A stretch of DNA of 40,372 nucleotides. Source: a virus. Position numbers and translations under genes: made by a program. Under the pieces are notes generated by a model, which searched no databases, was not told the origin of the DNA, and saw only the letters and a program-made list of their open reading frames with translations. Of the stretch, positions 1 to 40,372 are shown one piece after another. Where the stretch lies: IMG/VR virus record IMGVR_UViG_3300046517_001909, positions 1 to 40,372 of that record; one strand, written 5' to 3'. How positions within the stretch are numbered: position 1 is the stretch's first letter; every line of letters begins with the position of its first letter.

Positions 1-398
1 GTCGCGCGCCCCGGCCGGTCACTTGGGTGTACCCCGGCACGGGGCATGCACTGGCGGCATAGTATCCCCATCTCGGGTGTCACGATACGCGTTGTTTCGT
101 TGAGCGCATGTCCATTGCGACATGTCTTCCGCTTGAGTCGATAGCGCATCGACTTGCGTCGCTCGTTCTCCTGCTTCGTAGTCGCCTCGAGATGCTGCGG
201 CGCCACGCACAGAATGCGTCGACACATGTGATCGATCACGTGCTCGGCCGGAATCGCGCCGTGCGCTTGCTCGTATGCGATCGTGTACGCGTTCATCGGC
301 GTTCGACCGCGCCACACGATCGGACGTCCGTTGCTGCCCAGCTTGCCGCACCACAAGGCGCAACCGAATACCGGATCGATTTCGATCGGCCAGCTCAC
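1..398 (-). CDS. HNH endonuclease, runs off the left edge
   Basis: Open frame read from GTG at 398, which overlaps the stop of the upstream gene as GTGA, through to base 3 without a stop. The protein contains PMNAYTIAYEQAHG, then AEHVIDHMCRR and CVAPQHLEATTKQEN, the arrangement of the phage HNH_3-type homing nuclease family (metal-binding His-Ile-Asp-His core, a Cys-Arg-Arg pair, then a His-Leu-Glu helix). A C-terminal CRNGHAL...CRQC pair looks like a zinc site. The frame continues at the right end of the window (40372 to 40339), so the full protein would be about 144 residues if the ends are joined. Likely a free-standing DNA nicking or cutting enzyme; target unknown. Confidence 0.8.
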   Translation of the reverse strand, partial: MSWPIEIDPVFGCALWCGKLGSNGRPIVWRGRTPMNAYTIAYEQAHGAIPAEHVIDHMCRRILCVAPQHLEATTKQENERRKSMRYRLKRKTCRNGHALNETTRIVTPEMGILCRQCMPRAGVHPSDRPGRA

Positions 399-631
399 GG
401 CTCTCTGCCCATGCGGATGTCGACAATCACGTTATAGACGTCTCGAATCTCCGCGTGAATCGTTGCAAGCATCTCCATCATCTCGCGATGCCTGCGCTCG
501 GCTCCGTCCTCTGGATCTGGAGCCCACGAATACGATCCATTATGTTCACGCTTGTGCCATCCGCGATGATTGGCCTCTAGTTCGCAGCGCACGCCATCGG
601 CTCTGTCGAACGTCGACTCACACTGCGCCAT
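395..631 (-). CDS. Small Cys/His phage protein of unknown function
   Basis: 78-residue protein. ATG at 631 overlaps by one base the TAA of the resolvase gene upstream (taATG), and its stop overlaps the GTG of the HNH gene downstream. The N-terminus has C4, C16 and a GHRGWHKREH-like histidine cluster (pattern C...GVRCELEANHRGWH), a small putative metal-binding fold seen in many phage hypothetical proteins. The C-terminal half is a charged helix. No function can be assigned from the sequence; its position in the early leftward operon suggests an accessory DNA-metabolism or host-takeover role. Confidence 0.75.
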   Translation of the reverse strand: MAQCESTFDRADGVRCELEANHRGWHKREHNGSYSWAPDPEDGAERRHREMMEMLATIHAEIRDVYNVIVDIRMGREP

Positions 632-1158
632 TATTCACCTCGTCCCCTCATCATCTCATCAGCGATCGCCCATACAGCAGCCGCCTCCGTCTTCGTCTTC
701 TGCCCATCGCTCCACGTCACCGCAACAGCCAACGCACTCCACACATCCGCGCTGACTCCATACAGCGGCCCCGGTTCTCGCTTCGTCCCGATCGCCTTCT
801 GCTTGCCGCCGTAGCGATCGATCAACGCCTGGCGCACGTTGCCGTCCTTCGCGCGCGCGTTGCCGCAGAGGTGGAGCTTCACGTCCTTGCGATACACGAG
901 CGTGTACGGCGCGCCCCACGCCTCGATGAAGCGGCCGATCCACACGCACGTCTCGAACACCTCGCGACCGACCGGCATGCCGTAGGAGGCGATCATCTCG
1001 ATTGCGATGTGCTGCGCATTGAAGCTCGACGGCGAGATCATCCACTGCAATACGTCGGCGTTTGCTTTCTTGCCGAAGGCGAGCACGGAGCCGGCATCGC
1101 AGTCGTAGGCGACGTACGCGCTCTCTTCGTTGCCCGGATCGATCGCGAGGAGCTTCAT
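631..1158 (-). CDS. RuvC-like Holliday-junction resolvase
   Basis: 175 residues from ATG 1158; the longer upstream reading is rejected because ATG 1158 overlaps the previous stop (ATGA). The N-terminus MKLLAIDPGNEESAY is the RNase H-fold beta-hairpin of RuvC-type nucleases with the first catalytic acid D7; further acids fit at E54 (IAIEMIAS) and D138 (VSADVWSALAVAV), and a Lys/Arg-rich patch lies between. Such enzymes cut four-way or branched DNA to clear replication and recombination intermediates before packaging. It lies far downstream in the leftward early operon, on the strand opposite to the recombination genes at 9-11.7 kb. Confidence 0.85.
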   Translation of the reverse strand: MKLLAIDPGNEESAYVAYDCDAGSVLAFGKKANADVLQWMISPSSFNAQHIAIEMIASYGMPVGREVFETCVWIGRFIEAWGAPYTLVYRKDVKLHLCGNARAKDGNVRQALIDRYGGKQKAIGTKREPGPLYGVSADVWSALAVAVTWSDGQKTKTEAAAVWAIADEMMRGRGE

Positions 1159-1313
1159 CGCGGCTCCACCGTCACCTTGCGACAGCTCGCGAAGGCGCAC
1201 TTCCAATCGCCGTACACGTGCTCGTTCCACGCGAGATCGATTGCCGCGCAGATCGCGAGCAGCGCGACGATCGCGATGAAGCCTTTGGCTCCGATGTCGT
1301 CTGCTTTGCTCAT
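1155..1313 (-). CDS. Small single-pass membrane protein
   Basis: 52 residues from ATG 1313, preceded by a purine-rich GGAGGATGGAGAG ribosome site; stop overlaps the resolvase start (ATGA). One hydrophobic helix (GFIAIVALLAICAAIDLAW, about residues 11-29) is followed by a short tail with two cysteines (WKCAFASC). Function unknown; perhaps a membrane-located early protein. Confidence 0.65.
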   Translation of the reverse strand: MSKADDIGAKGFIAIVALLAICAAIDLAWNEHVYGDWKCAFASCRKVTVEPR

Positions 1314-1621
1314 TCTCTCCATCCTCCTCGTTGGCACCCGACCGTCCGCTCATCGACGACGATCTCGTCTCCTGCGCGCCGGCAGTAAATCCGCCCCTCC
1401 ACCGCCGCATCCGGCCACCTTGCCGGCTCGTCGGCCTCGTGCCCCTTCGGATCGCGCAGTCCGCGATCGACGGGTCGACACTCGAAGCAGCCCGCGCAAC
1501 GGTCGCCGCGGAGCTGCACGTACCAATGCTCGCCACAGCTCGCGCGATCCGGCCGCGTCCAGCCGGCGACGGCGAGGACGACGAACGAGGCGAGGAGGCA
1601 GAGGAGCGGGGAGGTTGTCAC
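1310..1621 (-). CDS. Cys-rich protein with N-terminal hydrophobic segment
   Basis: 103 residues from GTG 1621, which overlaps the previous stop as GTGA; stop overlaps the next ATG. The N-terminus (TTSPLLCLLASFVVLAVAGW) is a signal peptide or membrane anchor, followed by CGEHWYVQLRGDRCAGCFEC, whose paired cysteines could bind metal or form disulfides, and a further IYCRRAG near the C-terminus. The long upstream in-frame extension is Arg-rich and is a shadow of the neighbour. Function unknown. Confidence 0.6.
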   Translation of the reverse strand: MTTSPLLCLLASFVVLAVAGWTRPDRASCGEHWYVQLRGDRCAGCFECRPVDRGLRDPKGHEADEPARWPDAAVEGRIYCRRAGDEIVVDERTVGCQRGGWRE

Positions 1622-1866
1622 GGCACATCCGCGCAGTCCGAACGATGGACGCGACCGGGACCAGACACATCCATCGTAAGTTCGTGGTGGAGATTCCAAT
1701 CGCGAATGACGCGCATCCGTCCGCCACATTTTGCGATCACTTCGAGCACGTCCTCGATGGTCGGGTTCTCTGGCGCATCGCCGTCTGGCCAAATCTCCTC
1801 GACCGAAAGCGAAATATCGGCCGCGATCGAGAAATGGAACATCGGGCGCTTGTTCTCTTCCTTCAC
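1618..1866 (-). CDS. Hypothetical early protein
   Basis: 82 residues if it starts at GTG 1866, overlapping the previous stop; an internal ATG nine codons on (MFHFSIAADISLSVEEIW) is the alternative. The protein has a short beta-rich N-terminus and the helix PTIEDVLEVIAKCGG. No recognised domain. Translationally coupled on both sides. Confidence 0.6.
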   Translation of the reverse strand: MKEENKRPMFHFSIAADISLSVEEIWPDGDAPENPTIEDVLEVIAKCGGRMRVIRDWNLHHELTMDVSGPGRVHRSDCADVP

Positions 1867-2074
1867 ACCGCCCCCTCGCGCAGCAACGCAGCGGCCTCGG
1901 CGTAGCCGATGCGCCACGAGCCGCTGTCAAACAACTCTGGGCATTCGTCGACCGCCGCGTCTGCGAGTTTCCGCTCGGCGTCCAAGAAGCCCGGCGCCGT
2001 GGCGATCGCGTACAGCCACGTCTCCTGATTCGCACAGCTCTCCAAGAGCAGGATCGCGCGCTGTCTCGTCCTCG

Positions 2075-2078
<4 letters not shown>
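1863..2078 (-). CDS. Hypothetical early protein
   Basis: 71 residues from ATG 2078 (ATGA overlap with the upstream stop). Predicted mostly helical, acidic, with ERKLADAAVDECPELFDSG in the middle. Another longer in-frame reading through 2.1-2.7 kb is a poly-Arg shadow of the repeat gene and is not real. No function recognised. Confidence 0.65.
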
Positions 2079-2841
<763 letters not shown>

Positions 2842-2845
<4 letters not shown>

Positions 2846-3021
2846 TTCCGCGTCTCCTCCAGCACCGCCATAGCTCGCCACAGCGCAACTTGGTCTTTGT
2901 GCTCCATGAACCCGCCGATACGGCGCACGTGCGCCACCAGCGAGCTCAGCGCGTCGTGGAGGGCGTCGCGCTGCGCCACGGCGAGGTCGAGCGCGGCGCG
3001 GGCGTGGGATTCGTCGGTCAC
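2842..3021 (-). CDS. Small helical protein
   Basis: 59 residues from GTG 3021, overlapping the methylase stop (GTGA); its own stop overlaps the GTG of the Ala/Asp-tract gene. Mostly one or two amphipathic helices (ALDLAVAQRDALHDALSSLV...). No domain recognised; likely a coiled-coil or dimeric accessory protein. Confidence 0.65.
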
Positions 3022-3755
3022 CGCGCCCCCCACATCGACGTCTGCGCCGGGTTCGGCTTAGCCTCGTCGCCGCGCAGGCGCCGGCACGCGATCTCGTAGT
3101 ACTCGGCGTTCATCTCCCAGCCGACGAAGCGGCGGCCGAGCTGGCGGCAGGCGACGCCGGTCGTCCCGGAGCCGGCGAACGGGTCGAGCACGAGATCGCC
3201 GGGGTCGGCGAAGTCGGCGACGAGGTCGAGCATGAGGGAGAGTGGCTTGGTCGTCGGGTGCGGCTGAGGACCATCTGTTCTCGTATGCGTGTACACGTTA
3301 CGTTTGCCGCCGCCATTCCAACGCTTTTTCCCTTTGGCGTGCGCGATTACAAACGCCTCCGCGCCCTGAGCTGGTCGATCTCCGGTGAACTGCGGCGTAG
3401 CGTCAGGTTTGACCCAAATTCCGCATCGCACGTAATCAAGCCCGGCGGAAAGCGTGGCCTTGCGCCACATGTCGATGTTCTCCAGATCGGTGAACGCGAC
3501 GATCCAGCGCTTCGCGACACGAGCAAATGCCCACATCGCGTCGCGTGCAGTCGCATCCGTGATGGCGGCGAAATCGATCCGGTCGTAAACCGTCGGCCTG
3601 CCGATTGCCTTCGCGACCCACGTGCGTTCGTGAGTGGATTGACTGTACGGCGGATCGCAAATCACGTGGTCCACGCTCTTGTCAGCCAACGTCCGCATGC
3701 CCTCGAGGCAGTCTCCGAGGTGGAGCGTCCAGTCGGGGCCGGAGGCCAGGGTCAC
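3018..3755 (-). CDS. DNA methyltransferase, beta class (N4-C or N6-A)
   Basis: 245 residues from GTG 3755, with AAGGGAGATCT as ribosome site and a GTGA overlap upstream. Catalytic motif IV DPPY is at residues 34-37 and the AdoMet-binding motif FAGSGTTG at 193-200. Catalytic motif before AdoMet motif is the beta-class order of amino-methyltransferases. HPTTKPLSLMLDLV before the AdoMet motif is typical. No restriction enzyme gene is next to it, so it is an orphan phage methylase, probably protecting phage DNA from host restriction or marking it for regulation. Specificity cannot be read from sequence. Confidence 0.92.
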   Translation of the reverse strand: MTLASGPDWTLHLGDCLEGMRTLADKSVDHVICDPPYSQSTHERTWVAKAIGRPTVYDRIDFAAITDATARDAMWAFARVAKRWIVAFTDLENIDMWRKATLSAGLDYVRCGIWVKPDATPQFTGDRPAQGAEAFVIAHAKGKKRWNGGGKRNVYTHTRTDGPQPHPTTKPLSLMLDLVADFADPGDLVLDPFAGSGTTGVACRQLGRRFVGWEMNAEYYEIACRRLRGDEAKPNPAQTSMWGAR

Positions 3756-4258
3756 AGATCTCCCTTGGTCATGCGGTCAGCCTTGCGCGCCGCCTTTGCG
3801 TTCAGCGTGTCGCGCAGTGCCCGCACCGTTCCCGGCACGTCGTGATAGCCGCACTTGGTCAAGAGCTTCTGCAGCTCGAGCTCACCTTCGGGATTGCTCG
3901 ACGCGCGCAGCTTGCGAAGCGCATCGGCCATCGTGTCGACCTGGTTGCGGTTTCGCTTGTCGTACATCGCAGCTAGCAACTTGCGGCAGCCATCGCAGAC
4001 CATCACCTCGCTCGTGAGAATCGGTTGCAGGTTGAACGGCGCGAGATAGTTGGCGTTGAACGCGGCCAGGCGATCCACGCAAATCTGGGGCACATCGACG
4101 AGTGCGCGGCACGAGGCATTCCGACACACCCATTGCGCGACGGTCGGGTCAGGTTTCCAGTCGTACACGCCCTGACCGCGCGTTCGAGTGCGGTCATGCT
4201 CACTGGCCTTGCGGAGCTGCAAGTCGGCGAGGACTTCGGGATCGAGTTCATCGCTCAT
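3752..4258 (-). CDS. Putative zinc-binding protein
   Basis: 168 residues from ATG 4258 (ATGA overlap with the replication gene). Cysteines pair as WVCRNASCRALV and VMVCDGCRKLLAAMYDKR, a split zinc-ribbon arrangement; the C-terminal half is helical and basic. It sits between the replication initiator and the methylase, so a helper role in replication is possible (inference). No named family recognised. Confidence 0.7.
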   Translation of the reverse strand: MSDELDPEVLADLQLRKASEHDRTRTRGQGVYDWKPDPTVAQWVCRNASCRALVDVPQICVDRLAAFNANYLAPFNLQPILTSEVMVCDGCRKLLAAMYDKRNRNQVDTMADALRKLRASSNPEGELELQKLLTKCGYHDVPGTVRALRDTLNAKAARKADRMTKGDL

Positions 4259-5214
4259 AACAGCGGAATGTTCCTAATCTCTGTGAGCGGATTCGGGCGT
4301 GCGTCGGGCAGTCGGTTCGCCCACGCCATCGCGGGATCGCGGTACTTTTCGAAGAAATTTGTTTTGGCAAACAGCGTCGCGGGCTGGAGATACGGCCGCA
4401 TGTCTTTCTCGCCGTCGCGAGGTTCGTATTTCCAACGCTTGACCTCGGCGCAGTAGCCGATAACGGCTCGGATCTCTTCCTCGGTGGCGCCGTCGGCGAC
4501 GAGCGATAAGATGGCCTTTGCGTGCGCAATGCCGCCGTTCCGGTATTGCGTGCCGTTGTGTGCGGTGAGCTTCTCGAGAACGCGGCTGACGAGCTCGAGC
4601 TCGCCCGACGCAAACGCTGGCGGCTTTGGCTTGCGCGCTTGCCGCTCCTGGTTCGCCGCGGCAGCGTTCGCGTCGACCTTGAGCTTGAACTCTTCGAGCT
4701 GAGGGGACCCCGAACTGACACTCGTCGCCACCCTGGCGACATCTGTGTTCTTATTCTGATCGTGATTTACAGGAACAGGAGAAGGAGAAGGAGAAGGAAC
4801 AGGAGAAGAGAAGAGATTTGGGTTCGCGCGTGCTTCATGATTTTCGGAAGTGCCGTTGAACTGATGCTTGGTATTGTTCCGCCGTGATTCTCCACTCTTG
4901 AGTCCACCTAGGCGCGCGGACTCAGCTTTACGTAGTAGGTACGCAATGCGTTCCCTTGCACCGCGTACGAGCACACGTTTAGACGCGCAACGTGACGCGA
5001 GACCGCACTCGATCATGCACGCGGCGAGACCTTCGTGTGCACCAGCGATGTCGATCAGGCGCTCCGAAATGATGTAGGCGCGCTGGTCGTAGCAGACCGC
5101 GAACACGTCCAGGAGCCGGCCGCGCGCCTCGTACTTGCTCCATCCGCATGCCGCGGCGAGCTCGAGCACGCGCGGGTCGCGAAGGAACATGTCGTCGATA
5201 GCCATGTTCGCCAT
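4255..5214 (-). CDS. Phage replication initiator / replisome organiser
   Basis: 319 residues from ATG 5214, preceded by GAGGACTAG. The N-terminal 100 residues (DDMFLRDPRVLELAAACGWS...) look like a winged-helix DNA-binding domain; residues 136-149 are a Ser/Pro linker; the C-terminus contains the signature YLQPATLFAKTNFFEKY (275-291) of the conserved phage C-terminal domain Phg_2220_C, found in phage replication proteins of the DnaD/O-protein type. Such proteins bind the origin and load the host helicase. As no phage helicase or polymerase is seen, replication probably depends on the host machinery. Confidence 0.85.
   Translation of the reverse strand: MANMAIDDMFLRDPRVLELAAACGWSKYEARGRLLDVFAVCYDQRAYIISERLIDIAGAHEGLAACMIECGLASRCASKRVLVRGARERIAYLLRKAESARLGGLKSGESRRNNTKHQFNGTSENHEARANPNLFSSPVPSPSPSPVPVNHDQNKNTDVARVATSVSSGSPQLEEFKLKVDANAAAANQERQARKPKPPAFASGELELVSRVLEKLTAHNGTQYRNGGIAHAKAILSLVADGATEEEIRAVIGYCAEVKRWKYEPRDGEKDMRPYLQPATLFAKTNFFEKYRDPAMAWANRLPDARPNPLTEIRNIPLL
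4759..4830. other. Candidate replication origin inside the initiator gene
   Basis: A purine-rich, relatively AT-rich stretch encoding the Ser/Pro linker. It has two direct copies of GGAACAGGAGAAG (4772-4784 and 4796-4808, 24 bp apart) separated by GGAGAA units, next to ATTCTGATCGTGATTTAC. Phage lambda has its origin iterons in the middle of gene O; the same layout is proposed here by analogy only. Confidence 0.35.
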
Positions 5215-5535
5215 CTAGTCCTCGCGCAATTCGATTAGGCCAATCCGCTCGTCGAGCTCGGCCACGCCCGGGTAATCCACGACGGCCGGCGCAGTCCGCG
5301 GCGCGTTGGCGCGGAGCTCGGCCAAGCCGGCTTCGATGAGCAGGCGCGAGGTCAAGCTCCCCGGTGCAGGCGCCGACGGGCGAACAGAGGGGGAAACCGC
5401 CGGCGCCTGCACACGAGAATCGATATCGGCTCGGAGTAACTCGAACGCCATCTCGTAGACGCGCTCGAAGCTGTCGTCGCTGAGCGCGGCGAGGGAGGCG
5501 GCGAGGTGTATCTCGCGGGCGTGGCGGTGGGTCAC
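5215..5535 (-). CDS. Hypothetical early protein
   Basis: 106 residues from GTG 5535 (GTGA overlap with the deoxyribosyltransferase-like gene). The first 45 residues are helical (REIHLAASLAALSDDSFERV), followed by a Pro/Ser/Ala-rich linker (PAVSPSVRPSAPAPGS) and an acidic helical C-terminus. It lies directly upstream of the replication initiator with its TAG adjoining the initiator ATG, so the two are probably co-translated. The longer Arg-rich reading of this frame is a shadow. Confidence 0.65.
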   Translation of the reverse strand: MTHRHAREIHLAASLAALSDDSFERVYEMAFELLRADIDSRVQAPAVSPSVRPSAPAPGSLTSRLLIEAGLAELRANAPRTAPAVVDYPGVAELDERIGLIELRED

Positions 5536-6002
5536 GGCCACCCCTTGGCCAGCTTGCGGATCGCCTTGAGCGCTTCGTCGTCCGTCGTGTACTCGCTTCC
5601 GAGCGCGCAGAAAATCGACTGCTTCGTATCGCCGCTGAACACGAGCGTCTTGCCGTGCGCGTGTGCGAGCCCCGCCTCGAGCCAGCCGCCGCGCGTCGGC
5701 GCATGCGTGGACGGCACGAGGAACCACAAGACGTCGGCGGCAAGAACCTCGTCGAGATCGACCTTTGACCAGCGCGCGCGGTCCTCGGTGCTGGCGTCGC
5801 GCGGGTTGGCGTTGCCGACCTGATCGATGACGTCGATCCATGTCGACACGACTTCGATGCCGGCGGCGCCGAGCGCCTCGACGGCGGTTCGCGCGCGGCG
5901 CATCTCGGCCGACGACGCAGAGAGGTACACCTTCAGAACGTGCCCAGGATTCCGGAGCGAGCGCGGTTGCGACGCGCCTGCGGCTTTGTCGTCGGTGGAC
6001 AT
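5532..6002 (-). CDS. Nucleoside 2-deoxyribosyltransferase-like protein
   Basis: 156 residues from ATG 6002 (MSTDDKAAG). Rossmann-like pattern: KVYLSASSAEMRRARTAVEALGAAG at the start, ADVLWFLVP in the middle, then GGWLEAGLAHAHGKTLVFSGD (105-125), where E109 fits the catalytic glutamate of the NDT family, and a C-terminal CALGSEYTTDDEAL. Family members cut N-glycosidic bonds of nucleosides or nucleotides, and the fold is close to TIR-type NAD-cleaving proteins. It sits two genes from the repressor in the leftward operon, where immunity or nucleotide-pool genes are often found. Substrate unknown. Confidence 0.75.
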   Translation of the reverse strand: MSTDDKAAGASQPRSLRNPGHVLKVYLSASSAEMRRARTAVEALGAAGIEVVSTWIDVIDQVGNANPRDASTEDRARWSKVDLDEVLAADVLWFLVPSTHAPTRGGWLEAGLAHAHGKTLVFSGDTKQSIFCALGSEYTTDDEALKAIRKLAKGWP

Positions 6003-6006
6003 GGTG

Positions 6007-6294
6007 TTACGCGGCCTCCGAGCCAAGCGCGTCGACGATCAACGTCGTCAGCGCGGCAATCTTCGACTCGAGTTCGGCGACGCGGCGCTCGAGCCTGACA
6101 ACCGCAGTCGCAGCGCTGGCGGTGCGCGCGTACTCGGCGCGGGCGATCCGGAACAGCCGGCCGCGCTTCACGAGGTGCGTCAGCGCGACGTCGACGCTCA
6201 ACGGCGGTAGGCCGAGGCGAGCCAGGATCTCCGTCCGCGTCAGCACGACGTCGTCGGAGTTGAACAGCGCGAGGATGGAGGCGGTGCAGGTCAC
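6007..6294 (-). CDS. Winged-helix protein with C-terminal coiled coil
   Basis: 95 residues from GTG 6294, overlapping the repressor stop (GTGA). The N-terminal 60 residues fit a winged helix (VVLTRTEILARLGLPPLSVDVALTHLVKRGRLFRI), followed by a coiled coil (VVRLERRVAELESKIAAL). Coupled to the repressor gene, so probably a second DNA-binding regulator or a replication accessory. Not assigned to a named family. Confidence 0.7.
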   Translation of the reverse strand: MTCTASILALFNSDDVVLTRTEILARLGLPPLSVDVALTHLVKRGRLFRIARAEYARTASAATAVVRLERRVAELESKIAALTTLIVDALGSEAA

Positions 6295-6512
6295 GCCAGC
6301 TTTTCCGCGTCATCGAGGATCGCTTCGGTCAAGCGGGCGACGTTGACGCCGAGGGCTTTAGCAAGAGGCCTGAGGCGGTCCGCTCGTGGGTTGTTGTCGC
6401 CAGCCTCCCAGCCCGCGACCGATGACTGCGGAACGCCGAGTCTTTTCGCCAGATCCTTCTGCTGCATCCTTCGCTTCTGACGCAGCGTGCGGATCGTTTC
6501 TCCTAGACTCAC
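6291..6512 (-). CDS. CI/Cro-type HTH repressor
   Basis: 73 residues from GTG 6512: SLGETIRTLRQKRRMQQKDL then AKRLGVPQSSVAGWEAGDNN, a standard XRE helix-turn-helix, with a short C-terminal helix and no cleavable peptidase domain. The GTG start is preferred over the TTG at 6548 because that TTG lies in a promoter-like -35 box (TTGACT) and the predicted transcription start falls on the GTG, as in the leaderless lambda cI mRNA. It probably maintains lysogeny by binding the ATCGG-N5-CCGAW sites described below. First gene of the leftward operon. Confidence 0.85.
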   Translation of the reverse strand: MSLGETIRTLRQKRRMQQKDLAKRLGVPQSSVAGWEAGDNNPRADRLRPLAKALGVNVARLTEAILDDAEKLA

Positions 6513-6548
6513 GTCGGTATAATTCGGATACTCCGATTCGAAAGTCAA
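6512..6548 (-). promoter_or_regulatory. Leftward promoter of the repressor operon
   Basis: Minus-strand -35 TTGACT (6548-6543), 18-bp spacer, -10 AATTAT (6524-6519); the start would be close to 6512, the G of the repressor GTG, giving a leaderless mRNA. Operator A lies in the spacer, so the repressor should control its own gene. Prediction only. Confidence 0.5.
6523..6537. promoter_or_regulatory. Operator A, ATCGG-N5-CCGAA type
   Basis: Plus strand TTCGG-ATACT-CCGAT; reverse complement ATCGG-AGTAT-CCGAA. Inverted-repeat half-sites separated by five bases, inside the leftward promoter. Centre 33 bp from operator B, about three helical turns. Confidence 0.6.
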
Positions 6549-6555
6549 GAGACTT

Positions 6556-6570
6556 ACCGGAGCAACCGAA
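6556..6570. promoter_or_regulatory. Operator B, degenerate copy
   Basis: ACCGG-AGCAA-CCGAA, same geometry as operators A, C and D with one half-site mismatch. It lies between the two divergent regulators, upstream of the rightward HTH gene. Confidence 0.45.
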
Positions 6571-6593
6571 TTACGGCGGCGTTATCGATAGCC

Positions 6594-6998
6594 GTGGCAG
6601 CGAGGCGCGGCGAGACGGGGATCGGCTCCACGGGGGAGCGGAAGCGCGGCGGCTATGTGGCCGATCCGACGTGGCAAGAGGCCGTCAGAAAAAAGCTTGC
6701 CGCCGACGGCGTTACGGAGAAGGCGTTCGCCAAGAAGGTCGGCTGCGCGCAGTCGACCCTCCATGACACGCTGCATGTGGCGTACAAGTCGTCGCACCTG
6801 ATCCCGAAGATCAACAAGTTGCTTAAGTGGGAGCTGCCGCAGAAGCTGCCCCGTGAGAGCTCGCCGCCGCTTCCGTCCGCGGACGCCATCGAAGCCGCGA
6901 TGATGTTCGATGCGCTGCCCGAGGACCTCCGCAGAGCGAAGATCGCCGAGCTCCGCGCGACGTACGCGCAGTTCGCCGCCAAGAAGGCGAACGATTAG
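6594..6998 (+). CDS. HTH regulator, Cro-like position
   Basis: 134 residues from GTG 6594; GTG 6657 (113 residues, VADPTWQEAVRKKLA) is an equally possible start because neither has a strong ribosome site. The core VRKKLAADGVTEKAFAKKVG then CAQSTLHDTLHVAYKS is an XRE-like helix-turn-helix; the tail (EAAMMFDALPEDLRRAKIAEL) is helical. First gene of the rightward operon, divergent from the repressor, so it may be a Cro- or CII-like switch protein. Confidence 0.7.
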   Translation: MAARRGETGIGSTGERKRGGYVADPTWQEAVRKKLAADGVTEKAFAKKVGCAQSTLHDTLHVAYKSSHLIPKINKLLKWELPQKLPRESSPPLPSADAIEAAMMFDALPEDLRRAKIAELRATYAQFAAKKAND

Positions 6999-7085
6999 GC
7001 TCCAATCCGGAAATTGTTGCAGTTCTCGTCGGAGGGTCTTGCTAGAACATTCATAGGACGTAGCCGAACCAAGAGGCGATCCCCT

Positions 7086-7244
7086 ATGAAGAGCGACGAT
7101 AGAGCGAGCAAGGCCGAGTTCGTGTGGTTGATGCTGGAGGTGGCGCGACTCGACCGCGAGACCTACCGGCGCATCCGGGCCGATGGCTGGGAGAAGGCGG
7201 CGATATCTAAATTCTTCGACGGCAAATCGGAAATGCCGAACTAA
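7086..7244 (+). CDS. Small protein after the HTH regulator
   Basis: 52 residues from ATG 7086 with AAGAGG nine bases upstream; a TTG at 7014 in frame is rejected for lack of a ribosome site. Sequence DRASKAEFVWLMLEVARLDR is helical; the segment WEKAAISKFFDGKSEMPN resembles the recognition end of a short HTH. Operator C overlaps its 3' end. Function unknown. Confidence 0.6.
   Translation: MKSDDRASKAEFVWLMLEVARLDRETYRRIRADGWEKAAISKFFDGKSEMPN
7226..7240. promoter_or_regulatory. Operator C, ATCGG-N5-CCGAA
   Basis: ATCGG-AAATG-CCGAA, a clean copy of the operator motif at the 3' end of the preceding gene and just upstream of the TTGACT promoter. Centre is 41 bp (about four helical turns) from operator D. 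Confidence 0.55.
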
Positions 7245-7248
7245 GAAC

Positions 7249-7285
7249 TTGACTGATCCGGCGTGAATCGGTATCTCCGATAGCA
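7249..7285 (+). promoter_or_regulatory. Rightward promoter with ATG at the predicted start
   Basis: -35 TTGACT (7249-7254), 17-bp spacer, -10 TATCTC (7272-7277). The predicted start, seven to eight bases on, coincides with ATG 7285, and there is no ribosome site before that ATG, so the mRNA may be leaderless. Operator D covers the -10 region. The -10 match is weak, so this rests on geometry and on the parallel with the repressor promoter. Confidence 0.45.
7267..7281. promoter_or_regulatory. Operator D, perfect ATCGG-N5-CCGAT
   Basis: ATCGG-TATCT-CCGAT: perfectly inverted half-sites with five-base spacing, overlapping the -10 of the rightward promoter. Binding here should block transcription of the small-gene and recombination operon. 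Confidence 0.6.
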
Positions 7286-7485
7286 TGTCCGGCCCGCTCC
7301 TCCTCGTCCGCCCCGACCTCGAACCTCCCCGCTCCCTCTCCACCCTCCTCGCCGAGCGCCGCGAGCTGGTCCGCGAGTCGCTGTCGCTGCACAAAGGCGA
7401 CCGGCTCGGGCACGAGGCGTTGCGCTACGAGATCGCGCAGATCGACGCGGAGATCGCGGAGCGGTGCGGGGCGGTGCAGTTGTGA
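7285..7485 (+). CDS. Small helical protein, first of the repressed rightward operon
   Basis: 66 residues from ATG 7285. N-terminus LLLVRPDLEPPRSLSTLLAE, then a long helix (RRELVRESLSLHKGDRLGHE...EIAQIDAEIAER) that could form a coiled coil. No ribosome site, see promoter entry. Ends with GTGA overlap into the next gene. No family recognised. Confidence 0.65.
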   Translation: MSGPLLLVRPDLEPPRSLSTLLAERRELVRESLSLHKGDRLGHEALRYEIAQIDAEIAERCGAVQL

Positions 7486-7790
7486 GCCTTCCGAAGATCT
7501 TCGTGTTCTGCAACGGCTGCGAGCGCGACTGGCACCGCTTCGCTGCAGTCGCCGAGGACGGCACGGGACTCGCCGGCCACATCTGCAGTCACCACGGTTA
7601 CGCGGCGCATGACATGGGCGTCGACGAAAACGGGTGGAAGCGCGACGTCTACGCGAAGCATTACCCCGACGGATTCGAGGTCGAGTACGTCGAGGTGACG
7701 TCCGCGGAAGATATCGACGCGCATGCCGGATTGTCGGCGGCGCTGGCGAAGGCGGACGCGAAGGCGCAGGCCAAGGCGGTGCAATCGTGA
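7482..7790 (+). CDS. Small putative Zn-binding protein
   Basis: 102 residues from GTG 7482 (GTGA overlap). VFCNGCERDWHRF and GHICSHHGYAAHD give a possible Cys2-His metal site; the tail is an Ala/Lys helix (KADAKAQAKAV). Function unknown. Confidence 0.65.
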   Translation: MSLPKIFVFCNGCERDWHRFAAVAEDGTGLAGHICSHHGYAAHDMGVDENGWKRDVYAKHYPDGFEVEYVEVTSAEDIDAHAGLSAALAKADAKAQAKAVQS

Positions 7791-8047
7791 AGACCCCCGC
7801 CGACAACCTCGCCGAGGCGTACGCGGACGTCATGGCGCGGCGCAAGCGCGACACCGAGCCGACGGACGCGATCATCGCCCTCAGCGAAGCGACGATGCGC
7901 GCGTACTGCGAAGCACTGGATCGCGGCGATGACGAGTCGGCCCGCGAGCTGCGTGACATGGGTTGGAGAGTCACATCGCTAATCGCCCGGCTCGCACGTG
8001 AGCGGGCGGCGAAGATGGCCGAGCAGGCTGCGGAGGTCCTGTCGTGA
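7787..8047 (+). CDS. Small helical protein
   Basis: 86 residues from GTG 7787 (GTGA overlap on both sides). All-helical, highly charged (NLAEAYADVMARRKRDTEPT...). No recognised domain. Confidence 0.65.
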   Translation: MKTPADNLAEAYADVMARRKRDTEPTDAIIALSEATMRAYCEALDRGDDESARELRDMGWRVTSLIARLARERAAKMAEQAAEVLS

Positions 8048-8280
8048 TCGATCGAGCCGAATGCGTCGAGTGCGGACGTGAAAGCGTCAGCGATGACGGC
8101 TGTTGGAAGCCGGGCGAAGTGTGCCTATTCGGGAATCTATTCGCGTGCAACATGTCGTGCGCTGAGGCATGGGCTCGTAAGAACGCAGCCCCTGGGTACC
8201 GCCCCGGCGAGCCGAACTTCTTCGCCGATGTCGTAGTTCCAGAGCATGCGGCGCCGGATAGAGCGGTGGTGACGTCGTGA
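8044..8280 (+). CDS. Small Cys-rich protein
   Basis: 78 residues from GTG 8044 (GTGA overlap). Four cysteines in ECVECGRESVSDDGCWKPGEVC plus ACNMSC form a likely zinc knuckle or treble-clef-like fold, as in small phage Zn-finger proteins. Function unknown. Confidence 0.65.
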   Translation: MIDRAECVECGRESVSDDGCWKPGEVCLFGNLFACNMSCAEAWARKNAAPGYRPGEPNFFADVVVPEHAAPDRAVVTS

Positions 8281-8453
8281 GCGACGACGTCAAATCCTTG
8301 TTCGCGGCGCATCTCGCCGAGATTCGACGCCTCGACGCGAAGCTCGCCGCGGTCAAGAAGATCGTTTTCGACTTCGTGCTGAACGATCACGACGACACGG
8401 ATGCCGCGAGGCGCATTGCGATCGATGACCTTACCGCCGAGTTGTCCTCGTGA
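8277..8453 (+). CDS. Small helical protein of 58 residues
   Basis: Read directly from the sequence: GTG 8277 (GTGA overlap with the previous stop) to TGA 8451-8453. It begins VSDDVKSLFAAHLAEIRRLD and ends IDDLTAELSS; amphipathic helices, probably a coiled-coil dimer. It fills what would otherwise be a gap in the overlapping gene train, which supports it. Confidence 0.65.
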   Translation: MSDDVKSLFAAHLAEIRRLDAKLAAVKKIVFDFVLNDHDDTDAARRIAIDDLTAELSS

Positions 8454-8632
8454 TGTCCCTCATGCTCATCCTCTCCTGGCTCTCCTGCCTGCTGCTCGGC
8501 GCCGTTCTCGAGCGCACCGTCGAGATCCTGTGGTGGCCGACGTGGCGAGCGCCGAAGGTGCCGCGCGTCGACGTCGTGAGCGAGGCGCTGCTGAGGAAGC
8601 GGACGAAGCAGTGGAAGGCGGAAAGGCGATGA
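8453..8632 (+). CDS. Small membrane protein
   Basis: 59 residues from ATG 8453 (tgATG, one-base overlap; GTG 8450 would add one residue). One transmembrane helix at the N-terminus (SLMLILSWLSCLLLGAVLE), then a basic cytoplasmic tail. Could affect the host envelope or superinfection; unknown. Confidence 0.65.
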   Translation: MSLMLILSWLSCLLLGAVLERTVEILWWPTWRAPKVPRVDVVSEALLRKRTKQWKAERR

Positions 8633-8886
8633 GGTTCTCGGGTCGCGGTGATATCTACGTTGGTCGCGTCGTCTACTCGTTGACGCTCGACATCGGCAAC
8701 TCGCTCGCCGAGATCGCCGCGCGCGACGCACGCATGAAGTCGCAGCGCGAGTGGTCGCGCATCCGCCGCGAGCGCAATCGCGCCAACGGCGACTGTATCA
8801 ACGAGACGCTGGACGACACGCACGGCAAGGCGACGCACGGCGTGCGCTGCTCGAAGTGCCACGAGGCGCATCGGAGGTCGCGGTGA
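8629..8886 (+). CDS. Small hypothetical protein
   Basis: 85 residues from ATG 8629 (ATGA overlap). N-terminal beta strands (RFSGRGDIYVGRVVYSLTL), then a basic helix and a C-terminal CSKCHEAHRR motif. CxxCH can be a heme or zinc site, but there is no signal peptide, so zinc is more likely. Confidence 0.6.
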   Translation: MRFSGRGDIYVGRVVYSLTLDIGNSLAEIAARDARMKSQREWSRIRRERNRANGDCINETLDDTHGKATHGVRCSKCHEAHRRSR

Positions 8887-9065
8887 GCTGCAACGGTCGC
8901 GGCATCTGCGGTTGCGGCGAGCCTCGCTGTGTCGAGAACGCGTGGTGGTTCCACTTCTGCGGCGTCTGGCTCGTTATCGCGTTCGAGATGATCGAGGCGC
9001 GCGACGCGATGATCGACGCTGAAATCGATTTCGCAAGAGAACAACAACAGGAGATGCACGAATGA
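8883..9065 (+). CDS. Small Cys-rich membrane-associated protein
   Basis: 60 residues from GTG 8883 (GTGA overlap). CNGRGICGCGEPRC at the N-terminus, then a hydrophobic stretch (WWFHFCGVWLVIAFEMI) and an acidic helix. The in-frame reading upstream of 8883 is a shadow. Directly upstream of, and overlapping, the SSB gene. Confidence 0.6.
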   Translation: MSCNGRGICGCGEPRCVENAWWFHFCGVWLVIAFEMIEARDAMIDAEIDFAREQQQEMHE

Positions 9066-9496
9066 TCGAAGGCAACTTTACTGGCAAGGCAACGCGCTGC
9101 GAGCTCGGCACGAACAAGAGGGGGCAGCCCGAGCTCCGTATGGAGTTCTCGATCGAGGACGGCGAGCACAAGGGCAAGCGCGTGCCGTACTCGGGACTCT
9201 TCACCGCGAAGGGCATCAAGTACACGAAGCACGCGATGCTCGCGCTCGGCTGGGCCGGCAAGGACGTCGCGACCGCCCCCGCCGACATCATGTCGGCCGG
9301 AAAGACCGTGCCGATCGAGGTGACGATCGCCGAGTGGGAGAACAACGGCAAGGTGAGCCGTTGGTCGACGGTGCGCTCGGTCGGTCGTCTCGTCGAGCCG
9401 CTCAAGCCGATCGACAAGTCGACGACGAACGACATCAACGCGTGGCTCGCGAAGGAGGGCACGTCCGAGGCGAGCGACGAAGATATCCCGTTCTGA
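9062..9496 (+). CDS. ssb: Single-stranded DNA-binding protein
   Basis: 144 residues from ATG 9062 (ATGA overlap). Beta-rich OB-like core (GNFTGKATRCELGTNKRGQP, ELRMEFSIEDGEHKGKRVPY) and an acidic C-terminus ending DEDIPF, the classic SSB tail used to recruit partner proteins. It is followed by a Sak4-type ATPase and a Cas4-like nuclease, a combination common in phage recombination modules. It is not close to E. coli SSB; it resembles the DUF669-type phage SSBs. Confidence 0.8.
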   Translation: MIEGNFTGKATRCELGTNKRGQPELRMEFSIEDGEHKGKRVPYSGLFTAKGIKYTKHAMLALGWAGKDVATAPADIMSAGKTVPIEVTIAEWENNGKVSRWSTVRSVGRLVEPLKPIDKSTTNDINAWLAKEGTSEASDEDIPF

Positions 9497-9521
9497 TCGG
9501 CGACAGCGCGGATGGTCGTTA

Positions 9522-9542
9522 GCGCGCGTTCGACTCGCGCGC
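9522..9542 (+). promoter_or_regulatory. Perfect hairpin between ssb and the ATPase gene
   Basis: GCGCGCG-TTCGACT-CGCGCGC: a 7-bp perfect GC stem with a 7-base loop in the 69-bp gap, 23 bp before the next ATG. No T-run follows, so it is probably not a terminator; an mRNA-stability or translation element is possible. Confidence 0.45.
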
Positions 9543-9565
9543 CGCGCACGAGGAGAAAACAACCA

Positions 9566-10513
9566 ATGGTGGCATTCAAGAAAGCAACGAAGGAGCAGGC
9601 GAAGCTCCGGCTCGCGCTGATCGGCTTGGCCGGCAGCGGCAAGACGTACTCGGCGCTCGCGATCGCAACGAGCCTCGTGCCCGGTGGGCGCGTCGCCTTG
9701 ATCGACACGGAGCGCGGGTCGGCGTCGCTGTACGCGGATCGGTTCTCGTTCGACACGCTCGATCTCGAGCGGCACGCGCCCGACGATTACGTCGAGGCGA
9801 TCCAAGCCGCAGAACAAGCCGGCTACGACGTGATCGTCGTCGACTCCTTGTCGCATGCCTGGGCTGGCCGCGACGGCGCGCTCGAGCAGGTCGACAAGAT
9901 CGCCAAGCGCGAGGGTCGCACGAACAACTTCACGGCGTGGCGTGACGTCACGCCGCAGCACAACAAGCTCGTCGACGCGATGCTGTCGTGCAAGATGCAC
10001 CTGGTCGCGACGCTCCGCTCGAAGATGGAGTACGTCCTCGAGCCCGACGAGAAGGGCAAGATGGTGCCGCGCAAGATCGGGCTGGCGCCGATCCAGCGCG
10101 AAGGCCTCGACTACGAGTTCACCCTGGTCGGCGACATGAACCTGTCGCACGCGCTGATCGTCTCGAAGTCGCGTTGTCTCGGCGTGTGCGAGCCCGGCGA
10201 CATCGTCGAGAAGCCGGGCGAGAAGTTCGCCGCGAAGCTGCGCGACTGGCTGTCGAGCGGCGTCGCGCCGAAGGCCGAGGTCGCCGCCTTCGTCGAGAAG
10301 ATGGCCGCGCCGGATCGCGTCGCCGAAGGCGTCGACGCCGCGTTCGTCGCCTACCTCGCCGCGATGGAGTCGGCGACCGACGTCGCGATGCTCGAGCGCG
10401 CCGCGACGGGACCGGGCAAACCGCCGAAGGGATCGTCAAACCACGACGTCGCGACGGCGACGTTCCGGCGCAAGCGCACCGAGCTCGCCAGCAGCAACGG
10501 AGCGCGGGCGTGA
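9566..10513 (+). CDS. RecA-fold ATPase, Sak4-like recombinase
   Basis: 315 residues from ATG 9566 with AGGAGAAAAC as ribosome site. Walker A GLAGSGKT at 20-27; IDTERGSASLYADRF follows; Walker B YDVIVVDSLSHAW; later NKLVDAMLSCKMHLVATLRS and QREGLDYEFTLVGDM. This matches the phage AAA_24/Sak4 group of single-strand annealing ATPases, which pair with an SSB and a nuclease. Expected to drive phage homologous recombination and to work with the upstream SSB. Confidence 0.88.
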   Translation: MVAFKKATKEQAKLRLALIGLAGSGKTYSALAIATSLVPGGRVALIDTERGSASLYADRFSFDTLDLERHAPDDYVEAIQAAEQAGYDVIVVDSLSHAWAGRDGALEQVDKIAKREGRTNNFTAWRDVTPQHNKLVDAMLSCKMHLVATLRSKMEYVLEPDEKGKMVPRKIGLAPIQREGLDYEFTLVGDMNLSHALIVSKSRCLGVCEPGDIVEKPGEKFAAKLRDWLSSGVAPKAEVAAFVEKMAAPDRVAEGVDAAFVAYLAAMESATDVAMLERAATGPGKPPKGSSNHDVATATFRRKRTELASSNGARA

Positions 10514-11682
10514 ACACGGCGAGCGCCTTGCCGCGCCTCCTCGCCTGCCCGTCGTCGGCTGCGTTGCCGAAGGCCGAGACGGCGAGCGAGTGGGCGGATA
10601 GCGGCCAGCGCGATCACGCCGATCTCGCACGGCAGACGCTTACCAACGATTTGCCGACGGCGCTCGAGCGGTTCGTGCCGCCGCGTCCGCGTGTCGAGGT
10701 GAAGCTCGCCTACGACGTTGCGACGCGCGTCGGCCGCATCATCGGCGAGGGCGAGGGTCGCGACTACGGCACGCCTGGGCCGTTCGAGATCGTCGGCTCG
10801 TGCGACGTCATCGGCATCGACGGCGATCGCGTCGTCGTGGTGGATTGGAAAACGGGGTTCCGAGACGTCGAGCCCGCGGCGACGAACGCGCAGCTCTGGT
10901 TCTACGCGCTCGCCGCCTGTCGCGCGCTCGGGCTCGATGCCGCCGTCGTTCGCATCGTCTACACGCAGACTGGCCGCTGCGACGAGTACGAGATCGACGC
11001 GCTCGAGCTCGCGGAGTTCGCCGGCAAGCTCGAGGCGCTGCACGGCGAGATCGCCAAGCGCCAGCGGCTCTACGCCGACGGCAAGCCGCTCGACACGCGC
11101 GAGGGTTCGTGGTGCCGGTACTGCGCGAGCAAGCACGCGTGCCCGAGTAAGACGGCGATGCTCGCGAAGTTCGCCGACGTCAAGCAGGGCGAGCTCGTCA
11201 CGCTCGGCGTCGCCGTGTTGACGCCCGAGCGCGCCCGCGCCGGCTACGAGCAGCTCGTCATGGTCGAGCAGCTCGTCGACGCGGCTCGCAAGAACCTACA
11301 GCGCTACGTCGACGACAACGGCCCGATCGACCTCGGCGGCGGTAAGGCGTACGGACGCTATACGCGGCCGGGTAATCGCAAGCTCGACGGTAACAAGGCG
11401 GTCGAGGCAATTGCAGCAGTCGTCGGCGAGTCCGCGCAGGAATTCATCGCGATGGCTGTCGAGCGCAAGACGAGCAAGTCGGCGATCGAAGCAGCCGCGA
11501 AAGCCCTCGGGTGCAAGCGCGGAACGGCGCCTGCGGTAATCCGCAAGCTCGACGAGCTCGGCGGCGTCACGCAGAGCGACGACACGTATCCCTACGGCGA
11601 GTTCTCACGCGACAAGAACGAACCGGCGCCGCTCGAGCTCGATCTCGACGCGGTCAACGCCGCGCTCAAGGAGGCATCGTGA
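10510..11682 (+). CDS. Cas4-like PD-(D/E)XK nuclease
   Basis: 390 residues from GTG 10510 (GTGA overlap). Catalytic signature: D99 in IVGSCDVIGIDG, then VVVVDWKTGF with D112 and K114. Cysteines in WCRYCASKHACP (C202, C205, C211) fit the C-terminal part of an iron-sulfur-linked Cas4/AddB-type nuclease; this is the DUF2800-type phage nuclease architecture. It probably makes 3' single-stranded DNA for the Sak4-like ATPase. The C-terminal 150 residues are helical and of unknown role. Confidence 0.85.
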   Translation: MNTASALPRLLACPSSAALPKAETASEWADSGQRDHADLARQTLTNDLPTALERFVPPRPRVEVKLAYDVATRVGRIIGEGEGRDYGTPGPFEIVGSCDVIGIDGDRVVVVDWKTGFRDVEPAATNAQLWFYALAACRALGLDAAVVRIVYTQTGRCDEYEIDALELAEFAGKLEALHGEIAKRQRLYADGKPLDTREGSWCRYCASKHACPSKTAMLAKFADVKQGELVTLGVAVLTPERARAGYEQLVMVEQLVDAARKNLQRYVDDNGPIDLGGGKAYGRYTRPGNRKLDGNKAVEAIAAVVGESAQEFIAMAVERKTSKSAIEAAAKALGCKRGTAPAVIRKLDELGGVTQSDDTYPYGEFSRDKNEPAPLELDLDAVNAALKEAS

Positions 11683-12071
11683 CCCCCATCCCCGCCCCCG
11701 ACCGCGGCGAATCCCGCGCCACGCACATCCGCAAGACGTTCGCCGCCGCCTTCGCGGCACTCGACGACTACGCGCACAAGGGCAACGCGGGCGACGCCGC
11801 GGCGATCTACGAGTCGATCGTCGCGCACGTGCGCTCGGCGTCACCGCAGAGCTTTCTCGTCGACACGGCGAGGACGCAGCTCGCACCCGTCGAGCCCGCG
11901 CCGGCCGGTGCGATCGAGCGCCCGCTTTCCGACGGCCAGCGCTACCGAATCGAGATCGTCGACGACGTGTGGTGTCTGCACGCGATCGAGGACGAGGAGC
12001 GCGTGGTGCTCGCGTTCACCGAGGCGCAGTGGCGGACGTTCGGCGAGGACCAGAAGGCGGTGCGGAGGTGA
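11679..12071 (+). CDS. Hypothetical protein after the nuclease
   Basis: 130 residues from GTG 11679 (GTGA overlap). N-terminal helical half (HIRKTFAAAFAALDDYAHKG, DAAAIYESIVAHV) and a beta-rich C-terminal half (YRIEIVDDVWCLHAI, ERVVLAFTEAQWRTF). No family recognised. Coupled to the recombination module. Confidence 0.65.
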   Translation: MTPIPAPDRGESRATHIRKTFAAAFAALDDYAHKGNAGDAAAIYESIVAHVRSASPQSFLVDTARTQLAPVEPAPAGAIERPLSDGQRYRIEIVDDVWCLHAIEDEERVVLAFTEAQWRTFGEDQKAVRR

Positions 12072-12268
12072 AGCGACCGCGCAAGAAGCGAGCGCCCGGC
12101 GACGTCGTGCGACAGGCGAGGCGGTATGCGGCGAGAACAGCCGCCGAGTTCAGAACCGTTCGACTCGTCCACGAAACCGGTTTCGTCTCGTGTGACGTCG
12201 AATCCCTCCTCGACGCCGCCTACCGCGCCGGCTACCTGGCGTGCCTGCGGGATCGGAAGAAGCTGTGA
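12068..12268 (+). CDS. Small basic protein
   Basis: 66 residues from GTG 12068 (GTGA overlap). Very basic start (KRPRKKRAPGDVVRQARRYA) and a helical end (LLDAAYRAGYLACLRDRKKL). Possibly nucleic-acid binding. Unknown. Confidence 0.6.
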   Translation: MKRPRKKRAPGDVVRQARRYAARTAAEFRTVRLVHETGFVSCDVESLLDAAYRAGYLACLRDRKKL

Positions 12269-12498
12269 CGCTCGACGACTTGCCGCCGGACGACTTGCCG
12301 CCGGACCTTCGCGCGATGCAGCTCCTGTTGACAGTCAGTCCGCGCGCTGCGCTGGCTGCAATCGGATGGGTTCGCGCTCGAATCGAGAGCGAGGCCAAGT
12401 CGGCGGCTCATATGGGGCGAGCGATCTATGCCGCTGCTACTCTTGTGGCCAGATACGGCTGGCCGCTGCGCCCGACGGACGTGCTGGTGTCGCCGTGA
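12265..12498 (+). CDS. Small hypothetical protein
   Basis: 77 residues from GTG 12265 (GTGA overlap). Begins with a tandem DLPPDDLPPD repeat from a duplicated 15-bp unit, followed by helices (LRAMQLLLTVSPRAALAAIG). An 11-codon reading frame (12495-12530) then bridges to the excisionase gene and may allow translational re-initiation. Confidence 0.6.
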   Translation: MTLDDLPPDDLPPDLRAMQLLLTVSPRAALAAIGWVRARIESEAKSAAHMGRAIYAAATLVARYGWPLRPTDVLVSP

Positions 12499-12536
12499 CG
12501 CTCGCCGCGAAGGAGCCCGGCGATGGGTGACGAGAC

Positions 12537-12872
12537 GTGAAGTACATCTCGCCCGAGCAGATCGCCGAGCACCTCGGCGTGTCGCGTGCGACGGCCTACC
12601 GGATCGCGGCGGCGTGCCTACACGTCCGCATCGGTCGGCTCGTGCGCGTCCCCGAAGATGCGCTTTCGCGTTACCTTGCGCAGCGGCTCGAGCGATGGGA
12701 CGAATCTATCAGCGGCGCAGCGGCGGCACGTACTACGGCTACTGGACGGACGTTCGCGGCCGGCACCATCGGAAGTCGCTCAAGACGCGTGACGCCGCCG
12801 TCGCAAGGTCTCGGCTCCGGCAGCTCGAGCTGGTATCGACCGAACCGACGGCGCGGGCGCGGCACACGTTGA
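12537..12872 (+). CDS. xis: Excisionase-like HTH protein
   Basis: 111 residues from GTG 12537. The first 55 residues (KYISPEQIAEHLGVSRATAY, then RIAAACLHVRIGRLVRVPED) are the winged HTH_17 fold of phage and plasmid excisionases. From about residue 54 the sequence is low-complexity Ser/Arg/Gly and overlaps the integrase gene in another frame for 178 bases. Excisionases are usually 60-80 residues, so the tail is probably read-through after loss of an earlier stop. It would bend attachment-site DNA and promote prophage excision. Confidence 0.75.
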   Translation: MKYISPEQIAEHLGVSRATAYRIAAACLHVRIGRLVRVPEDALSRYLAQRLERWDESISGAAAARTTATGRTFAAGTIGSRSRRVTPPSQGLGSGSSSWYRPNRRRGRGTR

Positions 12873-13927
12873 GCGCGGCGATCACGCACCTGCTCGAAGT
12901 CGTCGAGCGCGGCAACGCTGGGGCGACGTGGGGCGCGTACCGCCAGAAGGGCGAGAACCTCGTCGACGTGCTCGGCGACGTCGACATCAGCGAGCTCGGA
13001 CGTGACGCATTTCTCGAGTACGTGCGCCGGCGCAAGAGCGAGAACGCATCGGACTCGACCGTCCACAAGGAGCTCGTCGTGGCACGCCGCGCGTTCGCCG
13101 AGGCGCGAGATCGCGGCCTGTGGTCGGGCGATCCGCGCGCCGTCGTGCCGACCGTTCGCGTGCGTTACCGGCCGCGGCGCGTGTGGCTCACGGCGAAGCA
13201 AGCCGATGCGCTCCTGGCCGAGCTCGCCGGCGATCGGCGGCTGTGGGCGGCGCTTGCATGCTGGGGCGGCTTGTGCCTCGGCGAGATCGAGCGGCTCGAG
13301 TGGGAGCACGTCGACCTAAAGCACGAGCGGATCCGCGTACCCGGCACCAAGCGCGAGGCGAGGCTCCGAACGGTGCCGATGGCGCCGCTGCTCGTGCGCC
13401 TGCTGACCGCCGCGAAGAAGACGGCCGCCGCCGCGAAGGTCGTACGTCGCTGGGGAAGCGTGCGCCGCGATCTCGGAGCGGCGATCGATCGCGCAAACCG
13501 TCGCGCACGCGAGCTCGCCGCGAAGCTCAAGCGTAAGGCGCCGGCCGACATGCCGCGCGTAACGCCGAATGACCTGCGCCGTACCTACGCGAGCTGGATG
13601 AAGCAGCGCGGGATGGACAGCTTCACGGTCGCGCGACTGCTCGGCCACAGCTCGAGCAAGATGGTCGAGCTCGTCTACGGCCAGCTCGACGACGCCACGT
13701 TCGCGCGCGCCGTCGCGTCCCTGCCGAGGTCCGCCACGCAACCGGCGGTTGAGAAACGGGTGAGCAAGACGAGGTATCACTCAGGGACACCAATGAGACG
13801 ACGGTCGCGAGCTCGTCGTCGCAATCGTCGTCGAGAAATGGTGCCCAGGGTCGGAATTGAACCAACGACACGCGGATTTTCAGTCCGAGTTTTCCCGTGT
13901 ATTCTCGACGGAGAACGCCATGGATGA
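12695..13927 (+). CDS. int: Tyrosine-type integrase with altered catalytic residues
   Basis: 410 residues from ATG 12695 (MGRIYQRRSGGTYYGYWTDV, an AP2-like arm-binding N-terminus). Core-binding helices follow, then the catalytic domain. The usual first Arg in the 'TGLRxSE' box reads GGLCLGE (C194), and the first His of the 'HxLR' box is N292 (NDLR), while R295, H318 (LLGHSS) and Y328 (VYGQL) are present. The gene end runs through the tRNA-Phe-like attP core, so the last 30 residues (including VPRVGIEPTTRG) are translated tRNA sequence. It should recombine phage DNA into tRNA-Phe; the substitutions raise doubt about activity. Confidence 0.88.
   Translation: MGRIYQRRSGGTYYGYWTDVRGRHHRKSLKTRDAAVARSRLRQLELVSTEPTARARHTLSAAITHLLEVVERGNAGATWGAYRQKGENLVDVLGDVDISELGRDAFLEYVRRRKSENASDSTVHKELVVARRAFAEARDRGLWSGDPRAVVPTVRVRYRPRRVWLTAKQADALLAELAGDRRLWAALACWGGLCLGEIERLEWEHVDLKHERIRVPGTKREARLRTVPMAPLLVRLLTAAKKTAAAAKVVRRWGSVRRDLGAAIDRANRRARELAAKLKRKAPADMPRVTPNDLRRTYASWMKQRGMDSFTVARLLGHSSSKMVELVYGQLDDATFARAVASLPRSATQPAVEKRVSKTRYHSGTPMRRRSRARRRNRRREMVPRVGIEPTTRGFSVRVFPCILDGERHG
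13839..13887 (-). other. attP: attP core: 3' half of tRNA-Phe (GAA)
   Basis: Read on the minus strand the 49 bases give the anticodon loop CTGAAAA (anticodon GAA), the 3' anticodon strand, a 5-base variable loop, a fully paired T arm (GTTGG-TTCAATT-CCGAC), the acceptor 3' strand CCTGGGC, discriminator A and CCA. The 5' half of a tRNA is absent. A CCA-ended 3' tRNA half inside or beside an integrase gene is the usual attP of phages that integrate into tRNA genes. Confidence 0.85.
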
Positions 13928-14396
13928 GAAACCGATGAGCAACGTCATCCCGTACCGCCGCTACTTTCGTTGCCCGTGCGGGATGTCGCACAAGACGATG
14001 CCCGAGTACCAAAGCTGGAAGCATGCTCGTCATCGCTGCACCAATCCGAACTACGACGGCTACGCGTTCTACGGGGCCAAGGGCATCACGATGTGCGAGC
14101 GCTGGCTCGAGTCGTTTCACGCATTCCTAGACGACATGGGGCCGCGGCCGGCTGGAACGTCGTTGGATCGCATCGACAACAACCGCGGTTACGAGCCCGG
14201 CAACTGCCGCTGGGCCACGGCGAGCCAGCAGGTAAGGAATCGGACCACGGCGCCGAAGCTGACGGACGCCGCGGCTGCCGCGATTCGCACGAGCGCAGCG
14301 GCCGGAGTCGGGTCGCGACGGCTCGCCAAGGAGCACGGCGTCAGCCGCAACGCGATTAAGAAGGTAATCCGCGGAACGATGTGGAAGGCGCCATGA
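13920..14396 (+). CDS. HNH endonuclease with C-terminal HTH
   Basis: 158 residues from ATG 13920 with GGAG six bases upstream. MPEYQSWKHARHRCTNPNYD, YGAKGITMCERW, GTSLDRIDNNRGYEPGNCRW and ATASQQVRNR form the common phage HNH homing-nuclease scaffold (D-R-I-D-N-N core and N-C-R-W). The last 45 residues (AAGVGSRRLAKEHGVSRNAIKK) are a resolvase-like HTH for DNA binding. It begins just past attP and overlaps the integrase end by eight bases, a usual place for cargo. Confidence 0.85.
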   Translation: MDEKPMSNVIPYRRYFRCPCGMSHKTMPEYQSWKHARHRCTNPNYDGYAFYGAKGITMCERWLESFHAFLDDMGPRPAGTSLDRIDNNRGYEPGNCRWATASQQVRNRTTAPKLTDAAAAAIRTSAAAGVGSRRLAKEHGVSRNAIKKVIRGTMWKAP

Positions 14397-14677
14397 CACG
14401 CTCTAAAGAGCCGGAGGTGTCCTTGCTCGCCGGCGCGATCGCGCAGCAACGCGCGGCGATGAGCTGGACGCCGAGCGCAGAAGATCAGCGTCGCTTCGCC
14501 GAGCAGGCGCTCGGAATGGATCGCGTCGATGCGACGATGTACGCCTACCGCTCCCTCGCAGTGTGGAACTACACCTCCCTGGCCTGGTCCGCCTTCTGCC
14601 AGCAGTGGCTCGTGGTAGCCCTGTGCGCGAGCCCGCTCGCCGATGTGATGACGGAGAGGCAGAGAGGAACGAGATGA
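14393..14677 (+). CDS. Hypothetical protein
   Basis: 94 residues from ATG 14393 (ATGA overlap with the HNH gene). Helical, with a weakly hydrophobic segment (YTSLAWSAFCQQWLVVALCA) that may be membrane-active or a buried helix. No family recognised. Confidence 0.6.
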   Translation: MTRSKEPEVSLLAGAIAQQRAAMSWTPSAEDQRRFAEQALGMDRVDATMYAYRSLAVWNYTSLAWSAFCQQWLVVALCASPLADVMTERQRGTR

Positions 14678-14853
14678 GCGAAGCGCGATGGACGTATTGC
14701 CCGTACTGCGACAGACGCATCATGCCTGGCACTGATGTGGTCGGCGTTGACGATCCGGATCCGTGGCGCACGCTTTGGCATCGCCACTGTCGAAAGATGT
14801 GGACGTACGATCAGGAACTCGCCGCGAAGATGAATGGTGGCGCGAAGCGATGA
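14674..14853 (+). CDS. Small zinc-ribbon-like protein
   Basis: 59 residues from ATG 14674 (ATGA overlap). WTYCPYCDRRIMPGTDVV and LWHRHCRKMW supply CxxC plus HxxxC metal ligands. Coupled to the Ea22-like gene downstream. Role unknown. Confidence 0.65.
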   Translation: MSEARWTYCPYCDRRIMPGTDVVGVDDPDPWRTLWHRHCRKMWTYDQELAAKMNGGAKR

Positions 14854-15278
14854 CCCCCGACCTCGACCACCTCGAGCAGCTTGCGAAGGCGGCGACGCAG
14901 GGACCGTGGAGCATCCATCGCGGATCGGTCGTCTGCGACATCGGCGGACCGCTTCGCATCGGCGGCGTGATCGCCGATATCAACCAGCCGGATCATCCCG
15001 GAGGAAAGGCCGACGCCGCCTACATCGCCGCCGTCTCGCCCGATGTCGTGCTCGCGCTGATCGCCGAGCTTCGCGCCCTTCGTGTCGTTGTGCACGACGA
15101 TCCGGAGATTCGCCGCGCCATCTTCCGCTCGGTGCGGCTGCACACGGACAAGACGGACCAGCTCCGCGCCGCGCTCAACGAGGCGCTCGATGCCCTCGAC
15201 ATGGTATGGGAGGGAGAAGGTAGGGCGCCAATGCGTGCGTCACGCGTCGCTGAGCTGCGAAAGCTGGTGGAGCCGTAA
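14850..15278 (+). CDS. Ead/Ea22-like phage protein
   Basis: 142 residues from ATG 14850 (ATGA overlap). LEQLAKAATQGPWSIHRGSV then KADAAYIAAVSPDVVLALIA and ELRALR is the Ead/Ea22-like signature (TPGPW near the start, then 'ADAAYIAAxxPxxVLALL'). Ea22 of lambda lies in the b region and has no settled function. The C-terminal half is helical. Last gene of the rightward early operon. Confidence 0.75.
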   Translation: MTPDLDHLEQLAKAATQGPWSIHRGSVVCDIGGPLRIGGVIADINQPDHPGGKADAAYIAAVSPDVVLALIAELRALRVVVHDDPEIRRAIFRSVRLHTDKTDQLRAALNEALDALDMVWEGEGRAPMRASRVAELRKLVEP

Positions 15279-15293
15279 TCGTTTGACTGGCCA

Positions 15294-15310
15294 TCCCGGT
15301 GATCGCGGGA
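15294..15310. terminator. Weak hairpin between convergent operons
   Basis: TCCCG-GTGATCG-CGGGA, a 5-bp stem between the Ea22-like gene and the endolysin gene, which are convergent. A wider inverted pair GCCGTAA (15272-15278) and TTACGGC (15348-15354) surrounds it. No strong T-run on either side, so termination is a guess. Confidence 0.25.
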
Positions 15311-15347
15311 CGGTAATTTGGGGCGGCGCTCCGCAACGAGCCAGACC

Positions 15348-15968
15348 TTACGGCAACGCCCGTATCAGATGGCTCCGGTGCTCCGGCTTCGGCCACACGA
15401 CGTCGTGCCGTAGCCAGATGCTCCCATCCGTCGCCACCGCGCCGGGCTTGAATCCGTTTGGCCCGTGGCATTGCGCCACGTCGAGCAGGTCCCATCGCGG
15501 CGAGCTCGCATCCCACGCCTGCACGCGAGACACGCCGACCACGATCGCGACGTGCCCGATGAACTGCTTCGGCCCGTCGCTGGTCGCCAGCGTGAAGCTC
15601 GGGTAGAGCAGCAGGTCGCCGGGTAGCGGCGTCTGGTCGTCGACGAGCGTGAAGCAGTCCTGCGCGTGCTGAGCGTCCTCGAGCGCGCTGTTGCAGTTGA
15701 TGTCGTCGCTGCAGCTCGACCACGGCCCGACGTTGTAGCCCGGCCGGTGACGGCGCAGTTTATAGCACCACGAGATCGCGAAGCCGGCGCAGTCCGAACC
15801 GATCGTGCCGTCGCCCCGATCGGTCCACGGCTCATCGACGAGCTGGCCGAAGCTCGAGCCCGGCCGGTAATCGCCGGTCCCGAGAACGTACTGGCCCTTC
15901 TTCGAAGCGACGCAGCGCAGGGCGCGCGCGACAGCCTCGGGCGCGGAGCAGGGGCGCGGGTCGCTCAT
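15348..15968 (-). CDS. Endolysin candidate, NlpC/P60- or CHAP-type
   Basis: 206 residues from ATG 15968 (ATGA overlap); the longer in-frame reading is Arg-rich shadow. Catalytic pattern of papain-like peptidoglycan amidases: C60 in GSDCAGFAISW and H139 in QFIGHVAIVVGVS, with PLPGDLLLYPSF between them. Length and position at the end of the lysis cluster suit an endolysin. No signal peptide, so it should need a holin. The cysteines at 86, 92 and 105 are extra. Assignment to the NlpC/P60 versus CHAP family is not settled. Confidence 0.75.
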   Translation of the reverse strand: MSDPRPCSAPEAVARALRCVASKKGQYVLGTGDYRPGSSFGQLVDEPWTDRGDGTIGSDCAGFAISWCYKLRRHRPGYNVGPWSSCSDDINCNSALEDAQHAQDCFTLVDDQTPLPGDLLLYPSFTLATSDGPKQFIGHVAIVVGVSRVQAWDASSPRWDLLDVAQCHGPNGFKPGAVATDGSIWLRHDVVWPKPEHRSHLIRALP

Positions 15969-16282
15969 CGGTGCACTCTGACAATGATGGTTCCACTCAT
16001 CACGTCGACCGCGACGACGCGGGCGGCGAACTCGCCCGACGACGTCGCCCCTCCGATCTGCATCCCGATCTGGAAGTTCTGCGCGTCGAGCGGCGAGGCC
16101 AACTTCATGCCCATCATGGTTTCGCCGCCGACGAATCGCCACGTATCGAAGCTCGGTCGCCAACTCTCGAACGACCACGCATCGTCGTCTTCGAGTTGCT
16201 GCAGGATGCGCTCGGCGTCGGCGTCGCGGCCTTCCACGCGGGCGTCGCGTTCGATCTCCAGAGCCGCGAGCCACGGGTGCAT
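15965..16282 (-). CDS. Hypothetical protein of the lysis/tail region
   Basis: 105 residues from ATG 16282 (GTG 16285 is also possible). N-terminal acidic helix (LAALEIERDARVEGRDADAE) and a beta-rich C-terminus (GGATSSGEFAARVVAVDVMS). No family recognised. Coupled to endolysin. Confidence 0.6.
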   Translation of the reverse strand: MHPWLAALEIERDARVEGRDADAERILQQLEDDDAWSFESWRPSFDTWRFVGGETMMGMKLASPLDAQNFQIGMQIGGATSSGEFAARVVAVDVMSGTIIVRVHR

Positions 16283-16368
16283 CACCGCTCCAGCACCTTA
16301 CTCACCGCGTAGATCGCCACGAGGACCGAGATCGCGAACAGGAGCGCCGTGAAGATGTCGAGCGTCAC
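16282..16368 (-). CDS. 28-residue membrane peptide
   Basis: GTG 16368 overlaps the previous stop (GTGA) and the TGA overlaps the next ATG. The whole peptide is one transmembrane helix (TLDIFTALLFAISVLVAIYA) with a short VSKVLER tail. Tiny membrane peptides in lysis clusters can be pinholin or holin-inhibitor proteins; function unproven. Overlap with both neighbours supports translation. Confidence 0.5.
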   Translation of the reverse strand: MTLDIFTALLFAISVLVAIYAVSKVLER

Positions 16369-16544
16369 GGCACCAACTTCAGCTTGAGGTAGCGCGCCTT
16401 CGCCTCGTCGAGCACCGCCCGCACCTCTTCGCGCGTCGTGCCCTCGGGGAACTCGAAGGTCGTGTCGCCGATCGTCACGCGCAGGAGCGGGCGCTTCTCG
16501 ACGGCCCACAAGCGGACGCGGCATTCGATCGCGTCGTCGCTCAC
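16365..16544 (-). CDS. Small beta-rich hypothetical protein
   Basis: Read directly from sequence: GTG 16544 (GTGA overlap with the upstream stop) to TGA 16367-16365, 59 residues beginning VSDDAIECRVRLWAVEKRPL and ending EAKARYLKLKLVP. Likely a small beta hairpin (LLRVTIGDTTFEFPEG) followed by a helix. Fills the only gap in the overlapping train here. Confidence 0.6.
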   Translation of the reverse strand: MSDDAIECRVRLWAVEKRPLLRVTIGDTTFEFPEGTTREEVRAVLDEAKARYLKLKLVP

Positions 16545-16735
16545 GCCGCCCCCGTCGGGAACTTCGCGTCGAGACTCGCCTTCGCCGCAGCATCGTTGGC
16601 CGCGAGCGCATCGCTGAGCGCCTGCAGATGCACGAGCACGGTCGCCGCGTTGGTGTCGCCGCTCTGCGCGTTCTTGATCGCGTTGATGATCGCTTCGATC
16701 GCCGTGAGGCCGGCGAGGATGAGTTCCTCGGTCAC
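16541..16735 (-). CDS. Small helical protein
   Basis: 64 residues from GTG 16735 (GTGA overlap). Amphipathic, Ala-rich helix (ELILAGLTAIEAIINAIKNA) and a helical tail. Might associate with membranes; no family recognised. Confidence 0.6.
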   Translation of the reverse strand: MTEELILAGLTAIEAIINAIKNAQSGDTNAATVLVHLQALSDALAANDAAAKASLDAKFPTGAA

Positions 16736-17004
16736 TTGGACGCCTCCGTTTCGTACAGCGGCGACGCCGACGGCGCCGCCACCTTCAGCGCGAAGTAGTT
16801 GACTCGCGACTTCTGAAGCTCCTCGATGGCCGCGGTCGAGTAGAGCGCGCGGTAGATCTCGGCCGTCGCGCTGAGGTCCATCGCCATGATCGCGCGGTAG
16901 CGGCGGATCCATGCGGCGCGCGCACGGAAGCGCCACCACGACGGAACCGGGCCGAGCGCGACGAGTTGGTCGTTTCGTTGAGCAAGCCGGACCGATAGCG
17001 TCAT
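16732..17004 (-). CDS. Hypothetical protein of the lysis cluster
   Basis: 90 residues from ATG 17004 (ATGA overlap with the lipoprotein gene). Basic N-terminal half with aromatic WWRFRARAAWIRRYR, then helices (LSATAEIYRALYSTAAIEEL). No family recognised. Confidence 0.6.
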   Translation of the reverse strand: MTLSVRLAQRNDQLVALGPVPSWWRFRARAAWIRRYRAIMAMDLSATAEIYRALYSTAAIEELQKSRVNYFALKVAAPSASPLYETEASK

Positions 17005-17441
17005 GGCACCGCCACCCCGAGCGCCTTGAGCGCCCCGCTGAGAATCACCGCGGCCTGCAGCATCGCGGAGATGCTCTGATCGGTGTTGACGACCGCAGCC
17101 GCCGCGATCGCTCGGTACGTGATCGACATGGCGTCAACCACCTTCTGGCGCGCGTCGTAGTACTCGGCGAACGCCTTCTCCGCGCTGGCGCGGTCGGTTG
17201 CCTTGTCCACGATCGCCTTCTGGTGCGCTTCGTCGAACGCAACGAACGTCGCGCGAGCAACGTCGGTCGCCGCGAACGTGGTCGCGATCGTCTTCTGGCG
17301 GGCCGAGGCGGAACAGGCGACGAGGAGGGCGAGCAGCAGCGCGAGCGGAGGGCGTAGGAGTCGAACCCGGACCTTTCGGCCTTCTCGTTCTCGAGACGAG
17401 CGCCGAACCACTTCGGCCTCACCCTCCAAATAGGAGGTCAC
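17001..17441 (-). CDS. Lipoprotein, spanin-like candidate
   Basis: 146 residues from GTG 17441, overlapping the holin stop (GTGA); GTG 17411 (136 residues, with GGAGG eleven bases before it) is an alternative. A basic stretch (RKVRVRLLRPP) precedes a hydrophobic segment ending in the lipobox LLVAC (C43), so the mature protein would be an outer-membrane lipoprotein. The rest is helical (KAFAEYYDARQKVVDAMSIT) with a hydrophobic C-terminus (AAVILSGALKALGVAV) that could be a second membrane anchor. Next to the holin this suggests an outer-membrane or unimolecular spanin (inference). The 5' part of the gene carries a tRNA-Ser-like sequence on the same strand. Confidence 0.65.
   Translation of the reverse strand: MTSYLEGEAEVVRRSSREREGRKVRVRLLRPPLALLLALLVACSASARQKTIATTFAATDVARATFVAFDEAHQKAIVDKATDRASAEKAFAEYYDARQKVVDAMSITYRAIAAAAVVNTDQSISAMLQAAVILSGALKALGVAVP
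17346..17427 (-). tRNA. tRNA-Ser (CGA)-like sequence inside a CDS
   Basis: 82 bases: acceptor GGAGGGT pairs with GCCCTCC; D arm GCC...GGC with AGTGGTT loop; anticodon stem CTCGT/ACGAG with loop CTCGAGA (anticodon CGA); long variable arm GGCC-GAAA-GGTC as in tRNA-Ser; B-box-like GGTTCGACTCC; discriminator G, typical of Ser. The T stem is poor (CCGGG against CCTAC), so it may be degenerate. No CCA is encoded. It lies within the 5' end of the lipoprotein gene on the same strand. Confidence 0.6.
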
Positions 17442-17650
17442 GATCCCGCCTTGACGAGCGAGCGCCCGACCGTGTAGCCGACCGCGCCAAGGATGGTCGC
17501 GGCGATCGCGGCGACCTGCGCTCCAACGCCGCTCGTCGGGATGACGCCGCTCGCATAGAGCGCGGTCAGGAGAAGCGCGGCGAGCTTCATCCAGAACTCG
17601 CTCGTCTTCCATCCGGGCGTTACCGCCGTCTGCGTTGCTGCGTCCGTCAT
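17438..17650 (-). CDS. Holin, two transmembrane helices
   Basis: 70 residues from ATG 17650 (one-base overlap with the LAGLIDADG gene stop). Two hydrophobic helices, WMKLAALLLTALYASGVI (about 20-37) and VGAQVAAIAATILGAVGYTV (42-61), with a short basic C-terminus. Size and layout match class II holins, which form lesions to release the endolysin. Confidence 0.7.
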   Translation of the reverse strand: MTDAATQTAVTPGWKTSEFWMKLAALLLTALYASGVIPTSGVGAQVAAIAATILGAVGYTVGRSLVKAGS

Positions 17651-18084
17651 TAGTTGTCCTCCTTGTTGAGATCCGCAACGCGGCTCTCGGCGTAATCGCG
17701 AAACACAGAAACGCCGACGTCGCGCCGCGGATTGCGCGAGTCAGCGCGACCGCGACTGAGCGCGTCTCCTGTGTGCAGGCGTTCGCGCACTGCGAGCGCC
17801 AGAGAGCATTGCTCGGCCCTCGTCACGAGGAACGGCTGCACGAGTCGGAGCAGATCCTCCGCGTGGCGACCGAAGGCCCGCCACTGCCACTGTTCACCGT
17901 CGTCAGTTCGCCAGATCGCGCCGCGATGCCATGAGCGCAACACCAACAGCACGGCCTTCGTTCGCGACCGGACGCCGACGGTCAGCGTCGGCGACTTCAC
18001 CTTGCGTCCGATGTTGATGAAGCCGGCGCCGTCGATGAGTCCAGCTGTATACGCAATATCCATTTCAGTCAGCCGATCACTCAT
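17650..18084 (-). CDS. LAGLIDADG homing-nuclease relative
   Basis: 144 residues from ATG 18084. Residues 11-25, AYTAGLIDGAGFINI, are the LAGLIDADG helix, but the usual catalytic acid near the end (D/E before the last G) is Ala (GLIDGAG). A single motif means it would act as a dimer. The rest (SPTLTVGVRSRTKAVLLVL...PFLVTRAEQCSLALAVRER) fits the family's strand-helix pattern. Loss of the acid suggests a non-cutting relic or a DNA-binding derivative. It separates the holin from the XhlA-like protein genes. Confidence 0.75.
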   Translation of the reverse strand: MSDRLTEMDIAYTAGLIDGAGFINIGRKVKSPTLTVGVRSRTKAVLLVLRSWHRGAIWRTDDGEQWQWRAFGRHAEDLLRLVQPFLVTRAEQCSLALAVRERLHTGDALSRGRADSRNPRRDVGVSVFRDYAESRVADLNKEDN

Positions 18085-18331
18085 GGTCTGGACTTATACC
18101 ATTGCCGTGCGACATCGTCGCTTGGTCTTTCTTTGAGATGATGTCAACGACTCTCTCGACGACCGCCGGTAACCCTTCGGTGTTAGCGGCCACTCGCTCG
18201 AGCGCCGCGAGCAGGCTGCCGATTCCGCGCTGCAGCGTCTGCTCGAGCCGAGACGCGACGACGGCCAGCGAACGGATCGAGTCGCGCAGATCCGCGATGT
18301 CCTGGCGGTCGATGTCGGGATTCTCGGCCAT
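18077..18331 (-). CDS. Coiled-coil protein of the lysis cluster
   Basis: 84 residues from ATG 18331. Nearly all helical with heptads (DIADLRDSIRSLAVVASRLE, LERVAANTEGLPAVVERVVD). No membrane segment. Stops eight bases into the next gene. Possibly a partner of the XhlA-like protein two bases upstream. Confidence 0.65.
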   Translation of the reverse strand: MAENPDIDRQDIADLRDSIRSLAVVASRLEQTLQRGIGSLLAALERVAANTEGLPAVVERVVDIISKKDQATMSHGNGISPDHE

Positions 18332-18333
18332 GG

Positions 18334-18645
18334 CTACATGAAGTGGTGGACAAGCCAGCCGAGGACGGCAGACAGCGCGGCGAGCGCGGACGTCTTCCAC
18401 GCCACGCCGATCTTCGCCTTGGTCTCGATTTCGGTGCCGGCGCGCTTGGCATCGACCTCGCGCCGCGCCTTTCTGTCCTCGAGGAGCTCGGCGAGCATGA
18501 CCGTCTGTTTGCCGGTCTCGACCTGGAGCTCGGCCTGCCCGTCGTGGAGCGAGCGGAACAGCTGTCGGTCTTCCTTGGTGTGCTCGGTGAGCTCGTGGTG
18601 GAGCTGGCGAGCCCATGTGGGGGTTCCGAACGGCGGAGTGTTCAT
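18334..18645 (-). CDS. XhlA-like membrane protein
   Basis: 103 residues from ATG 18645. N-terminal coiled coil (QLFRSLHDGQAELQVETGKQ, VMLAELLEDRKARREVD) and a single C-terminal transmembrane helix (TSALAALSAVLGWLVHHFM). This is the layout of haemolysin XhlA-type phage proteins, which help holins at the inner membrane. Family assignment by architecture only. Confidence 0.6.
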   Translation of the reverse strand: MNTPPFGTPTWARQLHHELTEHTKEDRQLFRSLHDGQAELQVETGKQTVMLAELLEDRKARREVDAKRAGTEIETKAKIGVAWKTSALAALSAVLGWLVHHFM

Positions 18646-18649
18646 GGCG

Positions 18650-20164
18650 TCACCATAGGGTTGTCCAACCCAACCTGTTCAGCAGCGCTCGCGCCTGATT
18701 CGTCGCAATCTCGGCGCTCGCTCCGACCCACAGCGCCGCGCCGAGGACGGTGCACGCCGCGCTCGGGACCGCGCCGGCGTGGTTGCCGAGGAAGAAGCCC
18801 GCGCCGTTGTTGTCGGCCGCGAACGTCGGCCCGCTGATCGTCTCGAGGTCCGTCCAGATCGTCGACTTCTGATTCGTGATGTCGAGCATGAACAAAATCG
18901 GACGGACCGTGCCGCGATGGTCGAGCGAGCCGCCCGCCGCGAAGCCGCCGTTCTGGTAGCAACCGATCTTGCCTCCGGTGGTCACACTGACCGCGGCGAA
19001 CTGGAGCGCGTCGAAGCCGAAGACCCAGCTCCAGAAGCTGGCGGAGCCGTAGCCGGTGGCGATGTAGACGTAGGCCAGCGCCAGCAGCGACTTGCTCGCT
19101 GGGTTGCCGAGCCGCGAGTCCGTGGAGCCGGCGTATACCGCGTTCAGGTTGCCAGTCACGCTCAGACCCGTACGACGCCAGCCGCTCACCGACGCGGCCA
19201 CTGCTGTGTTTGCCTGCGCCGACAAGTAGCAATCGCCGATCGTGTCGGCGAGCACGACGCCGTAGGACTCGGTGCACGGCCAGCAACTCGACGGCGGCAC
19301 CTCGTTGAGCGCTTCCCATCCTTGGACGGTCGACGGCAGGTACTTCTGGCTCGCCGCATCGACCACCGGAGCGATGCCCCACGTCGGCGCCCAACCGAGC
19401 CCGACGAGGATCGATGCCCACTGCGCGTCGCTGCGCTCGGCTGCCGCGCCAAGGAACAGCGCGCCGTAGCGATAGAACGCGTTCGCAGCGTACAGGCCAG
19501 AAGCGAGCGCGACGCCGAAGTCCACCTCGCCGGTGTTGGAGCTCGACGAGCTGTAGCCCATCTGTAGAATCTCGTACGGCGTGTAGAACTTGATCGCCGA
19601 GCGCGCGATGTCGTGCTTGAGGATGACCGGGAACAGCTGGCCGATCGGCAGTGGCACCGAGCCGCGCGTCGCTTCCGGCCCGCCGCTGCCGAGCATCGGA
19701 AGTAGTGTGTTCTGCTTGATGCCGGCATAGATCGCGGCGTCGCTTACCGACAGAAAGCCTTGATCTGCGCCGGATGGAGCAGAGCGCAAATAGACGTAGG
19801 CGAGAACCGCGTAGCTCGTCGTGGCCGGATTGGGAAGCGTTCCGTGCTGCTTCACGAAGCCGATATCGACGGCGGCATTGTTGATGCCGATGCCGACGCC
19901 GGAACATCCGGGGATCGGGTTCTGGTAGCTGACGTACGGAAGGCCCGGCGTCGTCGGCGGCAGGTTGTGAACGTTGTTGACGTCAGACGCCTGCGTGGAC
20001 GCATCCGCCATCAGGTAGATGGACCGCGGCGAGCCGCTCGAGTCGCCCAGCGAGCCGAGTAGCGTGTCCCATTCCGCATTCGTCGCCGGCACGAGCTTGC
20101 CGAGCTGAGCGTCGAAGGACGTCAGGCGAGCCGTCGTGAACGTTGGCGAGTGCGGCCAGGGCAT
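18650..20164 (-). CDS. Tail fibre or spike candidate
   Basis: 504 residues from ATG 20164 (tgATG overlap). Gly/Ser/Ala/aromatic-rich, low in charge, without transmembrane helices, with repeated beta-type stretches (TSYAVLAYVYLRSAPSGADQ, SLLALAYVYIATGYGSASFW, TVLGAALWVGASAEIATNQA). The C-terminal 60 residues (ILFMLDITNQKSTIWTD...ARALLNRLGW) look like a jelly-roll or lectin-like lobe. It lies between virion proteins and lysis genes, where receptor-binding proteins often are. No clear homolog recognised; a host-surface adhesin is the best guess. Confidence 0.5.
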   Translation of the reverse strand: MPWPHSPTFTTARLTSFDAQLGKLVPATNAEWDTLLGSLGDSSGSPRSIYLMADASTQASDVNNVHNLPPTTPGLPYVSYQNPIPGCSGVGIGINNAAVDIGFVKQHGTLPNPATTSYAVLAYVYLRSAPSGADQGFLSVSDAAIYAGIKQNTLLPMLGSGGPEATRGSVPLPIGQLFPVILKHDIARSAIKFYTPYEILQMGYSSSSSNTGEVDFGVALASGLYAANAFYRYGALFLGAAAERSDAQWASILVGLGWAPTWGIAPVVDAASQKYLPSTVQGWEALNEVPPSSCWPCTESYGVVLADTIGDCYLSAQANTAVAASVSGWRRTGLSVTGNLNAVYAGSTDSRLGNPASKSLLALAYVYIATGYGSASFWSWVFGFDALQFAAVSVTTGGKIGCYQNGGFAAGGSLDHRGTVRPILFMLDITNQKSTIWTDLETISGPTFAADNNGAGFFLGNHAGAVPSAACTVLGAALWVGASAEIATNQARALLNRLGWTTLW

Positions 20165-20688
20165 CAGCTACCGAGCTTCGAGTGGGCAAACAGGCGGACA
20201 AAGCCGCCGGTCGTCGTGGTGATGCGAGCGCGCAGTCGCGCCGCGCCGATCTCCGGGATGTTCCAGAGCCCAGCGCCCGCGCCGCTCGTGATCGCCAGCG
20301 TGTACTTCGTCATCGTGCCGGTGCCGCTGCCGGTCCCGTAGACTGCGCCGGTGAGCGTCGGATCGATCTGCTGCCACCGACCGAGCGTGATATCCCAGTC
20401 GCTGACATCGGCGGGCCCCTGATCGGCGCCGGTCATCGTCCGTGGGAAGTTCGTCCCCTCGATCGTGAACGAGCCGACGATGCCGGTCGGCCACACCGCG
20501 CTCAGCGAGACCATCGCCGTCTCGATGATCGAGCCGTACCGCTCGTTGCCGAGCGGGAACAGGTACGTCGCGATGCCGAGCGTCACGCCGGGTCCGTTCG
20601 TCGGATCGATCACCGACTGCACGAGCGTTCCATCGGACTTGTAGGCCGACAGCGCAGCGATTCCAGGGAAGTGCGGATAGCGGGTCAT
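20164..20688 (-). CDS. Virion protein of unknown role
   Basis: 174 residues from ATG 20688 (ATGA overlap with the 745-residue gene). Beta-rich, uncharged (YGSIIETAMVSLSAVWPTGI, RARITTTTGGFVRLFAHSKL). The context suggests a tail or fibre-associated protein. No family recognised. Confidence 0.6.
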   Translation of the reverse strand: MTRYPHFPGIAALSAYKSDGTLVQSVIDPTNGPGVTLGIATYLFPLGNERYGSIIETAMVSLSAVWPTGIVGSFTIEGTNFPRTMTGADQGPADVSDWDITLGRWQQIDPTLTGAVYGTGSGTGTMTKYTLAITSGAGAGLWNIPEIGAARLRARITTTTGGFVRLFAHSKLGS

Positions 20689-22922
20689 GGGTGCATCTCT
20701 CTTTGCTGTGCCGGTGACGGCTTATCGAGGTCCTTCAGACTTCCGATCGCTCCGAAGTTCGGCTGAGGCGTCGGCGCCTTCGTTCCGCCTGCGCTGCCAG
20801 GTTCGACATCGAACGTGGACTGGAGCGCCGCGATCACGTTCGGCTGCATGGCCGGCGTGACCGGGATGCCCGAGAAGATCGAGAGCGCGACCTTCTTCTG
20901 CATCGGAAGCGTCTTGTCGAGCTGGGGCGCCTTCTCGAAGATCTCGCGCTGCAACGCCGCGAACCGCTCCGGGTACAGGTAGCGGTAGCAGTGCGCCTCT
21001 TCCGGCGTGCAGATGCCGCGAGCGAGCCGCTCCTCGACGTTCGCCGGGTTCTCGCCCGCATGGACGACGCGCGCCCATTCGCGGATCGCCATCTCGCCGG
21101 GGTGCGAGTTGTCCGGCCCGATCTGCAGCGCGGCAGGCTCGGGCTTCTTCGGCGCCATCTGCGCGTAGTACGCCGTCTTCTTCGCCTGCAGCGTTTCGAG
21201 TTGGTCGGCGAGAATGGGGTTGACCTGGCGGAATCCGTCGAGCGCGCCGGCCATCGCTTGCCGCGCCTCGGGCCGCATGACCGTCTGTCCGTCCGGCGTT
21301 CGCATCGTCTGCGCATAGAGCTCAGACGTGCGCGCCTTGAACAGCGCCTTCAGGTCGCCGCCCTCCTCGCCCTTGCCGGCTCCGAATCGCACCGCCGACA
21401 GCACCTTCGTTGCCGTCGGCGCAACGTACGGCTCGAGCTTCTTCGTCGCCGTGAGGAACTTCTCGGCCGCGCCGCTCGCCTTCTCGCTCACCTTGCCGAC
21501 AGCGCCTGCGGTGCGCGCGAATAGCTTCTCGACGGCATCCGCGGCGTACTTGCCGGCGAACGGCGCCAGCATTCCAACGCCGGGGATCATGTGAGCGACC
21601 GCCGTCGCGCCGCCGAACACCGCGCCCTTGACGCCCTTGCCGACGAGGCCGAGCTCGGGCGCCTTCTTCAGTGCCTCGCGCGCGCCGTCGATCGCCAGCA
21701 TCTTCTGGCTGTCGCCCGACGTGAGCATCTGGAGGCGCCCGCTCGAGACAGGGTTCAACTTGGAGTCGAGCGCCTTGATCTGCGCGATCTGCTCGCGGGT
21801 CTGCGCGAGCGCGGTGTCGACGTGCTCGAGCGCCGCGATTCGTGCGTCTCCTGCGAGCGCCGCGTGGATCTCCGGCATCTTCTGCTGCAGGATCTCGAGC
21901 GCGCCCTGCCGCTGCTGTAGTGCGTCGACGAGCCGGGCGGGGTTCTCCTGCATGGCCAGCGCGTTGTTGAACCGCGAGCGAATCGCGCCGTACGACGATG
22001 CGAGCTGCACGCGTGCGTCGCCGACGCCTTCGATTCCCTTCAGCGCCGGCGTGAGCTTCTCGTTCTCGGACAACGCCGAGAAGATCGGCCGCTCCGTCGC
22101 GAGGTCCTCGTGCAGGTCCTTTACGCGGTTGGCCATCTCCGCGCGCTGGTTCACGCGGATCTGCTCGAGCGACTTCTTCTCCGCGGCAATGTCGGCCGCG
22201 TGTTCGGTCTTGGCGGTCGCGTAGGCGTCCTTCAGGCCCGCCTCGTCGAGTCCGCGCAGGTCCTCGGGCAAGCCGTCGACGGCGCCGCGCGTGGCCTTCG
22301 CCGCGGCAAGCTTCTCGCCGGCAAGCTGGAGGCCGCGCTCGACGAGCTTGGACGCGACGCCGATGCTGCCTCCGATACCGCCGCCCAGCAGCACGTTCGA
22401 CGACAGGACCGAGGCGACGTGCTCGGCGGTGAGCGGGTCTTTGGAGAGTGCGAGCTCGCTGACCGCGTTGCCTGCGCCGTAGACCGCGCCCTCGGCTGCG
22501 GTGCCGGCGCCGCGCGCGGCGATCGCGCGAGCGGCACCCATGCCTTCGGCGGAGAGCCCGCCTTCGACGGCACGGCCGAGGCGACCGATCGCGGCGCCTG
22601 GCACGAAAGCGCCGGTGACGTCGCCGAGAAAGGACGCCGTCGGGTGCGCCTCGCGCAGCTGTTCGAGACGGATGCGCGCGTCCTCGCCGCCGAACGCACG
22701 TGCAGCCACGTCCGACAGTCCAAGAGTCGCCGACGACAGCGCCCTTCCCGCGAACGCGCTGACCGCTGGCAGATCCGCCTTGCGCGCTTCCGCCGCCACT
22801 CGACCGGTTCGTTCCTCGGTCGTCTCCGGTCGAAACTGCTGTGCAAGGAGCGTGTCGGCCTCGGCCGCATCGACCGTGGTCGGCTTGCCCTCTGGCGAGA
22901 CGAGGGTGACCTTCTCGCCCAT
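20685..22922 (-). CDS. Large internal-type virion protein (Gly/Ala membrane-active)
   Basis: 745 residues from ATG 22922 (taATG overlap). N-terminal 200 residues carry Gly/Ala-rich, weakly hydrophobic stretches (SALSSATLGLSDVAARAFGG-like and GAGNAVSELALSKD, LLGGGIGGSIGVASKLVERG), then long coiled coils (ADIAAEKKSLEQIRVNQRAE) and another hydrophobic Gly-rich helix (GKGVKGAVFGGATAVAHMIP). This is the character of podovirus ejection proteins that leave the capsid and form a channel across the envelope (T7 gp15/gp16 class, P22 gp7/16/20). No lysozyme motif seen. Function by analogy. Confidence 0.65.
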   Translation of the reverse strand: MGEKVTLVSPEGKPTTVDAAEADTLLAQQFRPETTEERTGRVAAEARKADLPAVSAFAGRALSSATLGLSDVAARAFGGEDARIRLEQLREAHPTASFLGDVTGAFVPGAAIGRLGRAVEGGLSAEGMGAARAIAARGAGTAAEGAVYGAGNAVSELALSKDPLTAEHVASVLSSNVLLGGGIGGSIGVASKLVERGLQLAGEKLAAAKATRGAVDGLPEDLRGLDEAGLKDAYATAKTEHAADIAAEKKSLEQIRVNQRAEMANRVKDLHEDLATERPIFSALSENEKLTPALKGIEGVGDARVQLASSYGAIRSRFNNALAMQENPARLVDALQQRQGALEILQQKMPEIHAALAGDARIAALEHVDTALAQTREQIAQIKALDSKLNPVSSGRLQMLTSGDSQKMLAIDGAREALKKAPELGLVGKGVKGAVFGGATAVAHMIPGVGMLAPFAGKYAADAVEKLFARTAGAVGKVSEKASGAAEKFLTATKKLEPYVAPTATKVLSAVRFGAGKGEEGGDLKALFKARTSELYAQTMRTPDGQTVMRPEARQAMAGALDGFRQVNPILADQLETLQAKKTAYYAQMAPKKPEPAALQIGPDNSHPGEMAIREWARVVHAGENPANVEERLARGICTPEEAHCYRYLYPERFAALQREIFEKAPQLDKTLPMQKKVALSIFSGIPVTPAMQPNVIAALQSTFDVEPGSAGGTKAPTPQPNFGAIGSLKDLDKPSPAQQREMHP

Positions 22923-25435
22923 TACCGCACCCTGCTCGCTTCCGACTTGAGGTCCTGTCGACGCTGGTCGGCTTCGAAGCTCTCCGTGGCGACGTCCTTC
23001 AGTAGTCGCGACGAGTAATCGCGGATCGCCTTGGTGCGGCCGTTGGTCGCCTGCTCCGAGATCGCGTTGATCGCCTCATTTCGAAGCGCAACGTCATCGC
23101 CGAGTGCGCGCGTCTTCAATTGATCGAAGATCTGAAGCTGCGAGGGCGGCACTCCGACCGAGACGCTTCGCTTCACGAACGGGTCTTCGAGCAGCGTTGG
23201 CTCGAATGCCGCCGCCTTCGTCGGATCGCCGCTCTCGGCGACCTGCCAAGCTCGATCGCGCGGGTCGCTCTTCTTCGACAACGGGTCCACCTTCGTCGAG
23301 AGCTGCTCGTTGATGCTGTCGATCGGGCGACGCTCGGCCGGCGGCAGCTTCGACGTGTCCGCGAACTTGATTGGCGGTCCGTCGTAACCCTTGATCGCCG
23401 CCTCTGCGTTCAGGTCTTCGGTCATGTTCTGCGCGGCGCGCAAGATGCCCGGCGTGGCGTTGCGGAAATAGCTTGTCGGATCGACGTCGCCGGTCAGGTC
23501 GTGAAGCATCTCGGCCGTGCCAGGCCGAAATCCCTCAACGCCCTTGGCCTGGTGGAGCTCGAAGATGAGGTCTTGGTAGTCCGAATGAAGCTGCTGCCAA
23601 TGGGCGCTCTTCTTGATATCGCTCTGCCCGCCCCATTCCTCGATCTCTCGCGCGAGACGATTGGCCAGTTCATTGGCGCGCTGAACGCCAGGCGCCATCT
23701 TCTCGAAGCGTTCGCTCGCCCTCCACACATCTCCGCTCTTAGTAGTAAGAGGCGCCGGCTTGACCAGGGCTCGACCGTCGGACGTGGTTCCGGTCTGCGT
23801 CGGCAACACAACGCGACCCTTGTTCTCGTCGGCCTTGGCGTCGGATTGCTTCTTCTGTAGCTCGAGACCTTTGGTCTGTGTCGTCTGCCAATGATCGAGC
23901 TGCTTCTGCGTGATCGGCGTGTTGTCGGCGAACGGCGGCAGATCCATTCCCGGATGGAGCTGCTTGAGTTGACCGATCGTAAAGACCTGGTTCTCTTGCT
24001 CCATCTTCTTCTTCTCGAGGCCGTACATCGCCCAGCTATGCGCCGAGTTCGACCGCGCGACCGCTTCCTCTTCGCGTTCGTGCCGCGCCTTGTCGGCGAG
24101 CTCGTCGCGCTTGATGACGACGTCCTTCTCGTAGTTGAGCTTGTTCGTGAACGCCTGCTGCGCGATCGCCCTCTCCTGCTGCGCGCGCGCCGCCTGGAAC
24201 TGTTGCGTTGTCGCCGCGATGCGGAGCGCCGTCGTCCCTTGCGGGTCGTAGTCCTGCATCTGCGTTTGCAGCGTCGAGATCGCGCGGTCGTACTGCGCCA
24301 TCCGATAGGTTTCCTGCGCGCGATACAGATCGCCGTGGCGCTGGAACTCGGCTGCGATGTCGCCCTTGCGCCAGTCGAGACCCTTCCAGCCGTTGGCGAT
24401 ATCGGTCTTCTGCGCGTCGATATCCGCCTGGATGCGTCTGTCGAACTGGTCGAGCGCGAGGTTCTTGCCGCCGGTGTACTGCGACATCGCGCCGCCGAGC
24501 GTGGTCGCGAGCAGCGCCATGACGGAGCCGCCGGTGCCGAGGTTCTTGCCGAAGCGGTCAGGATCGATCTTCGTCTGCGCCAGCCGCTGCGCGTCGGCCG
24601 ATACCTGCGCCGACATCTCGTTCGCGTGCTGTACGGCCTGCTGGTACGCCTCGAAGTTGCGGCGCGCCGTCTCGTCGGTCTTGCGCGCGAGCTCGAGCTT
24701 CTGCGCCGTCTCGAGGTGCAGACGCGCTTGCTCGTGCTGGATCGTCAGCGCGGCGACGTCCTCGGGCGCCATCCGCGCGATCGCCTCGGCGGTGAGCTTC
24801 TGGTCGACCTGACCGGGCGCCGTAACCGGGCCGGTGCGATTCAGCATCTGCGCCGCGTCGGCGACCGTCGGCGTATACGGCGGCAGCGCAGCGGCGCGAT
24901 CGAGCGCGGTCGGCGCGAATGCGTTGTAGACGTTCCCGATCTCGCCCTGCGTCGGCCGAACGTCGCCCGGCGTCATCGCTGGGCCTTCGAGGTCGTACGG
25001 CGACGTCAGCGGACCGTCGGGGCGAGGGGCAAGCGGAGCGCCGGCTGGCGCGACAACGCCAGGAGCGCCGGCGAACATTGACGGCATGACTGGCGCCGGC
25101 GCATCCGCCGGCAACGGCATCAGGCGATCGCGATCGCTCGCGACCTCCTCGGGGATCTGGTCCATGCCGATCCGCTTCTTGTCGTCCTTCTTCTTCGGCG
25201 CCGGCGTCGAGGGCGGCGCCTCCCAGTCGACGCCGATCGGCTCGGGCGCGTGCCCCGACGGCGGAGGCGAAGGCGGGGGCGGCAGATACGCGGGCGCAGG
25301 GAGAAACGGATTGGGCTGCGGCAACGGTCCCGTCGGAGGGATTCCGCCGAGCACCTGCTGAGGCGCTGCGCCATAGGCGGCAAGCCAGGGCGGGTCTTGC
25401 CCCGGCAGCCAGCCGCCGTTTTCGTCAGCGGCCAT
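22922..25435 (-). CDS. Large internal-type virion protein (Pro-rich head, long helices)
   Basis: 837 residues from ATG 25435. The first 130 residues are Pro-rich and disordered (PTGPLPQPNPFLPAPAYLPP), then about 500 residues of long, Gln/Ala-rich charged helices (ARKTDETARRNFEAYQQAVQ, QQFQAARAQQERAIAQQAFT). Such proteins form the internal core and are ejected with DNA in short-tailed phages. The following gene overlaps by one base. No enzymatic motif recognised. Confidence 0.65.
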   Translation of the reverse strand: MAADENGGWLPGQDPPWLAAYGAAPQQVLGGIPPTGPLPQPNPFLPAPAYLPPPPSPPPSGHAPEPIGVDWEAPPSTPAPKKKDDKKRIGMDQIPEEVASDRDRLMPLPADAPAPVMPSMFAGAPGVVAPAGAPLAPRPDGPLTSPYDLEGPAMTPGDVRPTQGEIGNVYNAFAPTALDRAAALPPYTPTVADAAQMLNRTGPVTAPGQVDQKLTAEAIARMAPEDVAALTIQHEQARLHLETAQKLELARKTDETARRNFEAYQQAVQHANEMSAQVSADAQRLAQTKIDPDRFGKNLGTGGSVMALLATTLGGAMSQYTGGKNLALDQFDRRIQADIDAQKTDIANGWKGLDWRKGDIAAEFQRHGDLYRAQETYRMAQYDRAISTLQTQMQDYDPQGTTALRIAATTQQFQAARAQQERAIAQQAFTNKLNYEKDVVIKRDELADKARHEREEEAVARSNSAHSWAMYGLEKKKMEQENQVFTIGQLKQLHPGMDLPPFADNTPITQKQLDHWQTTQTKGLELQKKQSDAKADENKGRVVLPTQTGTTSDGRALVKPAPLTTKSGDVWRASERFEKMAPGVQRANELANRLAREIEEWGGQSDIKKSAHWQQLHSDYQDLIFELHQAKGVEGFRPGTAEMLHDLTGDVDPTSYFRNATPGILRAAQNMTEDLNAEAAIKGYDGPPIKFADTSKLPPAERRPIDSINEQLSTKVDPLSKKSDPRDRAWQVAESGDPTKAAAFEPTLLEDPFVKRSVSVGVPPSQLQIFDQLKTRALGDDVALRNEAINAISEQATNGRTKAIRDYSSRLLKDVATESFEADQRRQDLKSEASRVR

Positions 25436-25438
25436 CGA

Positions 25439-26173
25439 TCAGCCTGCGCCCGGCGTCCAGCCGTACGGGTTGTTGCCCTGGAAGCCGCCCCAGAAGCCTT
25501 GACCGAAGTTGCTGGTGCCCGGAGCGCCATAGTCGCCGAGCGCGCCGACCATGGAGCCGCCGCCACCACCACCACCGCCGCCGCCGCCAAAGATCCCGCG
25601 ACCGATCCCGCCGCCGAGTCCCGCGCCGAGTCCGCCCGCGAGCCCGCCCAGCGCGCCGCCGAGCATTCCGCCCCACGTCTTCTGCGGGTTGGCGAGGTTC
25701 GTCCCGTACGCCGTATTCGCGGCGCCGTAGCCGATGCCGATGCCCTGCAGGTCCTGGCCGCGTGCGCCGAGGTTGAGCTGAGCGAGCTGCTGTGCAGCTT
25801 GGTTGCGCTCCTGAAGACCCGCGATCGCCTGCTGTCCCGACATGCCGTAGTCAGCGCGCCCCATGTTCATCGCTGCGTTTCGCGCCGCCATCGCGGCGTT
25901 CTGCGGGCTCGCACTCGCCGCCATCGACTGCTGGTTCGCGAGCGACTGGCCGAGGCCCTGGCGAAGCTGCTCGGCCGATACCGAGTTCTGGCCGCTCATG
26001 AGCCCCATCAGGTACTGGCGCTGCGACTGGAGCGCGGCGGTGTCGGTGCCGAGCTGCCCCTGCTGCTGGCCGGCGAAGCCCGCACCCGACGCGCCGACGT
26101 TCGACAGCGCGTTTCGATACGGATTGCTCGGGTCGCCGCTGCCGATTCCGAACATGTCATCGAGCCATCCCAT
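25439..26173 (-). CDS. Gly-rich virion protein
   Basis: 244 residues from ATG 26173 with a strong TAGGAGGTCACC ribosome site. Middle region is Gln/Ala/Ser-rich and helical (SLANQQSMAASASPQNAAMA), followed by a Gly/Leu glycine-zipper (WGGMLGGALGGLAGGLGAGL) and a run of eleven glycines (plus-strand CCG/CCA repeats near 25559-25591). Gly zippers suggest membrane insertion, as in small ejection proteins (P22 gp7 type). Overlaps neither neighbour. Confidence 0.6.
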   Translation of the reverse strand: MGWLDDMFGIGSGDPSNPYRNALSNVGASGAGFAGQQQGQLGTDTAALQSQRQYLMGLMSGQNSVSAEQLRQGLGQSLANQQSMAASASPQNAAMAARNAAMNMGRADYGMSGQQAIAGLQERNQAAQQLAQLNLGARGQDLQGIGIGYGAANTAYGTNLANPQKTWGGMLGGALGGLAGGLGAGLGGGIGRGIFGGGGGGGGGGGSMVGALGDYGAPGTSNFGQGFWGGFQGNNPYGWTPGAG

Positions 26174-26182
26174 GGTGACCTC

Positions 26183-29100
26183 CTAGGTGCGCTGTCCGGC
26201 CGGAATGCCGCTGTAGACGCCCGGCTCCACGGCGAACTTGTACGCGATGCCGGTCAATCGGCATCCTTCGCCAGTCGGAGCAGAAATACCATCGTTTCCG
26301 TACGTCGTGAGTCGCACTTTGAACGCCTGACACCGCTTCTTCTTAAGCCCGTGTCGAATCTGCAGCGGCCCGCCGACGACGGTCGGAGTGACAGGCTTTG
26401 ACTGGCCGACATCGTCGACGTAGGCCCAGCCGCCCGCGCCGTCAGACTGGTAGTCGTAGGCGACACGAATCCGCAGATTGCAGCTCGAGCGGAACTCACC
26501 GAGCACCTGGAAGAAGTCGACAATGGCGCGTCCCTGCATGTCCTCGGCGGGCTTGATCCACGCCGTCTCGACGTCGATTCCGTACGTGAGGTTCGTCCAC
26601 GTGGACTGCTCCTGCATCGCGCCGAGCGTGGAGTCGAGGTAGTAGTAGGTTCCATTCCACGAACATGCGTGCACGGCGGTCGGGATCGCCCATTCTGCCC
26701 ACTGGCCGATGCGGGCGCCGGGGACCGGATCGCCTTCGACGAGGTAATCGTAGATGAGAACGCGGTTGTTCGTGACGACGCGGACCTGATGGCGACTCTC
26801 GACCGTGTGGACCGCGAGAATCGTGTCGTCGTCGTACTTCGAGACCGCGGCGCCGATGTATTGGACGTTCCAGCCGCGATCGAGCAGGAACCATCCCTTC
26901 GAGCTCGAGAACACGAGGCCGAGCGGCGTCAGCGCGATCGCGTCGGGATTCTCGGAGCCGACGTCCGCGGAGATGAGCTTCGCGGGGCCGTAGTTCGCGC
27001 CGCCGCCCGCGTTGTCGAAGCCGTCTCCTGGAACAACGAAGATGCTTCTCTCGCGAAAGACTACGAGCGTCTCGTTCAGGAATGCGAGACCAGTGATGTT
27101 TCCGCCCATCGCCGGAACGTTGAACGTCAACGCATCGTTGAACGCCGCGATCTCGCCGTTCGCCCGCTGCTTCGAGTACCAGACCGTATCGGGCTGACCT
27201 GGAATGCCGGCGATGAACAGGCGCGTATCGTTCGCGGCGATGATCGACGCGCCTGGAGGCGCCAGGTTCTCTAGGAGCTGACCGCCGCTGATGACGTCGT
27301 TCTGTCGCGACTGGATCTGCGCATCAGTGAGGTTGTCATCGAAGACGTTGGACGCATTCGACGGCAGCCCGCGATTAGGATTTGTCGTATTGGTCTGGTC
27401 GGTTGATGTGACGAGGAAAAAAGGCGAGCTCGCCGCTGGCGTTTGCGTCGTGCGCCACACCTCGGCGTCTGGGGTTGGATACGTCTTACGAGTGATCGCG
27501 AGCGGCCCGAACGAAGCGATCTCAGACCGCCGACTCGCGGCCATGCTGACTGTCGCCACCGTCGCCGTCGTGGAGCGTTCGATCTCTCCGGTCGCGTTCT
27601 GCCACTTCCAGGTCATCTTGTACGCGTAGACGGCGGCGGCCAGCGCGCCGGCTGCATGGTCGACTACGGCGAACGACCACGGGTACGTCTCGAAGCCGAC
27701 TTCATAGACGCCCACTCCGTCGTATTGCAACATCTCGCCGCCGCCGCTGACATACAGCGTGTTACCGAGGCGAGCGCAGCGACGCGCGTCGTTCGAGTCG
27801 AACGTGAACACCACCTCGCGCGGGCACCATGTCGACGCATATGATGTCTGGTTTGTGTTGAGTGGGATCTTGTTTAGATGCACGCCCATGAACGCGAACG
27901 TGCTGCCGCTCGTATTGACGACGCTCGGCAGGAAGCCGAGGTTCGGAATCCCGCCCGCGATATCGTCGACAGCCTTGGAGTGAAGCGTTCCATCGTCTCG
28001 ATAGAGAAAGTAAGTGTTTTGAAGCTGCGCGCGAAAGCCACCAGCGTTCCCGCCCGAAAAGGTCGAGTTCTCCGTGAAGATTGTCCAGACGTAGACGGAG
28101 CCCTTATAGTCAAACGCTCGAGAGGCGACATTGAGCAGCGCGTGCGGAAGCAGGGCCGCTGACGTTCCGAGATTGTTGGCGTCGTCGACCCAATTCGACC
28201 AGACCGCGCCGCCGATCGTGCCGCCGATCGTGCCGGCGCACCAGAAGACGTAACAGCGATAGTGCCCGCTGTTCTGCACGGAGCGATAGGCCATTGCGAG
28301 ATGGGGCGCGCTAGGCGTGCCGCTATCAATCGCCTGATTGATGTTGACGTCAGCAAAGCCCGCGATCGTTATGTAGTCGCCCTTGATATTGCCGGCGCCG
28401 TCTTCTCGACACACCTGGACGTGAAGCCCGTCCGGGTGCACCGCAACGCCGATTCTCGACGACGCCCGCGCCTTGGTCGCGCTCGACATCGACAGCGCGC
28501 TAGTGATCGTCGCGATGCCGTAGCTAGCGAACCCCCCCGTGGTGCTAACGATAGTCGCCGTATCGGTCGCGCCAACGCGGGCCACGTCATACTCGCCTCC
28601 TCCACCTCCTCCGCTGAAGGTGATCACGGTCGGAGTCGCCGTCGCAAACGCTGGCAGGTTTGCCGGGTCGATTGCGACTACAGAGAGGCCGCCCGACCCG
28701 CCGTAGATCAACAGGACCCGCGTCGCCAGCGCAATCAGTCGCGCCCCAACTGCAGAAGCGGAATCATTGACCACCGTCGGCGAAAGCAGAATCGCGCCGG
28801 TGACCTTGTCTGTCGCACCAACGTAGACGTTGGTGCCAACGCCGGTGATCGGATTGGTCCACGTGGACACGATCACGCCGTTGAGCTCGGCGCGATCCTG
28901 TGTGTAGGTCGTGCCCTGTGACGCGAACCTGTCTGTTTCGGTCACCGCGGCGGCCAGATGCGTTCCGCGCAGCGCCCATGCCGACTCGCTCGGCAGCCAC
29001 GAGTAGACGCCGGTGTCCGTGAACAGCACCAGCTCGCCCTTGTTCGCCACGAGCCGCCGCGGATTCGCGATCGTCCCGCCGCCGTAGATGTTCGTCCCGA

Positions 29101-29257
29101 GCGCCGCAAACGGCAGCCGCGTCTCGATCGCACCGAGCGAGTCGAAGTTCACGTTCAGCGCGATATCGAGCGCGGGGATGTTCAGCTCGCGCGGATCGGT
29201 CTTGGTCAGAAGGCCCGCCGCGAACGGGAACGACTTCATCGTGCGGGGGAGCGCCAC
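26183..29257 (-). CDS. Tail nozzle / stabilisation protein (T7 gp12-like)
   Basis: 1024 residues from GTG 29257; ATG 29239 (MKSFPFAAG) is also possible. Begins like tail tubular B proteins (FPFAAGLLTKTDPRELN...LDIALNVNFDSLGAIETRLP) and continues as repeated beta-propeller-like strands. The segment QNDVISGGQLLENLAPPGAS, then FREVSIFVVPGDG-like VFRERSIFVVPGDG, and WAIPTAVHACSWNGTYYYLD are typical of this class. It would form the distal tail nozzle through which DNA leaves. Assignment rests on size, position after the adaptor, and style. Confidence 0.65.
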   Translation of the reverse strand: MALPRTMKSFPFAAGLLTKTDPRELNIPALDIALNVNFDSLGAIETRLPFAALGTNIYGGGTIANPRRLVANKGELVLFTDTGVYSWLPSESAWALRGTHLAAAVTETDRFASQGTTYTQDRAELNGVIVSTWTNPITGVGTNVYVGATDKVTGAILLSPTVVNDSASAVGARLIALATRVLLIYGGSGGLSVVAIDPANLPAFATATPTVITFSGGGGGGEYDVARVGATDTATIVSTTGGFASYGIATITSALSMSSATKARASSRIGVAVHPDGLHVQVCREDGAGNIKGDYITIAGFADVNINQAIDSGTPSAPHLAMAYRSVQNSGHYRCYVFWCAGTIGGTIGGAVWSNWVDDANNLGTSAALLPHALLNVASRAFDYKGSVYVWTIFTENSTFSGGNAGGFRAQLQNTYFLYRDDGTLHSKAVDDIAGGIPNLGFLPSVVNTSGSTFAFMGVHLNKIPLNTNQTSYASTWCPREVVFTFDSNDARRCARLGNTLYVSGGGEMLQYDGVGVYEVGFETYPWSFAVVDHAAGALAAAVYAYKMTWKWQNATGEIERSTTATVATVSMAASRRSEIASFGPLAITRKTYPTPDAEVWRTTQTPAASSPFFLVTSTDQTNTTNPNRGLPSNASNVFDDNLTDAQIQSRQNDVISGGQLLENLAPPGASIIAANDTRLFIAGIPGQPDTVWYSKQRANGEIAAFNDALTFNVPAMGGNITGLAFLNETLVVFRERSIFVVPGDGFDNAGGGANYGPAKLISADVGSENPDAIALTPLGLVFSSSKGWFLLDRGWNVQYIGAAVSKYDDDTILAVHTVESRHQVRVVTNNRVLIYDYLVEGDPVPGARIGQWAEWAIPTAVHACSWNGTYYYLDSTLGAMQEQSTWTNLTYGIDVETAWIKPAEDMQGRAIVDFFQVLGEFRSSCNLRIRVAYDYQSDGAGGWAYVDDVGQSKPVTPTVVGGPLQIRHGLKKKRCQAFKVRLTTYGNDGISAPTGEGCRLTGIAYKFAVEPGVYSGIPAGQRT

Positions 29258-29406
29258 TAGATCCCCAGCTTCTTGACGACGGCGCGCAGCACCGTCTGGA
29301 TGTCGACGATTTTGTCCTGGAGCTCGCGAATCACGCGCTCGAGATCCGGATCCTTCATCTTCGGACGGATGGGCGCGCGCAACTGGTTAGAGCCGATGAC
29401 CGACAT
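29257..29406 (-). CDS. 49-residue helical protein between adaptor and nozzle genes
   Basis: ATG 29406 (MSVIGSNQLRAPIRPKMKDP) overlaps the adaptor stop (tgATG), and its TAG overlaps the nozzle GTG by one base. C-terminal amphipathic helix (LERVIRELQDKIVDIQTVLR). The upstream in-frame extension is a shadow of the adaptor gene. Probably a small head-tail or chaperone protein. Confidence 0.6.
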   Translation of the reverse strand: MSVIGSNQLRAPIRPKMKDPDLERVIRELQDKIVDIQTVLRAVVKKLGI

Positions 29407-30092
29407 CACCAGCTCCAGTTCGACGGCAGCGTATCGCCATCGTCGCCATCGTCGACGTACCAGACCGGCGTCACGTTGAACGCGCGGTCGGATGCCCAAT
29501 CCGTGAGGAACTTCCGTTGCGCCTCGCGTTGCGCGAGCAGCTCGGACGCGTCGTTCTTGGACTTCGCCACGGCGTCGGCTGCGGCGCCGTACTGCACGAA
29601 CTTTTGGCCCGCCATGCAGTAGCAGTCCACCGTCGTCGACGGCGATACGTTCGTCAGGTCAGGACACTGGCCGATGTAGCGCAGCGTGAGCTGCTGGCCG
29701 CTCGGCGGTGTCGGGTAAAGGTAGTAGCGACCATCGACGAGCTCGTAGTACCTCGGCGAGCCGGTGCGCCCTGCCAGCGCGGCTCGCTGCTGCGGTTGGA
29801 TCGGGCGAAGCCTGCGGCATTGCCCCGACGTCGCATTGAGGATGAGCTCGAGCTGATCGACGATCGCTAGTTGGTCGTCCGGTTCGGGAAGCTTGTTCGT
29901 GCCATCGGTCGTGAGGGTTACCGTGGTCTCGAAGTACCGCAGACCCTCATTGGCGATGATCTCGTACGCCTCGCCGTACCATTCGGAGATGATGGCCTGC
30001 CACTCGGCGGCGCCGATCGACAGATCGGCCTCCATGTCAGCGAGCTGCTGAACACGGAGAACGAGTGTCGACATCGGCACCGCGCGCGGCAT
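29406..30092 (-). CDS. Tail adaptor / tubular A-like protein
   Basis: 228 residues from ATG 30092 (AAGGG four bases upstream; ATG 30074 is an alternative). MSTLVLRVQQLADMEADLSI, AEWQAIISEWYGEAYEIIAN and GRYYLYPTPPSGQQLTLRYI match the pattern of the podovirus adaptor that sits under the portal (T7 gp11 / P22 gp4 type): helical start, then a Tyr-Pro-rich beta region ('YYLYPxPP'). It would join portal and nozzle. Confidence 0.65.
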   Translation of the reverse strand: MPRAVPMSTLVLRVQQLADMEADLSIGAAEWQAIISEWYGEAYEIIANEGLRYFETTVTLTTDGTNKLPEPDDQLAIVDQLELILNATSGQCRRLRPIQPQQRAALAGRTGSPRYYELVDGRYYLYPTPPSGQQLTLRYIGQCPDLTNVSPSTTVDCYCMAGQKFVQYGAAADAVAKSKNDASELLAQREAQRKFLTDWASDRAFNVTPVWYVDDGDDGDTLPSNWSW

Positions 30093-30098
30093 TGGCCC

Positions 30099-30872
30099 TT
30101 AGCGCTCGACGTACTCGAACTGCAGGTTGTCGAACGTGCGCGCCGCCGCCTGCGAAGCGCCCCACTCGTACCAGAGCAGCGACTGCTGCGGCGCGAGCGC
30201 GATCGGCGGCAGCGCCACGACCTGGCGAAGCACCGCCGTGCCGTCCTCGGCCTGACCCGGCGCCATAACCACCGAGTTGCCGAAGTCGAACGTGACCTCA
30301 TCCTGGATGACCGGGATAACGCCGCGGAGCTGCTTCAGGTTGACCGTGCGCGACGCGTTCGCCGCCGGAGCGGTGATCGCCCCGAAGTAGAACAGCGCGC
30401 CCGTCTTGGTCGCCGTCACGTTGAGGTTCGGGTTCGTCGGGGTCAGCGCCGAGCCACCGCTGGTGTAGCGGTTGCCGGTGTCGACGAGCCAGCGCGAGAG
30501 CCAGTTCGTCGAAGACGTGCCGACGGCCGAGAGCGTGAACGAGAAGCTCTTCGGGTAGATGTAGATACCCGAGCCGGCCGCGTTGTTGTTGACGAGCACG
30601 AGCGCCGGAGTCGTCGCGCCGAACGCCGAGACGTTCTGGCCGGTGATCGCCGTGCCCTGCGTATTCGTCACGACCCAGCTCGAGCCCTCGCGCGAGAGCA
30701 TCGGCACGCGGGTACCATGGAGGTTCTGGACCATCATCTCGCCCATCTGCGAGAGGCGCAGATACTGCGAGAGGGTCTCGATAGCGGCGGACTTGCCGTT
30801 GCCCAGCCATTCGGCAAGCTGGTCGTCGGCGAAGCCGCCAACGGCAACGCTGTCAGAGGAGATGTTGGTCAT
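30099..30872 (-). CDS. Virion protein, head or tail, unassigned
   Basis: 257 residues from ATG 30872 with AAAAGGAT upstream. Beta-rich, low charge (TLSAVGTSSTNWLSRWLVDT, AEDGTAVLRQVVALPPIALA). It lies between the small protein after the capsid gene and the adaptor gene. Likely a head or head-tail structural protein. No family recognised. Confidence 0.65.
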   Translation of the reverse strand: MTNISSDSVAVGGFADDQLAEWLGNGKSAAIETLSQYLRLSQMGEMMVQNLHGTRVPMLSREGSSWVVTNTQGTAITGQNVSAFGATTPALVLVNNNAAGSGIYIYPKSFSFTLSAVGTSSTNWLSRWLVDTGNRYTSGGSALTPTNPNLNVTATKTGALFYFGAITAPAANASRTVNLKQLRGVIPVIQDEVTFDFGNSVVMAPGQAEDGTAVLRQVVALPPIALAPQQSLLWYEWGASQAAARTFDNLQFEYVER

Positions 30873-30910
30873 TGCAATATCCTTTTCGGATTGAGAGGTG
30901 GAGGAGGTGG

Positions 30911-31303
30911 CTAGATGGCCTTGTCGGCCTGTTTGAAACAGAGCTGGAACGTCAACGTCGACGTCGACGGGAGGTCCGCAGCAGCGAAAGTGTTATTGGC
31001 AATCTGGAACGTGTACTTCGCTGCGGTGTTGCCGCTGCGAGCCGTATAGGTGCCGTGGATCATCGTCCAGCCGGCCACGTTGGCGAGCGTCGCGTCACCG
31101 AAGCACTGTCCACACGGACCCACGAGCGTCGGTCCCGGATCGTCCTGGAACGAGATCGTGATTGCGCCGACGCCAGTACGCGTAACCGTGTAGTTGTTGC
31201 GCGTATTGCCCAGCGTCGGCGTACCAGTTCCCGCGCCCTTGAGGGCGACCATGAATAGGTAGCCTTCGGGCTCGGAGATGGATGCGGGCTGCGGTTCGAT
31301 CAT
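30911..31303 (-). CDS. Small beta-rich virion protein, decoration candidate
   Basis: 130 residues from ATG 31303. Beta sandwich-like (GYLFMVALKGAGTGTPTLGN, YTVTRTGVGAITISFQDD, AAKYTFQIANNTFAAADL), with a CGQC pair. Directly after the capsid gene, a frequent position for decoration or head-completion proteins. The 37-bp gap to the next gene holds nothing further that I can see. Confidence 0.6.
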   Translation of the reverse strand: MIEPQPASISEPEGYLFMVALKGAGTGTPTLGNTRNNYTVTRTGVGAITISFQDDPGPTLVGPCGQCFGDATLANVAGWTMIHGTYTARSGNTAAKYTFQIANNTFAAADLPSTSTLTFQLCFKQADKAI

Positions 31304-31315
31304 GACGATTGCTCC

Positions 31316-32524
31316 TTACGCGATCGGCGCGTAACCGAAGTCGCGCGGCGCCCGCTGGAGGTAGTTGCAGACCGATCGGATACGAACGCCGATCTGGTTG
31401 TTCGTCGGCTTCTTGTAGGCCCAGTTGCCGTCCGTTTCGTCGAAGCGCACGAACGCGTCGAGAGTGGCAATCTCGTGGCTGGCGTCACGACCGACCCAGA
31501 AGCCCGTAGACGGGCAGTCCGGATCGTCGAGCACCTTCACTGGGCCTTGCGGCGTATCCAGCACGAAGGTGTTGAAGCCGTACGTGGCGTCGCCGCCGCC
31601 GTCGACGTAGCGGACCTTCGCGCCGAGTCGGGTGCGGACTTCCATCGCGCGCTCCGAGTTCAGCGTCATGAAGTCCGACCGACCGCCAGCGATGCGGATG
31701 AAGGCGAGCAGCTTGACCGCGTTCTGTTCGATCGTTCCCGACGCCTGCGCGGTCGTCAGTCGCGAGCCGGCGAGGCGGACAGGGTCGACGCTCCTGTCCT
31801 TGCCCCTGAAATTTTCGGCTGGGCTCGGATTGGAGGCCGGAGTCAGCAAACCCAGCCCTTCCATTCCGAACTGGCCGATTTCCGTCGCATAGAAGATGTA
31901 GTCGTTCGCCGAAAACGCGATGTTCGCGACGTTGTCGACGGTGATCGTTCCGCCGCCGATGTCGACGGACAAGACGGTGCAGGTACCAGCGCGCGGCGAT
32001 CCGCCGTTCTGGTTGGTGGACGCCTGGATCGGCGCGCCTTGCTGGAAGTTCACCGCGTCGTACGAGTTGACGAGCGTGATGACGTTGCCGTTGTTCGAGC
32101 TGAACTGGGCGCGATCGCCGTACGAGTCGCGGTAGAGCTGGAAGGCTCGCCGCGCGTAGAACTCGTCCATCATGCCGTCGACTTCGGTCTCGATGAGAGA
32201 ACCGAAGGCGTACTCGCTGCCCTTCATCGAGGCTTCGAGCTGCGTGACCGGCAGAATTGCTTCGCCGGACATGATCGACGGCTGCATGTTGAAGCGCATC
32301 GCCGAGGACGACGAGTTGACGTTCTGCGCTGCAGCGATGTTGTCGTCGCCGATGGAGATGTTCTGGCTGTTGCCGTACTTGACGAGGTAGTAGTAGGCGA
32401 GGTCGCCGAGGATGTCCTTCTTGGACACCCTGTCGAGCAGCGTATGAATGCGAAGGGCTTCGTCTTCGAAGCCAGTCGACCATACGTCCTTCAGATAGTT
32501 CTGAACGTTGGTGATTAGAGACAC
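31316..32524 (-). CDS. Major capsid protein
   Basis: 402 residues from GTG 32524 with AAGGGAG as ribosome site. Begins SLITNVQNYLKDVWSTGFED then ALRIHTLLDRVSKKDILGDL, and contains RAFQLYRDSYGDRAQFS and LLAFIRIAGGRSDFMTLNSE, followed by the loop WVGRDASHEIATLDAFVRFD. Size, position just after the scaffold and the mixed alpha/beta character fit an HK97-fold capsid protein of a podovirus. No T7 gp10-like signature seen, so family is uncertain. Confidence 0.8.
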   Translation of the reverse strand: MSLITNVQNYLKDVWSTGFEDEALRIHTLLDRVSKKDILGDLAYYYLVKYGNSQNISIGDDNIAAAQNVNSSSSAMRFNMQPSIMSGEAILPVTQLEASMKGSEYAFGSLIETEVDGMMDEFYARRAFQLYRDSYGDRAQFSSNNGNVITLVNSYDAVNFQQGAPIQASTNQNGGSPRAGTCTVLSVDIGGGTITVDNVANIAFSANDYIFYATEIGQFGMEGLGLLTPASNPSPAENFRGKDRSVDPVRLAGSRLTTAQASGTIEQNAVKLLAFIRIAGGRSDFMTLNSERAMEVRTRLGAKVRYVDGGGDATYGFNTFVLDTPQGPVKVLDDPDCPSTGFWVGRDASHEIATLDAFVRFDETDGNWAYKKPTNNQIGVRIRSVCNYLQRAPRDFGYAPIA

Positions 32525-32609
32525 GGGGCTCCCTTCGGCCGATGGCCGTCAGTGAGTCGGGTTGTGCCCAGTGGTCTCGCGGGCGGTGTGCTTTTGGTCT
32601 TCAGCGCTA

Positions 32610-33656
32610 CTACTGCTGATCCGCGGTGCGCTTCTCCGCGCGGATCCGTGCGATGGCAGCCTCTCGGCGTTCATCGCGAGTCTTGGGGCCGTTCTCGGAG
32701 CGCGTCAGGTTCGGCGTCTTGACGTCGAGCGTGCGCGTTGGCGGCTTGGTGGCGGGCGGAAGGGCGACGGGCTTCGGAGGAGCGAGGAGCGCTTCCGGGT
32801 CGAGGCCGAGTTGCTTGAGCGAGTCGCGCTTGCGCTTCTCGAACTCGGCGATCACCTCGGCGTGCGTCGGCGTCGCCTCGTTCGCCTTCTCGAGCTCGCC
32901 GCCGATCGTGAGCAGCTCGCGCTGTGCGGCGTCCGGGTCGTTCGCGTGGAGCTTGGCGAAGAACGTCGGCTTGTCGGCGGGGATCGCCTTCACGGCCTCG
33001 CCGAGCCAGCGCTCCGCGAACGATCGCTGATCGCGCTTGGTGAACTCGCCCTCGAGCCGCTTGGTCGCTTCCTCGAGTTTGGCTTCGAGCTCGGCGACGC
33101 GGTCGAGCGAGGCGCGGCCATCGAGCGCCCGCTTCGCGTCCTCGGCCGCCTGCGCCGCTCGCGGGTCCGCTTTGCCGGCGTCGGTCATCGCGTACGCCAT
33201 GCGGGACATCGCGTCCCAGTCGGCCGCGCTGTAGTGCTTCATCGTCGCGATCAGGTCCTTCGGCTTGAGCGCCTCGAGATCCTTCGCGGACGTGAGCTTC
33301 CCGTCGGCCTGCTTCTCGCGTTCGGCGAGCTTGGCGATGCGGAGCTGGTACTCCGTCTCCTTCGCCTGCTGCTCGTCGATCCACTTCTTCTTCTGCTGCT
33401 CGATCGCGGCGAGCCCGCGTGCCGCGGCCGGGTCGGGCTTCTCGGGCTCGGGCGGCTTCGGCGCTTCCGGCGGCTTCGGCGCGTCGACCGCTGCAGCCTG
33501 CGAGGCGGTCCCGGTCGTCTGCTTGTTCGCCTGCATGTTGGCGATCGCCGTCGCGCGACGTTCGGCACGAGCGGCCATGCGATCGCGGGGCGCAACGGGT
33601 GCAGGCGCAGGAGGCGCTGTCTCCTCCTGCAACTGCGGTGCTGCGGCGTCTGCCAT
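32610..33656 (-). CDS. Scaffolding protein
   Basis: 348 residues from ATG 33656 (MADAAAPQLQ); no clear ribosome site, so the upstream GTG one to three codons before cannot be excluded. Composition is typical of scaffolds: Pro-rich start (PPAPAPVAP; PKPPEAPKPPEPEKPDPAAA), long charged coiled coils (QQAKETEYQLRIAKLAEREK, LDRVAELEAKLEEATKRLEG), a basic C-terminal tail (DERREAAIARIRAEKRTAD) like the capsid-binding end of scaffolds. First gene of the leftward structural operon, directly before the capsid gene. Confidence 0.8.
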   Translation of the reverse strand: MADAAAPQLQEETAPPAPAPVAPRDRMAARAERRATAIANMQANKQTTGTASQAAAVDAPKPPEAPKPPEPEKPDPAAARGLAAIEQQKKKWIDEQQAKETEYQLRIAKLAEREKQADGKLTSAKDLEALKPKDLIATMKHYSAADWDAMSRMAYAMTDAGKADPRAAQAAEDAKRALDGRASLDRVAELEAKLEEATKRLEGEFTKRDQRSFAERWLGEAVKAIPADKPTFFAKLHANDPDAAQRELLTIGGELEKANEATPTHAEVIAEFEKRKRDSLKQLGLDPEALLAPPKPVALPPATKPPTRTLDVKTPNLTRSENGPKTRDERREAAIARIRAEKRTADQQ

Positions 33657-33691
33657 TGACGACACCGTAAACGACTGACGCCCGTATTCCG

Positions 33692-33725
33692 CATCGACCG
33701 ATGTCGATGGTAGCCGGACTACCAT
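33692..33725. promoter_or_regulatory. Two adjacent palindromes in the divergent structural promoter region
   Basis: CATCGAC-CGAT-GTCGATG (33692-33709) and ATGGTAG-CCGGA-CTACCAT (33707-33725), both perfect inverted repeats with 7-bp arms that overlap by three bases. They lie between the leftward scaffold gene (start 33656) and the rightward gene (start near 33767), so they could be operators for the late genes. No obvious -35/-10 pair found. Confidence 0.5.
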
Positions 33726-33766
33726 GCACGCGAGACGCTGCGCGTTGGTCTAGCGTCGCCCGTAGA

Positions 33767-34048
33767 GTGGCACTCGTGACCTCGGCAGAGGCGTGGATCG
33801 ACCTCCTGCTCAAGCGCGGCCCCGAGCTGCGTAGAGCTGGCGTGCTGTCGATTGGCGCCGACGGTCTTTCCGCTGTGCTCGCACCTGCCGATCCGGTCGT
33901 CGATGATTCGGACGACGACAGCGCGACAACGGTCGAGGACGAGCCGGCGAATCCATGGGAGCGCGGCGAGAGCTATCCGAACGGCATCGTTCCGCGCATC
34001 GACGTCGACGAGAAGCTCCCCGAGATTCCCGATTTCGGTGACGGCTGA
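33767..34048 (+). CDS. Small acidic protein before the portal gene
   Basis: 93 residues from GTG 33767; GTG 33776 (VTSAEAWIDLL) is equally possible. Helical N-terminus (AEAWIDLLLKRGPELRRAGV), a very acidic middle (VVDDSDDDSATTVEDEPANP), stop TGA overlapping the portal ATG. Likely a head-assembly accessory or a small terminase-like partner; no HTH is visible. Divergent from the scaffold gene. Confidence 0.55.
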   Translation: MALVTSAEAWIDLLLKRGPELRRAGVLSIGADGLSAVLAPADPVVDDSDDDSATTVEDEPANPWERGESYPNGIVPRIDVDEKLPEIPDFGDG

Positions 34049-35982
34049 TGATCGACAAGAAGTATCGCGTCGATTCATGGTGGAACGCTGCCAAAGGCAA
34101 GGTCAACCAGAGCGTTCTCTCCTACGTCCGCACCGTCGAGAACTATCAAGTCGTCCAATTCGAGAAGTTCCTCCGCGAGGAGGCGCTCTACGACGAGAAC
34201 CCGCGGACTAATCGCCGCTACGGATCGCGCGGCGGCATCGGTCGCTCGTACGACACCGGCGAGCCGTCGCGCCGCAACACGACGTCACACAAGAGCCTCC
34301 GCGTCGAGAACCTCGTCGCGCAGGGCATCGACACCGTCGCCGCGAACGTCGCCGACAGCGACATCTCCATCCGCATCCAGACGGACGACGCGAACTTCGA
34401 CCAGCAGCAGACCGCCAAGCGGCTCGAGCGCTACTCGAACGCGCTGATGGCCTTGTTCGAGGTCGTGCAGAAGTGTCAGTACGGCTTCAAGCTCGGCGCC
34501 GCACTCAAGGGTACCGGCGTGAACAAGGTCTGGATCGACGAGTTCGACCAGATCCAGGTTCGCCCCGTTCCGATCGAGAACATCATCGTCGACGAACTCG
34601 AGTGCCGCGACGGCAAGCCGCTCCAGATTCACTACCGCGAGTTCTACGACCGCGAGCTACTGATCGCGCAGTACCCCGAGTTCGCCGAGCAGATCTATCG
34701 CGCGCAGACGATCGGCGACTGGCGCCGTTGGGCTGGCTACCGGCCGATCGCCAAGAACGAGGTGGTGGTCATCGAGTCGTGGCGCTTGCCAATCGGCCCC
34801 AAGGGTCACAAGAACTACGTTCCGGGTCGCCACACGATCTGCCTCCATGGCGTCGACCTCGTCGACGAGGAGTACGAGGACGACTTTTTTCCGTTCTCGA
34901 TCATGCGCTGGAACGATCCGGTGTGGGGCTTCTACGGGCACTCGCTCGCCGAGCGCATCCTCCCTCATCAGGCCATTCTCGACAGGCGCGAGTGGCAAAT
35001 CACCGCGAGCCTCGACAAGAAGGCCGCGCCGATGGTGTGGGTCCATAAGCAGGACCAGAACCTCGCGTTCAAGACGCTGCACCAAGTCGGCCTCACCGTC
35101 GGCAGCTACAAGGTCAACAAGCCCGAGGGCGTCGACTACCAGGCGGTCGGCGAGGAGACGTATCGCGACCTCGATCGCCGGCGCGCGCAGGCCGAGCGCG
35201 AGACCGGCATCAACCAGATGATGGTCTCTGGCGCGGTGCCGACGGCAGCACAGAGCGGCGAGGCGATGCGCGAGGCGAGGCAGACTCACTCACAGCGCTT
35301 CTCGATCCAAGAGCGCGCCTACGAGCAGTTCATCAAAGACACGATGTGGCTCGTCATCGCGATGTGCAAGAAGCTCGGCGCCGGCAAGGTGCCCGACGTC
35401 CTGCACGTCGCGAAGTACGGCGGCATCCGGCCGCGGTTGCTCAAGTGGAAGGACGTTGACCTCCGCGATCTCCGCTTCGAGATGGCCGTCTCTTCGGCGC
35501 AGAACAACACGCCATGGGGGCGCCAGCAGCGAGTCACCGAGCTCGCGCAGGCCGGCATCATCGACCTCGACGAAGCGCGCCAGCTCATCGAACACCCGGA
35601 CATCGATCGGATCATCTCGCTCTACAACGCGGCGATCGAGTCAGTGCAGTGGGTCATCGAGCGGATCGAGAACGGCGAGCGCGGCATCACGCCCGAACCG
35701 TTCATGAACCTGAAGATGTGCGTCGTGATGTGCCAGCGCGAGTATCTGCTGATCCAGACGCAGGGCGCGCCCGAGGAGATTCTCGAGGAGATCTCGCAGT
35801 TCGTCACGACCGCAGCCGGCATCCTCGACCCGCCGCAGCCCGCGAACGCGAACATGCCGATGGGTGCGGTGCAGCCTGGAGCGATGCCACCAACGCCCGG
35901 TCCTGCCGGTCCGCCTGGCCTCGCCGCCGGTGCGCCCGTGCAAGCGTTCAACCCTGGCGTCTACGCGCCGATGTCAGCGTAG
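34048..35982 (+). CDS. Portal protein
   Basis: 644 residues from ATG 34048 (tgATG overlap). Contains DKKYRVDSWWNAAKGKVNQS, LRVENLVAQGIDTVAANVAD, VIESWRLPIGPKGHKNYVPG, then WGFYGHSLAERILPHQAILD, a segment close to the portal core, and NTPWGRQQRVTELAQAGIID. Position before a terminase, length, and the 'G-S-L-E/Ax...Q' style match P22/T7-type portals, the dodecameric ring at one vertex. The Pro/Gly-rich last 45 residues look disordered. Confidence 0.88.
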   Translation: MIDKKYRVDSWWNAAKGKVNQSVLSYVRTVENYQVVQFEKFLREEALYDENPRTNRRYGSRGGIGRSYDTGEPSRRNTTSHKSLRVENLVAQGIDTVAANVADSDISIRIQTDDANFDQQQTAKRLERYSNALMALFEVVQKCQYGFKLGAALKGTGVNKVWIDEFDQIQVRPVPIENIIVDELECRDGKPLQIHYREFYDRELLIAQYPEFAEQIYRAQTIGDWRRWAGYRPIAKNEVVVIESWRLPIGPKGHKNYVPGRHTICLHGVDLVDEEYEDDFFPFSIMRWNDPVWGFYGHSLAERILPHQAILDRREWQITASLDKKAAPMVWVHKQDQNLAFKTLHQVGLTVGSYKVNKPEGVDYQAVGEETYRDLDRRRAQAERETGINQMMVSGAVPTAAQSGEAMREARQTHSQRFSIQERAYEQFIKDTMWLVIAMCKKLGAGKVPDVLHVAKYGGIRPRLLKWKDVDLRDLRFEMAVSSAQNNTPWGRQQRVTELAQAGIIDLDEARQLIEHPDIDRIISLYNAAIESVQWVIERIENGERGITPEPFMNLKMCVVMCQREYLLIQTQGAPEEILEEISQFVTTAAGILDPPQPANANMPMGAVQPGAMPPTPGPAGPPGLAAGAPVQAFNPGVYAPMSA

Positions 35983-35984
35983 TG

Positions 35985-36236
35985 CTACCGGCAGAAGCAA
36001 TCGCCGGACGTGGTCATTGCCGGCGACCCGCTCGAGCACTGACCGCTGACGCACGCGGCGTGGCAGACGCCCTCGACGCCCGGTGTGGCGACGCAGATGC
36101 CGCTATCGGACCCTCCCACGGCACAGAACCGCGACTCGGGCGCGCACAGGACGAGATCGGCGGCGGGCGCGTCGAGCGTCGGCTGGCTCGTGGCTGTGGT
36201 GCACGCGACGATGAGCGCCAGGAGAGCGGTTCGCAT
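35985..36236 (-). CDS. Cys-rich lipoprotein cargo gene
   Basis: 83 residues from ATG 36236, opposite in strand to the portal and terminase it sits between. RTALLALIVACTTATSQPTL gives a signal peptide with lipobox IVAC (C12); the mature part has eight further cysteines (LCAPESRFCAVGG, ICVATPGVEGVCHAACVSGQ, SGDCFC) and 'DAPAAD' spacing of the sort common in secreted Myxococcota lipoproteins. Such isolated, separately oriented genes in a late operon are called morons; they often act in lysogens, for example at the cell surface to exclude other phages. Function not shown. Confidence 0.65.
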   Translation of the reverse strand: MRTALLALIVACTTATSQPTLDAPAADLVLCAPESRFCAVGGSDSGICVATPGVEGVCHAACVSGQCSSGSPAMTTSGDCFCR

Positions 36237-36282
36237 TCCCTCAGCCTAACGACCGCGACCTGACGCCGCAAGCCGGCCCCAC

Positions 36283-37890
36283 ATGAAGCGCCGCCCCTTC
36301 ACGCCGGCTGAGATTGCGATTGTCGACAGTCGCATCCGCGCGTCAACACACAAGAAGGCGCAAGATTTCATCTTTGACCCGGCGCGTTGGATCTCGCTGC
36401 TCGCCAATCGCGGCGCCGGCAAGACGTTCAACAAACTGTGCCGAATCATCCGCGCAATGCTGCGCGGCGATCCGACGACCGGACGCGGCGCGAACTGCCT
36501 CTACGTCGCCAAGAACCGCGAGCAGGCCCGCGGCATCATGTGGGGCGACGCGAAGGAGCTCATCTACCGGCTCGGCTTCGACGAGATGGCGAAGTTCGAC
36601 GAGGTTCGCTCCGAGCTCACACTCGCGAACGGCTCGTGGCTCAAGCTCCTCGGCTTCGACGAGCGCGACGAGATCGAGAAGCCACGAGGCAAGAGCTGGC
36701 ACGAAGTGGACGTCGACGAGTCCGGCTCTGCTCGAGCGGACCTGCTGTCCCGGTTCCGCCGCGAGGTCATCGCCCCTCGCCTCCTCGGCTCGTTCGTGCT
36801 CGGCGGCACGCCTGGCTATCTGCTCGAAGGCGAGTTCTACGACGCGACGCGTCCCGGCTCCGAGCTGCACCGCCCCTACGATCGCCGTGACGAGGAATGG
36901 CCGGACGGATGGGTCTGGTCGTCGCACTCGATCTCGACGAAGGACGGACTCGACGCCGGCATCGCCGCGATCGCGACCATTCACGAGATCCAGCTCGCCG
37001 ATAAGGCGATCGAGGGATATAGCGACCAGAACCCAAAGTGGCTCCGCGAGGGGATGGGCCAGTGGGCGAAGGATGACTCGACGAGCGTCTACGCGTTCCG
37101 ATCGCACGACGACGAAGGCCGCGAGTTCAACCAGTGGACGCCGATTGTCGCCGCGACCGATTCGACGCGCTGGGCTCGCCTGCCGCCGGGTTGGGATCCG
37201 AAGACGTGGAGCTACGCGATTGCGATGGACATGGGATGGAAAGACGCCTTCTCGCTCGAGGCGTTCGCGTACTCGTACAAAGATCCGTCCCGCACGATGT
37301 GGCACATTGGCGAGGTCTACAAGACGAAGCTACCCACCAAGGCGGTCGCAACGATCTTGATCGGCGAGGGGCTCGACATCAACAAACCCGGCGGCATCAT
37401 CGGCGAGCTCGGCTGGCCTGACTTCTTGGTCGCCGACTGCGCCGGCGCCGGCGAGCGCATCGAGATCGATCTAAAGACCGAGTACGGCATCATCCTGAAG
37501 GCCGTCGACAAGCACCCGAAGTACAAAGACCCCGCGATCGAGATCGTCAACGCTGACATGTTCGAGGGGCGCTTCAAGATCTTGAAGGACTCGAACCTCG
37601 CGAAGGAGCTCGTCGGCCTGCAGTGGGTGATGGACGCGAACGGCAAGCGCCTCGAGAACCCCAAGCAGCCGAATCACGCGACGGACGCGATGCTCTACTT
37701 CCGCGTCTCGGTCTCCGCGCTCCTGCCGGCGTTCGCTCAGCCTCAGCCGAAGGAGACGCCGACGACATCGGAGCCCCAACTCGCGAGGTCGGCGCCGAAG
37801 CCGAAGCTCGAAGACGACGGTTGGCAGTCCGAGGCGGATGGATGGGTATCCGTCGACGACATGGAAGGCACGACCGACGGAGCTTGGTAG
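36283..37890 (+). CDS. terL: Terminase large subunit
   Basis: 535 residues from ATG 36283. Walker A ANRGAGKT at 41-48 (a variant P-loop), Walker B VDVDE at 142-146, coupling motif GGTPGY at 174-179, and the nuclease start YAIAMDMGW with D316, then FLVADCAGAGERI. Typical phage DNA-packaging motor: ATPase then RNase H-like nuclease. The small terminase subunit was not identified with certainty. The last 148 bases overlap a convergent HNH-like gene. Confidence 0.93.
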   Translation: MKRRPFTPAEIAIVDSRIRASTHKKAQDFIFDPARWISLLANRGAGKTFNKLCRIIRAMLRGDPTTGRGANCLYVAKNREQARGIMWGDAKELIYRLGFDEMAKFDEVRSELTLANGSWLKLLGFDERDEIEKPRGKSWHEVDVDESGSARADLLSRFRREVIAPRLLGSFVLGGTPGYLLEGEFYDATRPGSELHRPYDRRDEEWPDGWVWSSHSISTKDGLDAGIAAIATIHEIQLADKAIEGYSDQNPKWLREGMGQWAKDDSTSVYAFRSHDDEGREFNQWTPIVAATDSTRWARLPPGWDPKTWSYAIAMDMGWKDAFSLEAFAYSYKDPSRTMWHIGEVYKTKLPTKAVATILIGEGLDINKPGGIIGELGWPDFLVADCAGAGERIEIDLKTEYGIILKAVDKHPKYKDPAIEIVNADMFEGRFKILKDSNLAKELVGLQWVMDANGKRLENPKQPNHATDAMLYFRVSVSALLPAFAQPQPKETPTTSEPQLARSAPKPKLEDDGWQSEADGWVSVDDMEGTTDGAW

Positions 37891-38105
37891 CGCTCGATCT
37901 GCCGGCACGTCGCGCACAGGAGACGCAACCACGCGAGCGCTAGCGCCGGCTCGTTGAGCATCAGCGTATAGAGCTCGTTCGGCTTCATCCGCTCGCCGCC
38001 CGACTGCACGATCACGAGCCCGCGGTGATCGCGCAGGCCGCAGCACTCGCACGAGCCGCCGAGGAAGCAGAAGAGGCGGACGCGCTGCCGACGGTTCCGG
38101 GTCAA
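37743..38105 (-). CDS. HNH-like or zinc protein, convergent with terminase
   Basis: 120 residues from TTG 38105, which overlaps the stop of the upstream gene (TTGA). The N-terminal 65 residues have FLGGSCECCGLRDHRGLVIV and LLCATCRQIER, the paired CxxC spacing of HNH/zinc-binding phage proteins, but the central His is missing, so catalysis is doubtful. The last 50 residues are Ser-rich low complexity and antisense to the terminase 3' end, probably the result of a lost stop. Call is moderate. Confidence 0.55.
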   Translation of the reverse strand: MTRNRRQRVRLFCFLGGSCECCGLRDHRGLVIVQSGGERMKPNELYTLMLNEPALALAWLRLLCATCRQIERYQAPSVVPSMSSTDTHPSASDCQPSSSSFGFGADLASWGSDVVGVSFG

Positions 38106-38383
38106 TCGAAGTCCTTCACGGTACCGCTGCCGACCGGGATGCGCTTCCGATACGGCTCGGTCCTCTCGTTGCGATACCACTCCACCTCGAGCACCTGCTG
38201 CGAGGGAACGAAGTAGGCCACGCCGAATTCGCGGCCTGGCGTGGACTGCGGCGAGCAGTCGATCGCGTTCATGAAGGTGCGGCCACCAAAGAAGGTGACG
38301 ACCACGCCTTCATGGAGCCAGATCTTGCGGACCGGAATCCGCGTCGGCCCCTTCGGCTCCTGCTGCTTCTGCGCGTCTGACAT
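38102..38383 (-). CDS. Hypothetical small phage protein
   Basis: 93 residues from ATG 38383 with GAGGAGACC as ribosome site. Beta-rich (VRKIWLHEGVVVTFFGGRTF, EFGVAYFVPSQQVLEVEWYR). It overlaps the end of the GNAT gene by 74 bases in a different frame. No family recognised. Confidence 0.65.
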   Translation of the reverse strand: MSDAQKQQEPKGPTRIPVRKIWLHEGVVVTFFGGRTFMNAIDCSPQSTPGREFGVAYFVPSQQVLEVEWYRNERTEPYRKRIPVGSGTVKDFD

Positions 38384-38840
38384 GCTCGGTCTCCTCGTAT
38401 CTTGCCCGATAAGGTTCGCGTTCGGCGAGAGGGATCTTCGAGCGTAGCTCCCAGCTCATGCGGGTAGAACAGGCGTAGCCGAACCGCGATCCCGGCGAGA
38501 TGCCGGCCGCGGCGAAGAGGGCACGCGCCACGCCGTGACGACGGAACGGACCGGCGACATAGACGTACAGCACGTAGCCGCTAAGCGTGATGCGGCGCTG
38601 GCCGGGAAGCGTGGCGACGTAGGTCGATGGGTCGAAGGCAATGAAGCCCATCGATACGCCGAGCTCGCCGTGCGCCACGAGAGCGGAGCAGCGGTCGAGG
38701 TAGAACTCGATCTCCTCGTGCTTGTGCTTTGCGTAGAGCGACATCGGCGTCGTGCAGTCGCGCGAGTGGCGATACGACGTGGACCAGCCAGAGACGATGA
38801 AGTTGCGGTCGGCGGGAAGTGCGGGGCGGGTCAGAATCAC
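38310..38840 (-). CDS. GNAT-type acetyltransferase-like phage protein
   Basis: 176 residues from GTG 38840 (GTGA overlap). Core of the GNAT fold: TRPALPADRNFIVSGWSTSY, EIEFYLDRCSALVAHGELGV, and the acetyl-CoA loop YVAGPFRRHGVARALFAAAG (R100-R101-H-G-V-A). The C-terminal 25 residues are Glu/Ala-rich and overlap the next gene. Substrate unknown: protein, aminoacyl-tRNA, or a DNA-modification role as in phage Mu Mom (a GNAT relative) are possible; nothing in the sequence picks one. Confidence 0.7.
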   Translation of the reverse strand: MILTRPALPADRNFIVSGWSTSYRHSRDCTTPMSLYAKHKHEEIEFYLDRCSALVAHGELGVSMGFIAFDPSTYVATLPGQRRITLSGYVLYVYVAGPFRRHGVARALFAAAGISPGSRFGYACSTRMSWELRSKIPLAEREPYRARYEETEHVRRAEAAGAEGADADSGPQDLAP

Positions 38841-39088
38841 TTGCCCTCTTTGCGTAACGCCATCCGTAGCCGCGCCACGGCGACCTGCCGCGCGTCCCTC
38901 TTTGTCGGCCTGGCGCCAGCCGCAGCGAGTATTTCGCGATAGTGATCGCGCATCGCCGTGACCTCGGCGTCGCTGCCGAGTTCTGCAGCAGCTTGGTCAA
39001 GCAGCGACTGCACCTCCTTGCGGCGATGCTCCAAGCGAGCGTCGCACGCCACTGCGAGCATGTCCCACGCATCCTTCTTGTTGCTCAT
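38837..39088 (-). CDS. Small helical protein
   Basis: 83 residues from ATG 39088 (ATGA overlap). Helical and basic (NKKDAWDMLAVACDARLEHR, RKEVQSLLDQAAAELGSDAE), the latter part 'ATKRDARQVAVARLRMALR'-like. No family recognised; the long in-frame reading to 39238 is a shadow. Confidence 0.65.
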   Translation of the reverse strand: MSNKKDAWDMLAVACDARLEHRRKEVQSLLDQAAAELGSDAEVTAMRDHYREILAAAGARPTKRDARQVAVARLRMALRKEGK

Positions 39089-39471
39089 CCGACCTGGATC
39101 CTTTTCTTGATCTTCCCCGCCTTCAGCCGCTTCTGGTAGCGCCGCTCGTTGCTGATGCCGCGCTGCCACTTCCTCCACTCCTGCTTCGTCATCTTCCCTT
39201 CGGCGAGCGGCCGGGTGTCGAGTGCGCGCGGGTCCCACTCGTCAGACTTCGACGCGTAGCCGATCGGCACCGGATCGCGGGACCAGAACTTGATCGAGGG
39301 CGCGGAGATGACGAGATCGGCGATGCCGGCGCATCCGAGGCATTCGACAGACGGCGGGGGATCGCCGGCGTCGTCTCGCGAGACGAGCTGCTCGAAACGA
39401 CCGCAGACGGCGCACTCGTACTCCGACAGCATCGGAGCGCCGGGAAGCGTGCGGATCTTCACTTTGTACAT
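39085..39471 (-). CDS. Zinc-ribbon protein, FmdB-like start
   Basis: 128 residues from ATG 39471. YECAVCGRFEQLVSRDD and SVECLGCAGIADLVISAPSI form the CxxC...CxxC pattern of FmdB-type zinc ribbons, followed by a basic helical tail (EWRKWQRGISNERRYQKRLK). Its ribosome site GGAG lies inside the 3' acceptor strand of the tRNA-Asn gene that ends five bases before the ATG. Confidence 0.7.
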   Translation of the reverse strand: MYKVKIRTLPGAPMLSEYECAVCGRFEQLVSRDDAGDPPPSVECLGCAGIADLVISAPSIKFWSRDPVPIGYASKSDEWDPRALDTRPLAEGKMTKQEWRKWQRGISNERRYQKRLKAGKIKKRIQVG

Positions 39472-39475
39472 GCGG

Positions 39476-39548
39476 CTCCGAGGGCACGGCTCGAACGTGC
39501 GACATCCTGGTTAACAGCCAGGCGCTCTACCAACTGAGCTACCTCGAA
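39476..39548 (-). tRNA. tRNA-Asn (GTT)
   Basis: 73 bases. Acceptor TTCGAGG pairs with CCTCGGA (one G-U), D arm GCTC...GAGC with AGTTGGTA loop, anticodon stem CCTGG/CCAGG with loop CTGTTAA (anticodon GTT), variable ATGTC, T arm GCACG-TTCGAGC-CGTGC, discriminator G. No CCA encoded. The first pair is T-A, unusual. All arms are intact, so it should be functional and supply Asn-AAC decoding during infection. Confidence 0.92.
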
Positions 39549-39562
39549 ACGGGAAACGGACA

Positions 39563-39865
39563 TCAGAACAACGGCTTCCCCGCAAGGTCCTCGCCTCGCG
39601 CCTTGGTTAGAAGCGCCTCCTTGCGGCGCTCTGGCATCGAACGGATGTGGGTGGCGATCTCGTCGTCGGTGAACTCGGTCAACGAGCGCCGGCGATCCTT
39701 CTCGCGCTGCCTGACGGCGTTGTCTGCGCGGACCCATGCGTCAACATACTTGGGCGAATCCTCGGCCCCGACGGCGTCGAGGTCCTGCTTTGCGCGCGTT
39801 CTCACCTCGATCGCTTCAGCGAGATCATCTGGCTGCTCGGTCTTCGCTGGCTTACCTTTCGCCAC
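39563..39865 (-). CDS. Small charged helical protein
   Basis: 100 residues from GTG 39865, which has AAAGGAG six bases upstream. Two helical segments: AIEVRTRAKQDLDAVG and DNAVRQREKDRRRSLTEFTD, ending TDDEIATHIRSMPERRKEAL. It overlaps the 3' end of the endonuclease VII-like gene by 14 bases. It could be a small-terminase or DNA-binding candidate, but I cannot show an HTH; unassigned. Confidence 0.65.
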   Translation of the reverse strand: MAKGKPAKTEQPDDLAEAIEVRTRAKQDLDAVGAEDSPKYVDAWVRADNAVRQREKDRRRSLTEFTDDEIATHIRSMPERRKEALLTKARGEDLAGKPLF

Positions 39866-40328
39866 TGCGACTCCTTTCCAAATAGGAGATGGCGCTGCGA
39901 AGACGCTCGACGTCGTCGCCGAAGTCGCCAAGCCCACGGTTGCACATCAGACAGAGCAGCCCTCGAACGGCTCCGGTTCGATGGCAGTGGTCGATGGCCA
40001 CGCTATCGCGGGTCACCTGAAGCCTCGTGCCGCCAGCCTCGCCGCGACCGGGACCGATCTTCCACGGGCGACGAATCTCCATTGCGCATATCAGGCACCT
40101 GCCTCCCTGCGCGGCCAGCATTGCCTCGAACGCGGCTTCTGTGAGCCCGTACTTCTTGAGCTTATGGCGCCAATCCCATCCAGACCGGACGCGCTTCTCG
40201 TGAGACTTCGCCGAATGCAGCCTATGGCAGCGTCGACACGCCCATGTGCCGCTCGCAGGACGCCAAACGGCCGTGGAATCGTCCAATTCGTGGCCGTTCT
40301 TGCATGTTTTCGGTTGCGGCTGCGTCAT
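39852..40328 (-). CDS. Endonuclease VII-like HNH nuclease
   Basis: 158 residues from ATG 40328 with GGAGCGAG before it. N-terminal CKNGHELDDST...ACRRC zinc pair, then KLKKYGLTEAAFEAMLAAQG, GRCLICAMEI (C78, C81), VAIDHCHRTGAVRGLLCLMC (D113, H114, H116, C126, C129) and NRGLGDFGDDVERLRSA. This is the recombination endonuclease VII family (T4 gp49 type), which cleaves branched DNA. The window thus has two branched-DNA nucleases, this and the RuvC-like protein. Confidence 0.9.
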   Translation of the reverse strand: MTQPQPKTCKNGHELDDSTAVWRPASGTWACRRCHRLHSAKSHEKRVRSGWDWRHKLKKYGLTEAAFEAMLAAQGGRCLICAMEIRRPWKIGPGRGEAGGTRLQVTRDSVAIDHCHRTGAVRGLLCLMCNRGLGDFGDDVERLRSAISYLERSRSGER

Positions 40329-40338
40329 CTCGCTCCGT

Positions 40339-40372
40339 TTACGTAAAAAAAGCCTCGCGTCTGGGACGGTCG
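40339..40372 (-). CDS. Continuation of the left-edge HNH gene
   Basis: If base 40372 adjoins base 1, the HNH frame from 398 continues in phase as ATDRPRREAFFT and ends at TAA (40341-40339), 10 bases before ATG 40328, with the endonuclease VII ribosome site right after. The stretch includes a run of seven T on the coding strand. Confidence 0.65.
   Translation of the reverse strand, partial: DRPRREAFFT

Follow-up and report, generated by a model that had tools for sequence, protein, structure and literature searches.

Two operator pairs of a putative lysogeny switch in an uncultured temperate phage group

Divergent regulator genes and their surroundings

The window, meaning the whole stretch of DNA that was analysed, is the 40,372-bp virus record IMGVR_UViG_3300046517_001909 (GC 66%), the genome of an uncultured temperate phage infecting bacteria. 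It carries a tyrosine integrase (Pfam Phage_integrase 1.4e-16), the mark of a temperate phage, together with portal-like, major-head-protein-like, Sak4-like annealing protein and exonuclease genes. Among annotated phages, the best terminase matches are Pelagibacter phages at only 27–28% identity, and the nearer relatives are all uncultured contigs. No terminase relative was found in genome_contigs, and therefore no host is assigned. Two phage-borne tRNA genes were noted on the minus strand, tRNA-Ser(CGA) at 17345–17427 and tRNA-Asn(GTT) at 39474–39548, the latter distant from the integrase.

The region of interest is built around two divergent helix-turn-helix (HTH) genes, P0001 on the minus strand and P0002 on the plus strand (Table 1). 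P0001 retrieved only distant HTH proteins from genome_contigs and viral_contigs. P0002 combines a Cro/CI-type HTH with a helical C-terminal segment: residues 24–86 of a low-confidence model resemble P22 c2, 434 and related HTHs at a modest Z of ~6, and long HTH proteins from other phages match it by profile (E 0.003). Nothing reached E ≤ 0.001 in Foldseek, nor was P0002 matched among Pfam and PDB sequences. A LexA/S24-type C-terminal peptidase domain was found in neither protein, P0001 being HTH only and the C-terminal part of P0002 being too short for one. Between P0002 and the second operator pair lies a 52-aa ORF whose codon-position-3 GC of 0.81 is coding-like.

P0001 heads a leftward run in which it overlaps the end of the winged-HTH gene P0004 and is followed, in the same direction, by a replication-type gene; in a more distant relative (L015), translations on this side read, by eye, as DnaD-like and DnaC-like. 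An N6/N4 DNA methyltransferase gene (3018–3755, minus strand) was observed farther along this replication-side run.

Table 1 Coordinates of the regulators, candidate operators and associated features (positions in the window unless another contig is named)
Feature	Coordinates	Strand	Description
DnaD/replication-initiation-like gene	4255–5214	−	Phg_2220_C 1.5e-7; phrog_428, replication initiation protein; in the leftward run of P0001
P0004	6007–6294	−	95-aa winged-HTH protein; AbiEi_4 6.7e-6
P0001	6291–6512	−	73-aa single-domain XRE/HTH_3 protein; Pfam HTH_3 3e-16; best PDB match P22 c2, 3.6e-6
Promoter-like element of P0001	6519–6548	−	TTGACT-18-AATTAT
Operator 1	6523–6537		TTCGGATACTCCGAT; exact WTCGG-N5-CCGAW; top matrix score
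Operator 2	6556–6570		ACCGGAGCAACCGAA; weak, one half-site mismatch
P0002	6594–6998	+	up to 134 aa; start GTG 6594 or 6657; phrog_1468 4e-5
52-aa ORF	7086–7244	+	
Operator 3	7226–7240		ATCGGAAATGCCGAA; exact match; overlaps 3' end of the 52-aa ORF
Promoter-like element ahead of P0003	7249–7277	+	TTGACT-17-TATCTC
Operator 4	7267–7281		ATCGGTATCTCCGAT; exact match
P0003	7285–7485	+	66 aa; first gene of the rightward early operon
SSB-like gene	9062	+	rightward early operon
Sak4-like gene	9512	+	rightward early operon
Exonuclease gene	9988	+	rightward early operon
Tyrosine integrase gene	12428–13927	+	rightward early operon
Terminase gene	36283–37890		
G003 longer HTH protein	L013 7535–7960	−	C-terminal segment duplicated in the 60-aa ORF
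G003 60-aa ORF	L013 7322–7504	−	
Motif copies in L103	536–550, 572–586, 818–832		ATCGG-N5-CCGAW

Four palindromic sites in two pairs

An earlier note on this DNA had described four palindromes of the type ATCGG-N5-CCGAW beginning at 6523, 6556, 7226 and 7267. Each is present at its position, and the start-to-start spacings are the stated 33 bp (operators 1 and 2) and 41 bp (operators 3 and 4), or 3.1 and 3.9 helical turns of 10.5 bp. The earlier note had seen no further copies by eye. Exact WTCGG-N5-CCGAW occurs three times in the 40,372-bp contig, every time in this region, and a reversed-pattern control occurs nowhere in it. The exact operator strings had no match in the papers searched.

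The suggestion that the sites had merely arisen by chance, GC-rich DNA giving short palindromes of which four landed near an HTH gene, draws on the looser counts. With one mismatch allowed, the whole-contig search put forward in the earlier note returned 15 matches against 9.1 ± 3.6 in shuffles, a number reached by 8 of 100 shuffles, so that what stood was the confinement of the exact motif to this region and not a significant contig-wide enrichment of the loose motif. The core TCGG-N5-CCGA is found five times where 2.9 are expected. Significance based on the loose motif count was dropped. In an unbiased palindrome scan, short palindromes were also seen to group in threes by chance in DNA this rich in GC, and site count alone is therefore weak proof. 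Against an accidental origin stand the limitation of the exact sites to two promoter regions and a leave-one-out analysis, in which a 19-bp matrix was built with each site omitted in turn and 40,354 positions were ranked: the sites at 6523, 6556, 7226 and 7267 came out at ranks 1, 3, 1 and 1. In the matrix of all four, they score 24.3, 22.0, 20.8 and 16.9 (listed by size) versus 10.3 for the next best position, a gap that is partly by construction with all four sites inside the matrix. Taken with the comparative evidence below, we regard chance as barely credible.

Two of the copies fall within promoter-like elements, in agreement with the earlier note. Operator 1 sits within the spacer of the minus-strand element of P0001, of which one was found versus 0.2 expected in shuffles, with its centre 18 bp ahead of the GTG. 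Operator 4 overlaps a -10-like element directly ahead of ATG 7285, its centre 11 bp before the start codon; the rightward element here was read by eye and stays under the promoter-scan threshold. Transcription is predicted to start at about the GTG of P0001 and at about ATG 7285 of P0003, and we therefore infer that both mRNAs would be leaderless. The lambda cI mRNA from PRM is leaderless. No convincing rightward promoter was found for P0002, the leftward divergent promoter being the only one recognisable.

Homologous positions in other phages

One relative, IMGVR_UViG_3300019886_000143 (39,334 bp; G003), has a 55% identical terminase and most structural genes in the same order, and is the only relative to reach the immunity region, which L007, L008, L014 and L015 do not. 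Its homologous place contains a P0001 homologue (64 aa, 36% identical over 61 aa, E 5e-10), a second HTH protein on the opposite strand, giving the same divergent arrangement, a 60-aa ORF and a small gene. Apart from G003 itself, neither P0002 nor its G003 counterpart has relatives in phage records or viral_contigs. An AlphaFold model of the G003 protein was low-confidence, had no clean HTH and was set aside.

At both homologous places G003 has palindromes of another sequence, GTATCAG-N3-CTGATAC. At the operator 1 place, GTATCAGGGTCTGATAC is centred 17 bp before the start codon of the P0001 homologue (18 bp in the window); at the operator 4 place, GTATCATTACCTGATAC is centred 12 bp before that of the small gene (11 bp in the window). 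A third, weaker site, GTATCAGTTCGTGCGAC, occupies the operator 3 place exactly 41 bp from GTATCATTACCTGATAC, the very spacing of the window, and operator 2 has as its counterpart only a half-site, GTGATAC, ~32 bp on. With up to three mismatches, this motif has four matches in 15.3 kb versus 0.17 expected in shuffles, an excess partly by construction as the motif was picked from that region; just one other place in that genome matches at this threshold. When a matrix was built from the two good G003 sites, the best remaining position in three genome pieces was the 41-bp partner. No exact copy of the window motif turned up in the relatives searched, G003 included, as expected if specificity has switched.

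The recognition helices differ as well. In G003 they read TRMTVWRLE and ERATAFRLK, so that both divergent HTH proteins share R.T.[WF]RL, and the P0001 helix, PQSSVAGWE, departs from TRMTVWRLE of its homologue. In the window, P0002 has AQSTLHDTL, and only the initial Q-S is common to it and P0001. The residues shared in helix 3 are clear in G003 and weak in the window, and are no more than an indirect pointer to both regulators reading the same operators, with opposite preference, as a CI/Cro pair would. Geometry kept with sequence replaced is the pattern that the operators of heteroimmune relatives should present, and therefore points to operators of a lysogeny switch with changed specificity. 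The comparison with related phages thus came out in favour of the earlier note's candidate repressor/operator set, with its promoter-like context and a paired 41-bp spacing kept in the relative. Homologous positions and identical spacing under another sequence also speak against chance.

The same comparison bears on whether some other phage or host factor binds the sites, such as the AbiEi-like winged-HTH protein P0004 or integration host factor. P0004 is a protein of DNA-binding type encoded in the same run, yet the G003 operator changed together with the recognition helices of both HTH proteins, and a host factor would not account for related phages differing in operator sequence. Palindromes about this long are typical targets of HTH_3 proteins. 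We consider binding by such another factor quite improbable.

G003 offers one further feature. Over 47 aa, its 60-aa ORF matches the C-terminus of the adjoining upstream HTH protein at 43% identity (E 1e-10; 0 of 2000 shuffles), and a C-terminal duplication in an adjoining ORF is what would be expected of an interaction domain, a point for the longer HTH protein as repressor. By analogy with SinI/SinR, where a small protein is homologous to the repressor C-terminus, the G003 ORF could be a SinI-like anti-repressor. The 52-aa ORF of the window is its positional equivalent; it shares no detectable similarity in sequence with either P0002 or the 60-aa ORF, leaving a SinI-like relation unsupported there. 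In a wider scenario, which we hold to be rather unlikely, the small ORF would be a duplicate of the repressor C-terminus that inactivates the repressor through mixed oligomers in place of RecA-driven cleavage, while operators and both HTH proteins switch specificity together and the layout is kept. If this were true, the immunity module of the phage group would carry a built-in repressor antagonist.

Viral contigs were also scanned for two copies of the window motif ~30–43 bp apart, yielding at least 120 loci. Among the matches listed, an HTH ORF lies within 100 bp in 10 of 32 low-GC loci, the class least prone to chance matches, versus 1.1 expected; the ten include near-identical phages and are not ten independent events. 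High-GC paired-motif loci among the matches listed have no HTH nearby and are probably chance. Several low-GC loci share a layout of a long HTH gene, two sites 34–38 bp apart and a divergent short HTH gene, and several of them also have a third site ~245 bp farther along, close to where the short gene ends. In L103 the three copies start at 536, 572 and 818, and L041, L051, L055, L094, L108, L110, L128 and L152 are similar. The short HTH gene of L103 leads an early gene run in which an AAA-type protein reads, by eye, as Sak4-like. Given these shared layouts, the same operator core appears to serve CI/Cro-type pairs elsewhere, the short HTH protein appearing to stand in the Cro position in these low-GC phages.

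Roles of the two regulators and known systems

The earlier note had taken the 73-aa XRE protein P0001 as the repressor and likely binder of the sites, overlooking the divergent second HTH protein P0002; that assignment was not supported in the form given. The presence of P0002 makes the layout that of a CI/Cro pair. By sequence and position, repeated operators of one sequence family overlap the divergent promoter region, and a second group (7226, 7267) lies at another early promoter, before ATG 7285. The four sites are very probably operators of a switch, and the full reading, in which they form the two operator pairs of a temperate-phage lysogeny switch with the roles of P0002 and P0001 given below, is likely.

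For those roles we lean towards maintenance repression by P0002, with P0001 as the Cro-like protein opposing it at the same sites. The lambda order (OL, small genes, cI, OR, cro, replication) favours this assignment. P0002 and the 52-aa ORF lie between the operator pairs, which puts P0002 in the CI position, while the second pair is on the promoter of the rightward recombination/integration operon; P0001, at the head of the leftward genes including the replication initiator, has the Cro position of lambda-like maps. The converse, with P0001 as a maintenance repressor autoregulated at 6523 and P0002 as a Cro-like lytic protein heading the rightward operon, seems doubtful to us. In its favour, P0001 outscores P0002 against known repressor HTHs, P22 c2 being its best PDB match, and operator 6523 overlaps its own promoter. 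The lack of a convincing rightward promoter for P0002 also counts against the favoured roles. In G003, moreover, a convergent lipoprotein-like gene lies tail-to-tail with the P0001 homologue, ahead of the genes farther left and in place of directly adjoining replication-side genes, which weakens the Cro argument for P0001. On the other side, P0001 at 73 aa (64 aa for the G003 homologue) is an HTH and nothing more, and in the window it runs into the winged-HTH and replication-type genes. The short HTH gene heads the early run in other phages with the same operator core, and P0002 is followed at once, in the same direction, by the second promoter under operator control, an arrangement most readily understood with P0002 expressed in the lysogen.

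Two side observations concern the relative: the lipoprotein-like gene (L013 ~8238–8660, minus strand) is moron-like and, at a guess, myxobacterial-host in style, and an ORF at reverse-strand coordinates 9452–10120 of L013 encodes more than 50 arginines in a row, probably through expansion of a trinucleotide repeat.

With P0002 as repressor, the switch would operate as follows. HTH dimers would bind the palindromes of ~15–17 bp, the pair 6523/6556 between the divergent HTH genes acting like lambda OR and the pair 7226/7267, 0.7 kb off and ahead of the rightward recombination/integration operon, acting like lambda OL. In a lysogen, occupation of 6523 would block the leftward promoter (P0001, then the replication genes) and occupation of 7267 the rightward one. 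Their weaker partners on the upstream side, ~3 and ~4 turns of the helix away, may assist through cooperative contacts, for which the spacing fits.

The arrangement resembles lambda, 434 and P22 in having one operator group between divergent HTH genes and another before a recombination/integration operon, and in pairing HTH_3-type proteins with palindromes of ~15–17 bp; as in lambda, the two groups flank the longer HTH gene together with a small gene. Lambda CI and Cro also start the recognition helix with Q-S and read A-T-C at half-site positions 2–4, and the ATC of the window half-site coincides with positions 2–4 of lambda's TATCACCG. By analogy, the Q-S helix start and the half-site xATCGG form a suggestive parallel to lambda CI/Cro. 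Unlike lambda, the window has two sites per group instead of three, spaced 33–41 bp instead of ~20–25 bp, and no peptidase-type C-terminal domain was found in either of its HTH proteins; the lambda groups are 2.4 kb apart.

In TP901-1, the distal operator OD goes with the short mor gene; the distal pair of the window, by contrast, lies beyond the longer HTH gene. L103, with the same core motif as the window, is laid out more like TP901-1, its third copy recalling OD. TP901-1 transcribes CI and MOR divergently, a long and a short regulator as in the window, and has three CI operators, OR, OL and OD (PMC7250872), which are single where the window has two pairs. The immB region of N15/phiKO2 (CB, Cro, OR1-3, OL1-2) has some of its operators between cB and cro and the rest, two OL sites, elsewhere, and its repressor lacks self-cleavage residues (PMC4997575). 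The window likewise splits a small operator set over two places, the second with two sites; N15/phiKO2 differs in its five 16-bp T-A-N10-T-A sites, with OL upstream of repA instead of a recombination operon, and the sequences are unrelated.

The mechanism is of a known kind: paired operators of a CI/Cro-type lysogeny switch, which lambda and N15/phiKO2 (PMC4997575) also have in two groups and to which TP901-1 (PMC7250872) is comparable. What is new is the phage group, an uncultured temperate one without close counterparts among annotated phages, along with its operator sequence and a clear-cut natural case of operator replacement with conserved geometry. Recognition helices and operator sequence have changed between the two phages with spacing and promoter positions kept, making the pair usable to test how superinfection-immunity specificity evolves.
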